Shown piece by piece: positions 1 through 58,587 of a stretch of 58,587 nucleotides of DNA; position 1 is the first letter of the stretch; every line of letters starts with the position of its first letter. The translations under genes and the position numbers were made by a program. This DNA is from Williamsia sp. 1135. GTDB lineage: Bacteria > Actinomycetota > Actinomycetes > Mycobacteriales > Mycobacteriaceae. The stretch lies in NCBI RefSeq assembly GCF_002095395.1, contig NZ_MJEI01000071.1, positions 1 to 58,587 of the forward strand, in the 5' to 3' direction. The notes beneath the pieces are model-generated. The model was not told the origin of the DNA. It made no database searches and saw only the letters and a program-made list of their open reading frames with translations.

Positions 1-30
1 AGTGGTCTGAGCCGTTAGTTCGTCGGGGGG

Positions 31-1173
31 TCATGCCGCCTCGCTGCTTTGATCGATCAGTTTGAGTTGGCGGTGGAGGTCCCGGCGGGTGTATTTCCAG
101 GCGAAGGGTTCGGCGGTGCGGTTGTAGCGTTCGGCGAAGGTGTGCAACCGGTTCTCGACTGAGGTGAGGTCGGGAAAGTCATTGGGCGTGAGGACTTTGC
201 GTTGGACGATGGAAAAGTAGATCTCGACTTGGTTGAGCCATGATGCGTGCACCGGGGTGTGCACCATGACCGCGTTCGGGTATCGGGCGGTGAGGCGGTC
301 GATCGATGCTTGTCCGCGGTGCGAGGAGCCGTTGTCGACGACCCAAAACACCCGGTCGGCGGACGCGTACGGTTCGCTCGTCATGACCTGATCGACGAGG
401 GCGGTGAACTCGGTGATGCCGGTGCTTTGCTCGCAGCGGCCGAAGACCCGTGCGGTGTGGACGTCGTAGGCAGCGAGGTAGGTGAGCGCGCCGCGGCGGC
501 GGTAGTCGTGGCTGACGCGCATCGGGCGACCTGGTGCGGCGGCGGTGGTGCGGTGGCAGCGGTCGCGGGCTTGGATCGACGGCTTTTCATCGGCCGAGAT
601 CACAAACTCGTTGCTGCCCAACGGTTTGCCTGCGTAGCGGCGTGCGTACAGGTCGAGAACGACAGATGCTCTCATCTCGAAGTTCGGGTCGCGGGCGGCG
701 ATCCAGGAGCGATGCTGCCACGGTTTGAGCGCATCCTCGTCCAGCCACCGGCGCACCGTCGACACCGAGACGGTCATGCCGTCGCGTGCGAGTTGGGCGG
801 CGAGTTCCGGGGTGGACCACCGTGCGATCGGAATATCGTGATCGGCCGGGATCTGACACGCCCACGCTTTCACTGCAGCGATGTCAGCGGGGGTGTAGAT
901 CGGTGGCCGGCCCGACCGTGGTGCGTCGGCGAGGGCATCGATACCGTGATGGTGGAACCGGCTGCGCCACTTACGGACCGTGTCGGGATGAACGTCGAGT
1001 TCGATGGCGATACTTGCGTTGGTGCAGCCGTCCGCGGCGAGCAGCACGATCAGAGACCGCAGCACTGTCTTCTGCGGTGTCGACCCACACCTCACCCATG
1101 TTTCGAGAACCTGACGGTCGCTGGTGGACAGGACGATCACGCAGGCCGAGGGTCGAGCGGTTTTGTCACTCAT
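31..1173 (-). CDS. IS630 family transposase
   Basis: A 380-residue DDE transposase. The N-terminal third is a helix-turn-helix region (NASIAIELDVHPDTVRKWRS) followed by a second winged helix. The RNase H-like domain carries the three acidic residues expected of the family: Asp in SADEKPS, Asp in VVDNGSSHRG and Glu in HASWLNQVEIYF. Length and domain order fit an intact IS630/Tc1-type enzyme that catalyses cut-and-paste transposition at TA dinucleotides. The gene stops just inside the left terminal repeat and is divergent from the passenger ORF across a gap of about 50 bp. Nothing suggests inactivation. Confidence 0.93.
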   Translation of the reverse strand: MSDKTARPSACVIVLSTSDRQVLETWVRCGSTPQKTVLRSLIVLLAADGCTNASIAIELDVHPDTVRKWRSRFHHHGIDALADAPRSGRPPIYTPADIAAVKAWACQIPADHDIPIARWSTPELAAQLARDGMTVSVSTVRRWLDEDALKPWQHRSWIAARDPNFEMRASVVLDLYARRYAGKPLGSNEFVISADEKPSIQARDRCHRTTAAAPGRPMRVSHDYRRRGALTYLAAYDVHTARVFGRCEQSTGITEFTALVDQVMTSEPYASADRVFWVVDNGSSHRGQASIDRLTARYPNAVMVHTPVHASWLNQVEIYFSIVQRKVLTPNDFPDLTSVENRLHTFAERYNRTAEPFAWKYTRRDLHRQLKLIDQSSEAA

Positions 1174-1222
1174 GCCTCAAAAGGACACCTGAGTCACACC
1201 TGTCTCGGGCCGCGGCACGCCG

Positions 1223-1621
1223 ATGATCCGCGAAATGTTGGGTGGACCACACGGATCGGGCACGATCGGATGCGTGCCGACACCACCGGAATCGACGAAA
1301 AGCTCACTGCGCCTCAAGCTCAGCGGCCACGCCCGAACGAGGTGGCCGCAACTCGCGCGAGTCAACGTCCGATTTCGTGGCGCGTTCGCCTACGTCGACG
1401 GTGTACTACCGGACGAGTCGGTCCTGGTGTTGATGCGGCTGCGATACAACGGCTCCGCTAGCAGATGGGGCTTCGCGATCCACCTCGCGTCCAAGGGCAA
1501 GTACGAAGATTCGCTGCTGCCTACAGGCGACTTCACCGGCAGCCCTGAAGACGCACTCGACACCGCATGCGGGCTCTACCTCGGCGACCCGACAGCCTGG
1601 CAAATACCCCCGACGAACTAA
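1223..1621 (+). CDS. IS630 passenger ORF, conserved hypothetical protein
   Basis: A 132-residue protein encoded inside the insertion sequence and divergent from the transposase. The C-terminal 85 residues look like a conserved small fold (RFRGAFAYVDGVLPDE, LMRLRYNGSASRWGFAI, YEDSLLPTG, ALDTACGLYLGDPTAW). I recall similar small proteins of unknown function from actinobacteria, but no function can be assigned. Its TAA stop at 1619-1621 lies inside the right terminal repeat, so the repeat sequence is under both coding and transposition constraint. The N-terminal 45 residues look less protein-like, so the true start may be further in. Confidence 0.6.
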   Translation: MIREMLGGPHGSGTIGCVPTPPESTKSSLRLKLSGHARTRWPQLARVNVRFRGAFAYVDGVLPDESVLVLMRLRYNGSASRWGFAIHLASKGKYEDSLLPTGDFTGSPEDALDTACGLYLGDPTAWQIPPTN

Positions 1622-1634
1622 CGGCTCAGACCAC

Positions 1635-2219
1635 TTAGTCGGGTCGCGATTGATCGAGCAGCATCTCGACGGTCGTTCGTGCGTACACCCAGGGCTGGGG
1701 GTCGTTGAGCGATGTCGACAGTGCCGCGGCGCCTTCGTAGAGCAGCGCGATCTGGTGTCCCAACAGCTCTGGATCGGCAGCGCCGTAATCGCGGCAGAGT
1801 TCGATGATCGCCGCCGCGAAGGCCTGCTTCTGGACGTGCACGAAGTCCGCGACCTCTGGCATCACGGCGGCGGCTTCCACCGCCGCATTGTGGAAGGGGC
1901 AGCCGCGCATACGGCCGTCACCCGGATCAGGGATCGGAAACAGCATCATCAGGCGTTCCCGGGGCCCGCTTGCGTCAGCCTCCCGAGGGTCGGTCACCAT
2001 CTCACGAACAAACGCCAGGTACTGCTCCACCAGCACCGTCTTGCTCGGGAAGTACTTGTACAGAGTCCTTTTGGAGACGTCAGCTTGGGACGCGATCAGG
2101 TCGACGCCCGTCGCATTGATCCCCTCTACATAGAAGAGTTCGGCCGCGCTCGCGAGTATGCGGTCCCGGGCCCCCCGACCGCCCCGGCGTGGACTGTCGG
2201 CCTGCGTTGCCTCTGCCAT
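1635..2219 (-). CDS. TetR family transcriptional regulator
   Basis: A 194-residue regulator when started at the ATG at 2219. The N-terminal TetR helix-turn-helix covers about residues 15-60 (ARDRILASAAELF, ATGVDLIASQADVSKRTLYK, YFPSKTVLVEQYL). The C-terminal ligand domain resembles the AcrR/YxaF type (RGCPFHNAAVEAA). It is divergent from the hydrolase at 2348, and two copies of an imperfect palindrome lie between them, so it probably represses that operon and itself. The IS630 insertion lies directly at its 3' end: the TAA stop is made from the duplicated TA plus the last base of the element. The native C-terminus may therefore have been slightly longer. Confidence 0.88.
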   Translation of the reverse strand: MAEATQADSPRRGGRGARDRILASAAELFYVEGINATGVDLIASQADVSKRTLYKYFPSKTVLVEQYLAFVREMVTDPREADASGPRERLMMLFPIPDPGDGRMRGCPFHNAAVEAAAVMPEVADFVHVQKQAFAAAIIELCRDYGAADPELLGHQIALLYEGAAALSTSLNDPQPWVYARTTVEMLLDQSRPD

Positions 2220-2266
2220 CGAAACCACCGACCAATCAACTCGAACTGTTGCGTGCCCCACTGATA

Positions 2267-2284
2267 GTACACAGATCTGTTTAC
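2267..2284. promoter_or_regulatory. Putative TetR operator, copy 1
   Basis: GTACACAGATCTGTTTAC is an imperfect 18-bp palindrome with a perfect ACAGATCTGT core. It is repeated 46 bp downstream. It lies 48 bp upstream of the TetR start codon, where it could control the regulator's own promoter. Confidence 0.65.
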
Positions 2285-2312
2285 ATCTGCTCGAGGGTGC
2301 CCTACTGTGCAA

Positions 2313-2330
2313 GTACACAGATCTGTTTAC
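2313..2330. promoter_or_regulatory. Putative TetR operator, copy 2
   Basis: The second identical copy of GTACACAGATCTGTTTAC. Identity extends to 20 bp (2266-2285 and 2312-2331). It ends 17 bp before the hydrolase start codon and overlaps where its promoter or leader should lie, which fits repression by blocking RNA polymerase. Confidence 0.65.
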
Positions 2331-2347
2331 AACAGTGGAAGGCACCC

Positions 2348-3238
2348 ATGACACACCACAGCGCTGACAACAGGGACGACACAACATCGCCGGGCGTGGC
2401 ACCGGCCACATCATGGACAACCGTTGCGAATCAGACGATCTCGGTCGACGGCACCGACTTCGTTTACCGCGCCTACGGGCCGGCCGAAGGAATCCCGGTG
2501 GTGTTCCTGAACCACCTCGGTGCCACCCTGGACAACTGGGATCCACGCGTCGTCGATGGCATCGCCGCGAAACATCGCGTGGTCGTCATCGACAACCGGG
2601 GCGTCGGCGGTTCGGGCGGTACGACGCCGGCAACCATCGAGGAGATGGCCCACGACGCGACCGCCGTCATCGACGCCCTCGGGCTCGAGACGGTTGACCT
2701 GCTCGGCTTCTCGATGGGCGGATTCATCGCGCAGGTCATCGCCGCCGAGCGCCCCGCGCTGGTCCGCAGAATCATCCTCGCCGGTACCGGCCCGGCCGGC
2801 AGTGAAGGTATCGACAAGGTCACCCGGGTGACCTACGCGGACTCGATCACAGCCGTGCTGACGCGTAAAGACCCCAAGCAGAACCTCTTCTTCACCCGCA
2901 CCGCCCACGGCAAAGCGCAGTCGCGGGAGTTCATCGCCCGTTTGGGTGAACGGACAACCCACCGCGACAAGAAGATCTCGCTGCGAGCCTTCCGCACTCA
3001 GCTTCGCGCGATCCACAGCTGGGGCGCCGCGGCACCGGCCGACTTGAGCGTGATCACCCACCCTGTGCTGGTTGCCAACGGCGAAGACGATCGGATGGTG
3101 CCGACCAGCAATTCCCACGACCTGGCCCGCCGGCTGCCGAACGCCACCCTGCGCATCTACCTCGACGCCGGGCACGGCGGCATCTTCCAGGCACACGACC
3201 AATTCGTTTCCGCCGCACTGGAGTTCCTGGCGGCCTAG
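2348..3238 (+). CDS. Alpha/beta fold hydrolase
   Basis: A 296-residue alpha/beta hydrolase. The ATG at 2348 is chosen over upstream in-frame codons because a GGAAGG ribosome site sits just before it and upstream codons would cross the operators. The nucleophile elbow is GFSMGG with Ser122. The acid is probably Asp247 or Asp248 (NGEDDRMV) and the base His276 (DAGHGGIF). The oxyanion region is FLNHLGATLDNWDPR. The first about 25 residues are low-complexity and polar, with no signal peptide. It is the first gene of a three-gene operon with a close paralogue and a quinone oxidoreductase. The family includes esterases, C-C hydrolases and haloperoxidase-like enzymes; the substrate is unknown. Confidence 0.88.
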   Translation: MTHHSADNRDDTTSPGVAPATSWTTVANQTISVDGTDFVYRAYGPAEGIPVVFLNHLGATLDNWDPRVVDGIAAKHRVVVIDNRGVGGSGGTTPATIEEMAHDATAVIDALGLETVDLLGFSMGGFIAQVIAAERPALVRRIILAGTGPAGSEGIDKVTRVTYADSITAVLTRKDPKQNLFFTRTAHGKAQSREFIARLGERTTHRDKKISLRAFRTQLRAIHSWGAAAPADLSVITHPVLVANGEDDRMVPTSNSHDLARRLPNATLRIYLDAGHGGIFQAHDQFVSAALEFLAA

Positions 3239-3316
3239 CCACACCGCGCTCCTGCCATTCTCGCCGCACTCCCCTGCTGCTGCGGACCTGCACCCGACCT
3301 CTGAGGAAGTTCACCT

Positions 3317-4162
3317 GTGACCGACTGGAAGAACGCACCAACCAAGAACATCGACGTCAATGGCGTCCGCTTTGTCTATCGCGACCTCGGCCCCACCGGC
3401 GGTGTGCCGGTGGTGTTCCTGCACCACTTCACCGCAACCCTGGACGATTGGGATCCCCGGGTGATCGACGGCGTCGCCGGCAAACACCGGGTCATCGCCT
3501 TCGACAACCGTGGGGTCGGTGGATCCGGATCGAAAGTTCCCGCCACCATCGACGACATGGCCTCGGACGCCATCGTTTTCATCCGCGCCCTTGGTGTGAA
3601 CAAGGTCGACCTGTTCGGTTTCTCCCTTGGCGGTGGTGTCGCTCAGGTCATTGCGCTCGAGGCCCCCGACCTCGTGCGCAAGATTGTGCTGGCAGGCACC
3701 GGACCGCGTGGTGGCGGCGGCATCGACAAGATGGCCACCATCGTCGGCGGCGCCTACCTCAAAGCGGCCCTCACCCGGAAAGATGCCCGCAACTACCTGT
3801 TCTTTCCACGTACCCCCGACGGCAAACGAGCGGCCGCAGCGTATTTCGACCGGCTTGCCGAACGCACCACCGACCGCGACACCACCATCTCCCTGCAGGC
3901 ACGCCTCGCCCAGCTGCGGGCCATCATCGCCGGCGGCAAAGCTGCACCCGATGACCTGACCGCAATTACCCACCCGGTCCTGGTGGCCAACGGCGATCAC
4001 GATGTGATGGTCGCCAGTGAACACTCGGTGGACCTGGCCAACCGACTGCCCCACGCGAAAGTCGTGATCTACCCCGACTCCGGCCACGGGGGCGTCTTCC
4101 AGCACTACCGCGAGTTCGTACCCGAAGTCCTCGAGTTCCTCGACGGCCCCGACAACACCTGA
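3317..4162 (+). CDS. Alpha/beta fold hydrolase, paralogue of the preceding gene
   Basis: A 281-residue alpha/beta hydrolase starting at a GTG behind GAGGAAG. The nucleophile is Ser103 in GFSLGG; the acid and base are in NGDHDVMV and DSGHGGVF. Long stretches match the upstream gene almost position by position (ATLDDWDPRVIDG, KHRV, DNRGVGGSG, PATI), so the pair is a tandem duplication. It lacks the polar N-terminal extension of its partner. Retention of both copies suggests different substrates or a heteromer; the sequence cannot decide between these. It lies in the TetR-controlled operon, 37 bp before the oxidoreductase. Confidence 0.88.
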   Translation: MTDWKNAPTKNIDVNGVRFVYRDLGPTGGVPVVFLHHFTATLDDWDPRVIDGVAGKHRVIAFDNRGVGGSGSKVPATIDDMASDAIVFIRALGVNKVDLFGFSLGGGVAQVIALEAPDLVRKIVLAGTGPRGGGGIDKMATIVGGAYLKAALTRKDARNYLFFPRTPDGKRAAAAYFDRLAERTTDRDTTISLQARLAQLRAIIAGGKAAPDDLTAITHPVLVANGDHDVMVASEHSVDLANRLPHAKVVIYPDSGHGGVFQHYREFVPEVLEFLDGPDNT

Positions 4163-4199
4163 CCCCGTTCATCGAACAAACTCGAGAAAGAAGAATCCG

Positions 4200-5198
4200 G
4201 TGAAAGCGTTCGTCATCGACAAATACAACGGCCCGATTCACGCCGCCGAGGTACCCACACCCACGGTCGGACCGCGCGACATCTACGTCAAAGTAATTGC
4301 CGCCAGCGTGAACCCACTCGATCAACTGGTCCGCAGTGGCGAGTTCAAACAACTCCTCAAATACCCGATGCCCATGATCCTCGGACACGACGTGTCCGGC
4401 GTCGTGACCGACATCGGCCCCGAGGTCACCGACTTCGCCATCGGCGACGAGATCTATGCCCGACCCCGCGACCTGAGAATCGGAACGTTCGCCGAATACA
4501 TCGCGATCCACCAGGACGATGCAGCCCATAAACCGAAGACACTCTCGCTCTCCGAAGCGGCTGCGGTCCCCCTGGTCGCCCTGGCGGCGTGGCAGATGCT
4601 CGTCGAGAAGGCCCACATCAGGCCCGGCCAGAAGGTCCTCGTCCATGCCGGCGCCGGCGGTCTGGGGTCGACCGTGATCCAGTTGGCCAAACACTTGGGT
4701 GCGCACGTGGCCACCACCGCCGGAAGCGCGTCGACGGACCTGGTCACCAACTTGGGCGCCGACGTCGTGATCGACTATCGCACCACCGATTTCGCCGACG
4801 TGCTCTCGGGCTACGACCTCGCCGTCGATGCCGTCGGCGGCGACAACCTCCTGAAAACCCTGACCGTCCTCGCACCCGGAGGCCTCGCCATCGGCGTCGC
4901 CGGCCCACCCGACGCCGGATTTGCCACCCAACTCGGCGCCCCCGCACCCTTCAAACTCATCCTGTCCCTGCTCAGCCGAAAGGTCCGGGCAGCAGCAAAG
5001 AAGCGCGGCGTGCGGTACTCGTTCTTCTTCATGCGATCCAGCGGAGAGCAACTCCGCACTCTGGCCGCACTCTACGACGCCTGTCACCTACGCCCCGTCA
5101 TCGACTCCACGTTCCCGTTCGACAAGACCGTCGAAGCACTCGCCTACGTCGAAGCCGGTAAGACGAAAGCCGGGAAAGTTGTCATCACCCACAACTGA
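4200..5198 (+). CDS. NADP-dependent quinone oxidoreductase-like protein, MDR family
   Basis: A 332-residue medium-chain dehydrogenase/reductase starting at GTG after GAGAAAGAAG. The N-terminal GroES-like domain contains GHDVSGVVTDIGPEVTDFAIGD. The Rossmann fold follows with the glycine motif AGAGGLGSTVIQLAKHLGA. The cysteines and histidines of the zinc-binding alcohol dehydrogenases are absent, so it belongs to the zinc-free quinone oxidoreductase/enoyl reductase group. Such enzymes reduce quinones or activated double bonds with NADPH. It is the last gene of the TetR-controlled operon. The pairing with two hydrolases suggests detoxification or catabolism of an ester or enone; that is inference. 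Confidence 0.87.
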   Translation: MKAFVIDKYNGPIHAAEVPTPTVGPRDIYVKVIAASVNPLDQLVRSGEFKQLLKYPMPMILGHDVSGVVTDIGPEVTDFAIGDEIYARPRDLRIGTFAEYIAIHQDDAAHKPKTLSLSEAAAVPLVALAAWQMLVEKAHIRPGQKVLVHAGAGGLGSTVIQLAKHLGAHVATTAGSASTDLVTNLGADVVIDYRTTDFADVLSGYDLAVDAVGGDNLLKTLTVLAPGGLAIGVAGPPDAGFATQLGAPAPFKLILSLLSRKVRAAAKKRGVRYSFFFMRSSGEQLRTLAALYDACHLRPVIDSTFPFDKTVEALAYVEAGKTKAGKVVITHN

Positions 5199-5212
5199 TG
5201 TCCCGGTGCGAC

Positions 5213-5227
5213 GTCCACCATGTGGAC
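5213..5227. terminator. Hairpin between convergent genes
   Basis: GTCCAC-CAT-GTGGAC forms a perfect 6-bp stem in the 46-bp gap between the oxidoreductase and the convergent GntR gene. There is no T-run, so it could act as a bidirectional transcription stop only weakly, or with help from Rho. Confidence 0.35.
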
Positions 5228-5244
5228 CGGGCGTCACCCACACG

Positions 5245-5928
5245 TCAGGCGTGGTCACCGAGAAGCGTTGTGCGCACATGCCGTAGGTGTACCCGCATGG
5301 CTTCACGCGCGGCGTCCGGGTCTCGATCTTCGATCGCACTGACGATAGCTTTGTGTTCATCGCAATAGCATTGGCGCCGTTCGGCACTGAAGGTGCGGCG
5401 CTTGAGTCCGCCCCAGACAGGTTGATTACGACTGTCGATCAGCAACTGGCTGAGACTTATCAGCACAGCATTGTGGGTAGCGAGAGCAAAACTGTGATGT
5501 AGCAGCGTGTCCCAGCGTTCGAAGTCTTCCGACGCGCGAGCTGCGTCGCCGCCACGCAGGCAGCGGTGCATCTCGTCGATGTCCTGCTGCGTCGCGGCCG
5601 AAACGGTCACCGGCAATATCTCGGGCTCGAGAACCAGCCGGGAGGTCATGATCTCCGCCGGACTGGGAAATGAGGCACTGGTGGAGGACTCGGGAATCGC
5701 CTGCGGGGCCAAGAACGTTCCGCGGCCGACGTAGCGGACCACGACGCCGGAATCGGCAAGTTCGTCCAGCGCAGTACGAATGACCGCACGGCTGACCCCA
5801 GCACTGGCAGCGAGCTCCCGCTCCGTGGGCAGCTTGTCGCCGGGCGCGAACCCGCCGTCGCCGATCACCGATTCGAGGTGGCGCCGCGCTGTTGCCACCG
5901 GACCTACTGCAAGCGTCACGACTACCAA
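5245..5928 (-). CDS. FadR-subfamily GntR transcriptional regulator (FCD domain)
   Basis: A 227-residue regulator with an N-terminal winged helix (FAPGDKLPTERELAASAGVS, RAVIRTALDELADSGVV, GRGTFL; residues about 25-80) and a C-terminal FCD effector domain (EPEILPVTVSAATQQDIDEM, HHSFALATHN, DEHKAIVSAIEDRDPDAA, MRVHLRHV). The FCD His positions for metal or carboxylate binding are visible. It is divergent from the FAH-hydrolase fusion gene, and the gap of 167 bp holds three paired ACCAAT motifs that are likely its operator. Typical effectors of such proteins are organic acids, which fits the neighbouring catabolic genes. Confidence 0.9.
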   Translation of the reverse strand: MVVVTLAVGPVATARRHLESVIGDGGFAPGDKLPTERELAASAGVSRAVIRTALDELADSGVVVRYVGRGTFLAPQAIPESSTSASFPSPAEIMTSRLVLEPEILPVTVSAATQQDIDEMHRCLRGGDAARASEDFERWDTLLHHSFALATHNAVLISLSQLLIDSRNQPVWGGLKRRTFSAERRQCYCDEHKAIVSAIEDRDPDAAREAMRVHLRHVRTTLLGDHA

Positions 5929-5942
5929 CCCCCTTTCTGAGG

Positions 5943-5958
5943 ACCAATTCGAACCAAT
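5943..5958. promoter_or_regulatory. Putative GntR operator, site A
   Basis: ACCAATTCGAACCAAT is a direct repeat of ACCAAT with a 10-bp period. It begins 15 bp upstream of the regulator's start codon, so binding here would give autoregulation. Confidence 0.55.
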
Positions 5959-6037
5959 ATAGCGCGCAACGGCCCAGGAGTTGCGATCGATGCACCACCA
6001 GATGAGTGTTGACGATCACACCATCTCGACCTATTCT

Positions 6038-6078
6038 GACCAATACAAACCAAACACCGCATTTGGTTCACATTGGTT
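6038..6078. promoter_or_regulatory. Putative GntR operator, sites B and C (inverted pair)
   Basis: Site B (ACCAATACAAACCAAA from 6039) and site C (TTTGGTTCACATTGGTT from 6062) face each other across 7 bp. Each again holds two half-sites 10 bp apart. The pair ends 17 bp before the GTG start of the FAH-hydrolase gene, where it would overlap the promoter or transcript start. Confidence 0.55.
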
Positions 6079-6095
6079 AACCCTGGGAGGCAGTA

Positions 6096-7757
6096 GTGCG
6101 TTTTGCACGGATACAAAGCTCGGACGGCGCACGTCTGTGTGCAGTCGATGAGGAAGGTGCAGCTCGCGCCATCAGTTTCGCCGACACCGGCGAACAGGTC
6201 CGGGACCTGCAGTCGGTGATCTCCCGCGGTCCGGCGGCCTCTGAGCGACTCACCGTCGCCGATACCGCCGAACCCGGCAAGCTCCTCGCCCCGATCGTTC
6301 CGCACCGCAATGTGTTCTGCGTGGGTCGCAATTACTCCGAACATGCCGCCGAGTTCGCCAAGAGCGGTTTTGACGCCACCGGGTCGGCCGACGGTCAGCA
6401 CGTACCCGAGCATCCGGTGGTGTTCACCAAACCGGCTGCCTCGATCATCGCCTCCGGCGACGCCATCGATCCGCATACCGACATCACCTCGGCTCTGGAC
6501 TACGAGGGCGAGATCGGCGTCATCATCGGCAAACGCGCCTCGAAGGTCAGCAAGGCCGACGCCCTCGACTACGTCTGGGGCTACACGCTGGTCAACGACA
6601 TGACCGCCCGAGATCTGCAACGCGATCACAAGCAGTGGTTCATCGGAAAATCCCTCGACACGTTCTGCCCCCTGGGTCCATGGGCAGTCAGCGCCGACGA
6701 GGTCGACATCACCGACCTGCAACTGCAGACCCATGTCAACGGTGAGCAGCGCCAGAACGCCAGCACCGCACAGCTCATCTTCGACGTGCCCACCATCATC
6801 GAAACCCTCTCAGCCGGAATCACACTCGAGCCCGGTGACGTGATCGCCACCGGAACCCCGGTCGGCGTCGGGATCGGATTCGACCCACCCAAGTACTTGC
6901 AGATCGGCGACGAGATCACCGTCTCGGCCACCGGACTCGGCGTACTGCGAAACGTCATCGGCGAACCGGCCGACCGTGACCACCTCACCCGCGCCGGCTC
7001 ACACCAACTGTTCACCGAGCAAACCGGAGAAGGCCCTGTCGCCGTCCTCATCCACGGACTCGGTGGCGCGACCACTATCTACGAGCCGCAGGTCAAAGCA
7101 CTGGCGGAAACACATCGGGTGCTGCGCTACGACTTGTCGGGTCATGGGCGCTCCCCCGTCGCCGGCCCGAACAGCATCGACGGCTGGGTCAGCGAACTGC
7201 TGGCGTTACTCGATGGCGAAGGCATCGACCAGGTCGCCCTGGTGGCGCACTCGATGGGCACGCTGGTGGCCACGACGTTCGCGGCGAGTCATCCCGACCG
7301 GGTCAGCAAGGTCGCACTGCTCGGGGCAGTTCGCCAGCAGCCCGATCAGGCAAAGACCGCGACCCGGGCTCGGGCCCGTGCGGTCCGGGAAGGCGGGATG
7401 TCAGCAGCCGCCGACACCATCGTCGCCGCCGCACTGTCGGAGAAGAGCAAAAGTGAACGGCCGCTCAGTGTGGCAGCGGTCCGCGAACTGCTGCTCGGCC
7501 AGAATCCCGACGGATACGCCAGCGCCTGCGAAGCACTCGCTGCCGCCGTCGAACCCGATTTCTCATCGATCAACGCTCCGGTCCTGCTGATCACCGGCGA
7601 TGAGGACAAAGTGAGCCCGGTCGCCACCAACGACGACCTCCTCTCGACCTACCCGCACGCCCAACTCCAAGTCCTTGAGGGCGTTGGACATTGGCACAGC
7701 CTCGAAGACCCCGAGAGCGTGTCCCACCTGCTCACCGAGTTCCTCACCAAACCCTGA
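6096..7757 (+). CDS. Fused fumarylacetoacetate hydrolase-family and alpha/beta hydrolase protein
   Basis: A 553-residue two-domain protein starting at GTG behind GGGAGG. Residues 1-290 are a complete FAH-family domain: GRNYSEHAAE, metal ligands Glu137, Glu139 and Asp168 (DYEGEIGVIIG, NDMTARD), GKSLDTFCPLGPW and the C-terminal GDVIATGTPVGVG. Residues 310-553 are a complete alpha/beta hydrolase: oxyanion loop HGLGG, nucleophile Ser386 in AHSMGT, then GDEDKV and GVGHWH for acid and base. The nearest known types are fumarylpyruvate hydrolase or HHDD isomerase for the first half and 3-oxoadipate enol-lactonase for the second. The two are normally separate proteins. No in-frame break separates them. 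Consecutive steps of one ring-cleavage pathway are likely. Confidence 0.88.
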   Translation: MRFARIQSSDGARLCAVDEEGAARAISFADTGEQVRDLQSVISRGPAASERLTVADTAEPGKLLAPIVPHRNVFCVGRNYSEHAAEFAKSGFDATGSADGQHVPEHPVVFTKPAASIIASGDAIDPHTDITSALDYEGEIGVIIGKRASKVSKADALDYVWGYTLVNDMTARDLQRDHKQWFIGKSLDTFCPLGPWAVSADEVDITDLQLQTHVNGEQRQNASTAQLIFDVPTIIETLSAGITLEPGDVIATGTPVGVGIGFDPPKYLQIGDEITVSATGLGVLRNVIGEPADRDHLTRAGSHQLFTEQTGEGPVAVLIHGLGGATTIYEPQVKALAETHRVLRYDLSGHGRSPVAGPNSIDGWVSELLALLDGEGIDQVALVAHSMGTLVATTFAASHPDRVSKVALLGAVRQQPDQAKTATRARARAVREGGMSAAADTIVAAALSEKSKSERPLSVAAVRELLLGQNPDGYASACEALAAAVEPDFSSINAPVLLITGDEDKVSPVATNDDLLSTYPHAQLQVLEGVGHWHSLEDPESVSHLLTEFLTKP

Positions 7758-7782
7758 TCGCCTTCCTGAAAGGAGACGACGA

Positions 7783-9075
7783 ATGTCGTCTGAACAGTCC
7801 GTCCTCTTCACCAACGTCCGCATCTTCGACTCCTCTGGCTCCGACCCCTTCGAAGGCGAAGTCCTGGTCACCGGCAACACCATTGCCGATGTCCGCCCCA
7901 AATCCGGAGACCTCCCCCGGGACGGCGTCCGGGTCATCGACGGCCAGGGCAAGTTCCTCATGTCCGGCCTGTGCGATGCCCACACCCACTTCTCGTGGGT
8001 CAACTCTGCCGACCTTCCCGGTCTCGGAACCATGGGCGTCGAGGAACACACCCTGCTGTGCGCCCGTTCGGCGCAGACCTACATCGACTACGGCTACACC
8101 ATGTGCGTCGGGGCAGCTGCCGCCAAACCGCGCCTGGACGTCGTAATTCGCAACGCCATCAACGACGGACAGATCCCCGGACCGCGTTACCTGGCCAACT
8201 GCCAGGAGATCGCAGTCACCGGCGGCGCCCTCGTAGACGGCATCACCGCGTTCGCCGACGGGCCCGAGGAAATGCGTAAACAGGTGCGCCGCAACGTCGA
8301 AATGGGCGCGGACCTGGTCAAGCTGAGCATGTCCGGCGAAGAGATCACCGGCAACCAACACGCGGAGGACAACTACTTCTCCGACGAGGAAACACTCGCT
8401 GCCACCACCGAAGCCCACCGGCGGGGCCTGCGAGTCTGCTCCCACGCCCGCTCCGGCGAATCAGTGAAGATGTCCCTGCGCAACGGCGTCGACATCATCT
8501 ACCACGCCTCCTTCATCGACGAAGAGGGCCTCGACATGCTCGAAGCCAAGAAGGACGAGGTCTTCGTCGCGCCCGGCCTGAACTGGCTCGTCGCCACCCT
8601 CAAAGACGCCGCCGCCTTCGGATACCCACCCGAAGCAGCCCAAGCAGCCGGCTACAAACACGAACTCGACTGCGCCATCGCAGGTTTGAAGAAGATGAAA
8701 GAGCGCGGCATCCGCGTCCTGCCCGGCGGCGACTACGGCTTCGCGTGGACCCCACACGGCACCTACGCCCGCGACCTACAGCACTTCGTCGAGCTCCTCG
8801 GCTACACGCCAAAGGAAGCGCTGCTCGCAGCAACCGCGCTGGGTGGCGAGATCATGCGGATGCCAGACCAGCTCGGTCAGGTCAAGGCCGGATTCCTCGC
8901 CGACCTCATCCTTATCGACGGCGATCCCCTCCAAGACATCACCATCCTGCAAGACCGCTCCCGCATCGTCGCGATCATGAAAGACGGTAAATTTCACAAA
9001 GATCCGGGCGACGGCACCGAAGCCCGACCCAGCGAACTCAAAGAAACCCACCGCGGAACGCCGTTGCCCGCCTGA
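7783..9075 (+). CDS. Amidohydrolase family protein (metal-dependent)
   Basis: A 430-residue enzyme starting at ATG after AAGGAG, 25 bp behind the fusion gene and in its operon. It has the composite beta-sandwich plus TIM-barrel layout of the amidohydrolase superfamily: metal ligands His67 and His69 (DAHTHF), the bridging-lysine region GADLVKLSMSGEE, His in CSHARSG, His in IIYHASF and Asp in GGDYGFAW, ending with the sandwich strand GFLADLILIDGDPLQDI. The closest subgroup by motif is imidazolonepropionase/prolidase-like. It would hydrolyse an amide, lactone or similar bond. The neighbouring FAH and decayed gentisate dioxygenase suggest an aromatic or N-acyl substrate. Confidence 0.87.
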   Translation: MSSEQSVLFTNVRIFDSSGSDPFEGEVLVTGNTIADVRPKSGDLPRDGVRVIDGQGKFLMSGLCDAHTHFSWVNSADLPGLGTMGVEEHTLLCARSAQTYIDYGYTMCVGAAAAKPRLDVVIRNAINDGQIPGPRYLANCQEIAVTGGALVDGITAFADGPEEMRKQVRRNVEMGADLVKLSMSGEEITGNQHAEDNYFSDEETLAATTEAHRRGLRVCSHARSGESVKMSLRNGVDIIYHASFIDEEGLDMLEAKKDEVFVAPGLNWLVATLKDAAAFGYPPEAAQAAGYKHELDCAIAGLKKMKERGIRVLPGGDYGFAWTPHGTYARDLQHFVELLGYTPKEALLAATALGGEIMRMPDQLGQVKAGFLADLILIDGDPLQDITILQDRSRIVAIMKDGKFHKDPGDGTEARPSELKETHRGTPLPA

Positions 9076-9178
9076 GCATTAATTGTCATCGAGCTCGGCT
9101 GTGTCGCCCGGGTTCTGCCCGACCGATGACATCAGAGCGCCCGCGTGAACCAGAGGTAATCACCTGGTCCAGGGGTCC

Positions 9179-9508
9179 TTGCCACACAGGCTCACGCAGC
9201 CCGGCACAGCGATCATCCCGACGATACGGTGCGAGTTCCACCGCCTGCGTCCGGCAACAACCACAGCGACCCGTCGCGAGGTCGGATCCTCGATCTTCCA
9301 GGTGTTCGAGGGTTCCGGCGAAGTGACGCTCGGTACACAGCGCCATTCCTTGGTCACCGGCGACCTGTTCGTCGTCCCGTCCTGGATACCGTGGTCCCTG
9401 CACGCAGACACTCAGCTCGACCTGTTTCGTTTCTCGGACGCCCCCGTCGTCGAAAAACTCGGATATCCCTGGATAGATTCCGGAAGGCAGACCCGAACGT
9501 CCCACTGA
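9179..9508 (+). pseudogene. Gentisate 1,2-dioxygenase, C-terminal remnant
   Basis: About 110 codons resemble only the C-terminal cupin of gentisate 1,2-dioxygenase: PTIRCEFHRLRPATTTATRR, SSIFQVFEGSGEVTL, GDLFVVPSWIPWSLHAD and DLFRFSDAPVVEKLGYPW. Full enzymes are about 350-380 residues with two cupins; the N-terminal cupin with its metal histidines is missing, and the frame is closed by a stop at 9146. It directly follows the amidohydrolase and was probably once the last gene of that operon. Gentisate dioxygenase makes maleylpyruvate, which leads to a FAH-type fumarylpyruvate hydrolase, matching the gene upstream. It is unlikely to be functional. Confidence 0.65.
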
Positions 9509-9985
9509 GGCTGTTGTACTCTCCCGGACCTCAGACCGATGGTCGGCGACAATGACGACAGCACAACGTCACTGGGCTGACAGCGGAGATCGACGAACAG
9601 TGCAATGGCCAATGGAGACGCGCCGTACTTGCCGCGTCTGCGACCCCTAAGCGCATGATGGCCGGGGCGCGCAGTACCGGTCGAATGGTGCACGACGCCT
9701 TGGCAAGGCGTTGACTTCTCGGGTAGGTGGTGCGCTTATCGCGGAGATAATTTGTGGCGTGTGCCGTCTCAGAGGCTCCCCGGAGCCAGTGCCATGAAGG
9801 TGGGAACCGATGCCGCCTTCCCGGCTGCAGCCGCATAACGTACGTGCGCGCTCAACATGCAAACATCCGCCGGCAAGGCGCCGCGTAAGTTCCGCCTGAC
9901 CGCGTCGCAGCGGTCTGTCCCAAACGTAGGTCTACCATGCGATCGAGTACATGCCATCAAAGGGCAGCGACCGGAGGGTGACGTA
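9509..9985. other. Gene-free stretch before corA
   Basis: A 477-bp stretch with no credible coding sequence. It holds a perfect hairpin CGCCTT-GGC-AAGGCG at 9696-9710, a promoter-like TTGACT...GCTTAT pair, TTATC-N5-GATAA near 9736-9750 and GGCTCC-CC-GGAGCC near 9774-9787. The transcribed part would form a leader of more than 200 bases before corA. I could not match it to the M-box or any other magnesium riboswitch. Confidence 0.4.
9711..9739 (+). promoter_or_regulatory. Possible corA promoter
   Basis: TTGACT (9711-9716) and GCTTAT (9734-9739) are separated by 17 bp, a reasonable sigma-A-type pair. It lies directly behind the 9696-9710 hairpin and about 245 bp before the corA start. Confidence 0.35.
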
Positions 9986-10999
9986 GTGGCGATCATCGAC
10001 AACGCGGTGTACGTCGACGGCAAACGAACGAAGAACCCCGAAAGTCTCGACCTGACCTACGAGGTGATGCGCGAACGCGGCGGCACGGCATGGATTGGGC
10101 TTTACCGCCCCGGACGGGCCGAGATCGATTCCGTCGCCGCTGAATTCAGCTTGCATCATCTGCCGGTCGAAGATGCGATCGCGGCCCATCAGCGCCCCAA
10201 GCTCGAAGGGTATGGCGATCAACTGTTCATGGTGCTACGCCCGGCGCGGTACATCGAGGCGACCGAGAAAGTCGAGTTCGGCGAAGTCCATGTATTCGTG
10301 GGCCCGGACTTCGTGGTCACCATTCGCCACGCCGAAGCCCCCGACCTCGGTCGCGTGCGCCACCGCCTAGAGGACACCCCGGAGTTGCTGGGCCTGGGAA
10401 CCGACGCCGTGCTCTACGCGATAATCGACCAGGTCGTCGACGAATACGAACCGGTCATTGACGGGCTCCAGACCGATATCGACGAAATCGAAGACCAGCT
10501 GTTCACTGGCCAGCCCGAAGTTGCGCGCCGCATATATGACCTGTCGCGGGAGGTGATGGAGTTCCAGCGGGCGACCGCACCGCTTGTCGTGATGGTCGAA
10601 GCGCTGCGCGAAGACGCCAAAGCTGACGGCAACCTCGAGTTGCGTCGCAGTTTCCGCGACGTGCTTGATCACATCCTGCGCGTCACTGAACGAGCGGACG
10701 CGTTCCGGATGACATTGCAGAACGCGCTGACTGTTCACGCGACGCTGGTGACCCAGCAGCAAAACGAAGAGATCCGGGCGATGACCCAGGTCAGCATCGA
10801 ACAAAACGAGCAGGTCAAGAAGATCTCCGCGTGGGGCGCAATCCTGTTCGCGCCCACCCTGATCGCTGGGATCTACGGCATGAACTTTGAGCACATGCCC
10901 GAACTACGCTGGCTGGGCGGGTACCCGATGGCGGTGCTGGCGATGGTGACGTCTTCCATCGCGCTCTATGTCGTGTTCCGCCGACAACGATGGCTGTAA
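9986..10999 (+). CDS. corA: Magnesium/cobalt transporter CorA family protein
   Basis: A 337-residue protein when started at the GTG at 9986, preceded by GGAGGG at good spacing; an in-frame ATG at 9857 would add 43 residues without family character. The N-terminal cytoplasmic domain starts IIDNAVYVDG and runs through the long helices (DEYEPVIDGLQTDIDEIEDQ). The C-terminal two-helix pore region carries the family signature YGMNFEHMPEL and ends with a second membrane helix and a basic tail. CorA proteins form pentameric Mg2+ channels in the inner membrane. No operon partner is evident. Confidence 0.9.
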   Translation: MAIIDNAVYVDGKRTKNPESLDLTYEVMRERGGTAWIGLYRPGRAEIDSVAAEFSLHHLPVEDAIAAHQRPKLEGYGDQLFMVLRPARYIEATEKVEFGEVHVFVGPDFVVTIRHAEAPDLGRVRHRLEDTPELLGLGTDAVLYAIIDQVVDEYEPVIDGLQTDIDEIEDQLFTGQPEVARRIYDLSREVMEFQRATAPLVVMVEALREDAKADGNLELRRSFRDVLDHILRVTERADAFRMTLQNALTVHATLVTQQQNEEIRAMTQVSIEQNEQVKKISAWGAILFAPTLIAGIYGMNFEHMPELRWLGGYPMAVLAMVTSSIALYVVFRRQRWL

Positions 11000-11141
11000 C
11001 GAGGTCACGTGCCGGGGCTCTTCCCGGCGTCTCACAGCACGGGACGCAGCGGCAGCGAAGGATTGAACGCGACATGAATGCCTCTGACATCCCTGGCATT
11101 CAGGACGATCCCTGACCGCAATCCGCGCGAAACTGGGTCCC

Positions 11142-12304
11142 ATGACCGACGCAACGATCCATCCATTCCGCATCGATGTCCCCGAGTCGACGCTCGCCGA
11201 CCTGTCCCGACGCCTCGAGAACACGCGGTATCCCGCAGCCCTTCCCGGCGACAGCTGGGACACCGGCGTCCCCGTCTCCTACCTCAAACAACTGACCGCG
11301 TACTGGGCCCACAGCTACAACTGGTCCGCACAACAGACATTGCTCAACAGCTACCCCCAATTCACCACCAAAATCGACGAACAAACCATCCACTTCCTGC
11401 ACATCCGCTCCAGCCACCAGGACGCGCTTCCGCTGCTACTGACGCACGGCTGGCCCGGATCATTCGTGGAGTTCCTGGACGTGATCGGGCCGCTGACCGA
11501 CCCGGCATCACACGGCCTGAACACCGAGGACGCTTTCCACCTGGTGATCCCGTCGCTGCCCGGATTCGGGTTCTCCAACCCCGTCACCACGACGGGCTGG
11601 GATGTCGCACACATCGGCAGCGCCTGGGCCGAGCTGATGGACAGGCTCGGATACGACAAATACGGCGTGCAGGGCGGCGACATTGGGGCCGACGTCTCGC
11701 CGGAAGTGGCCCGCGCGGCACCCGAACACGTTGTCGGAGTCCACGTCAACGGCGCACTCGTGCTCCCCACCGAACCACCCGATGAGGCAGAACTGGCCTC
11801 CTTCACCGACATCGAACGAGACCGTCTACGCAGGATCGCTGAGTTCATGGACCGCGAGTTCGGCTACATCTCCATCCAGTCGACCCGCCCGCAAACGGTG
11901 GGAGCCGGCCTCGCTGACTCCCCGCCGGCCAGCTCGCGTGGCTCGTCGACAAGTTCCGCGCCTGGACCTTTCCGCCCGAAGCGCTGCCCGAGACGATCAT
12001 CGGCCACGACCGGCTGCTGACAAACGCGATGATCTACTGGCTGACCAACACCGCCGCCAGCGCGGCCTATATCGGTTACGCACAACACTCGGGCTGGGGC
12101 GCCGCCAAAGAAATATCCGGCGTACCCACCGCGGCCCTGCAGTTCGCCCACGACGTCGGCATCCGGCGCTACGCCGAGACCGAGAACAACATCACCCGAT
12201 GGACCGACATCACTGACCGCGGCGGGCATTTCGCAGCGCTGGAAGAACCCGCCATCCTCATCCACGACATCAGCGAGTTCTTCCGCCCCCTGCGCAGCAC
12301 CTAG
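11142..12304 (+). pseudogene. Epoxide hydrolase (EHN family), frameshifted
   Basis: Two frames together give a complete epoxide hydrolase of about 387 residues. The first frame has the N-terminal EHN domain (FRIDVPESTLADLSRRLENT), oxyanion motif THGWPGS, nucleophile Asp in VQGGDIGADVS, and GYISIQSTRPQTVG. The second frame continues with LAWLVDKFRAWTFPPEALPE, MIYWLTNTAASA and the catalytic His in DRGGHFAALEEP. They join near 11920-11923, where the run of four C would need five to stay in frame (SPAGQ). Unrepaired, the product would be 292 residues and lack the catalytic histidine. The family opens epoxides to diols. It is either a recent mutation or a homopolymer sequencing error. Confidence 0.8.
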
Positions 12305-12626
12305 CCGCCGACCGCCACCACATATGCCGCATGCGCCGTGCCGCGACCTGACAGACCGGCTCTGAATTCCGCGCACCGAGAATCCGGATGCCCAGCAGAC
12401 ACCGAATCAGTCAGGCTCGCGCTACGCGCAACATCTGATCCATGCACCCATAGCTCGAGTTACGTTGCCGGACACCGGCACATACGTCCGCCGGCTTGGC
12501 GGTCCGCCAGTCTGGCCAACAGTCGATGACATGGCCGTCAATACTGCGCAAAGGAGGCCACACTCCCATTCGATAGGTATGCATGTACGTCAGGGCTATC
12601 TGCGGAGTCAGTGTTCTAATACTCCT
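12305..12626. other. Gene-free stretch of about 320 bp
   Basis: I see no credible gene, RNA or strong repeat here. The last bases (TAATAC about 10 bp before the next ATG) are promoter-like, and no clear ribosome site precedes that ATG, so the following gene might be leaderless. Confidence 0.35.
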
Positions 12627-13910
12627 ATGCCAACTCGTGGTCGGGCCAAAGGCCTTCGTGCTGCCGCCGTATCGCTCCTTCTTCTCCTGTCCGTCACAGC
12701 AGTGTCGGTGCCTGCCGCACACGCTGACCCCGGACCCGGCTCGCCCATACCTTCGGCAGATCCCTTCTAAGCCTACGACGGGTCGTTGACGAACATCGAC
12801 CGTGGGGCGGTGCTGCGGACTCGGCCCATGACGTTCCAGACCCCGACCATCACGACGCCCATCACCGGCACCCAGGTTCTCTACCGCACGACCGATCAAT
12901 TCGGCGCCGGCGCGGTCACCGTCGCAACGGTGCTGCGACCGCTGGTCCCGGGCCCCACCAAGCTCATCTCCTACCACATGGCCTACGACGCACTGGGGTC
13001 CCAATACGACCCGTCGTACGTCCTGAGCGGCGGCTCGACCAGCACCATCGCCGAGGCCGAACAAGCAGTGATCGCCGGGTACCTCGCCGCCGGGTACACC
13101 GTCGTCGCACCCGACTACGAGGGCGAAAACCTCGAATGGACCATCGGCCGCCTATCCGGGTACGCAGCGCTCGACGGGATTCGCGCCGCCGAAGCTCTCC
13201 TGGGTGTACCCGCCTCGACGCCGGTCGGGTTGCTCGGATACTCCGGCGGCTCGGTACCGACGCAGTGGGGAGCCGAGATCGCACCGGCGTACGCGCCGGA
13301 ACTCAACATCGTCGGAGTGGCCGCCGGAGGATTGCCGGTCGATCTGGCCCACAACCTTCCCTACGTCAGCGGCAGTAAGCAGTGGGCCGGGGTCATCCCG
13401 GCACTCATCGTCGCCTACCAACGCACCTACGACATCGACACAAGCACCTTCCTCTCCGCGCAGGGACAACAAATCACTGACGCAGTCAGCTCACTGTGCA
13501 TCGCCGAATTCGCCTCGGACTACCCCGGTCTCACAGACGCCGACATGGTCAAAGCGCCCTACACCTCGCTCCTGGACGTGCCGCAGGTGGTCGAGGCGAT
13601 CAACGACAACATCATGGGCAGCCAAGGCACCCCGGACGTTCCGATGTTGCTCGCGGTCGGGCACGCCAATGCCATCGGCGACACCGTCATGATCACCGGC
13701 GACGTACAAGCCCTGGCCCACGAATACTGCCGCCGCGGTGTCGACGTCACCTACGCCCAGTACAACGGGCTCACCCACCAAGAAGCGTTCCCGCCGTTCG
13801 AAGCCCAAGCATTTCCCTACCTCTCCGCACGGTTCGCTGGGCTGCCCACCCACAGCAACTGCGCCACCATCCCCGTCGGCAACAGCCTCGCACCGGCCAC
13901 TGTGCAGTGA
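12627..13910 (+). pseudogene. Secretory lipase (LIP family) with in-frame stop after the signal peptide
   Basis: The reading frame codes for a lipase of about 427 residues interrupted by TAA at 12768-12770. Codons before the stop give a clear Sec signal peptide (basic RGRAKGLR, hydrophobic AAAVSLLLLLSVTAVSV, cleavage after AAHA) and the start of the mature protein (PIPSADPF). After the stop the frame continues AYDGSLTNIDRGAVLRTRPMTF through the nucleophile elbow GYSGGS, the VVAPDYEGEN strand and VGHANAIGD. One substitution separates this from an intact gene. Restart at TTG 12786 would give a 374-residue protein without a signal. The family hydrolyses lipids outside the cell. Confidence 0.75.
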
Positions 13911-14318
13911 CGCTCTAGGTAGCGACCGCGGGGTGCGGTCTGCCTCGTCGTTCGGCGGCGCCATCGCGAAGCCACACCCGATCAGCTGACTCGGGGAATG
14001 CACCGGGCGCCATTGATCCGGGAACGATTTCCTGTGGTGTGGGCGGGCTGGCGTCAGGTCGGCGGGACCACCGACACGCCTTCACCCGAGCGGTCAGCAG
14101 GCACCATCACCATGCCCTGGCGCCTCGACTCCTGGCCACTCAAGCCCATCCGTCTGCGTGGCGGCGGGTTCACCGAGCACCGCCGACCCCTTAGCCCTGG
14201 CATGCACATGGATTCAGCGATCGGAACGCCGGCTTCCGCTTCATCATTGAACATGAGCCCACATCGGCCATCGACGGACTGTAGTGCGCCTGTGTAACAC
14301 GACTTCTCGGAGAGAGAG
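13911..14318. other. Gene-free stretch of about 400 bp
   Basis: No intact gene is visible between the lipase and the convergent phosphodiesterase gene. One minus-strand frame at 14057-14149 reads GQESRRQGMVMVPADRSGEG, which faintly recalls an acyl-CoA dehydrogenase segment, but it is too short to call. The stretch may be further decayed sequence, as its neighbours are damaged too. Confidence 0.3.
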
Positions 14319-15389
14319 CTACTGGACAGGTGGTGGCACTGCCATACCCCGCTCGGACATGACCTCACGCAGCCTCGTCGGATAGTCGGTGATGATCCCG
14401 TCGGCGCCGGCCTCGATCTGGGCGTTCATCACCGCGGCATCGTTGACGGTCCACGGGATCACGGTGAATCCGGCATCGTGCGCGCGGGTCACGAAATCCT
14501 GGTTCGCAACCAGGGTGTAGCCGGCGGGCGGCACCTGACCATCCGGGTAGGGATCGACGTAACCGGGCGAGAGCACCGACACCCCGTCGATCGTCTGCAC
14601 ACCGGCGATCACATCGCCTCCGGCCGCGTCGTAGTCCACCGGCCCGAGCCAGGGCGAGTCCTGCTTCCACGTGGTCTCGTCCCAGAGCGCCACCAGCGGA
14701 ATCGAAGGCTGAGCCTGGTGAACGAGTGGCAAGGTGCGCCAGTCGAAACTCTGAATGCTCACCCGATCGACCTTGTCCGCGGCGGTGACCTCAGACAGGA
14801 TCACGTCGACGAACTCCTCGGGCGTCGCGGACTCGGTGCGGTTCCCCCCCTCGACCTTCGTCTCGATGTTGAACCGCACGGCGTCGGCGCCACGCTCGTC
14901 GACCAGCTCGAACAATTCGGGGAGTACCGCAATCTTGTTGCCCACCACAGGTTGTGCATCGGGATAGCCCTCGAGCACCTTACCGCAGTCGAGAGTTCGT
15001 ACCTGGGCCAGCGTCAGCTCATGAACAAGCTTTCCGACGTACGGGAACTGAGGGTCGCCGGGTTCGGCCGGTGCGGTGTCGCTGCACTTGGTCGCGTCGA
15101 TCTTCGGATCGTGCCAGATCAGCGGTTGTTTGTCCTTGGTCAGCACGATGTCCAACTCCAGGGTGCTGACACCGAGCGACAGCGCCTTGTCGAATGCTTC
15201 CAGGGATTCTTCGGTGTACTCACCTCGGCCACCCCGGTGAGCCTGGAGATCGAACGATTCGCCCGACGCCGGCGCCACCGACGCCGAAGAACTGGCCGTG
15301 CCACTGTCGCCGGAGTCGTCCGAGCACGACACGAGCGCGGCCACCACAGCCGCCGTCGCCACCATCGTCAACGCAGATCGCTTGCTCAC
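14319..15389 (-). CDS. Glycerophosphodiester phosphodiesterase lipoprotein
   Basis: A 356-residue protein. The GTG at 15389 is chosen because GGGGAGA precedes it and a lipoprotein signal follows at once (KRSALTMVATAAVVAALVSC, lipobox LVSC). The GDPD TIM barrel begins QAHRGGRGEYTEESLEAFDKA and carries LELDIVLTKD, LIWHDP and the later VRFNIETKVEG, with the C-terminal GADGIITDYPTRLREVM. The catalytic His pair and acidic metal ligands are present. It would cleave glycerophosphodiesters to glycerol-3-phosphate and an alcohol at the outer face of the membrane. It is intact, unlike the lipases on both sides, with which it could work in lipid scavenging. Confidence 0.92.
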   Translation of the reverse strand: MSKRSALTMVATAAVVAALVSCSDDSGDSGTASSSASVAPASGESFDLQAHRGGRGEYTEESLEAFDKALSLGVSTLELDIVLTKDKQPLIWHDPKIDATKCSDTAPAEPGDPQFPYVGKLVHELTLAQVRTLDCGKVLEGYPDAQPVVGNKIAVLPELFELVDERGADAVRFNIETKVEGGNRTESATPEEFVDVILSEVTAADKVDRVSIQSFDWRTLPLVHQAQPSIPLVALWDETTWKQDSPWLGPVDYDAAGGDVIAGVQTIDGVSVLSPGYVDPYPDGQVPPAGYTLVANQDFVTRAHDAGFTVIPWTVNDAAVMNAQIEAGADGIITDYPTRLREVMSERGMAVPPPVQ

Positions 15390-15566
15390 ACATCTCCCCA
15401 CACGCAGTTGTCCCGACACCGCGAACCTATCCCGCCCGATCCGACGCGGCTACCGCACCGATCTCGAATTCACTTCCTGTTACCACTAGCACGCCTGCAG
15501 TCACTATCAGGACCCCGCCGATTCGAACCCTTGAACACGACCCGGACGGCGGTTAGGGTCCCTGAC

Positions 15567-16828
15567 GTGCACCTGAGCAACAGACGCAGGAAGAGTGTCG
15601 TCGTCTCCGTATTGACCGCACTGGCAATAGGATTCGGCATCCCGGGCATGGCGACGTCGGCACCCGACGACCACGAGGCGAGTCTGGACCACTTCTACGA
15701 CACCAGCTCGCTCGTTCCAGGTCCTCCCGGTGCAGTGCTGAGGTCTCAACCGCTGGTGGCGGCCGGAGGCGCGGGCGCGGGTCAGCGCCTGATCTACTCC
15801 ACCACCGACGTGCACGGCGCACCGGTTCCCGTATCCGGCACAATGCTCGAGCCGCCGGTCGGCTGGGGCGGGACCGGTCCACAACCACTGGCCGTCATCG
15901 GCCCCGGAACCCAGGGACAAGGCGATCAATGTGCGCCGTCCCGAATCTTCGACACCGGGTTCCAGCACACCGGGACCAGCACCCACATCAACTACGAGGG
16001 GATCTTCGCGTCGACGTTCCTGGCGCAAGGTTTTCGGGTGTTCGTCACCGACTACGTCGGCCTCGGGACTCCCGGAACGCACACGTACGCAAACCGCGCA
16101 GAGTCCGGTCACGCCATCTTGGACGACGCACGCGCGGCCGCGACACCAGACCGGCCAGTGGTGCTGTGGGGCCATTCGCAAGGCGGAGCGCGGTTGCCTC
16201 GGCTGCAGAGCTCGGACCGGAATACGCGCCCGAGCTGAATCTGGTTGCCGGGTATGCCAGCTCACCACCTGCCGATCTGCTGGCCGTGCAGGAGCACATC
16301 GACGGCACCGGATTGGTTGCCGCGATCGGGTATACGATCAACGGCTTCCTCGCCCGGTATCCCGAATTGCGCGAACCGCTCGGCAGCCGACTGAACGATC
16401 ACGGTCGTGCGGTGCTGGCCGATGTCGCGACTCAGTGCCTGCTCGATTCGCGGGGCAAGTACGGCGGGCATTCGACCTCGGAGTGGACCACCGACGGTCG
16501 CCGTCTCGACGAGGTCATCCGCGACGTCCCGGTGGCGCGCACAGTTGCCGACGAGCAGCGCATCGGACGCCGAGTCCCGGCCATACCGGTGATGGTGACC
16601 GGAGCCCGGCACGACGACTTCATCCCCTACGGTCAGACCGTCGGACTGGTTCGCGACTGGTGCGCCCAGGGCGGCACCGCCGTCCTGAACACCAACGAGC
16701 TACCGGCCGTCAATCAGGGCAGCGGAAACAATCACCTGGCGCCGTCGGCGGTCGACTACCCGGTCGGGCTCGGCTTCATCCGCGACCGGCTCGCCGGCAT
16801 CCCGGTCCGCGACGCATGCAACGTCTGA
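15567..16828 (+). pseudogene. Secretory lipase (LIP family), frameshifted
   Basis: Two frames combine to a lipase of about 420 residues. The start is GTG at 15567 and opens a signal peptide (NRRRKSVVVSVLTALAIGFG, cleavage near MATSA). The first frame runs through VIGPGTQGQGDQCAPS and the nucleophile motif WGHSQGG. The reading must then shift at about 16183-16190 to continue VASAAELGPEYAPELNLVAGYAS, MVTGARHDDFIPYGQT and NNHLAPSA. Adding one base after GGCGGAG restores an ordinary GHSQGGGA-type elbow. Without it the product ends shortly after the active serine. It resembles the 12.6-kb lipase in family; two broken members so close suggests decay or sequence error. Confidence 0.75.
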
Positions 16829-16859
16829 GTCACCTTTCCCCAGACACGCCGGCAAAGTG

Positions 16860-19523
16860 TCAGTTCGTGCCGTACACCCGAGCCAGGTCGACCCGTGACC
16901 GGATCCCCAGCTTGGCGTATACATGCGTCAGGTGATACTGGACCGTCTTTGCTGACACAAACAGCTCCGAGGCCACCTCGCGGTTCGAAAAGCCCTGGCA
17001 GACAAGCCTGGTCACAGCCTCCTCCTGGGGCGTGAGGCTGATGTCGCCGCGGGGCAGCTTGGCGTTGACGCCGCCCGCGCGGAGCTCACGCTCGCAGCGC
17101 TCCACCAGTGTGGTCGCCCCGAGGGACTGATAGATGTCGCGTGCGGCCGCCAGCACCGGATCGGCCTCTCCGCGCTTGCCCGCTCGTCGCAGGGTCTGCC
17201 CGTAGGCGAAGTTCACGCGGGCCAGATCGTATCGCAGCGGCAGCCCGTCGAGCAGCGACAGTGAACGCTCGAAGGATCGTCGGGCACCGACCAGATCGCC
17301 TGTCGCGCCGAGCAATCTGCCGCGCGCGTAGCCGAGCCGCGCCTGGGTGGATCGATGGCCCATCTCGTCGGCAACCAATTCTTGAGACTGCAGGAACTCC
17401 TCGGCGGCATCAAGTTTGCCGTCCACAACCAGTGCGTTGGCGAGTATGTCCGCCCACGGCCAGAATCCGGGGTGTCTCAAAGACGTGGTCGACGCCATCT
17501 TGCGGACTGCGTCGAGCGCTCTGACCACGGCGCCGTAGTCGGCGGACGCTTCGGCTATGTGTGCTCGCGCGAAGAACACCGGCGCGCGCATGATCTCGTA
17601 GTCTTGGGTCACGGCGCTCGCTCTCTGCACCGCTGCGTCGGCGTCCTGCCACGTGCCTCGAAGTGCGCCGATCTGTGCGACGGTCCACTCCAAGAGCGGC
17701 GTCGCCAACACGATCCCACTGGACTCCGCAAGCACACGACCGGCAGCCACGGTCCGCAGAGCTTGATCCCAGTCACCGGTGAGGAACTGCACACGTCCGA
17801 GCCACCCGTACGCCCACAATGTGATTCGCGCTGACCCTCCCAGGTGCGCGGTGGCCACCGCCGTCTCCAGTGTGCTCCTGGCCCCGTCGAGATCATCCTG
17901 GGCCAGCTGTAGCCACCCGCGCCCCAGAGTCACCCGCTGAGCCTGGACTCCGTGGTGCACCCGTTCGGAAAGGCTCGCATACGCCTCGGCGGCCAGATCA
18001 GGCCGGCCGGACGAGCCCAGACCGAGACCACGTATGGCGGCGGCCTCGATACCCGCCGGCGAGTCGTAGTCTGCGAGCTCCAGCGCTCTGTCGGCCCATT
18101 CAACCAATTCTGCACTCCGGCAACGACTCAATGAATGCAGGACGAACCGTTGAGCGATCAGCGCCGCCGAATCGGGATCGGATTCGGGATCGACGATGTC
18201 CCAGGCACGACCCAGACGGAGTTCCGCCTCGGCGGCGCGACCGCGAACGATTGCGAGGTACGCGAGAACGGCGTCCCGCAGCGGTGTCTCCCGCAATGCC
18301 TCGAGGGCTGGAACCAAGGCGAGCGCACTCGTGACGTCGCCGGCTGCGACCAGCGAATCCGCTGTGCGGATGAGCCTCTGATCACGCAGCACTGAATCGA
18401 GCGAGAGGCGACTCGCTTCCTGGAAGAGCCCAGCCGCCTCGGCCCAGGCCCCACCGGCACCACGTTCTCGGGCCAGCGCTTCGACTTCGTCAGCAAGTTC
18501 GGCGTCGGGCATCGGAGTCGCACTGACACGGTGGATCAAGCTGCGTCCACGGTCGATCACGATTTCGGCGGCGCGTTGGTGCGCTTCCCCGGCGGCGTGC
18601 GCGCCCATCAGTTCCACCAGCGCAACGCGCGTCATCGAATCAATCAGATCCACCTCGTAGATCCGCCCGGGTTCGAGCGACCGGGTCACCAGACGGGCCG
18701 CGGAAGCCTCATCGATCGCAGCCAGTGGAGATGTCAGATCTGCCAGTTGCGCGGCTTCGGTGAGCGAGCCTTCCTCACCGAGGATGGCCAAGGCCATCGC
18801 CAATGCCTGTCCCTGCGCACCGCACCGCGACAACCGCTCGCGGACGTCTGCAACAACATGCCTCGGTGCCGGCAGCGACGACCCCGGTGTCGTCCACACC
18901 GAGTCCGAGACTTCGTCAAGCAACGCGACCACGTGTCCCGGGCTCCCTCCCGTGTGATCGGTGAGGGCCTGAGCGACGGCCGGATGCAATGTGTACCCGT
19001 GATTCCCGGCGAGTTCGGCGACACCAGAGACCGCCAACCCAGACATCACAATGACCTCCGACGCGAGCGTCGTAGCAGCAGAGTCGGCATCTCCCACGGT
19101 GAGCACCACCAGCAGTGGTAGACCCCGATGGTGGCGCACCGCGGACACCAGCGCGTGGAGCGAGGTTTCATCGGCGAACTCGGCATCCTCGATCACGATG
19201 AGACGGACGCCGCCCGTGCCGTCCTCGAACTCCAGGTGATCAAGAATCTGGTCGGCGACAATTATCGGCGAGCCGGGCAGATCCTGCTGAAACAGCTGGT
19301 GGAGAACAGCGCCAGGGGTTTCCGTTTCCCATGATGCGCAGCGCGCCCGCCACACGGGTCCCTTGTGATGCTCGGCGAGACATCGCACGACCGAGCTCTT
19401 CCCAATGCCCGGCTCGCCCGTCACGGCCACGATCGTGGCGTCACCGGTCCCGGCGTCCGACAGGTGCCCGGCGAGCGCGGCGAGTTCGCCTTCTCGTCCG
19501 ACACACACCGTCGCCGATCTCAT
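16860..19523 (-). CDS. benR: LuxR family (LAL-type) ATP-binding regulator, probable BenR
   Basis: An 887-residue regulator of the large ATP-binding LuxR type. Walker A is GEPGIGKSS at residues 36-44 and a Walker B-like RLIVIEDAEFAD follows near residue 110. The middle is a helical repeat region rich in Ala/Leu (tetratricopeptide-like). The C-terminal LuxR helix-turn-helix is LTPQEEAVTRLVCQGFSNRE, VASELFVSAKTVQYHLTHVY, AKLGIRSRVDLARVYG. It follows benCD by 40 bp on the same strand. In Corynebacterium glutamicum a LuxR-type gene named benR lies directly after benABCD, so the same role is likely here. It is the leading candidate to bind the three shared 23-bp sequences upstream of the ben genes. 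Confidence 0.85.
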   Translation of the reverse strand: MRSATVCVGREGELAALAGHLSDAGTGDATIVAVTGEPGIGKSSVVRCLAEHHKGPVWRARCASWETETPGAVLHQLFQQDLPGSPIIVADQILDHLEFEDGTGGVRLIVIEDAEFADETSLHALVSAVRHHRGLPLLVVLTVGDADSAATTLASEVIVMSGLAVSGVAELAGNHGYTLHPAVAQALTDHTGGSPGHVVALLDEVSDSVWTTPGSSLPAPRHVVADVRERLSRCGAQGQALAMALAILGEEGSLTEAAQLADLTSPLAAIDEASAARLVTRSLEPGRIYEVDLIDSMTRVALVELMGAHAAGEAHQRAAEIVIDRGRSLIHRVSATPMPDAELADEVEALARERGAGGAWAEAAGLFQEASRLSLDSVLRDQRLIRTADSLVAAGDVTSALALVPALEALRETPLRDAVLAYLAIVRGRAAEAELRLGRAWDIVDPESDPDSAALIAQRFVLHSLSRCRSAELVEWADRALELADYDSPAGIEAAAIRGLGLGSSGRPDLAAEAYASLSERVHHGVQAQRVTLGRGWLQLAQDDLDGARSTLETAVATAHLGGSARITLWAYGWLGRVQFLTGDWDQALRTVAAGRVLAESSGIVLATPLLEWTVAQIGALRGTWQDADAAVQRASAVTQDYEIMRAPVFFARAHIAEASADYGAVVRALDAVRKMASTTSLRHPGFWPWADILANALVVDGKLDAAEEFLQSQELVADEMGHRSTQARLGYARGRLLGATGDLVGARRSFERSLSLLDGLPLRYDLARVNFAYGQTLRRAGKRGEADPVLAAARDIYQSLGATTLVERCERELRAGGVNAKLPRGDISLTPQEEAVTRLVCQGFSNREVASELFVSAKTVQYHLTHVYAKLGIRSRVDLARVYGTN

Positions 19524-19563
19524 CGATCAAGCCTAATCGTCGACCGACCACCGACTTGCGCGT

Positions 19564-22293
19564 TCAGCCCAGATCACCGCCCGCGACCGGCAACACCGTC
19601 CCGGTCAGGTACGACGCCTCTGGCGAGGCCAGGAAGCAGATCGGCGCTGCCTGCTCGTCGAGGGTGCCGTACCGGTGCATCAGCGACGACGAGAGCGTTT
19701 GGTCGATGTGCGCCTGAAACCAGCCTTGCTCGGTGCTGTCCTGCGGCTCCGGCGTACCGCGCGAAATACGCCGCGGAGGCGCCTCCGTCCCACCCGGCGC
19801 CGTCGCGACCACGCGGATTCCGGCATCGGCGTACTCCATGGCGAGCGACGCTGTGATGGCGTTGATGCCACCTTTGGCCGCGGAGTACGGGATCCGGTTG
19901 ATGCCCCGGGTGGCGGCCGACGATACGTTGACGATGACGCCTTCTCCCCGTTCCACCATCGACGGTAGCGCCGCCCGGCAGGCGTACAGCGTCGTGAACA
20001 GCGACCGATCGATCTCGGCTCGAATCTCGGCGTCCGTGAACTCGATGAACGGTTTGAAATTGATCGCGCCGCCCACGTTGTTGATCAGGACGTCGATTCG
20101 TCCGAATGCCGACAAAGCCCCCTGGACAAGGTTGTCCGCGCCCTCCCAGTGTTCAAGATCTGTTGTGACAGGACAGGTTTCGGGGCCGTTGACAGATAGT
20201 TCGTCGGCCAACTCCTTGACGATCTCGGAACGGTCGGCAACCACGAGTTTGCCACCCTCGGCGCTGATCCGACGGGCAATGCGCTCGCCGATGCCCTGCG
20301 CCGCTCCCGTGACGACAACGACTTTGCCGGCGAATCTACCGGGTGTCACAAATCGCGGCGCCTGCGCGGCCAGATTGTCCGCCATCGCGCGCCGCATCGT
20401 CTCCTTCGAGCGATCGGCATGCGCGACGATCAGCGAACGAGCTTCGTTGCGGTCCCCCGCCTCGAACGCCGAGACGATGTCCATGTGGTCCTGTGCGCAC
20501 AGCGGGTGACACCATGTCGCGTTCCGGAGAACCTCACTCATCCGCCCCTTCACACCCAGCGCCGTATATGCCTGCAGCAGATGCTGATTGCCGGTAAGTG
20601 TGAACAGGTAGTCGTGGAACGCGGCATTGGTCTCTGTGTACTCCGCCGCGTTCACGAAATGATCGTCTTCGACGTGTGGCAGCGTCGACTCGGCGAGCAA
20701 CCGGTATCCGGCGAGTTGTCTGCTGTTCAGCCGTCCAAGGGTCACTTCGAGAGCGCCCAGCTCCAAGGCCCGCCGCGCTTCGAAGATCGCGTCAGATTCG
20801 TGCACGGCCGGATGATCCTCGCCGATCTCGTAGCCACCGTCGCCGACGGTGATCGGTGCCGGCTCAACAGACGTGGCCGGTGCCGCCGGGGTGGCTTCGG
20901 CAGCTGGCGCTGCAGGGTCGACGGCTTCGACTGCCGGGAACACCGTTTGTCCAGCGATGGTGCGAGCCCCGGTATCGGGACCGGAGACGAGGCCCGAATC
21001 CGGATCAACCGAGGCTGGGGACTTCTCGTCGCCGCCGGCGAACCGCGGTGAAACCAGCTGCCCGGCGATACGCCGAACCACGTCGCCGTGATCGGAGACC
21101 GTGACCGACTTCGGCCAGGCCTCGAGAGTCGAAACGTGCAGCACTTCCTGGCCCGCGATCGCCCGGGCATCAGGAGACAACAGCAATTCTTCCACCATCT
21201 CCGGTCCGGAATCGGCCGCCGGTGCCGCCGACGCCGCATCGGGCGAACCGGGCGCTGCCGCGAGGGCGAACTTCTCGTAGTAGAACCCGGTCGGGTCGAT
21301 ACCGGAGTCCTTGACGTGCCCCCGGACCGATTCGACCATCGGCGGAGGGCCGCAGAGGTACATGGCCACATCGCCATCGTGGAGATGCTCCGGCTTCATC
21401 AGACTCATCACGTAGCCCTTGTTGACCGCAGTGGTCGCAGAGTCGGAGACGCAGTGATCCCAGGTGAAACCACTGAGCGTCGAAGCGAGTTCGTCGAGTT
21501 CTGCGGTTTCGACCAGGTCGTCGTCTGTGCTGACCCCATAGATCAGGTGGGCAGTGCGCTCACTTCCCTCGCGGCGGAGCTTGCGCAGCATCGAGAGGAT
21601 CGGCGCCAAACCGGTTCCGCCGGCGAGCAGCAGCACCGGCCGATCGGCTTCGCGCAGGAAGAACGATCCGTGGGGGCCGGTGAACGTCAGTGCGTCACCG
21701 ACTTCCGCCCGCTCGGTCAGGTAGTCCGACATGGCGCCACCGGAATTGAGCTTGACGAGGAAGGTCAGCCGCTCCTCGTGTGGGCCGTTGCTGAACGAGT
21801 ACGAGCGCTTGACATCGGTTCCAGGCACCGAGACGTTCACGTACTGGCCAGGCAAGAACACCAGGTCGGACCGGTTGGGGATCTCGACGCCGAACCGCAC
21901 TGTGGTCGGCGAAATCCTCTCCAGCTCCGTAAGTTTTCCGGAGAACGTAGCGGCCTCGGTCTTGGCGATGGCTGACGTTGCAGCGATCTGCAGCACGAGG
22001 TCGGACCGCGGCTTCATGCTGCAGGGCAGGCTGTACCCCGCTGCTGCCTCATCGTCGGACAGTGCATCGGACAGGTACGTGCCACCGTCGAAATCGCCCG
22101 ATTCGCAGAGCGCCTTGCACGTTCCGCACGCCCCGTCGCGGCAGTCGAGCGGAATGTTGATCCGCTGACGGTAGGCCGCGTCCGCGACCGTCTGATCGGT
22201 ACGGCAGTTGATGAAACGGGTGACGCCGTCTTCGAACGAGAGGGCGACCTGGTGACCGCCCGTGTCGGCGGGTGCCTCCTGGGTGGTTGTCAT
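19564..22293 (-). CDS. benCD: BenC-FCD-BenD fusion: benzoate dioxygenase reductase, FCD domain, and benzoate cis-diol dehydrogenase
   Basis: A single 909-residue reading frame with three parts. Residues 1-340 are a full BenC: plant-type 2Fe-2S ligands Cys51, Cys56, Cys59 and Cys91, FAD motif RSYS (163-166), NAD part GGTGLAP (225-231) and CGPPPM (314-319). Residues 345-495 are an Ala/Pro-rich linker with three R-x-IAGQ-x-V repeats. Residues about 500-640 match the FCD effector domain of GntR regulators (FEARRALELGALEVTLGRL, NAAFHDYLFTLTGNQHL, His603, His625) without any DNA-binding part. Residues 655-909 are a full BenD-like SDR: TGAAQGIG (662-669), NNVGG, Tyr803-x3-Lys807. Electron transfer to BenAB and oxidation of the diol to catechol would sit in one chain. 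The start ATG follows GAAGGG. No internal stop or frameshift is seen. Confidence 0.9.
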   Translation of the reverse strand: MTTTQEAPADTGGHQVALSFEDGVTRFINCRTDQTVADAAYRQRINIPLDCRDGACGTCKALCESGDFDGGTYLSDALSDDEAAAGYSLPCSMKPRSDLVLQIAATSAIAKTEAATFSGKLTELERISPTTVRFGVEIPNRSDLVFLPGQYVNVSVPGTDVKRSYSFSNGPHEERLTFLVKLNSGGAMSDYLTERAEVGDALTFTGPHGSFFLREADRPVLLLAGGTGLAPILSMLRKLRREGSERTAHLIYGVSTDDDLVETAELDELASTLSGFTWDHCVSDSATTAVNKGYVMSLMKPEHLHDGDVAMYLCGPPPMVESVRGHVKDSGIDPTGFYYEKFALAAAPGSPDAASAAPAADSGPEMVEELLLSPDARAIAGQEVLHVSTLEAWPKSVTVSDHGDVVRRIAGQLVSPRFAGGDEKSPASVDPDSGLVSGPDTGARTIAGQTVFPAVEAVDPAAPAAEATPAAPATSVEPAPITVGDGGYEIGEDHPAVHESDAIFEARRALELGALEVTLGRLNSRQLAGYRLLAESTLPHVEDDHFVNAAEYTETNAAFHDYLFTLTGNQHLLQAYTALGVKGRMSEVLRNATWCHPLCAQDHMDIVSAFEAGDRNEARSLIVAHADRSKETMRRAMADNLAAQAPRFVTPGRFAGKVVVVTGAAQGIGERIARRISAEGGKLVVADRSEIVKELADELSVNGPETCPVTTDLEHWEGADNLVQGALSAFGRIDVLINNVGGAINFKPFIEFTDAEIRAEIDRSLFTTLYACRAALPSMVERGEGVIVNVSSAATRGINRIPYSAAKGGINAITASLAMEYADAGIRVVATAPGGTEAPPRRISRGTPEPQDSTEQGWFQAHIDQTLSSSLMHRYGTLDEQAAPICFLASPEASYLTGTVLPVAGGDLG

Positions 22294-22304
22294 CGGAGAG
22301 CCCT

Positions 22305-22820
22305 TCAGAAGTGGTAGATGTCCACCACGTGGTGGATGTAGTCGTTCTTCAACACGATCGTCTTGCGCCGGATGAGAGGCTGCTCCCCCGAGAAGTCGAT
22401 CGTGTAGAAGGACGTCCCGTAGTAGGGGTCGACGGTCTTGTAGCGGAAATACATGGTGTGCCAATTGAATCGGACGTCGACCAGGTCTCCGCGGCGTTCG
22501 ATCACCTCGACGTTGCTGATGTTGTGACTCGTGCGCGGCTCGGGAAGCGACGTCGCCGAGGAACGCTCAGTCCGGATCCGGAAGACACGATCTTCCAGCC
22601 CACCCTTGTTGCCGTAGTAGATCAGGGAGATGTCGCGTTGCGGATCCTCGACGAGCAGGTCGGCGTCGTCCCACGACGGCATCCAGTAGACGACGTCGTC
22701 GGCGTAACACTCCAGCCACGTCTCGAACTCACGGTCATCGAGATACCGGGCCTCGCGGTACAAGAACTGCTCGATCGCATTCTGCGTGATCAGGGTGCTG
22801 GAGGTTTCGGTGGTGGTCAT
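22305..22820 (-). CDS. benB: Benzoate 1,2-dioxygenase small (beta) subunit
   Basis: A 171-residue beta subunit of a ring-hydroxylating dioxygenase: FLYREARYLDDREFETWLEC, ADDVVYWMPSW, LIYYGNKGGLEDRVFRIRT, SHNISNVEV and the C-terminal LIRRKTIVLKNDYI. It makes the structural part of the alpha3beta3 dioxygenase that turns benzoate into its cis-1,2-diol. The ATG at 22820 is chosen since it stands 7 bases after GGAGG; an earlier ATG six bases upstream overlaps the benA stop (ATGA) and would place the ribosome site too close. The overlap indicates translational coupling to benA. It is followed 11 bp later by the benCD start. Confidence 0.93.
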   Translation of the reverse strand: MTTTETSSTLITQNAIEQFLYREARYLDDREFETWLECYADDVVYWMPSWDDADLLVEDPQRDISLIYYGNKGGLEDRVFRIRTERSSATSLPEPRTSHNISNVEVIERRGDLVDVRFNWHTMYFRYKTVDPYYGTSFYTIDFSGEQPLIRRKTIVLKNDYIHHVVDIYHF

Positions 22821-22822
22821 GA

Positions 22823-24238
22823 TCATGCCTCCTTCGTGGCTGTGCCATTGCGAGACGCGACACCGTCGGATTCGACGAGACGTTCGTTGTCGAGGGCGGT
22901 GTGCATGGCCGAGAGCCAGTAGCCGTGTTGCACCGGGTACAGACCCTCGTCTTCGTTCTTGAGCCCGGACGAGATCACGCCGTCCATACCCAGGGACTCC
23001 GCGACAGGATCGGGTCCGTTCTTCCAGTGCTCGGCGCCGCGACTCATGTCGTTCCATGGCGAGGCCTGGGCGCGGAAGGTGAGCTGGCAGGACCGGAACT
23101 CCTCGAGGTCGTCGGGGGTGGCCATGCCGGAGGCGTTGAAGAAGTCCTCGTACTGCCGGATCCGATGAGACCGGGCCGCGTCGCTTTCGCCTTTGGGGGC
23201 GATGCAGTAGATGGTGACCTCGGTCTTGTCGGGTGCGATGGGCCGGAAGTGTCGTATCTGCGTGGAGAATTGGTCCATCAGGTACACGTTCGGGTACAGG
23301 CAGAGATTTCGGGAGCCCTTGACCATGAACTCGCCCTTGGCATCTCCGTGCTGCTTCTTGAGCTCATCCATCTGGTCCCACAGCGGACGGTCCTGAGGGT
23401 TGGCCGCCCAGGTCCACAGGCACAGGTGCCCATTCGGGTACGACCAATAGCCACCACCGGATTTGCCCCAGCCGCCGGCGTCGAGCGCCTTGGTGTCGTT
23501 CTTCGACTCCCCCGTGCCACGACGGGACGTGGTCGCCGCGTAGTTCCAGTGGACCGCGCTGACGTGGTAGCCGTCGGCGCCGTTCTCCGCCTGCACCTTC
23601 CAGTTCCCGTCGAAGGTGTAAGTCGACGACCCACGCAGGACCTCTAGGCCCTCGGGCGACTGATCGACGAGCATGTCGATGACCTTGATGGTGTCGCCGA
23701 GGTGCTCGTCGAGTGTGAGCACGTCGGGGTTCAGGCTGCCGAACAGGAAACCGCGGTAGCTGTCGAACCGCGCGACCTTCGTCAAATTGTGAGATCCGTT
23801 GACGTCGAACGTGTCCGGGTACCCGGCATCGTCCGGGTCTTTGACTTTCAATAGGGTGCCGTCGTTGCGGAAGGTCCAGCCGTGGAACGGGCAGGTCAGC
23901 GTCATCCGGTTGTCGGTCTTGCGTCTACACAGCATGGCGCCGCGATGTGCGCAGGCGTTGATCAGGCAGTGGATCTCGCCGTCTTTGGCGCGGGTGATCA
24001 CGACCGGCTGCCTACCGATGTAGGTCGTGAAGTAGTCCCCTGGGTTGGGGAGCTGACTCTCGTGAGCCAGGTAGATCCAGTTGCCCTCGAAGATGTGCTT
24101 CATCTCCAGTTCGAAGACGTCTTCGTCGGTGAAGATCCGACGGTTCGCGCGGAAGATCCCGGCGTCGTGGTCGTCGATGACGGCGTCGGACAGAACCGTC
24201 GCAATGTGGCCGAGATTGTCAGCGGTGGGTGCGCTCAT
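22823..24238 (-). CDS. benA: Benzoate 1,2-dioxygenase large (alpha) subunit
   Basis: A 471-residue Rieske non-haem iron oxygenase. The Rieske ligands are Cys96-x-His98 and Cys116-x2-His119 ([22 protein letters not shown]). The mononuclear iron site is in the [19 protein letters not shown] region with the conserved Asp and two His. Sequence features such as [16 protein letters not shown] and the length fit the benzoate/toluate branch. It adds both atoms of O2 to benzoate with electrons from the reductase part of the fused benCD product. The start ATG follows AGGAGG. Its promoter region, right after benK, carries one copy of the shared 23-bp operator-like sequence. Confidence 0.94.
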
Positions 24239-24318
24239 GATGTACCTCCTGAAAAGGTCTGGCGCCGTCGCCAGTGTAAGAAAGTGGGCTGTTGCCAGAT
24301 TGGCAGTGAGTGTCCTGG

Positions 24319-24341
24319 GTCACACTAGGCATATGCCTAGT
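24319..24341. promoter_or_regulatory. Putative ben operator upstream of benA
   Basis: GTCAC followed by ACTAGG-CATATG-CCTAGT. The last 18 bp form a perfect palindrome (24324-24341). It overlaps the benK stop codon and ends about 80 bp before the benA start. It matches the site upstream of benK at 18 of 23 positions. A further short inverted repeat TGCCA-gat-TGGCA lies just downstream towards benA. Confidence 0.7.
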
Positions 24342-25692
24342 CACTACCCAGGGGGGTCAGCGAGGGCCTGACCTGGCCCGCTGCGTCAGTGACCACGGTG
24401 TTCTCAGCCCTCCTCGGCACCAGCATGGTGACGCCGGCGCCGACCAGCGCGACCCCGGCAAATATGTAGAAGGCACTTGCCGAGCTGATCCCGGCGCCCT
24501 GGAGCAACCCTCCGATCATCGGACCGACGATGCCGCCGAGACGTCCGAAACCGGCACACCAGGCCACACCGGCAGCCCGCGCGTTCGTCGGGTAGTAGTT
24601 CGAGACGTATCCGTAGATCAGCACCTGCGTGCCGATCGTTCCCGTGCCCGCTACGGCAACGGCCGCGAGCAGGATCGGCAAGGGAAATCCGAGGGTCAAG
24701 CAGATCAGAGCAAATGTCGCCAGGCAAAAGCTGGTGGCCACCACGCGTTGCGGACCACGCTTGTCGGCAAGCCGGGATGCGATGAGGCCGCCCACGATGG
24801 CGCCGCCATTGAGGACGAGCAGAAACGCGAGCGAACCCTTCGCGTTGAACCCTGCGTTCTTCATGATCTGCGGCAACCAGGTGTTGAGGCCGTAAGTCAG
24901 CAACAGACCCGAGAAGCTCATCACCCCGAGCAGGGCAGTCGGCTTGATGTACGTCCTGGTCGCCAACTCCGCGAAGCCGACCTTATCGGCATCCGGCGCG
25001 ACGGCCGTGTCCTCGGGGAACGGAATACCCGTTGCGGCGCAGACTTTTCGCGCATCGTCCACGCGTCCTCGGGAGATCAACCAGCGAGGCGATTCCGGCA
25101 TCTTGCGCATCGCCAGCGGGAGTAGAAGGACGAGCGGCAGCGCGCCGATCCAGAACAGACCACGCCAGCCGATGTGATCTTCCAGCAAAATCGCGAGGGT
25201 CGCGGCGAGCACGCCGCCGACGGGGATTCCGCTGTAGACAATGGCGTTGTACAGGTTCCGCTTTCCCGGCGGAGCGAACTCGGCGATCATGGCGCCAACC
25301 GTGGCGACCAGTCCGCCGACTCCGATGCCGGTCAAGAAGCGCAGCACGCCGAACGACACGATGCTCTGCGCAGTCGCCGTCACCGCCATACCGATCGAGA
25401 ACCACACGATGTTGATGAGCATCATCCGACGTCGGCCGATGCGGTCTCCGAAGGCTCCAGCTGCGAGGGCTCCGACCATCACACCGACGAGCGCGTACGA
25501 TCCGAGCGCCCCGGCCGTTCCCGGGTTCAGAGCGCCCAGTTGCGTCGGATCGTCGAGCAGGGTTGGCAGTACGGTGCCGTAGACGACCAGGTCGTATCCG
25601 TCGAAGACGATGGCGGCTGTGGCGAGGGCGACGATCCACAGAACACTCTTGCGGTGCTCCGGTCCGGACCAGGTCGGTGGTGAGGTCGTCAT
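24337..25692 (-). CDS. benK: Benzoate MFS transporter (aromatic acid:H+ symporter)
   Basis: A 451-residue major facilitator protein with about 12 membrane helices. The first helix has the aromatic-acid symporter motif FDGYDLVVYG with its Asp, and the loop between helices 2 and 3 reads GDRIGRRRMM. The middle loop carries PESPRWLISRGRVDDARKV. It belongs to the AAHS/BenK/PcaK group that imports benzoate with protons at the cytoplasmic membrane. It is transcribed towards benA and ends 98 bp before it. A copy of the shared operator lies 56 bp upstream of its start, between it and the divergent doxX gene. Confidence 0.9.
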   Translation of the reverse strand: MTTSPPTWSGPEHRKSVLWIVALATAAIVFDGYDLVVYGTVLPTLLDDPTQLGALNPGTAGALGSYALVGVMVGALAAGAFGDRIGRRRMMLINIVWFSIGMAVTATAQSIVSFGVLRFLTGIGVGGLVATVGAMIAEFAPPGKRNLYNAIVYSGIPVGGVLAATLAILLEDHIGWRGLFWIGALPLVLLLPLAMRKMPESPRWLISRGRVDDARKVCAATGIPFPEDTAVAPDADKVGFAELATRTYIKPTALLGVMSFSGLLLTYGLNTWLPQIMKNAGFNAKGSLAFLLVLNGGAIVGGLIASRLADKRGPQRVVATSFCLATFALICLTLGFPLPILLAAVAVAGTGTIGTQVLIYGYVSNYYPTNARAAGVAWCAGFGRLGGIVGPMIGGLLQGAGISSASAFYIFAGVALVGAGVTMLVPRRAENTVVTDAAGQVRPSLTPLGSD

Positions 25693-25747
25693 GAGAACTC
25701 CCGATTGTGGTGGGCTGCTTCACGAATCATGGAGGGCTGTGTTGTCC

Positions 25748-25770
25748 GTCACACCAGGGTCTTGCCTAGT
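25748..25770. promoter_or_regulatory. Putative ben operator between benK and doxX
   Basis: GTCAC followed by ACCAGG-GTCTTG-CCTAGT. It shares the outer half-sites and the GTCAC flank with the benA copy. It is placed to control both divergent genes, 55 bp from each start. Confidence 0.7.
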
Positions 25771-25825
25771 GTCGACCTGGGGTTCTGCATTGGGCCATCA
25801 GACACAGCGAAGGGTTTTCGAGACA

Positions 25826-26335
25826 ATGACACGCCTGTTCACCAAGCCGACGTCCGACCACACCGCGGTTCAACTGCTGCTCCGCGCAGCCATCGGCGGC
25901 ACCATGATCGCGCACGGCGTCAAGCACGGTCGCAGCATCGAAGGCACCGCCGGTTGGTTCGGCTCCATCGGATTCAAGCAACCCAAACTGCAGGCCCAAG
26001 CCTCCGCCGTCGTCGAAGTCGGCGCAGGCACTGCCATCGTCGCCGGCGCCGGCACCCCGCTGGCTGCGGCCGCAGTTGTCGGCACCATGGCCGTCGCGGC
26101 CCGTTCCGTCCACCAGCCGAACGGCTTCTTCATCACCTCCGAAGGCTGGGAGTATGTCGCCAACCTATCCGTGGCCGCCATTGCGCTCGCGGCCATCGGA
26201 CCGGGACGCTTCAGCGTCGACCGCGCCCTCGGACTCGACAACAAACTCACCTCCGGACAGGCGACCGCAGTCGCCGCCGGAGTTGGCCTGGTGGCCGCCG
26301 GTGCGCAGTTGGCGGCGTTTCACCGGCCGCAGTAG
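25826..26335 (+). CDS. DoxX family membrane protein
   Basis: A 169-residue membrane protein starting at the ATG at 25826. It has four hydrophobic segments (AVQLLLRAAIGGTMIAHGVK, VVEVGAGTAIVAGAGTPLAA, AAVVGTMAVAARSVH, YVANLSVAAIALAAIGPG and a last one near the C-terminus) and the DoxX-type LLRAAIGGTMIAHGVKH and GWFGSIGFKQP motifs. DoxX-like proteins are linked to membrane redox functions, but their biochemical role is not settled. It shares the divergent promoter region and ben operator with benK, so it is probably co-induced with benzoate catabolism. Confidence 0.85.
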   Translation: MTRLFTKPTSDHTAVQLLLRAAIGGTMIAHGVKHGRSIEGTAGWFGSIGFKQPKLQAQASAVVEVGAGTAIVAGAGTPLAAAAVVGTMAVAARSVHQPNGFFITSEGWEYVANLSVAAIALAAIGPGRFSVDRALGLDNKLTSGQATAVAAGVGLVAAGAQLAAFHRPQ

Positions 26336-26373
26336 GCGGAACTGACGAGACGACACCTCCGAGGGCACAAATC

Positions 26374-26595
26374 TCAGCGTCGACGACGCACCTCTCGGAC
26401 GAGCAACCACACGAGATATCCGCCTCCCGCGACCACGGTCACGAAACCGACAGGCAGCGCAACCGGAAGCAGATGCTGCGCGGTGACGTCGGCCCCGGCG
26501 AGCAAGAAAGCTCCCGTGAAGCCGCAGGCGGAGACTAAGAGCCGAGCTTGCCAAAGCCCGACGCCGATGACGCCAGCGCCGCGCGGGTGCCCGCC
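26374..26595 (-). pseudogene. FecCD-type iron-siderophore ABC permease, C-terminal remnant
   Basis: A minus-strand frame of about 73 codons without a start codon reads ARLLVSACGFTGAFLLAGAD, VTAQHLLPVALPVGFVTVVA, GGGYLVWLLVREVRRRR and then stop. This matches the last two membrane segments of BtuC/FecCD permeases, whose usual C-terminus has the ARTLLAPAELPVGVVTALIG-like stretch. The rest of the about 330-residue protein is absent, closed by a stop at 26596. It is a gene fragment stranded between doxX and benE. Confidence 0.6.
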
Positions 26596-26606
26596 CCTAG
26601 GTCAGC

Positions 26607-26629
26607 CCTAGGCAAAACCCTGATGTGAT
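26607..26629. promoter_or_regulatory. Putative ben operator upstream of benE
   Basis: CCTAGG-CAAAAC-CCTGAT followed by GTGAT. In this orientation (towards benE) it equals the reverse complement of the benK site at 19 of 23 positions. It lies about 120 bp upstream of the benE start. Confidence 0.65.
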
Positions 26630-26751
26630 GTGGAGCACACTCGGCGACGATCGAAGCCGTCGCGTACACCCTTGCGACGGGGTCCACAGTCATCCCCGGG
26701 CCTCACTATTTCGGCGATAAAACAGAATTGGCACACGACCGGTGACGACCC

Positions 26752-28023
26752 ATGAGCTCCACTGAAGCTGAACTTCGCCCCACAGCAGGCGGATTCGAGC
26801 GTCCGGCGCAACGACCGCCAAGTCGTCGGCAGCTGGCCGCCGATTTCGGCGGCCGATACGTCGGGGCGGGCGCGACCGGTGTGCTGTTCTCCGCCACCGG
26901 ACCCGTCGCGGTGATAATGGGTGCGGCGTCGGCCGGTTCTCTGACCGCGTCCCAGACGGCATCGTGGATCTTCGGCGTCTTCGTTCTCAACGGGCTTCTG
27001 ACGATCGTCGCGAGCTGGGTGTACCGGCTACCGCTGAGCTTTTTCTGGACAATCCCCGGCACTGTTCTCGTGGGTCAGGCACTGGGGTCGTTGACGTGGC
27101 CCGAGGTGGTCGGTGCCTACATCGCGACCGGCATCCTGATGACTGTCCTCGGGGCGACTGGCCTGGTCGCGAGACTCATGGCCCTGATCCCCCACCGCGT
27201 CGTGATGGCGATGGTCGCCGGGGCGTTTCTCTCTTTCGGAACCGGCCTGGTCCGCGCTGTCACCTCTGACGTTCTTGTCGCCGGACTGATGGTTGTGGCA
27301 TGGCTGCTGGTGACGAGATCCTCCGCGTTGGCGGCCAGAGTCCCCGCGGTGCTCATCGCGCTTGTCGTCGGTCTCGGCGCGTTGGCAGCGACCGGCGGAT
27401 TCGAACCACTCGGGGCGGCGGCGGCGTCGCTACCGCTGGTCGCCGCTCCAGAATTCGTTGCACCGGTGTGGAGTTGGCCGGCGTGCGCACAGCTGGTGGT
27501 TCCGCTGTCGATCACCGTCATCGCTGTGCAGAACGGGCAGGGCGCCGCCGTCTTGACTGCCGCGGGTCACCACCCACCGATGAAGGTGGTCACGGTCCTG
27601 TGCGGTGTCTGGTCGGTGCTCGCGGCTCCCCTGGGCGCGATCTCCACATGTTTGGCCGGGCCGACCAACGCCCTGCTCACCGCGGTCGGCGAACGGCACC
27701 GCCAGTACACAGCAGGGATCACGTGCGGTGTCCTGGCCATCGGCGTCGGATTGAGTGCCCCGATGTTGGTCAGGCTGCTCACCGTTGTGCCAATGAGTTT
27801 CGTCGCGGCACTGGCCGGACTGGCGATGCTCGAAGCCCTGCGCGGGGCCTTCGTCGGAGCATTCAGGGACTCACCAGAGGACACATCGAAACGTCCACCG
27901 CTGGGCCCGCTGATCACACTGCTGGTGACGATTTCGAGTATTCAGGTCGCAGGGCTCGGCGCCCCCTTCTGGGGGCTGGTCGCCGGAGTTGTCGTCACCC
28001 GGTTGCTCGACGACCGCGGTTGA
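26752..28023 (+). CDS. benE: BenE family benzoate/H+ symporter
   Basis: A 423-residue membrane protein of the BenE family: FSATGPVAVIMGAASAGSLT, WIFGVFVLNGLLTIVASWVY, FFWTIPGTVLVGQALGSLTW, AVQNGQGAAVLTAAGHHPPM and AISTCLAGPTNALLTAVGER, with about 11-12 hydrophobic segments. BenE-type carriers import benzoate by proton symport, giving this cluster two unrelated uptake systems (BenK and BenE). It is read opposite to the benKABCD genes and converges with the enoyl-CoA hydratase gene. The ribosome site is weak (no clear AGGAG before ATG). The 5' region carries the third copy of the ben operator. Confidence 0.9.
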   Translation: MSSTEAELRPTAGGFERPAQRPPSRRQLAADFGGRYVGAGATGVLFSATGPVAVIMGAASAGSLTASQTASWIFGVFVLNGLLTIVASWVYRLPLSFFWTIPGTVLVGQALGSLTWPEVVGAYIATGILMTVLGATGLVARLMALIPHRVVMAMVAGAFLSFGTGLVRAVTSDVLVAGLMVVAWLLVTRSSALAARVPAVLIALVVGLGALAATGGFEPLGAAAASLPLVAAPEFVAPVWSWPACAQLVVPLSITVIAVQNGQGAAVLTAAGHHPPMKVVTVLCGVWSVLAAPLGAISTCLAGPTNALLTAVGERHRQYTAGITCGVLAIGVGLSAPMLVRLLTVVPMSFVAALAGLAMLEALRGAFVGAFRDSPEDTSKRPPLGPLITLLVTISSIQVAGLGAPFWGLVAGVVVTRLLDDRG

Positions 28024-28042
28024 GCCGCACGCTCCGCAGTCG

Positions 28043-28879
28043 CTACCCGAAGATCGGTGGCAGCCCCTCGGATACCTGCTGCGGGAACTCCGGCACACGC
28101 TTGTCGAGAAACGCGGTAACTCCTTCTCGCACATCGTCGGAGGTACCTCGAATGAAGATGGCCTTCGACTCGGCACGGTGCGCGACCTCAGGGCTCTCGG
28201 CGCCGAGCATCTGCCACATCAGCTGTCGGGTCAGTGCTGCCGACACCGGTGACACACCTGCTGTCAACTCGATTGCTACAGCGATGGCCCGATCCAGCAC
28301 CTGATCTGCCGGCACCAGCTCACGAACCAAACCCCGCTCGAGCGCTTCGTCGGCGGTCACCATCTTGCCGCCGATGGTCCACTCGAGTGCCGTGGAGATC
28401 CCGACGATGCGGGGCAGGAACCAGTTGGAGCAGGCTTCTGGCACCAAGCCTCTGCGGGTGAAGACGAATCCGAATTTTGCATTGTCCGCGGCGATGCGGA
28501 TGTCGGCGGGAAGCGTCATCGTGACGCCGACACCTGCCGCCGGACCGTTGATGGCCGCGATCACCGGCTTGAGTGACCGGTAGATGCGCAGACTGACCCG
28601 GCCACCCTCATCGGGCGGCGCTTCGCCGGATCCCTTGTCATCGAGTACGAAGGTGTCGCCACCTCCGCCGAGGTCCGCGCCCGCACAAAATGCCCGACCC
28701 GCACCGGTGATCACCACGGCCCGGACCGAGTCGTCGGCGTCGCACTCGTCGAACGCCTCGATGATCCGGTCGTGCATCTCGCTGGTGAACGCATTCAGGC
28801 GCTCGGGCCGATTCAGCCGGACGATCGCGATCGGCCCCCGGCGCTCCAGTTCCACCACGCCTGAGTTCCATGCGGTCAC
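28043..28879 (-). CDS. Enoyl-CoA hydratase/isomerase family protein
   Basis: A 278-residue crotonase-fold protein. The GTG at 28879 is chosen because AAGGAGGAG stands 5 bases before it. The oxyanion-hole signatures are AFCAGADLGGGG and AAINGPAAGVG, and the sequence GFVFTRRGLVPEACSNWFLP is typical of hydratases acting on short or branched enoyl-CoAs. In the second active-site segment the usual Glu-Glu pair is partly kept (RGLVPEACS). It is the last gene of the citE-maoC-ech operon controlled by the GntR regulator at 31 kb. Its reaction in the pathway could be hydration, isomerisation or thioester cleavage. Confidence 0.88.
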   Translation of the reverse strand: MTAWNSGVVELERRGPIAIVRLNRPERLNAFTSEMHDRIIEAFDECDADDSVRAVVITGAGRAFCAGADLGGGGDTFVLDDKGSGEAPPDEGGRVSLRIYRSLKPVIAAINGPAAGVGVTMTLPADIRIAADNAKFGFVFTRRGLVPEACSNWFLPRIVGISTALEWTIGGKMVTADEALERGLVRELVPADQVLDRAIAVAIELTAGVSPVSAALTRQLMWQMLGAESPEVAHRAESKAIFIRGTSDDVREGVTAFLDKRVPEFPQQVSEGLPPIFG

Positions 28880-28933
28880 AACGTCTCCTCCTTGGGTCCA
28901 GGTGCTCTGGATCACACGGTAGACCCGCCGCCG

Positions 28934-29932
28934 CTACCCGACGGCCGCAAGTGCTGTGAACCGCCAGTCCAGGACAGGAATCGGCCCGTCTTCGCCGCCC
29001 GCGACCTCGGCAATCGACCGGAGTCGCAGCAGCGTTGCCCCTCCGTCGATCGTTTCGGCGGAGTCGACATGAAGCCGACTCGTGATGGTATCGCCCTCAC
29101 GCACCGGACCGAGGTGATCGCACGACTGCCAGCCGAGAACGGTGACGAGGTTCGGCAACGCCCGGGTCGCCTGTGACAGCGCGATTCCGATGGTATGCCC
29201 GCCGTACACCAGTCGAGCGCCACCGTTGACGCGTGAATCATGATGTGTCGCGGCGATGTTCAAGGACAACCGGGCGAGTTCCGGTGCGCTCGAGACAACA
29301 TCGGCGCTGCTGAGAAATGTGACCCCGGCAAGGTCGGTGCTGGTCGCCGGCATCCCCGAGAGATCCCAGCCCTCCGGGATCCGATACGCAGGTTCGTCGG
29401 CCGGCCCGATGGCCGCCAGGTCGTCGGACGCCGGTTCGCCGCTACCGCGCGGTGAATCCGAGAACGGGATCATGGCACACCGGTAGAAGTCCAAGATCTT
29501 GCGGCCGGTCTGGTCGACGGTCTCCATCCGCAGCGCGGCCAACCCGGTCGGGCGCCTACCCGGCTTGACGGTGTTCGCCTTGAGACCGACGACTTCGGTA
29601 CGGGTGTAGAGGGAGTCGCCGAGGTGCGGAAAGGCGTGAAACCGCAGGCCACGGTAGAACAGATTTGCTTTGACGTGATGGGTTGCCAGAGTGGATTGCC
29701 CGATGGCTATGTCGCAGACCAACCCGGGGTGAGCCAGCGCGGTGGACCCTCCGGTGACGGCTGCGGACAGGTGCGCATCGAGCGGCAAACGCAGGCGATC
29801 CCCGAGAATGGCCTGATGCATCGCGGCGGCGCCGTCCGTGAGGGTCATCGACGGCGCGGTGTCGAAAACCTGACCCACTGCCAGCTCGTCGAAGTACGGA
29901 CCGCCCACGTCGATGTGGTTTGGTTCGGTCAT
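28934..29932 (-). CDS. MaoC-type double hot-dog dehydratase (mesaconyl-/itaconyl-CoA hydratase-like)
   Basis: A 332-residue protein with two hot-dog halves. The first runs from YFDELAVGQVFDT to about residue 150 and includes TGGSTALAHPGLVCDIAIGQ; the second holds NIAATHHDSRVNGGARLVYGGHTIGIALSQ with the MaoC-type Asp/His dyad region. The organisation resembles mesaconyl-CoA or itaconyl-CoA hydratases. It directly follows the CitE gene (5 bp gap). In known pathways this pair hydrates a C5 unsaturated dicarboxyl-CoA and then cleaves the hydroxyacyl-CoA, so the assignment is supported by context. Confidence 0.82.
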   Translation of the reverse strand: MTEPNHIDVGGPYFDELAVGQVFDTAPSMTLTDGAAAMHQAILGDRLRLPLDAHLSAAVTGGSTALAHPGLVCDIAIGQSTLATHHVKANLFYRGLRFHAFPHLGDSLYTRTEVVGLKANTVKPGRRPTGLAALRMETVDQTGRKILDFYRCAMIPFSDSPRGSGEPASDDLAAIGPADEPAYRIPEGWDLSGMPATSTDLAGVTFLSSADVVSSAPELARLSLNIAATHHDSRVNGGARLVYGGHTIGIALSQATRALPNLVTVLGWQSCDHLGPVREGDTITSRLHVDSAETIDGGATLLRLRSIAEVAGGEDGPIPVLDWRFTALAAVG

Positions 29933-29937
29933 GGCCC

Positions 29938-30783
29938 TCAGCGCCCTTCCGCCAGCGCCAGCACCCGCCGCGCGGACACCGCGACGGCCTCATCGAGCAT
30001 CTGACCATCGAGCGACGCGGCTCCCGCGCCCTTGGCCTCGGCCTCCGCGAGAGCACCCAAGATTTGTCTTGCCTCGGCGAGGGCATCGGCTGTCCGGGTG
30101 AATTCCTTTGCTGTGAAGGCGATCTGGGCCGGGTGGATGACCCATTTGCCGTCGAACCCGAGCTCGCGCGTCCAACGGGTCGCAGCGTGGAAGTCCGCGT
30201 CATCAGCGATCGACAGGTGCGGTCCGTCGATGGCTGCGATACCGGCGGTACGGGCGGCGATCAGTATTCGGTCCTGAACGGCCGACCATCGATGCGGCGG
30301 GAGGTTGCGCTCGCGCCCGAGCGCTGCCGCGAGATCGGCATAGCCAATGACTATCGCAGCCAGGCGCTCGGTGGCGCCGCAGATGTCGTCGAGATGGGTG
30401 AGGCCGGCCGGCGTTTCGATCAGTGCCTGCAGTTCGGCCGGGTGCGTGCCCAACGCCTGGACGGCCGCGGTGAGATGCTCGGCGCTCTCGACCTTCGGCA
30501 CGACCACACTCGTCAGCCCAGAGCCTGTCGTCGACAGCGCGGCCAGATCATCAAGTGCCCAGGGAGAATCGATGCTGTTGATCCTGACCGACAGCAACGG
30601 ACCGCTGGGCGACGCATCGCCCGTCAGCGTCTCGATCACCAGTGCCCGCGCTGTGTCCTTCTGCGCCGGAACCACGGCATCCTCGAGGTCGAGCACCACC
30701 TCATCGACCTCGAGCGTCAGAGCTTTGTCGATCTTTCGTTGGTCGGACCCGGGTACGACCAACACCGATCTGCGTCGTTGCAT
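29938..30783 (-). CDS. CitE-like HpcH/HpaI family acyl-CoA lyase
   Basis: A 281-residue TIM-barrel lyase: RRRSVLVVPGSDQRKIDKAL, DEVVLDLEDAVVPAQKDTAR (metal and CoA site), LSVRINSIDSPW, VVVPKVESAEHL, LQALIETPAGL with the metal Glu, and FDGKWVIHPAQIAF. The family covers citramalyl-CoA, beta-methylmalyl-CoA and citrate lyase beta subunits that split hydroxyacyl-CoAs into an acyl-CoA and an oxo acid. It is first in the minus-strand operon; a GntR-type site lies 29 bp upstream of its start. With MaoC, CaiB and acyl-CoA dehydrogenase around it, citramalyl- or methylmalyl-CoA is the likely substrate. Confidence 0.87.
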   Translation of the reverse strand: MQRRRSVLVVPGSDQRKIDKALTLEVDEVVLDLEDAVVPAQKDTARALVIETLTGDASPSGPLLSVRINSIDSPWALDDLAALSTTGSGLTSVVVPKVESAEHLTAAVQALGTHPAELQALIETPAGLTHLDDICGATERLAAIVIGYADLAAALGRERNLPPHRWSAVQDRILIAARTAGIAAIDGPHLSIADDADFHAATRWTRELGFDGKWVIHPAQIAFTAKEFTRTADALAEARQILGALAEAEAKGAGAASLDGQMLDEAVAVSARRVLALAEGR

Positions 30784-30811
30784 CGACTACTACCTCACTT
30801 CGACAAAGATA

Positions 30812-30821
30812 TGTACGGCCA
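30812..30821. promoter_or_regulatory. Putative GntR/UTRA site upstream of the citE-maoC-ech operon
   Basis: TGTACGGCCA within ATATGTACGGCCAAATA. One of four exact copies of this 10-mer, all in the two divergent promoter regions of this cluster. Confidence 0.6.
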
Positions 30822-30885
30822 AATACTGGCGGGATTCTGCATCAAAGTCAAGGTTTCAGCTCGAATCGGAGCACGCGCGCCGATA

Positions 30886-30895
30886 TGGCCGTACA
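30886..30895. promoter_or_regulatory. Putative GntR/UTRA site upstream of gntR
   Basis: TGGCCGTACA, the reverse complement of the 30812 site, in the context GATATGGCCGTACAATCC. It lies about 90 bp before the regulator's start codon and would allow autoregulation. Confidence 0.6.
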
Positions 30896-30985
30896 ATCCA
30901 AAGGTCAGCCGATCACCCCCAGATCCGACACGAGGTGTGTATCAGGTTGGTGCACGCGCATGACCTGCATAGCATCTGAGGAACC

Positions 30986-31726
30986 ATGACCGGTAAGAAG
31001 CGCGAGGCCGAACCCGCCTATCAGGTGTTGTCCAATCAGCTACGACAGGACATCGCCGGTGGGCTGTACGACAACGGTGCGAAACTGCCCACCGAGGCCG
31101 AGCTCTCGGAGCGCTACGAGGTGAGCCGGCAAACCGTGCGCCGCGCGTTCGTCGACCTCGTTGCCGCAGGCATCGTCTACCGGGTCCCAGGGCGCGGCAC
31201 CTTCGTCAACGAATCCGGCGGCCGGTACCTCCGTCAGCAAGGCTCGATCCAAGACCTGCTGAACCTGTCGACCGACACGACAATGGAAGTGGTCAGCGCG
31301 CTGGCGCGCCGCATCGACGTCGAAGCAGCGAGCCGACTCCGCCTCGACAGCGACGTCGTCTACACCATGGTCTTCCGGCGCATCCACGATGGAATACCGT
31401 TTGTCCTCACCACCGTGCACCTGCCCGAGGACACCGCAAGGTTGGTCCTGAATGCGCCGGAAGTGGCCGCAGGTGCAGTCAGCACCTACACCATGATCGG
31501 CCTGCTCGAACCCCATCTCGACTCGCCGATTTCCGAAGCAGCGCAGTCCATCACGGTCGACGCCGCGAACGGTCTGGATTCCGCGCACCTCGCCTGCACC
31601 GAAGGACACCCGGTCTTGCGCATCGATCGTCTCTACACCGATGCCGCCGGTGTCGCCCGGGAACTGTCGGTGAGTCACTACCTACCGGAGCACTACACCT
31701 ACCGGGTGACGCTGCAACGCGCTTGA
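30986..31726 (+). CDS. GntR family regulator with UTRA effector domain
   Basis: A 246-residue HutC-type regulator. The winged helix covers residues about 10-75 (AYQVLSNQLRQDIAGGLYD, KLPTEAELSERYEVSRQTVR, GIVYRVPGRGTFV). The C-terminal UTRA domain holds VYTMVFRRIHDGIPFVLTTV, GLLEPHLDSPISEAAQSITV and VLRIDRLYTDAAGVARELSV. UTRA domains bind small organic effectors. The gene is divergent from the citE operon and converges with caiB. Four exact TGTACGGCCA sites around the cluster, one in front of this gene, make it the obvious regulator of all the surrounding CoA-pathway genes. Confidence 0.9.
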   Translation: MTGKKREAEPAYQVLSNQLRQDIAGGLYDNGAKLPTEAELSERYEVSRQTVRRAFVDLVAAGIVYRVPGRGTFVNESGGRYLRQQGSIQDLLNLSTDTTMEVVSALARRIDVEAASRLRLDSDVVYTMVFRRIHDGIPFVLTTVHLPEDTARLVLNAPEVAAGAVSTYTMIGLLEPHLDSPISEAAQSITVDAANGLDSAHLACTEGHPVLRIDRLYTDAAGVARELSVSHYLPEHYTYRVTLQRA

Positions 31727-31730
31727 GTGG

Positions 31731-32885
31731 TCACACCTGAACACCCAGTTCCCGCCGGATCAGATCATTGTGTTCGCCCAGTCGGGGTACCGACCCCAAC
31801 GGGACCTCATCGGACCCGGCAATGTTCACCGGGGATCGTAGACCGCGGGCAGTTCCGGTTTCGGTGTCGACGTCGCGCCATCTATCGCGCTCCCGGAGAG
31901 CCGGGTGGTCGAGTAGTTGGGCTGCCGTGCGCATCCGGGCGTTCGCGATACCGGCCTGATCGAGTTGTTCGATGACGTCAGCCGACGAACTGCGCTGCAG
32001 CGCTTCGGTGATGAGCATATTCAGCGCCGTGGTGTTCTCGACACGGTCCGGGTTGTGGATGAACCGTTCATCGATGGCGAGTTCAGGGCGACTCAGCACC
32101 GAGGAGCACAGCGAGGCCCACTCCCTGTCGTTCTGCACCGCCAAGAATACGGCCTGTCCGTCACCACACTCGTAGGGGCCGTATGGGGCGATCGTCTGGT
32201 GGCGGGCACCGGTGCGTGGCGGGGTCGTCCCCGAAAAGCCTGCGAGGAGGGCCGGCTGACTCATCCACTCCCCGAGCGCATCGATCATGGCGACCTCGAG
32301 CGATGCACCCTCCCCCGTCGCCTGCCGATGGTAGAGCGCCGTCAAGATGCCTGTGTAGGTGTACATCCCGGCGGCGATGTCGGCGATGGAGAGACCGGCC
32401 TTGGCCGGTTCATCCGGTGATCCGGTGACTGCCAGCACCCCCGTTTCGCATTGAATCAGCAGGTCGTACGCCTTCTTCGTCTGGTATGGCCCGTCGGTGC
32501 CGTATCCTGACACACTGCAGTGCACCAGATCCGGGTGATCCTCGCGCAATGTGACTGCGTCCAGACCGAGTCGGTCGATGGCTCCCGGCCCGAGATTGCT
32601 GACGAACACGTCGGCCCGGTCGATCAGGACGTCGAGAACTTTCCGGTCGTCGGCATCTTTGACGTCGAGTTCGAGACTCTCCTTACCGCGATTGAGCCAG
32701 ACGAAGTAGCTCGACTGGCCGTGCACGCTGCGGTCGTAGCCGCGCGCGAAGTCGCCGACGCCGGGGCGCTCGATCTTGATGACCCGAGCACCGAGATCGG
32801 CGAGCTGACGGGTCGCAAACGGCACGGCAACAGCATGTTCGAGTGATACGACGGTGATTCCGGCGAGCGGCTGCGCTGATGTCAT
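31731..32885 (-). CDS. CaiB/BaiF family CoA-transferase (family III)
   Basis: A 384-residue CoA-transferase: GITVVSLEHAVAVPFATRQL, LGARVIKIERPGVGDFARGY, FVWLNRGKESLELDVKDADD, FVSNLGPGAIDRLGL, and SIADIAAGMYTYTGILTAL with the catalytic Asp. Family III enzymes move CoA between an acyl-CoA donor and a free acid through an aspartyl anhydride, and many act on dicarboxylic acids (oxalate, succinate, citramalate, itaconate). It lies 10 bp behind the acyl-CoA dehydrogenase gene and shares its promoter. It probably activates the acid substrate of this pathway with CoA from succinyl-CoA or similar. Confidence 0.9.
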   Translation of the reverse strand: MTSAQPLAGITVVSLEHAVAVPFATRQLADLGARVIKIERPGVGDFARGYDRSVHGQSSYFVWLNRGKESLELDVKDADDRKVLDVLIDRADVFVSNLGPGAIDRLGLDAVTLREDHPDLVHCSVSGYGTDGPYQTKKAYDLLIQCETGVLAVTGSPDEPAKAGLSIADIAAGMYTYTGILTALYHRQATGEGASLEVAMIDALGEWMSQPALLAGFSGTTPPRTGARHQTIAPYGPYECGDGQAVFLAVQNDREWASLCSSVLSRPELAIDERFIHNPDRVENTTALNMLITEALQRSSSADVIEQLDQAGIANARMRTAAQLLDHPALRERDRWRDVDTETGTARGLRSPVNIAGSDEVPLGSVPRLGEHNDLIRRELGVQV

Positions 32886-32895
32886 GGCGGTATCG

Positions 32896-34050
32896 TCAGA
32901 TTCCGCCGCGGGATACCAACTGGCCCGCGATCACGTTGCGCTGGATCTCGTTCGTGCCCTCGCCGACGATCATCAACGGCGCATCCCGGAAGTAGCGTTC
33001 GACGTCGTATTCGGTCGAGTACCCGTAGCCACCGTGAATACGAACCGCGTTCAGCGCGATCTCCATAGCGATCTCGGAGGCGAACAGCTTCGCCATGCCC
33101 GCTTCCATGTCGCATCGTTCGCCGGAGTCGTATTTCTCTGCGGCATAACGGGTGAGCTGTCGCGCGGCGGTCAGCTTCGTCGCCATGTCGGCGAGGTAAT
33201 TGCCGATCGACTGGTGCTTCCAGATCGGCTTTCCGAAGCTCTCTCGCTGCTGCGCATAGGCGAGCGAATCCTCCAGCGCTGCCGTCGCAACACCGAGCGC
33301 ACGGGAAGCCACCTGGATGCGGCCGGTTTCCAGGCCCTTCATCATCTGTGCGAATCCCTTGCCCGGGGTGCCACCGAGGATGGCTGTCTGCGGGACGCGG
33401 TAGTTGTCGAAGGAGAGCTCACACGACTCGACGCCCTTGTAGCCCAGCTTGGGCAGATCCCGCGACACCGTCAGTCCCGGTCCGTGTTCGGCCAGCACGA
33501 TCGAGATTCCCGAGTGCCGGGGCTGGGCTGTGGGATCGGTCTTGCACAGCAACGCGATCACCCCCGACCGACGGGCATTGCTGATCCACGTCTTCGACCC
33601 ACTGATGACGAGGTCATCGCCTTCGGTCTTGGCGACCGTTGTGAGGGCTTGCAGATCCGATCCGCCGCCCGGTTCGGTCAATGCCATCGTCGCCCGCATC
33701 TCACCGGTGGCCATCACGGGCAAGTACTTCTGCTTCTGCTCTTCGGTGCCGTACAGCGCGATGAGCTTGGCCACCACCGTGTGTCCGCCCATGGCACCGG
33801 ACAGACTCATCCAACCCCGCGCCAGTTCCTCGGTAACGGCGACGTAGCAGGGCATCGACACCGGCGACCCACCGTAGGCCTCGTCGATCGCAAGACCGTA
33901 GATGCCGATCTGCTTCATCTGCTCGATCCACTTCTCCGGATATTCGTTGGCCTTCTCGACCTCCCGTACCGACGGCTTCACCTCGCGGTCGACGAAGTCG
34001 CGAACAGTCCGCACCAGCATCGTTTCTTCGTCGTTCAGGTTGTAGCTCAC
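32896..34050 (-). CDS. Acyl-CoA dehydrogenase
   Basis: A 384-residue flavoprotein. The GTG at 34050 follows GGAGG and gives the usual length; longer in-frame starts run through the promoter region. Family motifs are MALTEPGGGSDLQAL, ISGSKTWISNARRS, FGKPIWKHQSIGNYLADMAT, IHGGYGYSTEYDVERYFRDA and EGTNEIQRNVIA, where the Glu of EGT is the expected catalytic base. It oxidises an acyl-CoA to the 2-enoyl-CoA with FAD. With CaiB downstream and hydratase/lyase genes in the next operon, a short or methyl-branched dicarboxyl-CoA such as methylsuccinyl-CoA is plausible. A TGTACGGCCA site lies 25 bp upstream. Confidence 0.9.
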   Translation of the reverse strand: MSYNLNDEETMLVRTVRDFVDREVKPSVREVEKANEYPEKWIEQMKQIGIYGLAIDEAYGGSPVSMPCYVAVTEELARGWMSLSGAMGGHTVVAKLIALYGTEEQKQKYLPVMATGEMRATMALTEPGGGSDLQALTTVAKTEGDDLVISGSKTWISNARRSGVIALLCKTDPTAQPRHSGISIVLAEHGPGLTVSRDLPKLGYKGVESCELSFDNYRVPQTAILGGTPGKGFAQMMKGLETGRIQVASRALGVATAALEDSLAYAQQRESFGKPIWKHQSIGNYLADMATKLTAARQLTRYAAEKYDSGERCDMEAGMAKLFASEIAMEIALNAVRIHGGYGYSTEYDVERYFRDAPLMIVGEGTNEIQRNVIAGQLVSRGGI

Positions 34051-34074
34051 GTGATCCTCCAGCAAGGGAAACTT

Positions 34075-34084
34075 TGTACGGCCA
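34075..34084. promoter_or_regulatory. Putative GntR/UTRA site upstream of the acyl-CoA dehydrogenase operon
   Basis: TGTACGGCCA within CTTTGTACGGCCATATTG, 25 bp before the GTG start of the dehydrogenase, close enough to overlap its promoter or leader. Confidence 0.6.
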
Positions 34085-34212
34085 TATTGCTCGGTGCTGC
34101 CCCTGAAGTCAACCCACCCCCGATGATGTGCCGTTTTGGCGAACGAAATCCCAGGTGAGCTCCGCCAAAAGGGCACACTATCGGAGGTGGGATTGGGCCC
34201 TTGACGCCCGAT

Positions 34213-34222
34213 TGGCCGTACA
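34213..34222. promoter_or_regulatory. Putative GntR/UTRA site upstream of the alpha/beta hydrolase
   Basis: TGGCCGTACA within GATTGGCCGTACATTTGG, about 20 bp before the hydrolase start, in the reverse orientation of the 34075 copy. Confidence 0.6.
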
Positions 34223-34243
34223 TTTGGATCACGATATTCTCGG

Positions 34244-35062
34244 ATGACTATGAGCCGAACAGTTGGGTTGCGCCGCAGCACTGTCGAGACCTCCGACGGG
34301 GCCCTGCTCGCCGTGCAGGAAGGTGGGCCCGACACCGGACCCGCGCTACTGCTGCTTGCCGGCCAAGCCAACTCCCACCGGTGGTGGACGGGTATCCGCG
34401 ACCGCTTCGGGCAGCGATTTCGCACGATCAGCTTCGACTATCGAGGCGCCGGAGACACCCGCGCCGAGGAATCATCGACATGGTCGACCACCCTGTTCGC
34501 CGACGACGCCGCTCGGGTTCTGGCGACCCTCGGAGTCGACTCCGCGCACGTCTACGGCACCTCGATGGGTGGCCGGGTAGCGCAGATGCTCGCCATCGAC
34601 CACCCCTTGACTGTGGATCAACTCGTCCTCGCCTGCACAACCACAGGCGGGGCGCTCGCGGTCGAGCGCGACAACGACGTGCGTCGCGCACTGGCACAAC
34701 AGGATTCGCATGCCAGGGTCAATGCGCTACTCTATCTCATGTACACCCCGGCGTGGTTCGCCCCGGGGCGACGCAGCCACCTTCTCGGAGATCCCGATAT
34801 GTCGGCCCGAGCGCAGCTACTCCATCTGCGCACCAGCGGCGGCCACGACGCCGTCGATCGACTCTGCGAAATCCGTTCGCCGACACTGATCCTGCATGGC
34901 AGCGACGACCTCATGGCCCCGGTTGTCAACGCGCACCGCCTCGGTGACGCCATCCGCGACTCTCACGTCGAGATCACCACCGGCGGTCGGCACGGGTTCT
35001 TCGACGAATTCGCCGACTCCGTGTCGGCTCAGGTCATCGATTTCCTCGACGACGGGCTGTAG
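34244..35062 (+). CDS. Alpha/beta fold hydrolase
   Basis: A 272-residue alpha/beta hydrolase: LLLAGQANSHRWWTGIRDRF, FDYRGAGDTRAEES, nucleophile elbow YGTSMGGRVAQ, acid in LHGSDDLMAPV and base His in TTGGRHGFFDEF. A second ATG six bases downstream is an equally possible start. It is divergent from the acyl-CoA dehydrogenase operon and has its own copy of the GntR-type site, so it belongs to the same regulon. It may release the acid that CaiB activates, for example from an ester or lactone; the sequence gives no direct substrate clue. Confidence 0.85.
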   Translation: MTMSRTVGLRRSTVETSDGALLAVQEGGPDTGPALLLLAGQANSHRWWTGIRDRFGQRFRTISFDYRGAGDTRAEESSTWSTTLFADDAARVLATLGVDSAHVYGTSMGGRVAQMLAIDHPLTVDQLVLACTTTGGALAVERDNDVRRALAQQDSHARVNALLYLMYTPAWFAPGRRSHLLGDPDMSARAQLLHLRTSGGHDAVDRLCEIRSPTLILHGSDDLMAPVVNAHRLGDAIRDSHVEITTGGRHGFFDEFADSVSAQVIDFLDDGL

Positions 35063-35077
35063 AACGAGTCCGCCACG

Positions 35078-35641
35078 TCAGCGCGGTTGGTAGTGCAGGT
35101 ATGCGATGCCGTTGTCGAAGATTCTGTGCTCGACAAGATCCAGATCGAGGCGAGCGCCATCAGGCAGGGCCCGCAGTCCGCCGCCCACCGTCTTCGGAAC
35201 CACGAAGAAGTGGAAGTCTCCGACAAGGCCCGCACGAATCGCCGCAGCCGCGGTGGTAGGGCCGAAGATCTCGACCACTCCAGTCGCACTGTCGACGATC
35301 CGCCGCAACTCGTCCAAGCTCAACTCAGATACGAGACGTGCACGGTCCGAATGGAGTTCGTCGGGCGTCATCGTTGATGACACCACCACCTTGTCGATAC
35401 CCCGCCACCGTCGGCCGAACTCCCGCGCGGCCTCAGGACTGTCTGCGTCACCGGGATAGTTCTCCCAGTAATCCATCCCCGCGTACGTCTTCCGGCCCAA
35501 CACCTCGGTCGTCACCGTCGCGATGCGGTCGAGATGGACGGCGAACACCGCATCGCTCGGGCCGGTCCACTGGAAGTCACCATCAGCGTCGGCGGCATAG
35601 CCGTCGAGAGACACCGTTGCAGCGTAGCTCAGGGTTCCCAT
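35078..35641 (-). CDS. Dihydrofolate reductase family (RibD_C-like) protein
   Basis: A 187-residue protein with the RibD C-terminal/DHFR-like fold: SYAATVSLDGYAADADGDFQW, VLGRKTYAGMDYW, IDKVVVSSTM, VSELSLDELRRIVDSATGVV, EIFGPTTAAAAIRAGLVGDF and VPKTVGGGLRALPDG. This group contains NADPH-dependent reductases of uncertain substrate; the length and motifs fit the YyaP/YwjB-like small members, not true folate reductase. It converges with the hydrolase gene and has its own promoter region upstream. Confidence 0.85.
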   Translation of the reverse strand: MGTLSYAATVSLDGYAADADGDFQWTGPSDAVFAVHLDRIATVTTEVLGRKTYAGMDYWENYPGDADSPEAAREFGRRWRGIDKVVVSSTMTPDELHSDRARLVSELSLDELRRIVDSATGVVEIFGPTTAAAAIRAGLVGDFHFFVVPKTVGGGLRALPDGARLDLDLVEHRIFDNGIAYLHYQPR

Positions 35642-35704
35642 TCGCAGTAACCTCCTGGTGTGAGGTGATCATCTTATCCATTGCGGCGGAACAAGTTCAG
35701 GTTG

Positions 35705-36082
35705 TCATTCACCAAAAGGGGTTATACCCAAAGTGGTGCACGCAGCAATCAACCGTTTGTCCCTGGTCCAGAGCGTCGCTCCGTCGACCAACAGAACTGA
35801 GCCGAGCAACCCGGCGTCAACTGCACTGAGCCCGCGGCCCCATAATCGCTTCCGATCAACGAGATGTAGGAGCTCCTCGTGCTGAACAGTCGGAAACTGC
35901 GACAAGGAAGCCAAGAGCTCGAGGACCACGTCGCGCTGCTTCAGCGAACCCAGCGCCAGCTCCTCGATGACCAGCGGGTGGCCGCCTACGGCGTCATCCA
36001 TCAAGAGCCCGACCAAACGCTCCTCCGAGGCATGTAAATGGTCGATCCATACCGACGTATCAACCAAGATCATCCGGCTCAA
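35705..36082 (-). CDS. vapC: VapC-family PIN-domain ribonuclease toxin
   Basis: A 125-residue PIN-domain protein. The four acidic residues are visible: Asp8 in ILVDTSVWIDHL, Glu in VIEELALGSL, Asp in LSAVDAGLLGSVLLVD and Asp in LWTRDKRL. VapC toxins cleave tRNA or rRNA. It overlaps the upstream antitoxin gene by the ATGA tetranucleotide, which couples the two for translation. Length is typical, and all catalytic positions are kept, so the module should be functional. Confidence 0.9.
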   Translation of the reverse strand: MSRMILVDTSVWIDHLHASEERLVGLLMDDAVGGHPLVIEELALGSLKQRDVVLELLASLSQFPTVQHEELLHLVDRKRLWGRGLSAVDAGLLGSVLLVDGATLWTRDKRLIAACTTLGITPFGE

Positions 36083-36267
36083 GGCGTTCTACGAGGCGCG
36101 GAAGTTGCACTCCGATCGGTCCCGCCCAGGGCAGCTAACCGCCGCCCACTCTCAACCCTCACCAGCGTCTGCAGTCCTTGACGGAGAAGTGCCGCGCTCT
36201 CCGTCACGCCAGTGAGCTCGGCGGCCCGTTGCAGCAGCGCGTCGTCGATCGTGACTGTTGTTCGCAT
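36079..36267 (-). CDS. vapB: VapB-family antitoxin
   Basis: A 62-residue protein that starts MRTTVTIDDALLQRAAELTG, the ribbon-helix-helix pattern of the VapB type that binds its own promoter. The middle (ESAALLRQGLQTLVRVESGR) completes the dimerisation helices and the short basic tail should wrap around the toxin. It lies directly before vapC with a 4-bp overlap. Confidence 0.87.
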   Translation of the reverse strand: MRTTVTIDDALLQRAAELTGVTESAALLRQGLQTLVRVESGRRLAALGGTDRSATSAPRRTP

Positions 36268-36365
36268 CGCACACCTTCGTCGGCATCATTTGATGCTTAC
36301 AATGATGCCACAGCGAAATGAGATCTTGACCACGACGCAACCGCCCGGCCGCTGATGCGAGCTCA

Positions 36366-37445
36366 CTACACGTTGAAGCGGAACTCCACGACATCTCCGT
36401 CAGCCATGACGTAGTCCTTGCCTTCCATCCGCACTTTGCCCGCAGCTTTCGCAGCGGCCATCGAACCGGCGGCGTCGAGGTCGGCGAAGGACACGATCTC
36501 GGCTTTGATGAAGCCCTTTTCGAAGTCGGTGTGGATGACGCCGGCGGCCTTGGGAGCGGTGTCGCCCTTGTGAATCGTCCAGGCGCGCGACTCTTTTGGT
36601 CCAGCGGTCAAGTATGTCTGCAGACCCAGGGTGTGAAAACCGGCGCGGGCCAGCGAATGCAGACCGGGCTCGTCCTGACCGATCGAGTCGAGCAATTCCT
36701 GGGCGTCCTCCGCATCGAGTTCGAGGAGTTCGCTCTCGACCTTGGCATCGAGGAACACCGCATCTGCCGGAGCCACCAGCTCTTTGAGCTTTGCGATCCG
36801 CTCGGGGTCGGTCAGCACCGACTCGTCGGCGTTGAACACGTAGAGGAACGGCTTGGTGGTCATCAGGTGCAGCTCGCGCAGTTTCGCGAAGTCCAGCTTG
36901 TCCTTCTGCGAGAACAGCGTCTTGCCCTCGTTGAGGATCTTCTGCGCTTCTTGAACAGCGGCGACGACCTCGACGAGGCCCTTGTCCTTGCGCGAATCCT
37001 TCTCGAGCCGCGGCAGAGCCTTCTCGATGGTCTGCATGTCGGCGAGGATCAACTCGGTCTCGATCACCTCGATGTCGGAGACCGGATCGACGCGACCGTC
37101 CACGTGCACCACGTCATCGTCCGCGAACACCCGCACGACCTGACAGATGGCCTCGGCCTCGCGGATGTTGGCGAGGAACTGGTTGCCCATTCCCTCCCCC
37201 TCGGAGGCGCCCTTGACGATGCCTGCGATGTCGACGAACGAGACCGTGGCGGGCAGGATGCGCTCGCTGGAGTGGATTTCAGCCAGTCTCGCCAACCGGG
37301 AATCGGGCAGCTCCACCACACCGACGTTGGGCTCGATGGTGGCGAACGGGTAGTTCGCAGCCAGCACATCGTTGCGGGTCAGCGCATTGAACAGGGTGGA
37401 TTTGCCGACGTTGGGCAATCCGACGATTCCGAGGGTAAGACTCAC
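36366..37445 (-). CDS. ychF: Redox-regulated ATPase YchF (Obg-like)
   Basis: A 359-residue Obg-family P-loop protein: G1 GLPNVGKSTLFNAL, switch region and G3 FVDIAGIVKGASEGEGMGNQ, and the NAD-like rather than NKxD G4 motif around YVFNADES that explains the preference for ATP. The C-terminal TGS domain ends KDYVMADGDVVEFRFNV. YchF binds ribosomes and is linked to oxidative stress and translation control. It is a highly conserved housekeeping gene; its start and length match the family. Confidence 0.96.
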   Translation of the reverse strand: MSLTLGIVGLPNVGKSTLFNALTRNDVLAANYPFATIEPNVGVVELPDSRLARLAEIHSSERILPATVSFVDIAGIVKGASEGEGMGNQFLANIREAEAICQVVRVFADDDVVHVDGRVDPVSDIEVIETELILADMQTIEKALPRLEKDSRKDKGLVEVVAAVQEAQKILNEGKTLFSQKDKLDFAKLRELHLMTTKPFLYVFNADESVLTDPERIAKLKELVAPADAVFLDAKVESELLELDAEDAQELLDSIGQDEPGLHSLARAGFHTLGLQTYLTAGPKESRAWTIHKGDTAPKAAGVIHTDFEKGFIKAEIVSFADLDAAGSMAAAKAAGKVRMEGKDYVMADGDVVEFRFNV

Positions 37446-37524
37446 GGGTGACCAGTCTAGTTGCCGGTCGAAGTCTCTTCGCGCGCCGCCGCCGGAACAG
37501 ATGCACCATGTGCTTTTGTCCGGG

Positions 37525-38751
37525 TCAGGCCTGCTCGGGTCTGGCGACGCCGTCGTCGGGGACGACGAGGTCGTCGTCCTCGTCGTCGGCCACCACCTTC
37601 TCCCCAGCCCTGATCGCGATCTGTTCGTTCAGATACCGCAGGATCACCGCGACCACGGCGGCCACCGGCACTGCGAGGAATGCGCCGATGATGCCGAACA
37701 GAGTGCCGCCGCCGGTCACCGCGAGCAGCACGATCGCCGCATGCAAGTTCATCGACCGCGACTGGAGCCATGGCTGCAGCACGTTGCCCTCGAGCTGTTG
37801 CACCGCGACGATGATGCCGAGCACGATCAGCGCCGTCCAGAGACCGTTGCCCACGAGCGCCACCAGAACAGCGAGGGCTCCGGCGACGAACGCGCCCACG
37901 ATCGGGATGAAACCGCCGAAGAACGTGATGATGGCGAGCGCATAGGCAAGGGGCACACCGAGTATCACAAGTCCGAGCCCGATGAGCACTGCATCGATGG
38001 CGCTCACCAGTGCCTGGGTGCGGATAAAGCCACCGAGAGTCGACCAGATCCTGGTCAGCACCTCGGCCAGGTGCTCGGCGGCAGGCGCCCCGCTGGTGCG
38101 ACGCAACCACGGGACGAACCTCGGGCCGTCTTTGAGGAAGAAGAACGTCAGGAACAAGACGGTGAAGAGCGTGATCAGCACGGAGGTCGCAGCCGCGACA
38201 CCGGTGAACACTCCCGATGCGATGGTGGCGCTCGAGTCCTGGATCCGGCTCGTGATCGCGTTGACCGCGTTGTCGAGCTGATCGTCGCTGAAGTTGAACG
38301 GCGGGCCGTGCAGCCAGTCCTGGATCTTCACGACACCGTCGGTGGCCTGAGAGGCCAGATCTCCTGACTGGTCGACCACCGACGGTGCGATCGCACCCAT
38401 GATCCCGGCGACCACCCCGACCGCGAGCAGCAAGACCACGGCAGACGCTGCCGCAGCGTTCATGCCTTTGCGCCGGAGCCAGCCCACCGGCGGCCACAGC
38501 ACCGTGCACACGATGATGGCGAGGAGGATGGGCAGCAAGACGACCCAGGTCTTGCCGATGATCCACGCCAGCACCCAGGCACCGCCGGCGATGAGGATCA
38601 GGCGCAGGCTGTGCTTGGCGAGCCATTGGGTGCCTTGCCCGATCACGAAACCCCGGTTCGGGGTCAGCGTGGCGGGCGAACTCGACACCACATCCTTGTC
38701 ATCCGCCCCCGCCGCACCCTTGAGTGGTTCCCCCGACGATGTTTTTGCCAT
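37525..38751 (-). CDS. AI-2E family transporter (membrane permease)
   Basis: A protein of 408 residues if started at the ATG at 38751 (MAKTSSGEPL). In-frame codons further upstream exist, and none has a strong ribosome site, so the start is uncertain. It has about eight membrane helices with the family pattern: two N-terminal helices (LRLILIAGGAWVLAWIIGKT, VVLLPILLAIIVCTVLWPPV), the LFLTFFFLKDGPRFVPWL motif, GLVILGVPLAYALAIITFFG, FIPIVGAFVAGALAVLVALV and a last helix. The charged tail has an acidic run. Such proteins export small molecules or act as Na+/H+ antiporters; the true substrate is unknown. Confidence 0.87.
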   Translation of the reverse strand: MAKTSSGEPLKGAAGADDKDVVSSSPATLTPNRGFVIGQGTQWLAKHSLRLILIAGGAWVLAWIIGKTWVVLLPILLAIIVCTVLWPPVGWLRRKGMNAAAASAVVLLLAVGVVAGIMGAIAPSVVDQSGDLASQATDGVVKIQDWLHGPPFNFSDDQLDNAVNAITSRIQDSSATIASGVFTGVAAATSVLITLFTVLFLTFFFLKDGPRFVPWLRRTSGAPAAEHLAEVLTRIWSTLGGFIRTQALVSAIDAVLIGLGLVILGVPLAYALAIITFFGGFIPIVGAFVAGALAVLVALVGNGLWTALIVLGIIVAVQQLEGNVLQPWLQSRSMNLHAAIVLLAVTGGGTLFGIIGAFLAVPVAAVVAVILRYLNEQIAIRAGEKVVADDEDDDLVVPDDGVARPEQA

Positions 38752-38869
38752 TGGTTGATGTTCACACACCCGGAGGACGTTCGACGCCCCGGACGTCATC
38801 GGCCCTGCAGAATGTCGGCCTTTGTGCGTACGGTCGTCACCGAAGAGACATCTCGCGTCGGGAGGCCGT

Positions 38870-39973
38870 ATGGACACCATCAGCCGTACTCAACTCCTTG
38901 CGGCGCGCTGGCACGTCCAGCAAGTCGGCCGCGAGCCCGGCGCGAAGGGGTGCGACCTCCTCGACTACGGCGTCCAGGACACCGGACCCGACGGCGCCCC
39001 CTGGGCACTTCACATCCGCGGATTCGAACAATCCGACGACAGTCTGGCCGTCGCCTGGACGATCCGGGGCGCACCGCACTACTACCGGCGCGCCGACCTC
39101 GCGGAGGTCTCGGTGGCAGTGAGCCCCCTGTCATCCGAGGACGCGGGTAAGCGGATCTACGACGCGAGCAAGAAGTTCAGAGATGCGGGCACCGATCCCC
39201 TCGAGGCGATGGCCGAGCTCGCGGCCGAGATGCGCAAGATCGTCACCACTCCGACGGTCAAGGGCGAGATGTCGAGGCAGCTGACGTCGGTGCTGCCCGA
39301 TCACTTTCTGCGCTACTGCAAGCCGTGCGACGCCATTCATCCCTACGAGAACTCGTTTCGGCTCGCTGCAATCCAGGCCGGGCTCGAGTTGCAGCCGGAC
39401 ACCAGTCCCCCGGTTCTCCAGCGGATCAAGGGGTTGCGTCCGAACAATTTTCGGCGGCTGGGAACCGACGCCGCCGAGCGGTTCGACGTCGTCCGCAACC
39501 ACCTACGCTTCTACGGTGCCGCCACCCCGAAACAGGTCGCGGAGTTCCTCGATGCGCCCGTTCGGGACGTCGAGGCCCACTGGCCTTCTGACGTCACAGA
39601 CGTATCGGTGGACGGTCAGACGAGGTCTGCGCTGACCGATGGCCTCGAGGTGCTGATCGATCCCCCGGAGCCCACGGGCCTCCGTCTGGTCGGTCCGTAC
39701 GACCCTTTGCTGCAGACCCGCGACCGCGAGTTGCTGGTACCGGACGCGACACTCCGCAAGGCCACCTGGCCCGCCCTCGGTCGCCCTGGCGTGATCTTCT
39801 CAGCAGCCGAACCGATTGGCACCTGGCGGCCGGCGAAAGCAGGCAAGAAACTCAACATCACCGTGGAACTGTGGTCCAAGACCACCGCAAAAACCACCGC
39901 CGCCATCGACGAGCAGGCAGCGCAACTGGCTCAGTTCCGGGGCCTCGGCCCCGGAACCGTGAAAACGAAGTGA
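38870..39973 (+). CDS. Winged helix DNA-binding domain protein (AlkZ/YcaQ-like)
   Basis: A 367-residue protein starting at ATG after GGGAGG. It resembles the HTH_42 family: SRTQLLAARWHVQQVGREPG near the N-terminus, CKPCDAIHPYENSFRLAAIQ in the middle and VGPYDPLLQTRDRELLVPDA, RKATWPALGRPGVIFSAAEP near the C-terminus. Some relatives are DNA glycosylases that unhook crosslinks (AlkZ), but the catalytic Gln-x-Gln is not clearly present, so activity should not be assumed. The alkylation-repair genes 400 bp downstream give it a fitting neighbourhood. Confidence 0.8.
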   Translation: MDTISRTQLLAARWHVQQVGREPGAKGCDLLDYGVQDTGPDGAPWALHIRGFEQSDDSLAVAWTIRGAPHYYRRADLAEVSVAVSPLSSEDAGKRIYDASKKFRDAGTDPLEAMAELAAEMRKIVTTPTVKGEMSRQLTSVLPDHFLRYCKPCDAIHPYENSFRLAAIQAGLELQPDTSPPVLQRIKGLRPNNFRRLGTDAAERFDVVRNHLRFYGAATPKQVAEFLDAPVRDVEAHWPSDVTDVSVDGQTRSALTDGLEVLIDPPEPTGLRLVGPYDPLLQTRDRELLVPDATLRKATWPALGRPGVIFSAAEPIGTWRPAKAGKKLNITVELWSKTTAKTTAAIDEQAAQLAQFRGLGPGTVKTK

Positions 39974-39976
39974 CGT

Positions 39977-40216
39977 TCAGGCGCGCCGACGCTGTAGCCA
40001 GCGGAACATGCCGCTGACCGCGTCGAGGTCCTGCTGGACGGGATCGGCCTGCGGGACCGACTCCACCGACGCCTCCGGCGCGGTCGCTGCCGGCTTCTCG
40101 GCCTCGATCGCCGACTTCACGGACTGTTCGCCGTACAGACCCATCATGATCTCGATGCCCCAGCCCGGAAACTGCGACAACGGCGCTTCTTTGCGTCCCC
40201 ATCGTGTTACGTACAT
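39977..40216 (-). CDS. Small hypothetical protein
   Basis: A 79-residue protein (MYVTRWGRKEAPLSQFPGWG ... GMFRWLQRRRA) with an acidic, Pro/Ala-rich middle and a basic C-terminus. I do not recognise a family. It converges with the AlkZ-like gene 3 bp away. There is no ribosome site next to its ATG. However, a short frame MRARV with AAAGGAGG before it ends 3 bases upstream, which could couple translation. Codon use is normal for the genome. Confidence 0.5.
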   Translation of the reverse strand: MYVTRWGRKEAPLSQFPGWGIEIMMGLYGEQSVKSAIEAEKPAATAPEASVESVPQADPVQQDLDAVSGMFRWLQRRRA

Positions 40217-40410
40217 ATTTCACACTCTGGCACGCATCGGCAGTTTTGTCCTCCTTTTGCTGCGTAGAGGGCATAAAGGCGACACGAAGAAGAACTTCGC
40301 CCGGAATCGACCAGTGATCTGGACCACACCGAGAGACGTCTTGAAGGGCCGTCCATCGTCACGTCCGATTTCCGCTAGTGAAGTCCCGTGAACCCTGCCA
40401 GAGTGGTGGC

Positions 40411-41937
40411 ATGAGCCCAGGTCCCGCAGCGAGCGCACGTCAGCTCGACTTCGACAGCTGCTACCGAGCCGTCCAGTCCCGGGATGCGCGATTCGACGGT
40501 CAGTTCTTCGTCGCAGTCCGCACGACGGGCATCTACTGCCGCCCGTCGTGCCCCGCCATCACCCCCAAGCCACACAACGTGTCGTTCGTGCTGACTGCCG
40601 CCGTCGCCCAGCAGGAGGGATACCGTGCGTGCCGCCGGTGCCTGCCCGACGCGGTGCCGGGATCTCCGCGCTGGAACGTCAACTCCGATCTGGCCTCCCG
40701 GGCGATGCGTCTGATCGAAGACGGGCTGGTGGATCGCACCGGCGTGAGCGGACTGGCCGGACAACTCGGATATTCGCCCCGCCAGCTCAATCGGGTCCTC
40801 GGAGATCAGATCGGGGCAGGACCGCTGGCCTTGGCGCGCGCCTACCGCGCGACCACGGCGCGCATGCTCATCCAGTGCACGGACATGTCCATGTCTGACA
40901 TCGCGTTTGCCGCCGGCTTCGCCAGCATCCGGCAGTTCAACGACACGGTGCGCGAGGTGTTCGCGCAGACGCCGACAGAACTCCGCGCCAAGGGCGCGCC
41001 GCGCGGTCCCGGGGTGGCCGGAGCCGCCGTCACACTCAAACTCGCCGTCCGGCAACCATTCTCGCCGCCCTGGCTGCACTGGTTCCTGTCCGCGCACGCG
41101 GTGACCGGGATCGAGAGCTGGGACGGACAGACCTACCGCCGCTCACTCGATCTGCCGCACGGACCGGCCATCGTCGGCCTGCAGATCGACACCGACCATG
41201 TTCGCGCCGAACTTCGGCTGCAAGACATGCGCGACCTCGGCGTCGCGGTGCACCGGGTCCGCAAACTGCTCGATCTCGACGCCGATGTCGCCGCCGCCAA
41301 CGACGTCTTGCAGCGGGTCCCGGCCCTGTCTCCGCTGGTCGACGCGATGCCCGGAATCCGGGCACCGGGCAGTATCGATCCGACCGAACTACTCCTGCGA
41401 ACGATGATCGGCCAGCAGATCTCGCTGCCCGCCGCCCGCACGCATGCGGCCAAACTCGTCGCAGCACTGGGTGTTCCGCTCGGCAACCCAGACGGCGGGA
41501 TCACCCACCTGTTCCCGACGGCCGCGGCCATCGCCGAACGCGGCCATGAGGTGCTCACCGGGCCGGCGGCCCGGACCACGGCGATCGTGGACGTCAGCCG
41601 GGCCATCGCCGAGGACCGCTTGACAATGCACCCGGGCCTGCCGGCTGCCGAACTGCGGACGCAGCTGATCGCCCAACGCGGCATCGGGGCATGGACCGCC
41701 GACTACGTCATCATGCGACTGCTGGGTGACCCGGACATCCTGTTGAACACCGATCTGGTCCTGCGCAAGTCCGCGGCCGACCTCGATATCGACCTCACCG
41801 ACACGAGTCGCTGGTCACCGTGGCGGTCCTACGCCTCGATGCATTTGTGGCGCAGCGCAGTTGCTCGCGTCGAACCCACCCTTGCCGTCGCACCGGCGCC
41901 TCCGATCACCACCCGTAGCCGAAAGAAGGTCTCATGA
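40411..41937 (+). CDS. alkA: Ada-AlkA bifunctional protein (methyl-accepting regulator and 3-methyladenine DNA glycosylase)
   Basis: A 508-residue protein if started at the ATG at 40411 (a GTG at 40378 is possible). Residues 1-85 are the Ada zinc domain with ligands Cys43, Cys47, Cys74 and Cys77 (TTGIYCRPSCPA, RACRRCLPD); Cys43 should accept methyl groups from phosphotriesters. An AraC-type helix-turn-helix covers about 95-190 (GVSGLAGQLGYSPRQLNRVL, MSDIAFAAGFASIRQFNDTV). The rest is AlkA with a helix-hairpin-helix (RGIGAWTADYVIMRLLG) and the catalytic Asp region LLNTDLVLR. One protein thus senses, activates and repairs alkylation damage. It overlaps ogt by ATGA. Confidence 0.93.
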   Translation: MSPGPAASARQLDFDSCYRAVQSRDARFDGQFFVAVRTTGIYCRPSCPAITPKPHNVSFVLTAAVAQQEGYRACRRCLPDAVPGSPRWNVNSDLASRAMRLIEDGLVDRTGVSGLAGQLGYSPRQLNRVLGDQIGAGPLALARAYRATTARMLIQCTDMSMSDIAFAAGFASIRQFNDTVREVFAQTPTELRAKGAPRGPGVAGAAVTLKLAVRQPFSPPWLHWFLSAHAVTGIESWDGQTYRRSLDLPHGPAIVGLQIDTDHVRAELRLQDMRDLGVAVHRVRKLLDLDADVAAANDVLQRVPALSPLVDAMPGIRAPGSIDPTELLLRTMIGQQISLPAARTHAAKLVAALGVPLGNPDGGITHLFPTAAAIAERGHEVLTGPAARTTAIVDVSRAIAEDRLTMHPGLPAAELRTQLIAQRGIGAWTADYVIMRLLGDPDILLNTDLVLRKSAADLDIDLTDTSRWSPWRSYASMHLWRSAVARVEPTLAVAPAPPITTRSRKKVS

Positions 41938-42458
41938 GTACCGCCGCCTGGACCACGATCACCACCCCGACCGGTCCGTTCACCATGGTTGTCGACAGCG
42001 ACGGTCAGGTACTGGCTTCCGGATGGTCTGCCGACGCCGACTACCTCAATGCTTTGGTGCACAAATCGATTCGACCGGACGTTCTCGTCAACAAGCCGGA
42101 TCTGGGAACGGTGAGCGCCGCCGCGGAGGCCTATCACCGCGGCGACGTCACGGCCATCGACGACATCGCGGTGAAGCAACGGTCGGGTGCCTTTCTCGAA
42201 CACGCCTGGGACGTATTACGCCAGGTGCCCGCGGGCGACCCGGTCAGTTACACCGAATACGCCCGCCTCAGCGGCAGGCCCGCAGCCATCCGGGGCGCCG
42301 CCAGCGCGTGCGCACGCAATGCGGCGGCCCTGTTCGTCCCATGCCATCGGGTCCTGCGTTCAGACCGGACGCTCGGGGGCTTCCGCTACGGACTGGACGT
42401 CAAGTCCTGGCTGCTCGCGCATGAGAACTCAGAGGAAACGCTGTTCACCTCCGCCTGA
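41934..42458 (+). CDS. ogt: Methylated-DNA--protein-cysteine methyltransferase
   Basis: A 174-residue O6-alkylguanine repair protein. The C-terminal catalytic domain has VSYTEYARLSGRPAAIRGAA, the active site VPCHRVLRSD with Cys137, and GGFRYGLDVKSWLL. The alkyl group is moved irreversibly to Cys137. Its start overlaps the end of the Ada-AlkA gene, so the two form an adaptive-response operon probably switched on by the Ada part of the first protein. Confidence 0.94.
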   Translation: MSTAAWTTITTPTGPFTMVVDSDGQVLASGWSADADYLNALVHKSIRPDVLVNKPDLGTVSAAAEAYHRGDVTAIDDIAVKQRSGAFLEHAWDVLRQVPAGDPVSYTEYARLSGRPAAIRGAASACARNAAALFVPCHRVLRSDRTLGGFRYGLDVKSWLLAHENSEETLFTSA

Positions 42459-42488
42459 CTGTCAGACCTCTCGTGCACCATCACTCTC

Positions 42489-43640
42489 ATGAGTATCACC
42501 GCGGTCGTGCTGCTGATAGTCGGTCTGGCCATCGGATTCGCGCTCGGCTGGCTGGTCCACGCCGGTCGGACCGGCACCGAACTGGCCGTGGCGCGCGCCG
42601 AGGCCGATGCGGCCCACGCCAATCACGACCTGCTCGTCCGGTCGCTGTCGGCCGCGAGTGAGGACGCCGCCCGTCGACAGTCCGGCGCCATCGGCCAGCA
42701 GGTCTCCCACATCGTCACCCCACTCCGGGAAACGCTGGACACCCTCGCCGGGGAGCTGCGCCGCACCGAGCGCAACCGCATCGCGGCCTACGCCGGCCTG
42801 ACCGAACAGGTGTCAGGGATGCGCGAGACCTCCGCTCACCTGGGGTCGCAGGCCGAGCAGCTGGCAGGCGCCCTGCGGTCGCCGCAGGCCCGGGGCAGGT
42901 GGGGTGAACTGCACCTCGAGCGCGTCATCGAAGCGGCCGGCCTGCAACGGCACTGCGATTTCACCAGCCAGGTCAGCGGGATCACGAACGACTCGTCCAA
43001 GGTTCGCCCCGACCTCGTGGTCCATCTGGCAGGTGGCCGCGACGTGGTGATCGACGCGAAGGTGCCCCTGTCTGCCTACCTCGAAGCCTCCGACAGCACT
43101 GACCCCACCATCCGCGCACAGGCGTATCGGGCCCATGCCCGGGCGCTGCGCGGCCACGTGCTGCAGTTGTCCTCCAAGGCCTACTGGGAAGCATTGCGAC
43201 AGTCACCGGAGTTCGTCGTCCTGTTCGTCCCGGGTGAGGCGATCCTGGAGATGGCGTGCCGGGCCGACCCCGATCTCATCGAATACGGCTTCACCCACAA
43301 TGTGGTGATCGCGACACCGACCAATCTGGTCGCGTTGCTGCGCACGATTGCACTCGGGTGGCGGCACGAAGCACTCACCAGAGACGCTCAGCAGATCCAC
43401 CAGCTCGGAAAAGAGCTCTACCAGCGGATCGGTCTGGTCACCCGCCACCTCGACAAGCTGGGCGAATCGCTGGGCAAGGCGGTCGAGTCGTACAACTCGG
43501 CGATCGGCACCATCGACTCGAGGGTCACCGTCACCGCCCGCAAGCTCTCCGAGCTGGACGCGTTCTCCGACTTGGACGATCTGGACCCGCCGGTGGCCAT
43601 CGACGTCGCCCCCAGGCGTGCGGAATCGCGCGTCAACTGA
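42489..43640 (+). CDS. rmuC: DNA recombination protein RmuC
   Basis: A 383-residue protein. An N-terminal membrane helix (AVVLLIVGLAIGFALGWLVH) is followed by a coiled coil up to about residue 130 and the nuclease-like RmuC core (RGRWGELHLERVIEAAGLQR, DLVVHLAGGRDVVIDAKVPL, EFVVLFVPGEAILEMA, GFTHNVVIATPTNLVALLRT). RmuC limits inversions at short repeats and is thought to cut DNA structures. It lies 30 bp after ogt in the same direction and may be co-transcribed with the repair genes. Confidence 0.93.
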   Translation: MSITAVVLLIVGLAIGFALGWLVHAGRTGTELAVARAEADAAHANHDLLVRSLSAASEDAARRQSGAIGQQVSHIVTPLRETLDTLAGELRRTERNRIAAYAGLTEQVSGMRETSAHLGSQAEQLAGALRSPQARGRWGELHLERVIEAAGLQRHCDFTSQVSGITNDSSKVRPDLVVHLAGGRDVVIDAKVPLSAYLEASDSTDPTIRAQAYRAHARALRGHVLQLSSKAYWEALRQSPEFVVLFVPGEAILEMACRADPDLIEYGFTHNVVIATPTNLVALLRTIALGWRHEALTRDAQQIHQLGKELYQRIGLVTRHLDKLGESLGKAVESYNSAIGTIDSRVTVTARKLSELDAFSDLDDLDPPVAIDVAPRRAESRVN

Positions 43641-43789
43641 CGCACATTGTGCGGATCCAGTCGCGTTCGGGTACCTGAGCCAAGCAACTTGGAAGCATTG
43701 GCGGTGAGGTTCCATGCGAACTTCAAGCCCATTCCAAGCGGTACACGACAACCTGATTCCAGTCGCCCTTCACCCCTGGAGTCAGTCAC

Positions 43790-44290
43790 ATGTCTGTCAG
43801 CCGCTCAACCGCCACCGCCACCGCCCGCATCAGCCCGTCCGGATGCGTCGTCGGAGGCTGGCTCCTCACCACGGCGGCGGTCGGCGGATTCGCCTTCGTC
43901 GCAGGTGACAACATCCAGAGCACCATCGACACCCCGACCCCCATGCCAGCGGTCGCGTCCATCGAGGCACCGGCCCTTTCTCAAGGGTCCGCCGTCGCCG
44001 TGTATCTGCCCACCCGCGCCGGAGCGCTCTCAGACGGCCGCGTCACCGTGGCCGTCACCACACCCGCGCAGGTGCAGTCCCTCCCCGCGGACATCGCCTG
44101 CGGCCTGAACCAGCGAGCCGGCCTCTCCATCTCCCGGGTCCACGCCCCTGATCGGGCGGCACACTCCTCGAACAGTCGCGGACCGGCCAGTGTGGCCCGG
44201 GTCAGCGCCACGGCATGCAGACTTGCCGCCACGCAGGCGACTCCCGCCAAACCCGCGATCAAGGCCGCCTCCGCAGCCTCCGGCCACTGA
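43790..44290 (+). CDS. Hypothetical protein with one membrane helix
   Basis: A 166-residue frame with one strongly hydrophobic stretch (GGWLLTTAAVGGFAFVAGDN) at residues 23-42, followed by an Ala/Val-rich part (IEAPALSQGSAVAVYLPTRA) that could be a small beta domain outside the membrane. I do not recognise it. Third-position GC is high as in real genes, but an overlapping minus-strand frame (43981-44418) is also open, so strand choice rests on the anchor-like N-terminus and the direction of its neighbours. The last 40 residues look random. Confidence 0.4.
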   Translation: MSVSRSTATATARISPSGCVVGGWLLTTAAVGGFAFVAGDNIQSTIDTPTPMPAVASIEAPALSQGSAVAVYLPTRAGALSDGRVTVAVTTPAQVQSLPADIACGLNQRAGLSISRVHAPDRAAHSSNSRGPASVARVSATACRLAATQATPAKPAIKAASAASGH

Positions 44291-44418
44291 TTGCGCAGAG
44301 CGACGAAACGCTGACCCGCGGATCTTCCATCGACGCGACCGCCGCGCGTTCCGATGCGTCTGGCGTCCCCACTGCGTTCGTTACCCGGATTCTCAGCATT
44401 TACCGGTACGGTCAACAT

Positions 44419-45237
44419 GTGATTTCTGGCCCGCGCTCACGCTCGGGGGTACCCCTCGACGAGCAATCCGCACTTCCCACCGCACCTGGCGTGCCCTGGT
44501 GGGGTGCGGTTCTGATCGCCGTAGGTCTGACCACTGTCGGTGCGGTCATCGCTGTGTCCGGCGATGAGACCAACCTCGGGTTCTCGTTCAAGGCCCTGTA
44601 CTTCGTGGGTTGCATCGCCGCGGTCCTCGCCGTTCGCCGCCGAGCACTCTTCACCGCCGTCGCCCAGCCGCCGCTGGTGCTGTTCGGAGTCGCGGTCATC
44701 GCGCTGTACTTCCTGGTGTCGGACTCCGGCGCGGGCCTGAAGAAGCTCGTCTTCGATGTGGCCCTACCGGTGGCGAAGCTGTTTCCGCTGATGGGATGGA
44801 CCTTCGTGGCTGTGTTCGCCATCGGGGCGGCCCGCTTCTGGTTCACACATCCGAAGAACGCCGGCAAGCCGTCCCCGAGCCGCCGATCGGCGGCGAAGAA
44901 GACGACAGCGGCAAAGTCCGAGTCCACCGCTCGGCCGAGACGCACGAGTTCACCCAAGCCGTCGATGGTCAAAGAGGACGCCTCGAGCACCGCGATCCCG
45001 CCGCGTTCCCGGGCAGGCCAGACCCCGCGTACTCCGCGTCCCCCCGAGCCCCGACTGCGGAACCCTGAACTCGGTGACGAGGTACCCCGTCGCCGTCGAG
45101 CGGCCCCGGAAGCTCCGGAACCGCGCCGCCGGCACGCAGGGTCGTTCGACAATCCACCTCAGCCCGGTGCACGCGCCTACCGCAGCCCGGACGGTTACGA
45201 GCCGGCACCACGCCTGCGCCATCGCGACCCGCACTGA
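44419..45237 (+). CDS. DUF6542 domain membrane protein
   Basis: A 272-residue protein started at the GTG at 44419. Residues about 20-150 hold four membrane helices in the DUF6542 pattern (PWWGAVLIAVGLTTVGAVIA, LGFSFKALYFVGCIAAVLAV, LVLFGVAVIALYFLV, LFPLMGWTFVAVFAIGAARF). The C-terminal 120 residues are a charged Pro/Arg-rich cytoplasmic tail with repeats of RRR and PEP. This family occurs in mycolic-acid actinobacteria, but its function is not known. No ribosome site is visible, so translation could be leaderless. Confidence 0.8.
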   Translation: MISGPRSRSGVPLDEQSALPTAPGVPWWGAVLIAVGLTTVGAVIAVSGDETNLGFSFKALYFVGCIAAVLAVRRRALFTAVAQPPLVLFGVAVIALYFLVSDSGAGLKKLVFDVALPVAKLFPLMGWTFVAVFAIGAARFWFTHPKNAGKPSPSRRSAAKKTTAAKSESTARPRRTSSPKPSMVKEDASSTAIPPRSRAGQTPRTPRPPEPRLRNPELGDEVPRRRRAAPEAPEPRRRHAGSFDNPPQPGARAYRSPDGYEPAPRLRHRDPH

Positions 45238-45257
45238 CCTGACGACAGCCGTCCAGG

Positions 45258-45812
45258 TCATGCCGCGACGTTGCGCTCCAACCACTCCCCGATCAACCTG
45301 GCCGCCGCATCCACGCGGGCGGGCCAATCCATGGCACCCTCGTCTGCGTCGTCGCTGACGACCTTGACGAGCCGGCATGCGACACCGAAATGACTGCACG
45401 CCTGGGCGATGGCAAAGCCTTCCATGTCGACCAGCCCTGCCCTCGCGGCGAGCACATCGCGTTGCACCGGATCAGCGACGAAAGTGTCCCCGGTAGCCAC
45501 TTCGCTGCCGTCCCCACCCGGCAGGTCATACCGGTCGACCACCGGGTAGCCCATGGAGCTCAGCGGCGCGCTGCTGATGTCGTGCTGATGGACCACCGAC
45601 GGGACGTACAGGCCAGCGGTCGCGGGACGCAACGCACCGGCGGTGCCGACGTTGAGCACCGTGAGACGGGACGTATCCGCGTGGTGCGCCAAGGTCTGGG
45701 TCACCGCGATGGCCGCCGAGACCTTCCCGATGCCGCAGATCAGCAGCGGCAGCCGGGTGGGCACGTAGGCAGCCTCGGAGCTGGTGGCCGAGACGACGAG
45801 CACCTCGTTCAC
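45258..45812 (-). CDS. MTA/SAH-type nucleosidase (phosphorylase superfamily)
   Basis: A 184-residue protein with the purine nucleoside phosphorylase fold: LLICGIGKVSAAIAVTQTLA, TVLNVGTAGALRP, GSEVATGDTFVAD, AGLVDMEGFAIAQACSHFGV and VKVVSDDADEGA, where the MEG Glu and the SDD Asp are the usual nucleoside-binding and catalytic residues. Members remove the base from methylthioadenosine, S-adenosylhomocysteine or futalosine. It is short for the family. The GTG start overlaps the stop of the upstream kinase (GTGA), so the two are translationally coupled; a role in nucleoside salvage is likely. Confidence 0.82.
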   Translation of the reverse strand: MNEVLVVSATSSEAAYVPTRLPLLICGIGKVSAAIAVTQTLAHHADTSRLTVLNVGTAGALRPATAGLYVPSVVHQHDISSAPLSSMGYPVVDRYDLPGGDGSEVATGDTFVADPVQRDVLAARAGLVDMEGFAIAQACSHFGVACRLVKVVSDDADEGAMDWPARVDAAARLIGEWLERNVAA

Positions 45813-46576
45813 GCGGCGAGCTCCAGGGTGCGCCGGGCCGCCCTGCCCAATTCGGTGCCGTAACCGGGACCATGCCCGGCGGCGTGGACGGCCAGTGGAT
45901 GCAACTGATGCAGTGGGATGCGGTCCTGCCATCCCGCCCGCAGCCGATGGGCTCTCTGATACCCGTCGATCACTGCCTCGAACTCAGGACAGCCGAAGAG
46001 CGCCAGCATCGCGAGGTCGGTCTCTCGGTGTCCGCCGTGCGCGGCCGGATCGATCATCACCACCCCTTCCGGTGACCACATCACGTTTCCGCTCCACAGG
46101 TCACCATGGATCCGCGCCGCCGGCTCATCGTCGTCGAAGTGCCCAGACGCGATGAGCTCGCAGGCGTCCCGGGTGGCCTCGGCGTCGGAGTGCGTGAGAT
46201 TGCCCGCAGAGACGGCAACGTCGACGAAGGCCAGCACTCGCTGCGCGGCGTAGAACTCGCCCCAGGTAGGCCTCGGGTCTGACGGCATCGCCCTGCTCCC
46301 GATGAACAGCTGGCCGTCGAAACCGGCTGGTGGACTGCCGAACTCAGAGGCACCGGCATCATGCATCCGCGCCAGCGCAGCACCGAAGTCCGCAGCGGCG
46401 ACCGGCGTCGGCGCAGCGGAGCCCACCCGCTCCAGCGTGATGTGCTCAGCCGAGACCTCGAGCACCTGCACCACCGGCGCCCCGGCGTCGCCGAGCCAGC
46501 GCAATCCGGCCGCTTCAGCGGCGAAGAAGTCGGGGTGGGCGCCAGGGCGGCGTTTGACGAATTCTGCGGTGGTCAC
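45809..46576 (-). CDS. Fructosamine kinase/aminoglycoside phosphotransferase-like protein
   Basis: A 255-residue kinase-fold protein if started at the GTG at 46576. Family motifs are [40 protein letters not shown], the phosphate-transfer loop [14 protein letters not shown] with the catalytic Asp, and [18 protein letters not shown] with the metal Asp. Fructosamine 3-kinases start the repair of glycated proteins. The open frame runs further upstream but that part overlaps nadE antisense and has no family similarity. It ends in a GTGA overlap with the nucleosidase gene. Confidence 0.88.
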
Positions 46577-46621
46577 CCCTCCAGCGTGCCGGATCACCGT
46601 CGGTCGCACTACCATCGGCTC

Positions 46622-47446
46622 ATGGCCAGCCTGCAGAAGAGCATCATCGCCGAACTCGAGGTGTCCGCGACCATCGACCCCCGGTCGGAGGTGGACCGAC
46701 GCGTCGGCTTTCTCAAGGGGTACCTGACGTCGACCGGGATGAAGGGGTTCATTCTCGGTATCAGTGGCGGACAGGACTCGGCCCTGGCCGGACGTCTGTG
46801 CCAGCTGGCGGTCGAGGCCGTGCGCGCCGACGGTGGCGAGGCGACCTTCCTCGCTGTCCGCCTCCCCTACGGTGAGCAGGCCGACGAAGACGACGCCCAG
46901 ATCGCTCTGCAGTTCATCAAGCCCGACCGCAGCGCGGTCTACAACGTCAAACCGGGCTCCGACTCCACCGCGGAAGAGGTGGTGCAGACGTTGGGTGAGC
47001 CGCTGCTCGATCTGGTCCGCGGCAACATCAAGGCCCGTGAACGCATGGTGCTGCAGTACGCGGTCGCCGGCCAGGAGAACCTCCTGGTGGTCGGTACCGA
47101 CCACGCCGCAGAAGCGGTCACAGGGTTCTTCACCAAGTTCGGGGACGGCGGAGTCGACGTCACACCTCTGACCGGTCTGACCAAAAGGCAAGGCGCACAG
47201 ATACTCTGGCATCTGGACGCACCGAAGTCGGTGACGTCCAAGGTGCCCACCGCCGACCTCGAGGACGACCGCCCGGCGCTGCCTGACGAAGAAGTGCTCG
47301 GGGTCACCTACAGCCAGATCGACGACTACCTCGAAGGCGACCAGGTCGACGACGCCGTCGCCGAACGGATCGAATCACTGTTCGTTCGGACCAGGCACAA
47401 GCGGACCGTGCCGGTCACCCCTTTTGACGAGTGGTGGAAGAGCTAG
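46622..47446 (+). CDS. nadE: Ammonia-dependent NAD+ synthetase
   Basis: A 274-residue enzyme, the length of the E. coli protein. The ATP-pyrophosphatase P-loop is [20 protein letters not shown]; further motifs are [60 protein letters not shown] and [20 protein letters not shown]. It makes NAD+ from deamido-NAD+, ATP and ammonia. There is no glutaminase domain, which differs from the glutamine-dependent NadE of mycobacteria. It is divergent from the kinase gene and its 3' end overlaps the convergent SDR gene by about 30 bp. Confidence 0.95.
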
Positions 47447-48365
47447 AGCTCGAATCAGACGGCGCCGCAAGGTCTTCGAGATTGCGGCCACTGATACGGG
47501 CCAAGTGGTCGAAACGGTTGTTCGCGATCCGCATGACGATCTCGTAGGGCAGCGCGAACTTGCGTGCCACGAAGTAGCCGAACCGGATGTCGAACGACGT
47601 GTACACCATGAACTGGTTCTTGCGGATCCCCGTCAGGATCGCCTCGGCCGCCTTCTCCGGGGAGACCGCGACCTTGTGGAAGTGCCCGATCTCACGCTGG
47701 ATGACCGGATTCTCGCGGTCGAGACCCGCGATGTCGACGGTGCCGACAAGAGGGGTGTCGACGCCACCAGGGCAGACCAGCGACACCCCGATCTTGTGGC
47801 GGCGCAAGTCCATGCGAAGGACCTCCGATACGCCCCGGATTCCGAACTTGCTCGCGCTGTAGGCAGCGTGCCACGGCAATGCCAGCAGCCCGGCCGCCGA
47901 CGAGACGTTCACCAGATGACCGCCGCGGCCCCGTCGCACGATCTGCGGGACGAAGCATTCGATGATGTGGATCGGCCCCATCAGATTGACGTCGACCATC
48001 TTCTTCCAGTGCCGATGCTCGAGGTTTTCTACTGTGCCCCAAGCTGATACACCGGCGATGTTCATGACGACGTCCATCACGCCCACCTCGGCGTCGACCT
48101 GCTGGGCGAACCGGCGGACCCACTCGTAGTCGGACACATCGCCCGCGCGATGGAACAGGATCTTCCCGTCGGCCCGCTTGACCTCGGCGACGGTTTCGTC
48201 GAGATTCTCCGCCGCGATGTCGGTCAGCACGAGGGCCGCGCCATCACGCGCCGCCGCCATCGCAGTCGCCTTGCCGATCCCGCTCCCCGCGCCGGTGATC
48301 AGGACCCGTTTGCCTTGAAGGTTCTTCACGGGCACGCTCATCACCAGGAGATCTTTGATGCTCAT
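47415..48365 (-). CDS. SDR family oxidoreductase
   Basis: A 316-residue short-chain dehydrogenase: coenzyme motif [51 protein letters not shown] with catalytic Ser and Tyr-x3-Lys (YSASK), and [13 protein letters not shown]. The C-terminal third has the basic [20 protein letters not shown] and a Ser-rich tail. This subgroup is common in mycolic-acid bacteria and often acts on lipids or steroids, but the substrate is unknown. A second ATG 24 bases downstream is possible. Its 3' end overlaps nadE. Confidence 0.88.
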
Positions 48366-48393
48366 GACTCAACCCTACGGGTAACGTCAGCCC

Positions 48394-49656
48394 TCAGATG
48401 GGTAGTTTGCCGCCAAACATCTGATAGATCACCGAGAGCATCGCCTTGAGAACCTGCGACGAGGCGTCGTTGCCCTCACTCGACAGAAGCCCCTCGATCA
48501 CCTTGGGATCCTTGGTGTCCGAGAGCTCACTCAGCAGCGGCAGGATCGACTGCAACCCGGTGAGGTCGAGTCCCGACTCACCCGTGGCACCCGGCGTCGC
48601 AGGGTCCTGACCTTCGATCGGCAGGCTCGGCAGCCCCAGTCCGGGAACGACCGGCGTGGTCGTGGTGGTCTTGGTGGACGGGGTCGTTGTCGTTCGACCG
48701 GACGTCGACGGTGCCGAGGGTGCGGTGGTGCGCGGTGCCGTGGTCGGGGGTGTCGTGGTCGACGGCGCGGTCGCGGCAGGCGCAGTGGTGGTCGCCGGCG
48801 CAGGGGTGGTGGCGGGCGCAGTGGTCGCCGGCGGTGCGGTGGTCGTGGCCGAGGCCGCCGGGGTCGATCCCGTCAGCAGAAAGCGCAGGATGCCATCGAC
48901 AAGTCCGACGGCGTACTTGAGCTGCCCGTCCTTGCTGGACAGCGTTGCGGCGTCGGTGGGATTGGACAGATTGCCGAGCTCGGCGAACACGTCAGGAACC
49001 TTGGTCAGGTTCACCGCGGCAACGTCGGCGCGGGTTTGCAGACCGTCTTGGGCGCCGGCGTAGTTCGCGGGCACGAGGCCGGCTGCCTTGAACGCATCGC
49101 GCATCTGCTCTGCGGCTTTGCGGCCCGGACCCGACTGGACCTCGTTGACGGTGGCGTCCGGGATCGGCAATTCAGGAACGATGATGTGGAAACCGCTCTT
49201 CGCCGCGTCCGTGCCCGGCGAGGTCGAGTCGGCGTGAATGTTGACGGCGATGTCGGCCTTGGAGGCGTTGGCCGCGTTGGCGCGCTCGTCGATGCATCCG
49301 CCCCACCCGGTGTCGTCTTGGCGACTGAGGACCACCTTCGCGCCCTGGCTCTCCAAACCGGCCTTGACCAGCTGGGTGATGTCCCAGTTGACCGTGTGCT
49401 CGGCGATTCCGTCCGGGCTGGTTGCCCCTGTGGTCTGGCACGGCTTGGTGCTGCCACGACCGTCGGGTACCGGCTTGTTCAGGTCATTGCCTGCTGCCGA
49501 CCCCTGGTGCCCGGGGTCGAGGAAGACGGTCTTTCCTGCCAGCGAATTACCCTGTGCAGGAGCGGGATCGGCCGAGGCCGTGGTGGGCATCGCGATCAGC
49601 GAGGCCGCGAGAGCCAGGCAGGTGAGCCCGGCAACGCGGAGGTCCTTCTTGGTCAC
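48394..49656 (-). CDS. Secreted N-acetylmuramoyl-L-alanine amidase
   Basis: A 420-residue protein. The GTG at 49656 follows AAAGGA and opens a Sec signal peptide (VAGLTCLALAASLIAMPTTA, cleavage after ASA). The Amidase_3 domain has the zinc ligands in VFLDPGHQGSAAG and ADIAVNIHADS, the catalytic Glu in DVFAELGNLSN, and an inserted disulfide-type loop CQTTG...GGCIDERAN. A Thr/Ala/Pro linker (about residues 255-330) precedes a 75-residue C-terminal helical region. It cuts the bond between MurNAc and the peptide stem, like the mycobacterial Ami1/Rv3717 type but with a long linker and tail. Confidence 0.92.
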   Translation of the reverse strand: MTKKDLRVAGLTCLALAASLIAMPTTASADPAPAQGNSLAGKTVFLDPGHQGSAAGNDLNKPVPDGRGSTKPCQTTGATSPDGIAEHTVNWDITQLVKAGLESQGAKVVLSRQDDTGWGGCIDERANAANASKADIAVNIHADSTSPGTDAAKSGFHIIVPELPIPDATVNEVQSGPGRKAAEQMRDAFKAAGLVPANYAGAQDGLQTRADVAAVNLTKVPDVFAELGNLSNPTDAATLSSKDGQLKYAVGLVDGILRFLLTGSTPAASATTTAPPATTAPATTPAPATTTAPAATAPSTTTPPTTAPRTTAPSAPSTSGRTTTTPSTKTTTTTPVVPGLGLPSLPIEGQDPATPGATGESGLDLTGLQSILPLLSELSDTKDPKVIEGLLSSEGNDASSQVLKAMLSVIYQMFGGKLPI

Positions 49657-49702
49657 GGTGTTCCTTTCGGGTGCGTCAACAGACGCAACATCAGTCAAAA
49701 TA

Positions 49703-49722
49703 TTCACTTCAGTAACAGTGAA
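49703..49722. promoter_or_regulatory. Palindrome in the amidase promoter region
   Basis: TTCACT-TCAGTAAC-AGTGAA, a perfect 6-bp inverted repeat with an 8-bp spacer in an unusually AT-rich patch, about 47 bp upstream of the amidase start. It could be an operator. Confidence 0.35.
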
Positions 49723-49856
49723 GCAGTAGTTGAGACTTTTGGGAAATGCTGGACCTGCGGTCTGCAAACCGTTGTGGGGTCGTGATCGGGACGATGCACA
49801 ATCGTGCGGCGCACAACGATGACGGACCGCATTGACGTCGGTACTCTTCAGGATTT

Positions 49857-49919
49857 TTGGCACGCTCGACGGCATCTTTGGCACGCTCGGCGGAGATATT
49901 GGCACGCTCGACGGTTGCC
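49857..49919. repeat. Three tandem 21-bp repeats
   Basis: TTGGCACGCTCGACGG starts at 49857 and 49899, with the one-mismatch copy TTGGCACGCTCGGCGG at 49878. The period is exactly 21 bp, or two turns of DNA, so the copies present the same face of the helix. Unit spacers differ in sequence. Confidence 0.75.
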
Positions 49920-50121
49920 GACCAGGGGCGGTGAGCAGAGCGAACTCGCCCCGCCCGGCGTGCGGCCGCGTTGTCTGGACAGACGAGGAGCGAGCGAAGC
50001 GATGCGAGGAGGAAGGAAGACGACGCGATAGCGGCCGCACGCCCCGCGTAGCGAAGCGGAGCGAAAAAACACAGCGGTGAGACGACCTGGGAACGTAACG
50101 AACACCGAGCCCAAGACCCAC

Positions 50122-51150
50122 CTAACGCACGTACCTCGTGATACTCAGCATCGATTGGGCGTCCACGACATCGTCGGCGCGAGCTTTCTCGAGGGCGGCT
50201 CTCGCTTCCTCTTCGTCGATCCCGGCGCCGATGACGACCAGTTCGGTGCGGCGGGGTTCCTCGGGGTCCCAGGGCTGAGCGTGCACGCTGACGTAGCTCC
50301 CGACGGTGTGCACCACATACTTGCGACGGTGCCGCGCCACGTCGAAGTGGACGAACCCCTTGACCCGGAACACGCCGGTCGGCGGCTGCTCGAGGAACGC
50401 TGCCAGCGCCCGGGGGTTCATCGACGCGGGATCGACGAAGCTGACGGATTGATAGTCGTGGTGCAGGTGGCCACGGTGGTCATCGTCGTCGTCACCGTCG
50501 TCGGCGAGCAGCTCGTCGAGGCCGAGCTGTCGCGGCGCGGAATCGTCGTCGCGCGGCGCGGACTCCAGGTCGGCGAGCAGCGCGAGGTCGACCACCGCAT
50601 CCTGTGTGGCGATGATCGGCGCGCCGGCATTCGCATCCCGGATCAGCACTCGAGCCCGCTCCACCTCGTCAGCGCCGGTGAGGTCGGTCTTGTTCAGGAC
50701 GACGAGGTCGGCGAGTGCGAGGTGCTGATCGATCCGCGGATGCTGCTGCCTCGTCTCTGCGTAGTTACGAGCGTCGACCAGGTACAGCAACCCTCCGTAC
50801 TCGATCCTCGGATTGTCGCTGCCGGCGACCATGCGGATCAGATTGCGGGGTTCGGCGAGACCGCTGGCCTCGACGACGATGAGATCGAGACCGGCGCGTG
50901 GTGTGACGAGTGAGGCGAAGGTGGCGTCGAGGCCGTCGTCGTCGACGGTGCAGCACATGCATCCGTTGCCCAGCGACACGGCGCCATCCACCTGGCCGGC
51001 GACCAGCATGGCATCGATGTTGACCGCTCCGAAGTCGTTGACCACTACCCCGATCCGCAGACCAGACCGTGTTCGCAACAGATGGTTGAGCATCGTTGTC
51101 TTACCGGCACCGAGGAAGCCGGCCACGATCACAACGGGTATTCGTTTCAC
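50122..51150 (-). CDS. CobW/COG0523 family GTPase (metallochaperone)
   Basis: A 342-residue GTPase started at the GTG at 51150. Motifs: Walker [21 protein letters not shown], the metal-binding [12 protein letters not shown] (CxCC), Walker B-like [16 protein letters not shown] and [10 protein letters not shown] histidine/aspartate-rich stretch ([17 protein letters not shown]) precedes the C-terminal CobW_C domain and could bind zinc or another metal. The family delivers metals to client enzymes under limitation. Its start overlaps the trhO stop (GTGA), so the pair is co-translated. Confidence 0.92.
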
Positions 51151-52004
51151 GACGCCTGACCAGCGAGACAATCGGGGCAGACCACCACCAATTCGCGACC
51201 GCCTGCGTCCGGGTAGTTCGCCACGTTCTTCGTCGGGGCCCCGCACTGGGTGCAGGTGCCGACTACCTTGGCGTGATCGGTGAAGTCGACGCTCATCCGC
51301 TTGTCGAAGACGTAGAGCGAGCCGTCCCACAGTCCGTCGTCGCCGTACCGCTCGCCGTAACGAACGATGCCGCCGTCGAGTTGGTAGACCTCGTTGAAAC
51401 CGCGATTGCGCATCAGTACCGAGAGCACCTCGCACCGCACTCCACCGGTGCAGTAGGTGACCACGGGCTTGTCCTTGAGGTGGTCGTAGTCGCCGCGCTC
51501 GATCAGCTCGACAAAGTCGCGCGTGGTCTCGGTCGGTGGCACGACGGCGTCGCGGAACCGCCCGATCTGCGCCTCGATGGCGTTGCGCCCGTCGAAGAAG
51601 ACGACGTCGTCGCCGCGGTCGGCCACCAGTTCGTGCAGCGACTCCGGGCTCAGGTGAGTTCCACCCCCGACCACACCGCCGGAATCCACGTGCAATTCGT
51701 CGGGCGCCCCGAATGTGACGATCTCAGATCGCACCTTGACGCTCAGGCGTGGGAAGTCATCACCGACGCCGTCGGACCACTTGATGTCGGCGCCGGAGAA
51801 CGCGGCATACGCGCGTGTCCCCCGCACATACCGTTTGACGGCCTTGATGTCGCCGCCGACGGTGCTGTTGATTCCGTGCTCGGAGATGATGATCCGACCC
51901 GTGACCCCGGCCGCTTCGCATAATGTTTGCTGCCATAGCCGGATTGCTTCGGGGTCGGCCAGCGGCGTGAAGACATAGAAAAGCACAATCTTGGGTGTCG
52001 ACAC
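51147..52004 (-). CDS. trhO: tRNA uridine(34) hydroxylase TrhO (rhodanese domain)
   Basis: A 285-residue protein from the GTG at 52004 ([20 protein letters not shown]); an ATG at 52025 is possible but would overlap the divergent lipoprotein start. The N-terminal domain contains [20 protein letters not shown]. The rhodanese domain has the active loop [12 protein letters not shown] with the catalytic Cys, and a C-terminal zinc knuckle [11 protein letters not shown]...CPDC. TrhO makes 5-hydroxyuridine in tRNA wobble position using O2. The link to a CobW chaperone through a GTGA overlap suggests a shared metal or thiol context. Confidence 0.9.
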
Positions 52005-52023
52005 AGGGGTAAGGGTACTGAAC

Positions 52024-52704
52024 ATGTGGACAAGAACGATCGGCATGGTGGCTGCGGCGGGGGCGGCCGCAGCGGTGCTCGCGGGCTGCTTCCCTGAGGA
52101 CGGCCCGAGCACCAAAGACATCCCTCCCATCGACGAGTTGTCGACCGAGACATCGGTGACCACCACGACCACCACGCGGAGCACGACGGCGAACCGATCA
52201 ACCGGACTGACTCTCGCGACCGCGATCAGTACGGCCGCTCGGGTCAACAACAGCGACTTCCACGAGGCCGCACTCGAGGGCGGCCGCCTCGAGGACACCT
52301 CTGAGTTCCACTTCTCCACCCCGGACGCTGCCGTGAACTGTTCGACGGTGCAGCGCGACGTCCCGACGCTGGCGTGCGACGTGACGGACACGCCCGCGCA
52401 GACCCGGGACTACTGCAAGTGGGAGGCCGGCTACATCGTGCTGACCGACACGGCTTCCCAGGGAACCTGCGCGGACACCCCGTGGGTGTGGACCCGCGGA
52501 TCAGTGTTGCCGTTCGGGTCGACCATCTCGGTGGGCACGTTCCAGTGCCTGAGCGACTTCTCCGGTCTCTATTGCCTCAACACCCGTTCGGACAACGGTT
52601 TTGCGCTGCGGGACGGCACATATCGAACGGTCTCGGGTGCTGACCCCGCTCCCGCCGCACTCGTCGACGGCGCAGAGCCGACGATCACCACGTCGGGTCG
52701 GTAG
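52024..52704 (+). CDS. DUF6636-like lipoprotein
   Basis: A 226-residue lipoprotein: signal [20 protein letters not shown] with lipobox VLAGC, then a Thr-rich spacer ([15 protein letters not shown]) and a C-terminal domain with six cysteines spaced as in DUF6636 ([52 protein letters not shown]) and the motif [13 protein letters not shown]. The function is unknown; the domain is probably disulfide-bonded outside the membrane. AAGGG stands 8 bases before the ATG. It is divergent from trhO. Confidence 0.8.
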
Positions 52705-52793
52705 GGCCGATAGACTGCTCGGCAGACGAGCCGGTCGCAGGGCACATTTTCGTATCACCTGTCCGGTATCTGCACTCTCGAAAGGTGATGGCC

Positions 52794-53288
52794 GTGACTT
52801 ATCCTCCGCCGTACGATCCACCGTCAAACGACCCGCTACGCAAGCGCGATCCGAGCGGCGACGACCAGAGTGCGTCGGGGCCACCACCGGCCGACCCCGG
52901 GTTCACCCCGCAACCCGACTTCCAGCCGACGAACTTCGACTACGGCCAGCAATACGGCCAGCAGCAGTACGGCCAGCAACCGGGTTACCAGCAGCCAGGC
53001 TTTCCCGGGGTCTACGGAGCGCCGGTGTCGGAGACCAACTCGAACGCGATCATCGCGCTGGTGTGCGGAATCGGCGCGTTCGTGATCTGCGGACTCGGCG
53101 CGATTCCCGCGATCATCTTCGGCAACAGAGCGATCGCCGAGATCGACGCATCCGGTGGCAGGCAGGACGGCCGCGGGATGGCCCAGGCAGGCAAGATCAT
53201 CGGCTGGGTCGCTGTTGCGATGTGGGTCATCGGAATCGTTCTGTTCGCCCTCATCTTCATTGCAGCAGCCGCCTCGTCCTCGACCTGA
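52794..53288 (+). CDS. DUF4190 domain membrane protein
   Basis: A protein of 164 residues from the GTG at 52794, which is 8 bases after AAAGG (GTG at 52785 and ATG at 52788 are alternatives). The N-terminal half is a disordered Pro/Tyr/Gln region with YGQQ repeats (DYGQQYGQQQYGQQPGYQQP). The C-terminal half has the DUF4190 pattern: helix IIALVCGIGAFVICGLGAIP, IIFGNRAIAEIDASGG, GRGMAQAGKIIGWVAVAM, and a second helix. Such proteins are membrane-anchored in actinobacteria, with unclear function; the repeats could mediate self-association. Confidence 0.85.
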   Translation: MTYPPPYDPPSNDPLRKRDPSGDDQSASGPPPADPGFTPQPDFQPTNFDYGQQYGQQQYGQQPGYQQPGFPGVYGAPVSETNSNAIIALVCGIGAFVICGLGAIPAIIFGNRAIAEIDASGGRQDGRGMAQAGKIIGWVAVAMWVIGIVLFALIFIAAAASSST

Positions 53289-53327
53289 TCGGTGGGTCGG
53301 GGGCCCTCACAACGTTTCGCCACGTCT

Positions 53328-53963
53328 CTAATCGCTCGGCAATCCCGAGAACTCGATGACGGCTATCAAGTCGTCGAGAGCCTGCGACAGTGCGTCGATC
53401 CGGGCAGGGGTGCCCGGGGCAGAGAGGATCTTCTGTCGGTCGGCGGGCCCTAGACCCAGTCGAACCGCGGTGCCGTACACCTTCGCGTCCAGCGGTTCCT
53501 CGGCTTCCAGGGGTTCGGTGAGCCGATCGCCGACTTCGATGCCGCGCACCCGGTCCAGTGTCGCGGCGAGTTGTCCGAGCCGCGCGATCACCGGGTTGAG
53601 CGCACCGGGCACAGCAATCGGATCGGTGCTGGGCCACAGCTCGATCTCGGCCTGGGGATACGGATCGTCGGGTAGCCAGGAGCGGACGCGGAATCTGTCG
53701 GTGCCCACGCAGGAGAGGTGAAATCGACCGTCCGGGCGTGGACTGCATTCTTCGATCTGTGCCAGCGTCCCGACGTCGACCCGCTCCTCGCCGCCACCCG
53801 TTTCCCGGCCGCGGGAGATCAGCACGACTCCGAAGGAGTTGTGACCGGTGTCAGCGGTGCAGTCCGCAACCATTTGCACATACCTGGGCTCGAAGATCTG
53901 CAGGCTCAGCGGTTCGCCGGGAAGCAACGTCATCCCGAGCGGAAACATCGGATGTGCGCTCAT
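53328..53963 (-). CDS. Lon N-terminal (LON substrate-binding) domain protein
   Basis: A 211-residue stand-alone Lon-N domain protein from the ATG at 53963: HPMFPLGMTLLPGEPLSLQI, FEPRYVQMVADC, FGVVLISRGRETGGGEERVD, VGTLAQIEECSPRPDGRFHL, RFRVRSWLPDDPYPQAEIEL. No ATPase or protease part is present. Such proteins are widespread and may bind substrates or adaptors; their job is not known. It converges with the DUF4190 gene. Confidence 0.87.
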   Translation of the reverse strand: MSAHPMFPLGMTLLPGEPLSLQIFEPRYVQMVADCTADTGHNSFGVVLISRGRETGGGEERVDVGTLAQIEECSPRPDGRFHLSCVGTDRFRVRSWLPDDPYPQAEIELWPSTDPIAVPGALNPVIARLGQLAATLDRVRGIEVGDRLTEPLEAEEPLDAKVYGTAVRLGLGPADRQKILSAPGTPARIDALSQALDDLIAVIEFSGLPSD

Positions 53964-54009
53964 GGCTCCAGCATGCCCGTCCGGGTCGGAACCCAACCAC
54001 CCGCCCGGG

Positions 54010-54870
54010 TCAGGTCGGGAGGCGACCGAGCACCACTCCGGCGCCGGCCGCACGGATCGCCGCCACGCGCTGCAATATTCGTGCGTACCGGGGCATCAGT
54101 TCCTCGGGGCGGTGGTGGACCGCGTGGGTGATCCAACTCGCGGCCTGCTCGGCGGTGAGCGCAGGCAGCGTGTCGTACTCGGCGGTCGGCGCGATCATGG
54201 GGGTTCGGATCAGCGGGAAGTAGATGGTACTCACCGCGATCCCCGCGGCTCCGAGTTCGAGACCGATGCTGCGACCGACGATGCTCAGCGCAGCCTTCGA
54301 CCCCGCGTAGGCCGAGAATTTGGGCATGGTGCCTGCAGGTACACCCCAGGTGGAGACGTTGACGATGTGGCCGCTGCCGCGCAGCTTCATCCCCGGCAAG
54401 AACCCGAGCATGAGTCCCACGGGCCCGAAGTAATTCACGGCCATCGTGCGACGGTAGTCGTGCAATCTGTCGACAGAATCGATCGCCGATCGCCGGATCG
54501 AACGGCCCGCGTTGTTGATGAGCACATCCGGCGTCCCGCGGGTCTCCGACACCGTCGCCACCAGACGTTCGACGTCATCCTCGTCGGCCAGGTCTGCGGT
54601 AAACGCGGTCGCCGCGCCTCCCTGGGCGACGATGATGTCGCGGACGCGCGTCAGTTCCTCGGCACCTCGTGCGACAAGAATCAGCTCTGCTCCCTGCGCG
54701 GCGAGCGCCACTGCCGCGGCCTCTCCGACGCCGGACGACGCACCGGTCAGCAGAATCTTCTTGGCGTCGAGCCTTGCGGGTGACGAAGCGAAGGGTCGAT
54801 CGTTCAGCGAGATCGGCCGATCGAGGCCGATCTGCGCAATGCGTGCTGCGAGGCGGCGAGCGGTGGTCAT
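54010..54870 (-). CDS. SDR family oxidoreductase
   Basis: A 286-residue short-chain dehydrogenase from the ATG at 54870 (an ATG at 54888 is also in frame). Motifs: ILLTGASSGVGEAAAVALAA, INNAGRSIRR, HIVNVSTWGVPAGTMPKFSA, Tyr-x3-Lys in YAGSKAAL, and VSTIYFPLIRTPMIAPTAEY. The N-terminal 40 residues before the Rossmann fold (ARIAQIGLDRPISLNDRPFA) are typical of the C-terminal half-type SDRs found in FAR-like proteins of mycolic-acid bacteria. It probably reduces or oxidises a lipid-like substrate. Confidence 0.85.
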   Translation of the reverse strand: MTTARRLAARIAQIGLDRPISLNDRPFASSPARLDAKKILLTGASSGVGEAAAVALAAQGAELILVARGAEELTRVRDIIVAQGGAATAFTADLADEDDVERLVATVSETRGTPDVLINNAGRSIRRSAIDSVDRLHDYRRTMAVNYFGPVGLMLGFLPGMKLRGSGHIVNVSTWGVPAGTMPKFSAYAGSKAALSIVGRSIGLELGAAGIAVSTIYFPLIRTPMIAPTAEYDTLPALTAEQAASWITHAVHHRPEELMPRYARILQRVAAIRAAGAGVVLGRLPT

Positions 54871-54931
54871 GAGTGACCACCCTGGCATATCGGTCTGTCC
54901 GACCGTGATGACCTACCTAGAAAACAGCCGG

Positions 54932-55492
54932 CTACCTGTCGGCTGCGAAGTGCGTGACCAGGGTCGAGCAGAAAGCCGGTAGATCCCCTGGGTTGCGGCT
55001 CGTGATCAGTGTGTTGGGGCCGGCGGCACAAACAACCACCTCGTGATCGGTCCACGTGCCTCCGGCGTTGGTGATGTCGGTGCGCACACTCGGGTATGAC
55101 GTCAGCGTGCGACCTGACACCACGTCGGCCTCGACGAGTGTCCACGGAGCGTGGCAGATCGCCGCCACAGGTTTGCCCTCGGTGAAGAAGTCAGCGATGA
55201 ACTTCACCGCCGCCTGATCGGTGCGCAGGTTGTCCGGGTTCGCCACGCCACCCGGAAGAACAAGTGCGTCGAAGCTCGCGGCAGGCACGTCGGCGACCAC
55301 CGCATCGACCGGGAATGTGTCGGCCTTGTCGAGGTGATCGAACGCCTGTATCTCACCGGTCTCGGTGGACACCAGCGTTGGGGTACCCCCTGCCTTTTCG
55401 ATCGCTGCCCACGGATCGGTGAGCTCGATCTGCTCGACGCCTTCGGTCGCGACGAGAAACGCAATCCGCTGCCCCTGAAGTTCGTTTGCCAT
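54932..55492 (-). CDS. DJ-1/PfpI family protein (type 1 glutamine amidotransferase-like)
   Basis: A 186-residue protein from the ATG at 55492: RIAFLVATEGVEQIELTDPW, FDALVLPGGVANPDNLRTDQ, KPVAAICHAPWTLVEADVVS with the nucleophilic Cys followed by His, and NAGGTWTDHEVVVCAAGPNT. Glu in VEQIEL completes the usual Cys/His/Glu site. Members include general stress protein 18 and deglycases; activity on glycated substrates or as a chaperone has been reported for the family and cannot be told apart by sequence. Confidence 0.92.
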   Translation of the reverse strand: MANELQGQRIAFLVATEGVEQIELTDPWAAIEKAGGTPTLVSTETGEIQAFDHLDKADTFPVDAVVADVPAASFDALVLPGGVANPDNLRTDQAAVKFIADFFTEGKPVAAICHAPWTLVEADVVSGRTLTSYPSVRTDITNAGGTWTDHEVVVCAAGPNTLITSRNPGDLPAFCSTLVTHFAADR

Positions 55493-55621
55493 GCCGGGCA
55501 AATACCCGCGCCCGATGAGGACCAAACGCCTCGCGGGGTGGAGCCGACCCACCTGACACGATTCGGCGTCACCCGAACAAGCCCCCTGGACGTGACCTGG
55601 GTCACAGTCCTATCGTGGGTC

Positions 55622-55786
55622 ATGGCTACCAAGACATACAGCAAGCACGTCATTCACCACTGCGAGGACTGCGGCCGATCCATGGAGGTCGAAGTCAAGG
55701 AGTTCCGCACCTTCGGCGGGGAAATCCACAAGACGAAGTCTGAACCCCACTGCGTCAATCCCCAGTGCAGAAGTTACCAAAACTAA
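55622..55786 (+). CDS. Small zinc-ribbon-like protein
   Basis: A 54-residue protein (KTYSKHVIHHCEDCGRSMEV, EVKEFRTFGGEIHKTKSEPH, CVNPQCRSYQN). Two Cys pairs (CEDC and CVNPQC) with nearby His suggest one zinc site. I do not know its function. It is divergent from the PfpI gene and has no clear Shine-Dalgarno sequence, so it may be leaderless. Confidence 0.65.
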   Translation: MATKTYSKHVIHHCEDCGRSMEVEVKEFRTFGGEIHKTKSEPHCVNPQCRSYQN

Positions 55787-55833
55787 GCAACATTTATATA
55801 AGTAAAGTTATGTTCCGTAACTCTCGTCGAGGT

Positions 55834-55862
55834 GTAACAAATCCCAGACGGCTCCCTATAAT
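55834..55862 (+). promoter_or_regulatory. Promoter of the ECF sigma gene, leaderless type
   Basis: GTAACA (55834-55839), 17 bp, then the perfect TATAAT (55857-55862). The ATG of the sigma gene begins only 5 bp after the -10 element, so transcription should start at or next to the A of the ATG. The surrounding 80 bp are unusually AT-rich. Confidence 0.6.
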
Positions 55863-55867
55863 GGAGT

Positions 55868-56446
55868 ATGACCGCGGAGTCGGACCCTGACCGGGACACG
55901 CCAGTCGACTTCGCAAATTTGCTTGCGCGAGTAGCGGATAAAGATGCCCAGGCGTTCCGCGAACTGCATGATGCGACACGACCACGGCTATTCGCGTTGA
56001 TATACAAGGTCGTTCGCGACGTCGGCTACGCGGAGGAAACTCTTCAAGAGGTTTATCTCGAAATCTGGATGAAGGCCGATACGTATCGGCCCGAATTGGG
56101 CAAGCCCCTGTCCTGGCTGATGATGCTCTGCCATCGTCGTGCGGTGGACCGCGTCCGGTCCGAGGAAAGACTGCGCCGCAAGACCGCGCTGCTGGCAATG
56201 ATCTCGTGCGACGTCGACGCCGCGAGTGCCGACGAACCGGTTCTCCTGCGCGACGAGTATCAGCGACTCATGCGGCATCTCAGCGCACTCACCAACCTGC
56301 AGCGCCAGAGCATCAACCTCGTCTATTTCGCCGATCTCACCCAGCGCGAGGCCGCCAAGCATCTGAACATTCTCGTGCCGGCCCTCAAGACACGGCTGCG
56401 CGACGGGGTCCTGCGGTTACGGACGCAGATGCGCTCCGAGGTCTGA
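55868..56446 (+). CDS. ECF RNA polymerase sigma factor, SigK-like
   Basis: A 192-residue ECF factor. Region 2 is at residues about 25-95 (FRELHDATRPRLFALIYKVV, AEETLQEVYLEIWMKADTYR, LGKPLSWLMMLCHRRAVDRV) and region 4 at about 130-185 (LMRHLSALTNLQRQSINLVY, FADLTQREAAKHLNILVPAL, KTRLRDGVLRLRTQM). It resembles mycobacterial SigK throughout. Such genes are normally followed by the membrane anti-sigma RskA; here the next gene lies on the opposite strand and is not an anti-sigma factor. The promoter suggests a leaderless mRNA. Confidence 0.9.
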   Translation: MTAESDPDRDTPVDFANLLARVADKDAQAFRELHDATRPRLFALIYKVVRDVGYAEETLQEVYLEIWMKADTYRPELGKPLSWLMMLCHRRAVDRVRSEERLRRKTALLAMISCDVDAASADEPVLLRDEYQRLMRHLSALTNLQRQSINLVYFADLTQREAAKHLNILVPALKTRLRDGVLRLRTQMRSEV

Positions 56447-56463
56447 CGACCCCGGCCCGCTGA

Positions 56464-56937
56464 TCAGAACCGAGACTTGGGCGCAGCAGCACGGGTGATC
56501 TTGACCCCGGACATCGCCGAGATGGACCCGCTCACGTTGATCACCGACCCGCCCGGACGGAGCGGTGGACCACCCTTGTCCTTGATGCTCGACCATCCCG
56601 ACTTGTCGAGTTCGGTGTAACGGATCTCTTGATCGGCGCCAACCCGCAACTTGACCGTGCTCGTCGACACCTGCAGCTGCACGTTGACCACGGGTCCAGG
56701 CAAGGTCGTGTTGGTGAAGTCGAGGTCGATGGTGCCCATTGACCCTGTGATCAGGATGTTGGGCGGTACGGACCAGACACCTTTGCGGCGGACCGTCTCC
56801 CACTCGGCGTCGAACTGCACCGGCCCTGCGGGTGCGACGGGCGCCTGGGTGGGTGAAACCGCCGCGAGGACAGGCGCGTCGTCACGTCCCAGACGGCCGA
56901 CAAAAGCACACCGTTCAGTCATTTGCACACGTTGCAT
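56464..56937 (-). CDS. DUF1707-associated C-terminal domain protein, 5' end at the IS border
   Basis: A 157-residue frame at most (a second ATG at 56922 gives 152). From about residue 40 it matches the C-terminal domain of DUF1707 proteins: FDAEWETVRRKGVWSVPPNI, LITGSMGTIDLDFTNTTLPG, STVKLRVGADQEIRYTELDK, GGSVINVSGSISAMSGVKIT. The DUF1707 module that normally precedes this domain is missing, and the first ATG lies in the terminal repeat of the adjoining IS1182-like element. The gene may have lost its 5' part and promoter to that insertion, or it may be a naturally short form. Confidence 0.6.
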   Translation of the reverse strand: MQRVQMTERCAFVGRLGRDDAPVLAAVSPTQAPVAPAGPVQFDAEWETVRRKGVWSVPPNILITGSMGTIDLDFTNTTLPGPVVNVQLQVSTSTVKLRVGADQEIRYTELDKSGWSSIKDKGGPPLRPGGSVINVSGSISAMSGVKITRAAAPKSRF

Positions 56938-57022
56938 AGGCTGTTGCCTAATCCCGCGGGCGTGTTTGATCGTGGGGGTTCGTGGCCCGGTCGGGGATTG
57001 GGCCGGGGCCGTGGCCCCGGGG

Positions 57023-58515
57023 TCAGATGGTGGCGAGGTTGTTGACTTTCACGTAGCGCAGGAAGTTGGTGGCTGCGGCGGCGAGGATGAGTTCAGATTG
57101 TGCAGCTGCGAGGCCGCGTCGGGCGAATCGTCGTAGGGTTCGTCGGTCTTTGAGGTGGGCGTTGACGGGTTCGATGATCCCTGCGCGTTGGCGGTAGTGG
57201 GCGGTTCCTTCGTCGGTGCCGATGCGTTCTTGCATCTCTTCGATGGCGGTCCGGTCGTATTTCCCGGGCTGGGTGACTGCCGTTTTCTTCGATGTTGCAA
57301 CATCTTTGGCTTTGCCGGGCGCGATGAGTCTGTTGGGTCCGGCGGCGGCGAGGTTCTCTCGTGAGAAGTAGCCGGCGTCGGCAAGGACGGTCCCGATGAC
57401 CCGATCGTGACCGGCGGCGGCGAGCTCGCTCAACGTTTGCTCGACGGCGGCGACCGTCGGTATGTACTCGCCAATATCGATGCCGCGGTCGGTGACATAC
57501 GCGGCGAGGATGAGGTGATCTTCGGAGACGGCCAGCTGGGCGTTATAGGCCTGCCGGAACCCGAATCGGGTCTTCATGAGCCGGGACTGCGGGTCGGTAA
57601 GGTTGCGTTTTCGGACTGGTTTGGAAGCGTTCCGGCGCTCGAGCGCGGCCCGCGCATTGATCAGGTTCTGCCGGGCTTTGAGCACGTTGACATTGCGATC
57701 GGGATGCACCGCCCGGCGTCCGGCCGGGCGCCGTCCTTGCGCGAGTACCTGCTGCTGAGCGGTGTAGATGGCGGTCGACTCTTCGGTGAGACGGCGTTCT
57801 TTGGCCTCAGCACGCTCGACCCTACGTATCGTCATCTTTGCTGCACTGCTGGGTCGTTCGCGGCGATCTTTCTCGATCGAGGCCAGCGCTTCAGCGATCG
57901 CAGCTTGGCGAGTGGCCCTCGACTGCAACCGCGGCGGAGTCTGATCGCCTGGGTCGTCGAGATCTTCTTGATCATCGACAGCAGCCGCTTCGGCGACGAT
58001 CTCGCTCGCCATCTCTCGCAGTCTGGCTTCGGTTTTGTTCGCATCGATACTGGCGTTGGCTTCGATCTTGGTGCCATCGACGGCGATGGTCCCGACCTTG
58101 ACCATCCCTGCCGCCGCACACAGCTGCAGGACCTGGGTAACAGGCTGGTGAAGTGGGTTTCCTGGTCTTTGCGGAACCGGGCGATGACGGTGTGATCAGG
58201 GGCGTGTTGGGCGCACGCGACCCGGAACGCGACGTCGGTGTGGCAGCGTCGTTCGATCATCCGGGAGGACCGCTCCCCGACGCAGTAGGCATAGAACAGC
58301 AGCACCAACATCATGTCCGGGTCGTAACCGCGCCGTCCGGCGTTTGAATCGGCCGTGGCCCGACGCTTACGCCGGCCATGAAACGCCGAGGTATCCAGCG
58401 CCTGAACAATATCGGCGATCAGCCACACCAGATGACCGGGCGGCAACCACTCCCGCATATCCGGCGGCAACAGAAACTGCTGATCACGATCAGCATGGAT
58501 GTACGACTTGGCCAC
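57023..58515 (-). pseudogene. IS1182 family transposase, frameshifted
   Basis: Two frames together give an IS1182-type transposase of about 497 residues. The N-terminal frame (from GTG 58515) has KSYIHADRDQQFLLPPDMRE, HLVWLIADIVQALDTSAFHG and HTVIARFRKDQETHFTSL. The second frame carries the DDE residues: Asp in GTIAVDGTKIEANAS, Asp in TVLADAGYFSRENL and Glu in RAGIIEPVNAHLKDRRTLRR. The shift lies at about 58138-58141, where one lost base would explain CTGTTACCCAG. No slippery heptamer is present, so programmed frameshifting is unlikely. As the window ends in this element, a consensus error from several copies is also possible. Confidence 0.82.
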
Positions 58516-58538
58516 ACCAGAATTCTTGCACCAAACAC

Positions 58539-58572
58539 GCCGAATCGCGGGCGTTACCGCCCGCGATTCGGC
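58539..58572. repeat. Perfect 15-bp hairpin inside the IS1182 right end
   Basis: GCCGAATCGCGGGCG and its exact reverse complement flank the 4-base loop TTAC. It lies between the terminal repeat and the transposase start. Such a hairpin could stop or hide transcripts entering from outside, which would protect against transposase made from a neighbouring promoter. Confidence 0.75.
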
Positions 58573-58587
58573 AACAGCCTCTGCAAC

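Follow-up and report, generated by a model that had tools for sequence, protein, structure and literature searches.

In the soil actinobacterium Williamsia sp. 1135, one gene encodes a BenC-type reductase, an FCD effector domain and a BenD dehydrogenase on a single polypeptide, and the conserved residues make it almost certain that the product is a bifunctional enzyme, BenC reductase and BenD dehydrogenase in one. The gene lies in the window, the stretch of 58,587 nucleotides that was analysed. Its product is best explained overall, with confidence a little short of even, as a trifunctional accessory to benzoate 1,2-dioxygenase that would be gated by the FCD domain, close the NAD(H) cycle and be held in place by linker motifs.

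A single frame encodes BenC, FCD and BenD

The frame runs on the minus strand from an ATG at 22293 to a stop at 19564-19566 and comprises 909 codons with no internal stops, while the plus strand across 19564-22293 is interrupted by stops. An earlier note on this DNA had described one 909-codon frame with BenC, an FCD domain and a complete SDR, and had remarked that the FCD lacks a DNA-binding part. Both descriptions are borne out by the open reading frame, Pfam and NCBIfam: the order is BenC, a long linker, FCD without winged helix, and BenD (Table 1), and no winged helix appears in the Pfam listing of the whole fusion at E-values up to 1. The note had also considered a stop or frameshift between the parts. 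The frame has no such stop, 94 distinct intact homologues were collected (sequences that agreed throughout from residue 21 on counted as one), and all three parts share one open frame at 80 of 80 loci, these being the best 80 of 175 encoding a relative, a selection that favours fusions. An assembly or frameshift artefact is ruled out by the 94 intact proteins of like design. A longer, TTG-started frame of 966 codons was rejected because its additional codons overlap benB and alignments with the closest relatives begin at the ATG. The genome holds no second near copy, the next-best match having 32% identity to the BenC part and 33% to the BenD part.

Both enzyme parts pass their equivalog models (BenC, 474.4 bits to NF040810, cut-off 430; BenD, 408.2 bits to NF040811, cut-off 380). 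The BenC part carries the four [2Fe-2S] cysteines, an RxYS FAD motif and a CGPPPM NAD motif, and Cys51, Cys56, Cys59, Cys91, Arg163, Tyr165, Ser166 and Cys314 are each kept in 94/94 fusions. Equally invariant are the catalytic residues of BenD (Ser791, Tyr803 and Lys807; adh_short spans residues 657-839 in Pfam) and Asp687 near the end of its second strand, a usual mark of NAD preference. The best structural match of the full predicted model is BenC itself (PDB 1krh, 48% identity), a 337-residue chain with neither FCD nor BenD; the model has a pTM of 0.50 and so leaves the domain contacts undefined.

The genes benA and benB adjoin the fusion gene. Just downstream lies a gene for an 887-aa protein with an N-terminal ATPase motif recognized by eye, a probable ben regulator; a large regulator also follows the operon in Tsukamurella, and a similar protein occurs at locus L181.

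Table 1. Features of the fusion gene and its neighbours, in window coordinates.
Feature	Position	Strand	Basis
benC-FCD-benD fusion gene, 909 aa	19564..22293	minus	ORF, Pfam, NCBIfam; 94 distinct intact homologues
[2Fe-2S] ferredoxin domain (Fer2, residues 21-95)	22009..22233	minus	Pfam; Cys51/56/59/91 in 94/94
FAD-binding domain (FAD_binding_6, residues 119-211)	21661..21939	minus	Pfam; Arg163/Tyr165/Ser166 in 94/94
NAD-binding domain (NAD_binding_1, residues 222-324)	21322..21630	minus	Pfam
Hypervariable, largely unstructured tether (residues 344-490)	20824..21264	minus	alignment and predicted structure
Linker motif copy 1, ARAIAGQEVL (376-385)	21139..21168	minus	
Linker motif copy 2, RRIAGQLVSP (407-416)	21046..21075	minus	
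Linker motif copy 3, ARTIAGQTVFP (443-453)	20935..20967	minus	
FCD domain (Pfam stretch 503-627; seven-helix model)	20413..20787	minus	Pfam, predicted structure, fold search
Putative metal-site residues Asn556 and His560	20614..20628	minus	alignment; meaning from Ps5454
Putative metal-site residue His603	20485..20487	minus	alignment; meaning from literature
Putative metal-site residue His625	20419..20421	minus	alignment; meaning from literature
BenD short-chain dehydrogenase (653-909)	19567..20337	minus	Pfam, NCBIfam; Ser791, Tyr803, Lys807, Asp687 in 94/94
benB, oxygenase small subunit	22305..22823	minus	TIGR03232, 271.5 bits, cut-off 225.55
benA, oxygenase large subunit	22823..24238	minus	TIGR03229, 793.8 bits, cut-off 780.95
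Aromatic-acid MFS transporter, BenK-like	24337..25692	minus	below NCBIfam cut-offs
887-aa protein, LuxR-type C-terminus	16860..19523	minus	42.8 bits to NF041830, far below cut-off

The FCD domain keeps a complete metal site

The FCD domain scores 49 bits against PF07729 (E 1e-12, cut-off 24.3) and is predicted to adopt an all-helical effector fold (pLDDT 90.5). Searching the PDB with its sequence alone gave one chance-like match and a profile version gave weak matches, so its likeness was settled by a fold search, in which the 50 matches listed of 266 were GntR-family regulators or their FCD domains and six of the 266, every one DhdR, reached E<=0.001. Identity to the fold matches is 12-24%, and the TM-score to Ps5454 (3c7j) is 0.70 by query length. 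In GntR regulators such as Ps5454, Tm0439, DgoR and DhdR, this common fold sits behind a DNA-binding winged helix, which the FCD of the fusion lacks.

The Ps5454 domain binds Ni at Asn144-His148-His192-His214. The same N/H/H/H set (Asn556, His560, His603 and His625) is kept in 94/94 fusions, with a spacing of 4/43/22 versus 4/44/22 in Ps5454; in unfused BenC-FCD proteins the histidines are kept in 14/14 and the asparagine in 12/14. The earlier note had correctly seen Asn556 at an Asp position with the three histidines retained. The asparagine is the ligand variant of Ps5454 and not a defect, and a degenerate FCD was rejected on the same ground. Not every FCD protein has a metal, since FadR lacks the site, and FCD effectors elsewhere include citrate, galactonate and other acids.

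The domain is under strong constraint: its dN/dS is 0.025-0.055 over five comparisons, each time below that of the two other domains, a result owed partly to higher dS, with dN similar across domains in the two closest comparisons and dS near saturation for the more distant pairs. Forty-one positions are invariant in both benzoate FCD classes; 13 of them, Met585 and Trp594 included, are altered in some or all P450-linked FCDs (described below) while the four metal residues are unchanged, as one would predict for a ligand that varies between pathways. Judged from sequence, the FCD probably binds a metal and a pathway acid.

A variable tether with a repeated motif

Between BenC and FCD the tether is hypervariable and measures 75-250 residues across fusions, and the pLDDT ahead of the FCD is mostly below 65. 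The FCD-BenD junction is 25 residues long in 80/94 fusions and 22-30 in the other 14; in the fusion, the FCD thus adjoins BenD, not BenC. The tether contains one to four copies per fusion of a motif approximating AR.[IV]AGQ.[VM][FL]P. Across the 94 linkers its core matches 206 times, compared with an average of 3.25 matches over 20 shuffles, the pattern having been derived from the same linkers on which the matches were counted. The repeated motif and the near-fixed junction had both escaped the earlier reader.

By sequence search the motif appears to be hardly found outside fusions. Among 201 family genomes, all 39 matches at E<=1e-3 fall inside the fusion, as against 14 of 27 outside it between E 1e-3 and 1e-2; 27 of 31 fused genomes have a fusion-borne match at E<=0.01. 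Over 21-27 synonymous sites, the motif codons have a dN/dS of 0.06-0.17 in four comparisons and an undefined value in a fifth. All 11 matched copies from four Mycolicibacter proteins carry Ile, Leu or Val at the fourth motif position; elsewhere this position is Ala in 178/208, with Val and Met once each. BenA has 21 columns altered only in these four, the fusion 9 and BenB 6; of the nine in the fusion, four lie at residues 38-55, surrounding the iron-sulphur cluster. These changes, from one clade of four, hint at BenA as the partner of the motif, or else at a generally changed BenA. Whether the linker motifs would serve as docking sites appears evenly balanced.

Distribution and relatives

A database search for the BenC-FCD-BenD order, suggested in the earlier note, found the design to be widespread: the 94 proteins recur in many actinobacteria and form one clade in the tree. 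A phylum-wide search had matches in 4 of 396 genomes, which is too few for mapping the distribution, and in one of these (G208) separate frames encode BenC and BenD. The viral contigs searched contained no relatives.

Of the 18 unfused operons retrieved, 14 carry the FCD on BenC and encode BenD on its own, which makes BenC the more constant partner of the FCD. Here the BenC-FCD linker is 37-58 residues in nine proteins and 158-223, with other repeats, in five. The FCD is absent from three unfused operons (L049, L050, L051), from the split operon L181, which keeps one motif, and from L182, which keeps three motifs and BenD; L052, whose frame stops at a contig end, was left out. Being missing at five loci, the FCD probably tunes rather than catalyses. 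The BopZ reductase of Rhodococcus sp. 19070, in which Haddad, Eby and Neidle reportedly left an extra C-terminal part unassigned in 2001, is presumably a BenC with a C-terminal FCD and a separate BenD.

A further arrangement is seen in five Paraburkholderia records (WP_310819464.1 and four more), where the FCD again follows a BenC-like reductase and precedes a partner enzyme, with the four metal residues in 5/5, but the partner is a cytochrome P450 instead of BenD and the linkers are short by eye. No benAB is found among the annotated features surrounding the FT54 copy. An FCD also follows a flavin reductase, and the FCD tree places it beside the P450-linked ones (support 80, long branch), so that a single joining of FCD to BenC is a possible reading, one that fits the data.

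The fusion design is already in print. In Gordonia alkanivorans YC-RL2, benC and benD were described as “fused together”, and the FCD domain found with them as “characteristic of GntR regulatory proteins” (PMC6362181, 2019), in a like architecture with a LuxR-type regulator downstream. The passages of that paper on these genes are an annotation remark, from which distribution, metal site, linker motif and mechanism are absent; new here are the clade, the P450 variant, the constraint and metal site of the FCD, the tether motif and the fixed junction. In Rhodococcus sp. TG-1, benC is annotated as “FCD domain-containing protein” (PMC11858498); as given there, BenC is followed by FCD as in the fusion, but benD is a separate gene.

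Proposed mechanism and alternatives

In the proposed mechanism, BenC would take electrons from NADH and deliver them to the BenAB oxygenase, and BenD would convert the cis-diol to catechol and return NADH. Since BenC spends NADH and BenD remakes it, one polypeptide would close the NAD(H) cycle, the net reaction being benzoate + O2 -> catechol + CO2; this recycling is the likely gain from fusion. The FCD would bind a carboxylate of the pathway, either benzoate or the diol, via the metal and toggle the reductase between idle and active states, curbing futile NADH oxidation, and the motifs would tie the assembly to a single partner, of which BenAB is the likeliest.

The model for the switch is AbHpaC, the reductase of 4-hydroxyphenylacetate 3-hydroxylase in Acinetobacter baumannii, in which self-inhibition by a C-terminal MarR domain is relieved by substrate (PMC10816480). 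Like the fusion, AbHpaC is an aromatic-oxygenase reductase carrying the effector domain of a regulator family. It differs in having a MarR effector, in being flavin-diffusing and in lacking a dehydrogenase, and gating is demonstrated there, whereas in the fusion, which by Pfam has an FCD and no C-terminal MarR domain, it is drawn by analogy. The complete metal site, the effector fold, the conservation and the attachment to BenC where BenD is separate all fit the earlier note's proposal of sensing that tunes electron flow, which is thereby supported in part and indirectly. The dispensability of the FCD at five loci stands against the proposed mechanism, and its place beside BenD would fit a role for BenD equally well. 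On balance, gating of the reductase by the FCD is possible, at somewhat less than even likelihood.

FCD domains pair in regulators, and the domain could be purely structural, dimerising the BenC-BenD chain or stiffening the BenD assembly, with a structural metal. The near-fixed junction and the absences of the FCD would agree with such a role, which we nevertheless consider rather unlikely, as the domain is constrained at least as much as both enzymes and as 13 of 41 invariant positions change in the P450-linked FCDs while the metal residues stay. Less likely still, the FCD may serve BenD by holding the unstable cis-diol carboxylate, thereby channelling the diol and limiting its loss. A short junction to BenD versus a long tether to BenC, and effectors such as citrate and galactonate, would suit this role; the FCD is, however, on BenC and not BenD in the 14 unfused proteins, and on a chain with P450 and no BenD in five records. 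Short repeated motifs in disordered regions can serve as tags that direct cargo into an encapsulin or microcompartment shell, and a single encapsulin gene (PF04454, G000:C20:84575-85327) is present, but other cargo should then bear the tag as well: in this genome the motif profile finds nothing beyond the fusion below E 0.265, and no BMC-family shell protein (PF00936) was found, so that a general tag is disfavoured and this reading very improbable. A trigger-type enzyme still active in transcription control, as the GntR relatives of the FCD might suggest, is the most improbable of all given the missing winged helix and the separate large regulator after the operon in the window, Tsukamurella and L181.

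If the gated, NAD(H)-closing mechanism is true, the fusion would be a second case, besides the MarR domain of AbHpaC, of a regulator's sensing domain turned into a switch on the electron supply of an oxygenase, and a natural pairing, within one pathway, of the step that consumes NADH with the step that makes it. The benzoate step may then be self-sufficient in cofactor and substrate-responsive, and the extra C-terminal part of the Rhodococcus reductase, reportedly left unassigned in 2001, would be explained. In a more speculative and improbable elaboration, BenD cores with rigid FCD sensors would hold BenC on long arms, AR.IAGQ.VFP hairpins would clip onto BenAB, and BenC would receive NADH from BenD only once the FCD signalled benzoate; if so, the FCD would work as an add-on switch for oxygenase reductases in general, including those of P450s and flavin reductases. 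The module occurs in three settings (fused to BenD, with BenD separate, and with P450), which makes it testable and useful for building self-sufficient oxygenases.

The fusion gene and its spread

The earlier note described one polypeptide joining BenC, an FCD domain lacking any DNA-binding part and BenD. Both points are borne out by an uninterrupted reading frame (see table) and by Pfam, which gives the domain order Fer2, FAD_binding_6, NAD_binding_1, FCD, adh_short, with no winged helix among its hits up to E 1. Residues 14–343 are BenC and 653–909 BenD, both above curated NCBIfam cut-offs. The fusion ATG lies 11 bases downstream of the benB stop codon, and benA and benB score over their own cut-offs. 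Because the runner-up matches in the genome are only 32% (BenC part) and 33% (BenD part) identical, the fusion is the sole close copy of either enzyme. A BenE-family benzoate transporter is encoded nearby (183 bits, below the cut-off of 203).

The benC-FCD-benD arrangement is a conserved design. The database search for this domain order, proposed earlier, yielded 94 distinct fusions after merging (812–989 residues, starts picked by script), recurring in many genera. Among 201 sampled genomes of the family, 60 match the fusion at E≤1e-90; by manual count of the listed rows, both enzymes share a frame in 31 of these, and this is not evident in the other 29. Eighteen of the 29 loci were fetched: BenC is followed by FCD in 14, and FCD is absent from the frame in 4, one of which (L052) runs past the contig end. 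At the level of the order, a search at E≤1e-85 picks up 21 of 249 genomes: 19 carry the fusion, G765 has the two enzymes split and no FCD, and G783 has just the BenD half. The full fusion is present in all of the best 80 of 175 loci among named genomes, with titles including Williamsia, Gordonia, Mycolicibacterium, Mycolicibacter, Nocardia, Aldersonia, Antrihabitans, Tsukamurella, Saccharopolyspora, Amycolatopsis, Prauserella, Pseudonocardia, Nocardioides, Flexivirga, Arsenicicoccus, Modestobacter and Streptomyces.

Haddad, Eby and Neidle (2001) are said to have described a reductase, BopZ of Rhodococcus sp. 19070, with a C-terminal extension of about 200 residues that resembled no known protein. 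In RefSeq, the Tsukamurella fusion carries the plain name BenC. The fusion itself is already in print, for Gordonia alkanivorans (PMC6362181), and a Rhodococcus benC is annotated as an FCD domain-containing protein (PMC11858498). The literature searches, which covered part of the field, showed no paper devoted to the function of FCD in this protein.

Features discussed in the text
Feature	Location	Strand	Remarks
benC-FCD-benD fusion	window 22293 to 19564	minus	909 codons, no stop inside
BenE-family transporter	window 26752-28023	opposite to operon	
Reductase-FCD-cytochrome P450, Paraburkholderia	L168:4984-7773, L169:2984-5773, L170-L172		Pfam run on one of five
Flavin reductase, weak GntR winged helix, FCD	L155:1480-2643	minus	one genome of the order
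Variant L181 (G765)	2751-4720		386-residue BenC ending in one motif copy, no FCD; BenD downstream in another frame
Variant L182 (G783)	3523-4851		frame opens at extreme end of BenC, three motifs, straight into BenD, no FCD
Frames with weak motif matches, genus g30	G125:C1:844271, G137:C2:214952, G167:C3:3961983		578-613 residues
Encapsulin gene	G000:C20:84575-85327		window's genome; PF04454, 313 bits

The FCD domain

The metal-site residues read earlier as Asn556, His560, His603 and His625 are confirmed and kept in 94/94 fusions. The 14 unfused BenC-FCD proteins all have the three His, with Asn in 12 and Thr in 2. Asn556 is taken as a normal ligand because Asn stands in a like position in Ps5454 and in a model of CitO. 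Nickel in the regulator Ps5454 (PMC7674646) is bound by Asn144, His148, His192 and His214, the same kinds of residue at nearly equal spacing; CitO was modelled with Asn147-His191-His213 (PMC4746285). The FCD was modelled with confidence (pLDDT 90.5), and the model matched 266 PDB entries, six at E≤0.001, all six DhdR. Each of the 50 matches listed of the 266 is a GntR-family regulator or the FCD domain of one, including Ps5454 at TM 0.70.

Codon comparisons indicate that the FCD is under selection. In each of five comparisons with Williamsia-type relatives, its dN/dS (0.025–0.055) is below that of BenC (0.040–0.125) and BenD (0.060–0.110), with FCD having the lowest dN in three, and in the two closest a higher dS at dN alike across domains; linker codons outside the motif give 0.22–0.45. 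Identity averaged over pairs of the 94 fusions reaches 0.750 in FCD, 0.719 in BenC and 0.748 in BenD; the linker gives 0.307. The distance from the FCD end (Ala636) to the first BenD motif is 25 residues in 80 of the 94 (22–30 in the remainder), and the BenC-FCD span is 75–250 residues (median 154). The full-length model (mean pLDDT 80.8, pTM 0.50) predicts the domains well and the linker poorly, and therefore says nothing on domain contacts.

Possible roles of the joined parts

BenC spends one NADH per benzoate, and BenD yields one NADH per diol. Since one uses what the other makes, their joining would close the cofactor cycle, NADH from the BenD step feeding the BenC step within one chain. 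Asp687, present in 94/94 fusions, fits NAD use.

By analogy, we favour the FCD as a metal-dependent carboxylate switch acting on the reductase, because of the precedent of AbHpaC, the Acinetobacter baumannii reductase of 4-hydroxyphenylacetate 3-hydroxylase. There, substrate on a C-terminal MarR domain releases the enzyme from self-inhibition, and flavin reduction increases 30-fold or more (PMC10816480). This is the closest demonstrated case, although the effector domain is MarR. Counting against such a switch, the FCD is dispensable at some loci and sits beside BenD. L181 is a natural split form, L182 may be a decayed locus, and L049, L050 and L051 are unfused operons without FCD in which the benC-benD gap is too small to hold one. 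Given these natural variants, the FCD probably tunes the reaction rather than carrying it out. The linker motif can remain where the FCD is missing.

Origin of the fusion and related modules

The BenC, FCD and BenD trees are all quick trees. In the BenC tree (71 rows), the 40 fusions included group together with support 99, and the five reductases from Paraburkholderia do so with support 100; all FCD-bearing reductases, together with four actinobacterial ones grouped as FCD-less, stand apart from eight FCD-less proteobacterial BenC (support 94). The fusions also share one branch in the FCD (support 96) and BenD (support 62) trees. These topologies are compatible with one FCD-BenC joining, one later BenD fusion and several FCD losses.

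A 929-residue BenC-like reductase-FCD-P450 is matched full length by five Paraburkholderia plasmid records, one of them named BenC in RefSeq. All five FCDs retain the metal residues; among the 41 positions that never vary in either benzoate FCD class, 13, including Met585 and Trp594, are changed in part or all of this set. In the FCD tree, the flavin-reductase FCD (L155) falls beside these P450-linked FCDs on a very long branch (support 80), and visual inspection shows other residues in place of two of its three metal His. The L155 gene lies next to an amidohydrolase-like gene.

The linker motif

Within the hypervariable linker, a motif approximating AR.[IV]AGQ.[VM][FL]P occurs one to four times. 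Its core pattern, derived from the same linkers on which it was counted, has 206 matches in 94 linkers, with at least one in 88; 20 shuffles give a mean of 3.25 and a maximum of 7. The window's three copies are modelled, with low confidence, as one and the same small hairpin, and a profile search of its genome found no other copy below E 0.265. In the 201 family genomes, 39/39 matches at E≤1e-3 fall within the fusion; of the 27 weaker matches, up to E 0.01, 13 are located there too.

In four Mycolicibacter proteins, one motif position is Ile, Leu or Val in 11/11 matched copies, against Ala in 178/208 elsewhere; the shift looks as though a single partner site had been altered. Counting changes private to the same four gives 21 for BenA, 9 for the fusion and 6 for BenB, which suggests that the motif may dock on BenA.

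The weak matches (E 0.0016–0.0084) in three g30 genomes perhaps represent one shared protein, or chance. Five unfused BenC-FCD proteins of genus g4 (L045-L048, L053) carry an IAARPVGYTPP-like linker repeat, unlike the fusion motif. The window's genome, in which shell family PF00936 has no match, holds a single encapsulin gene.
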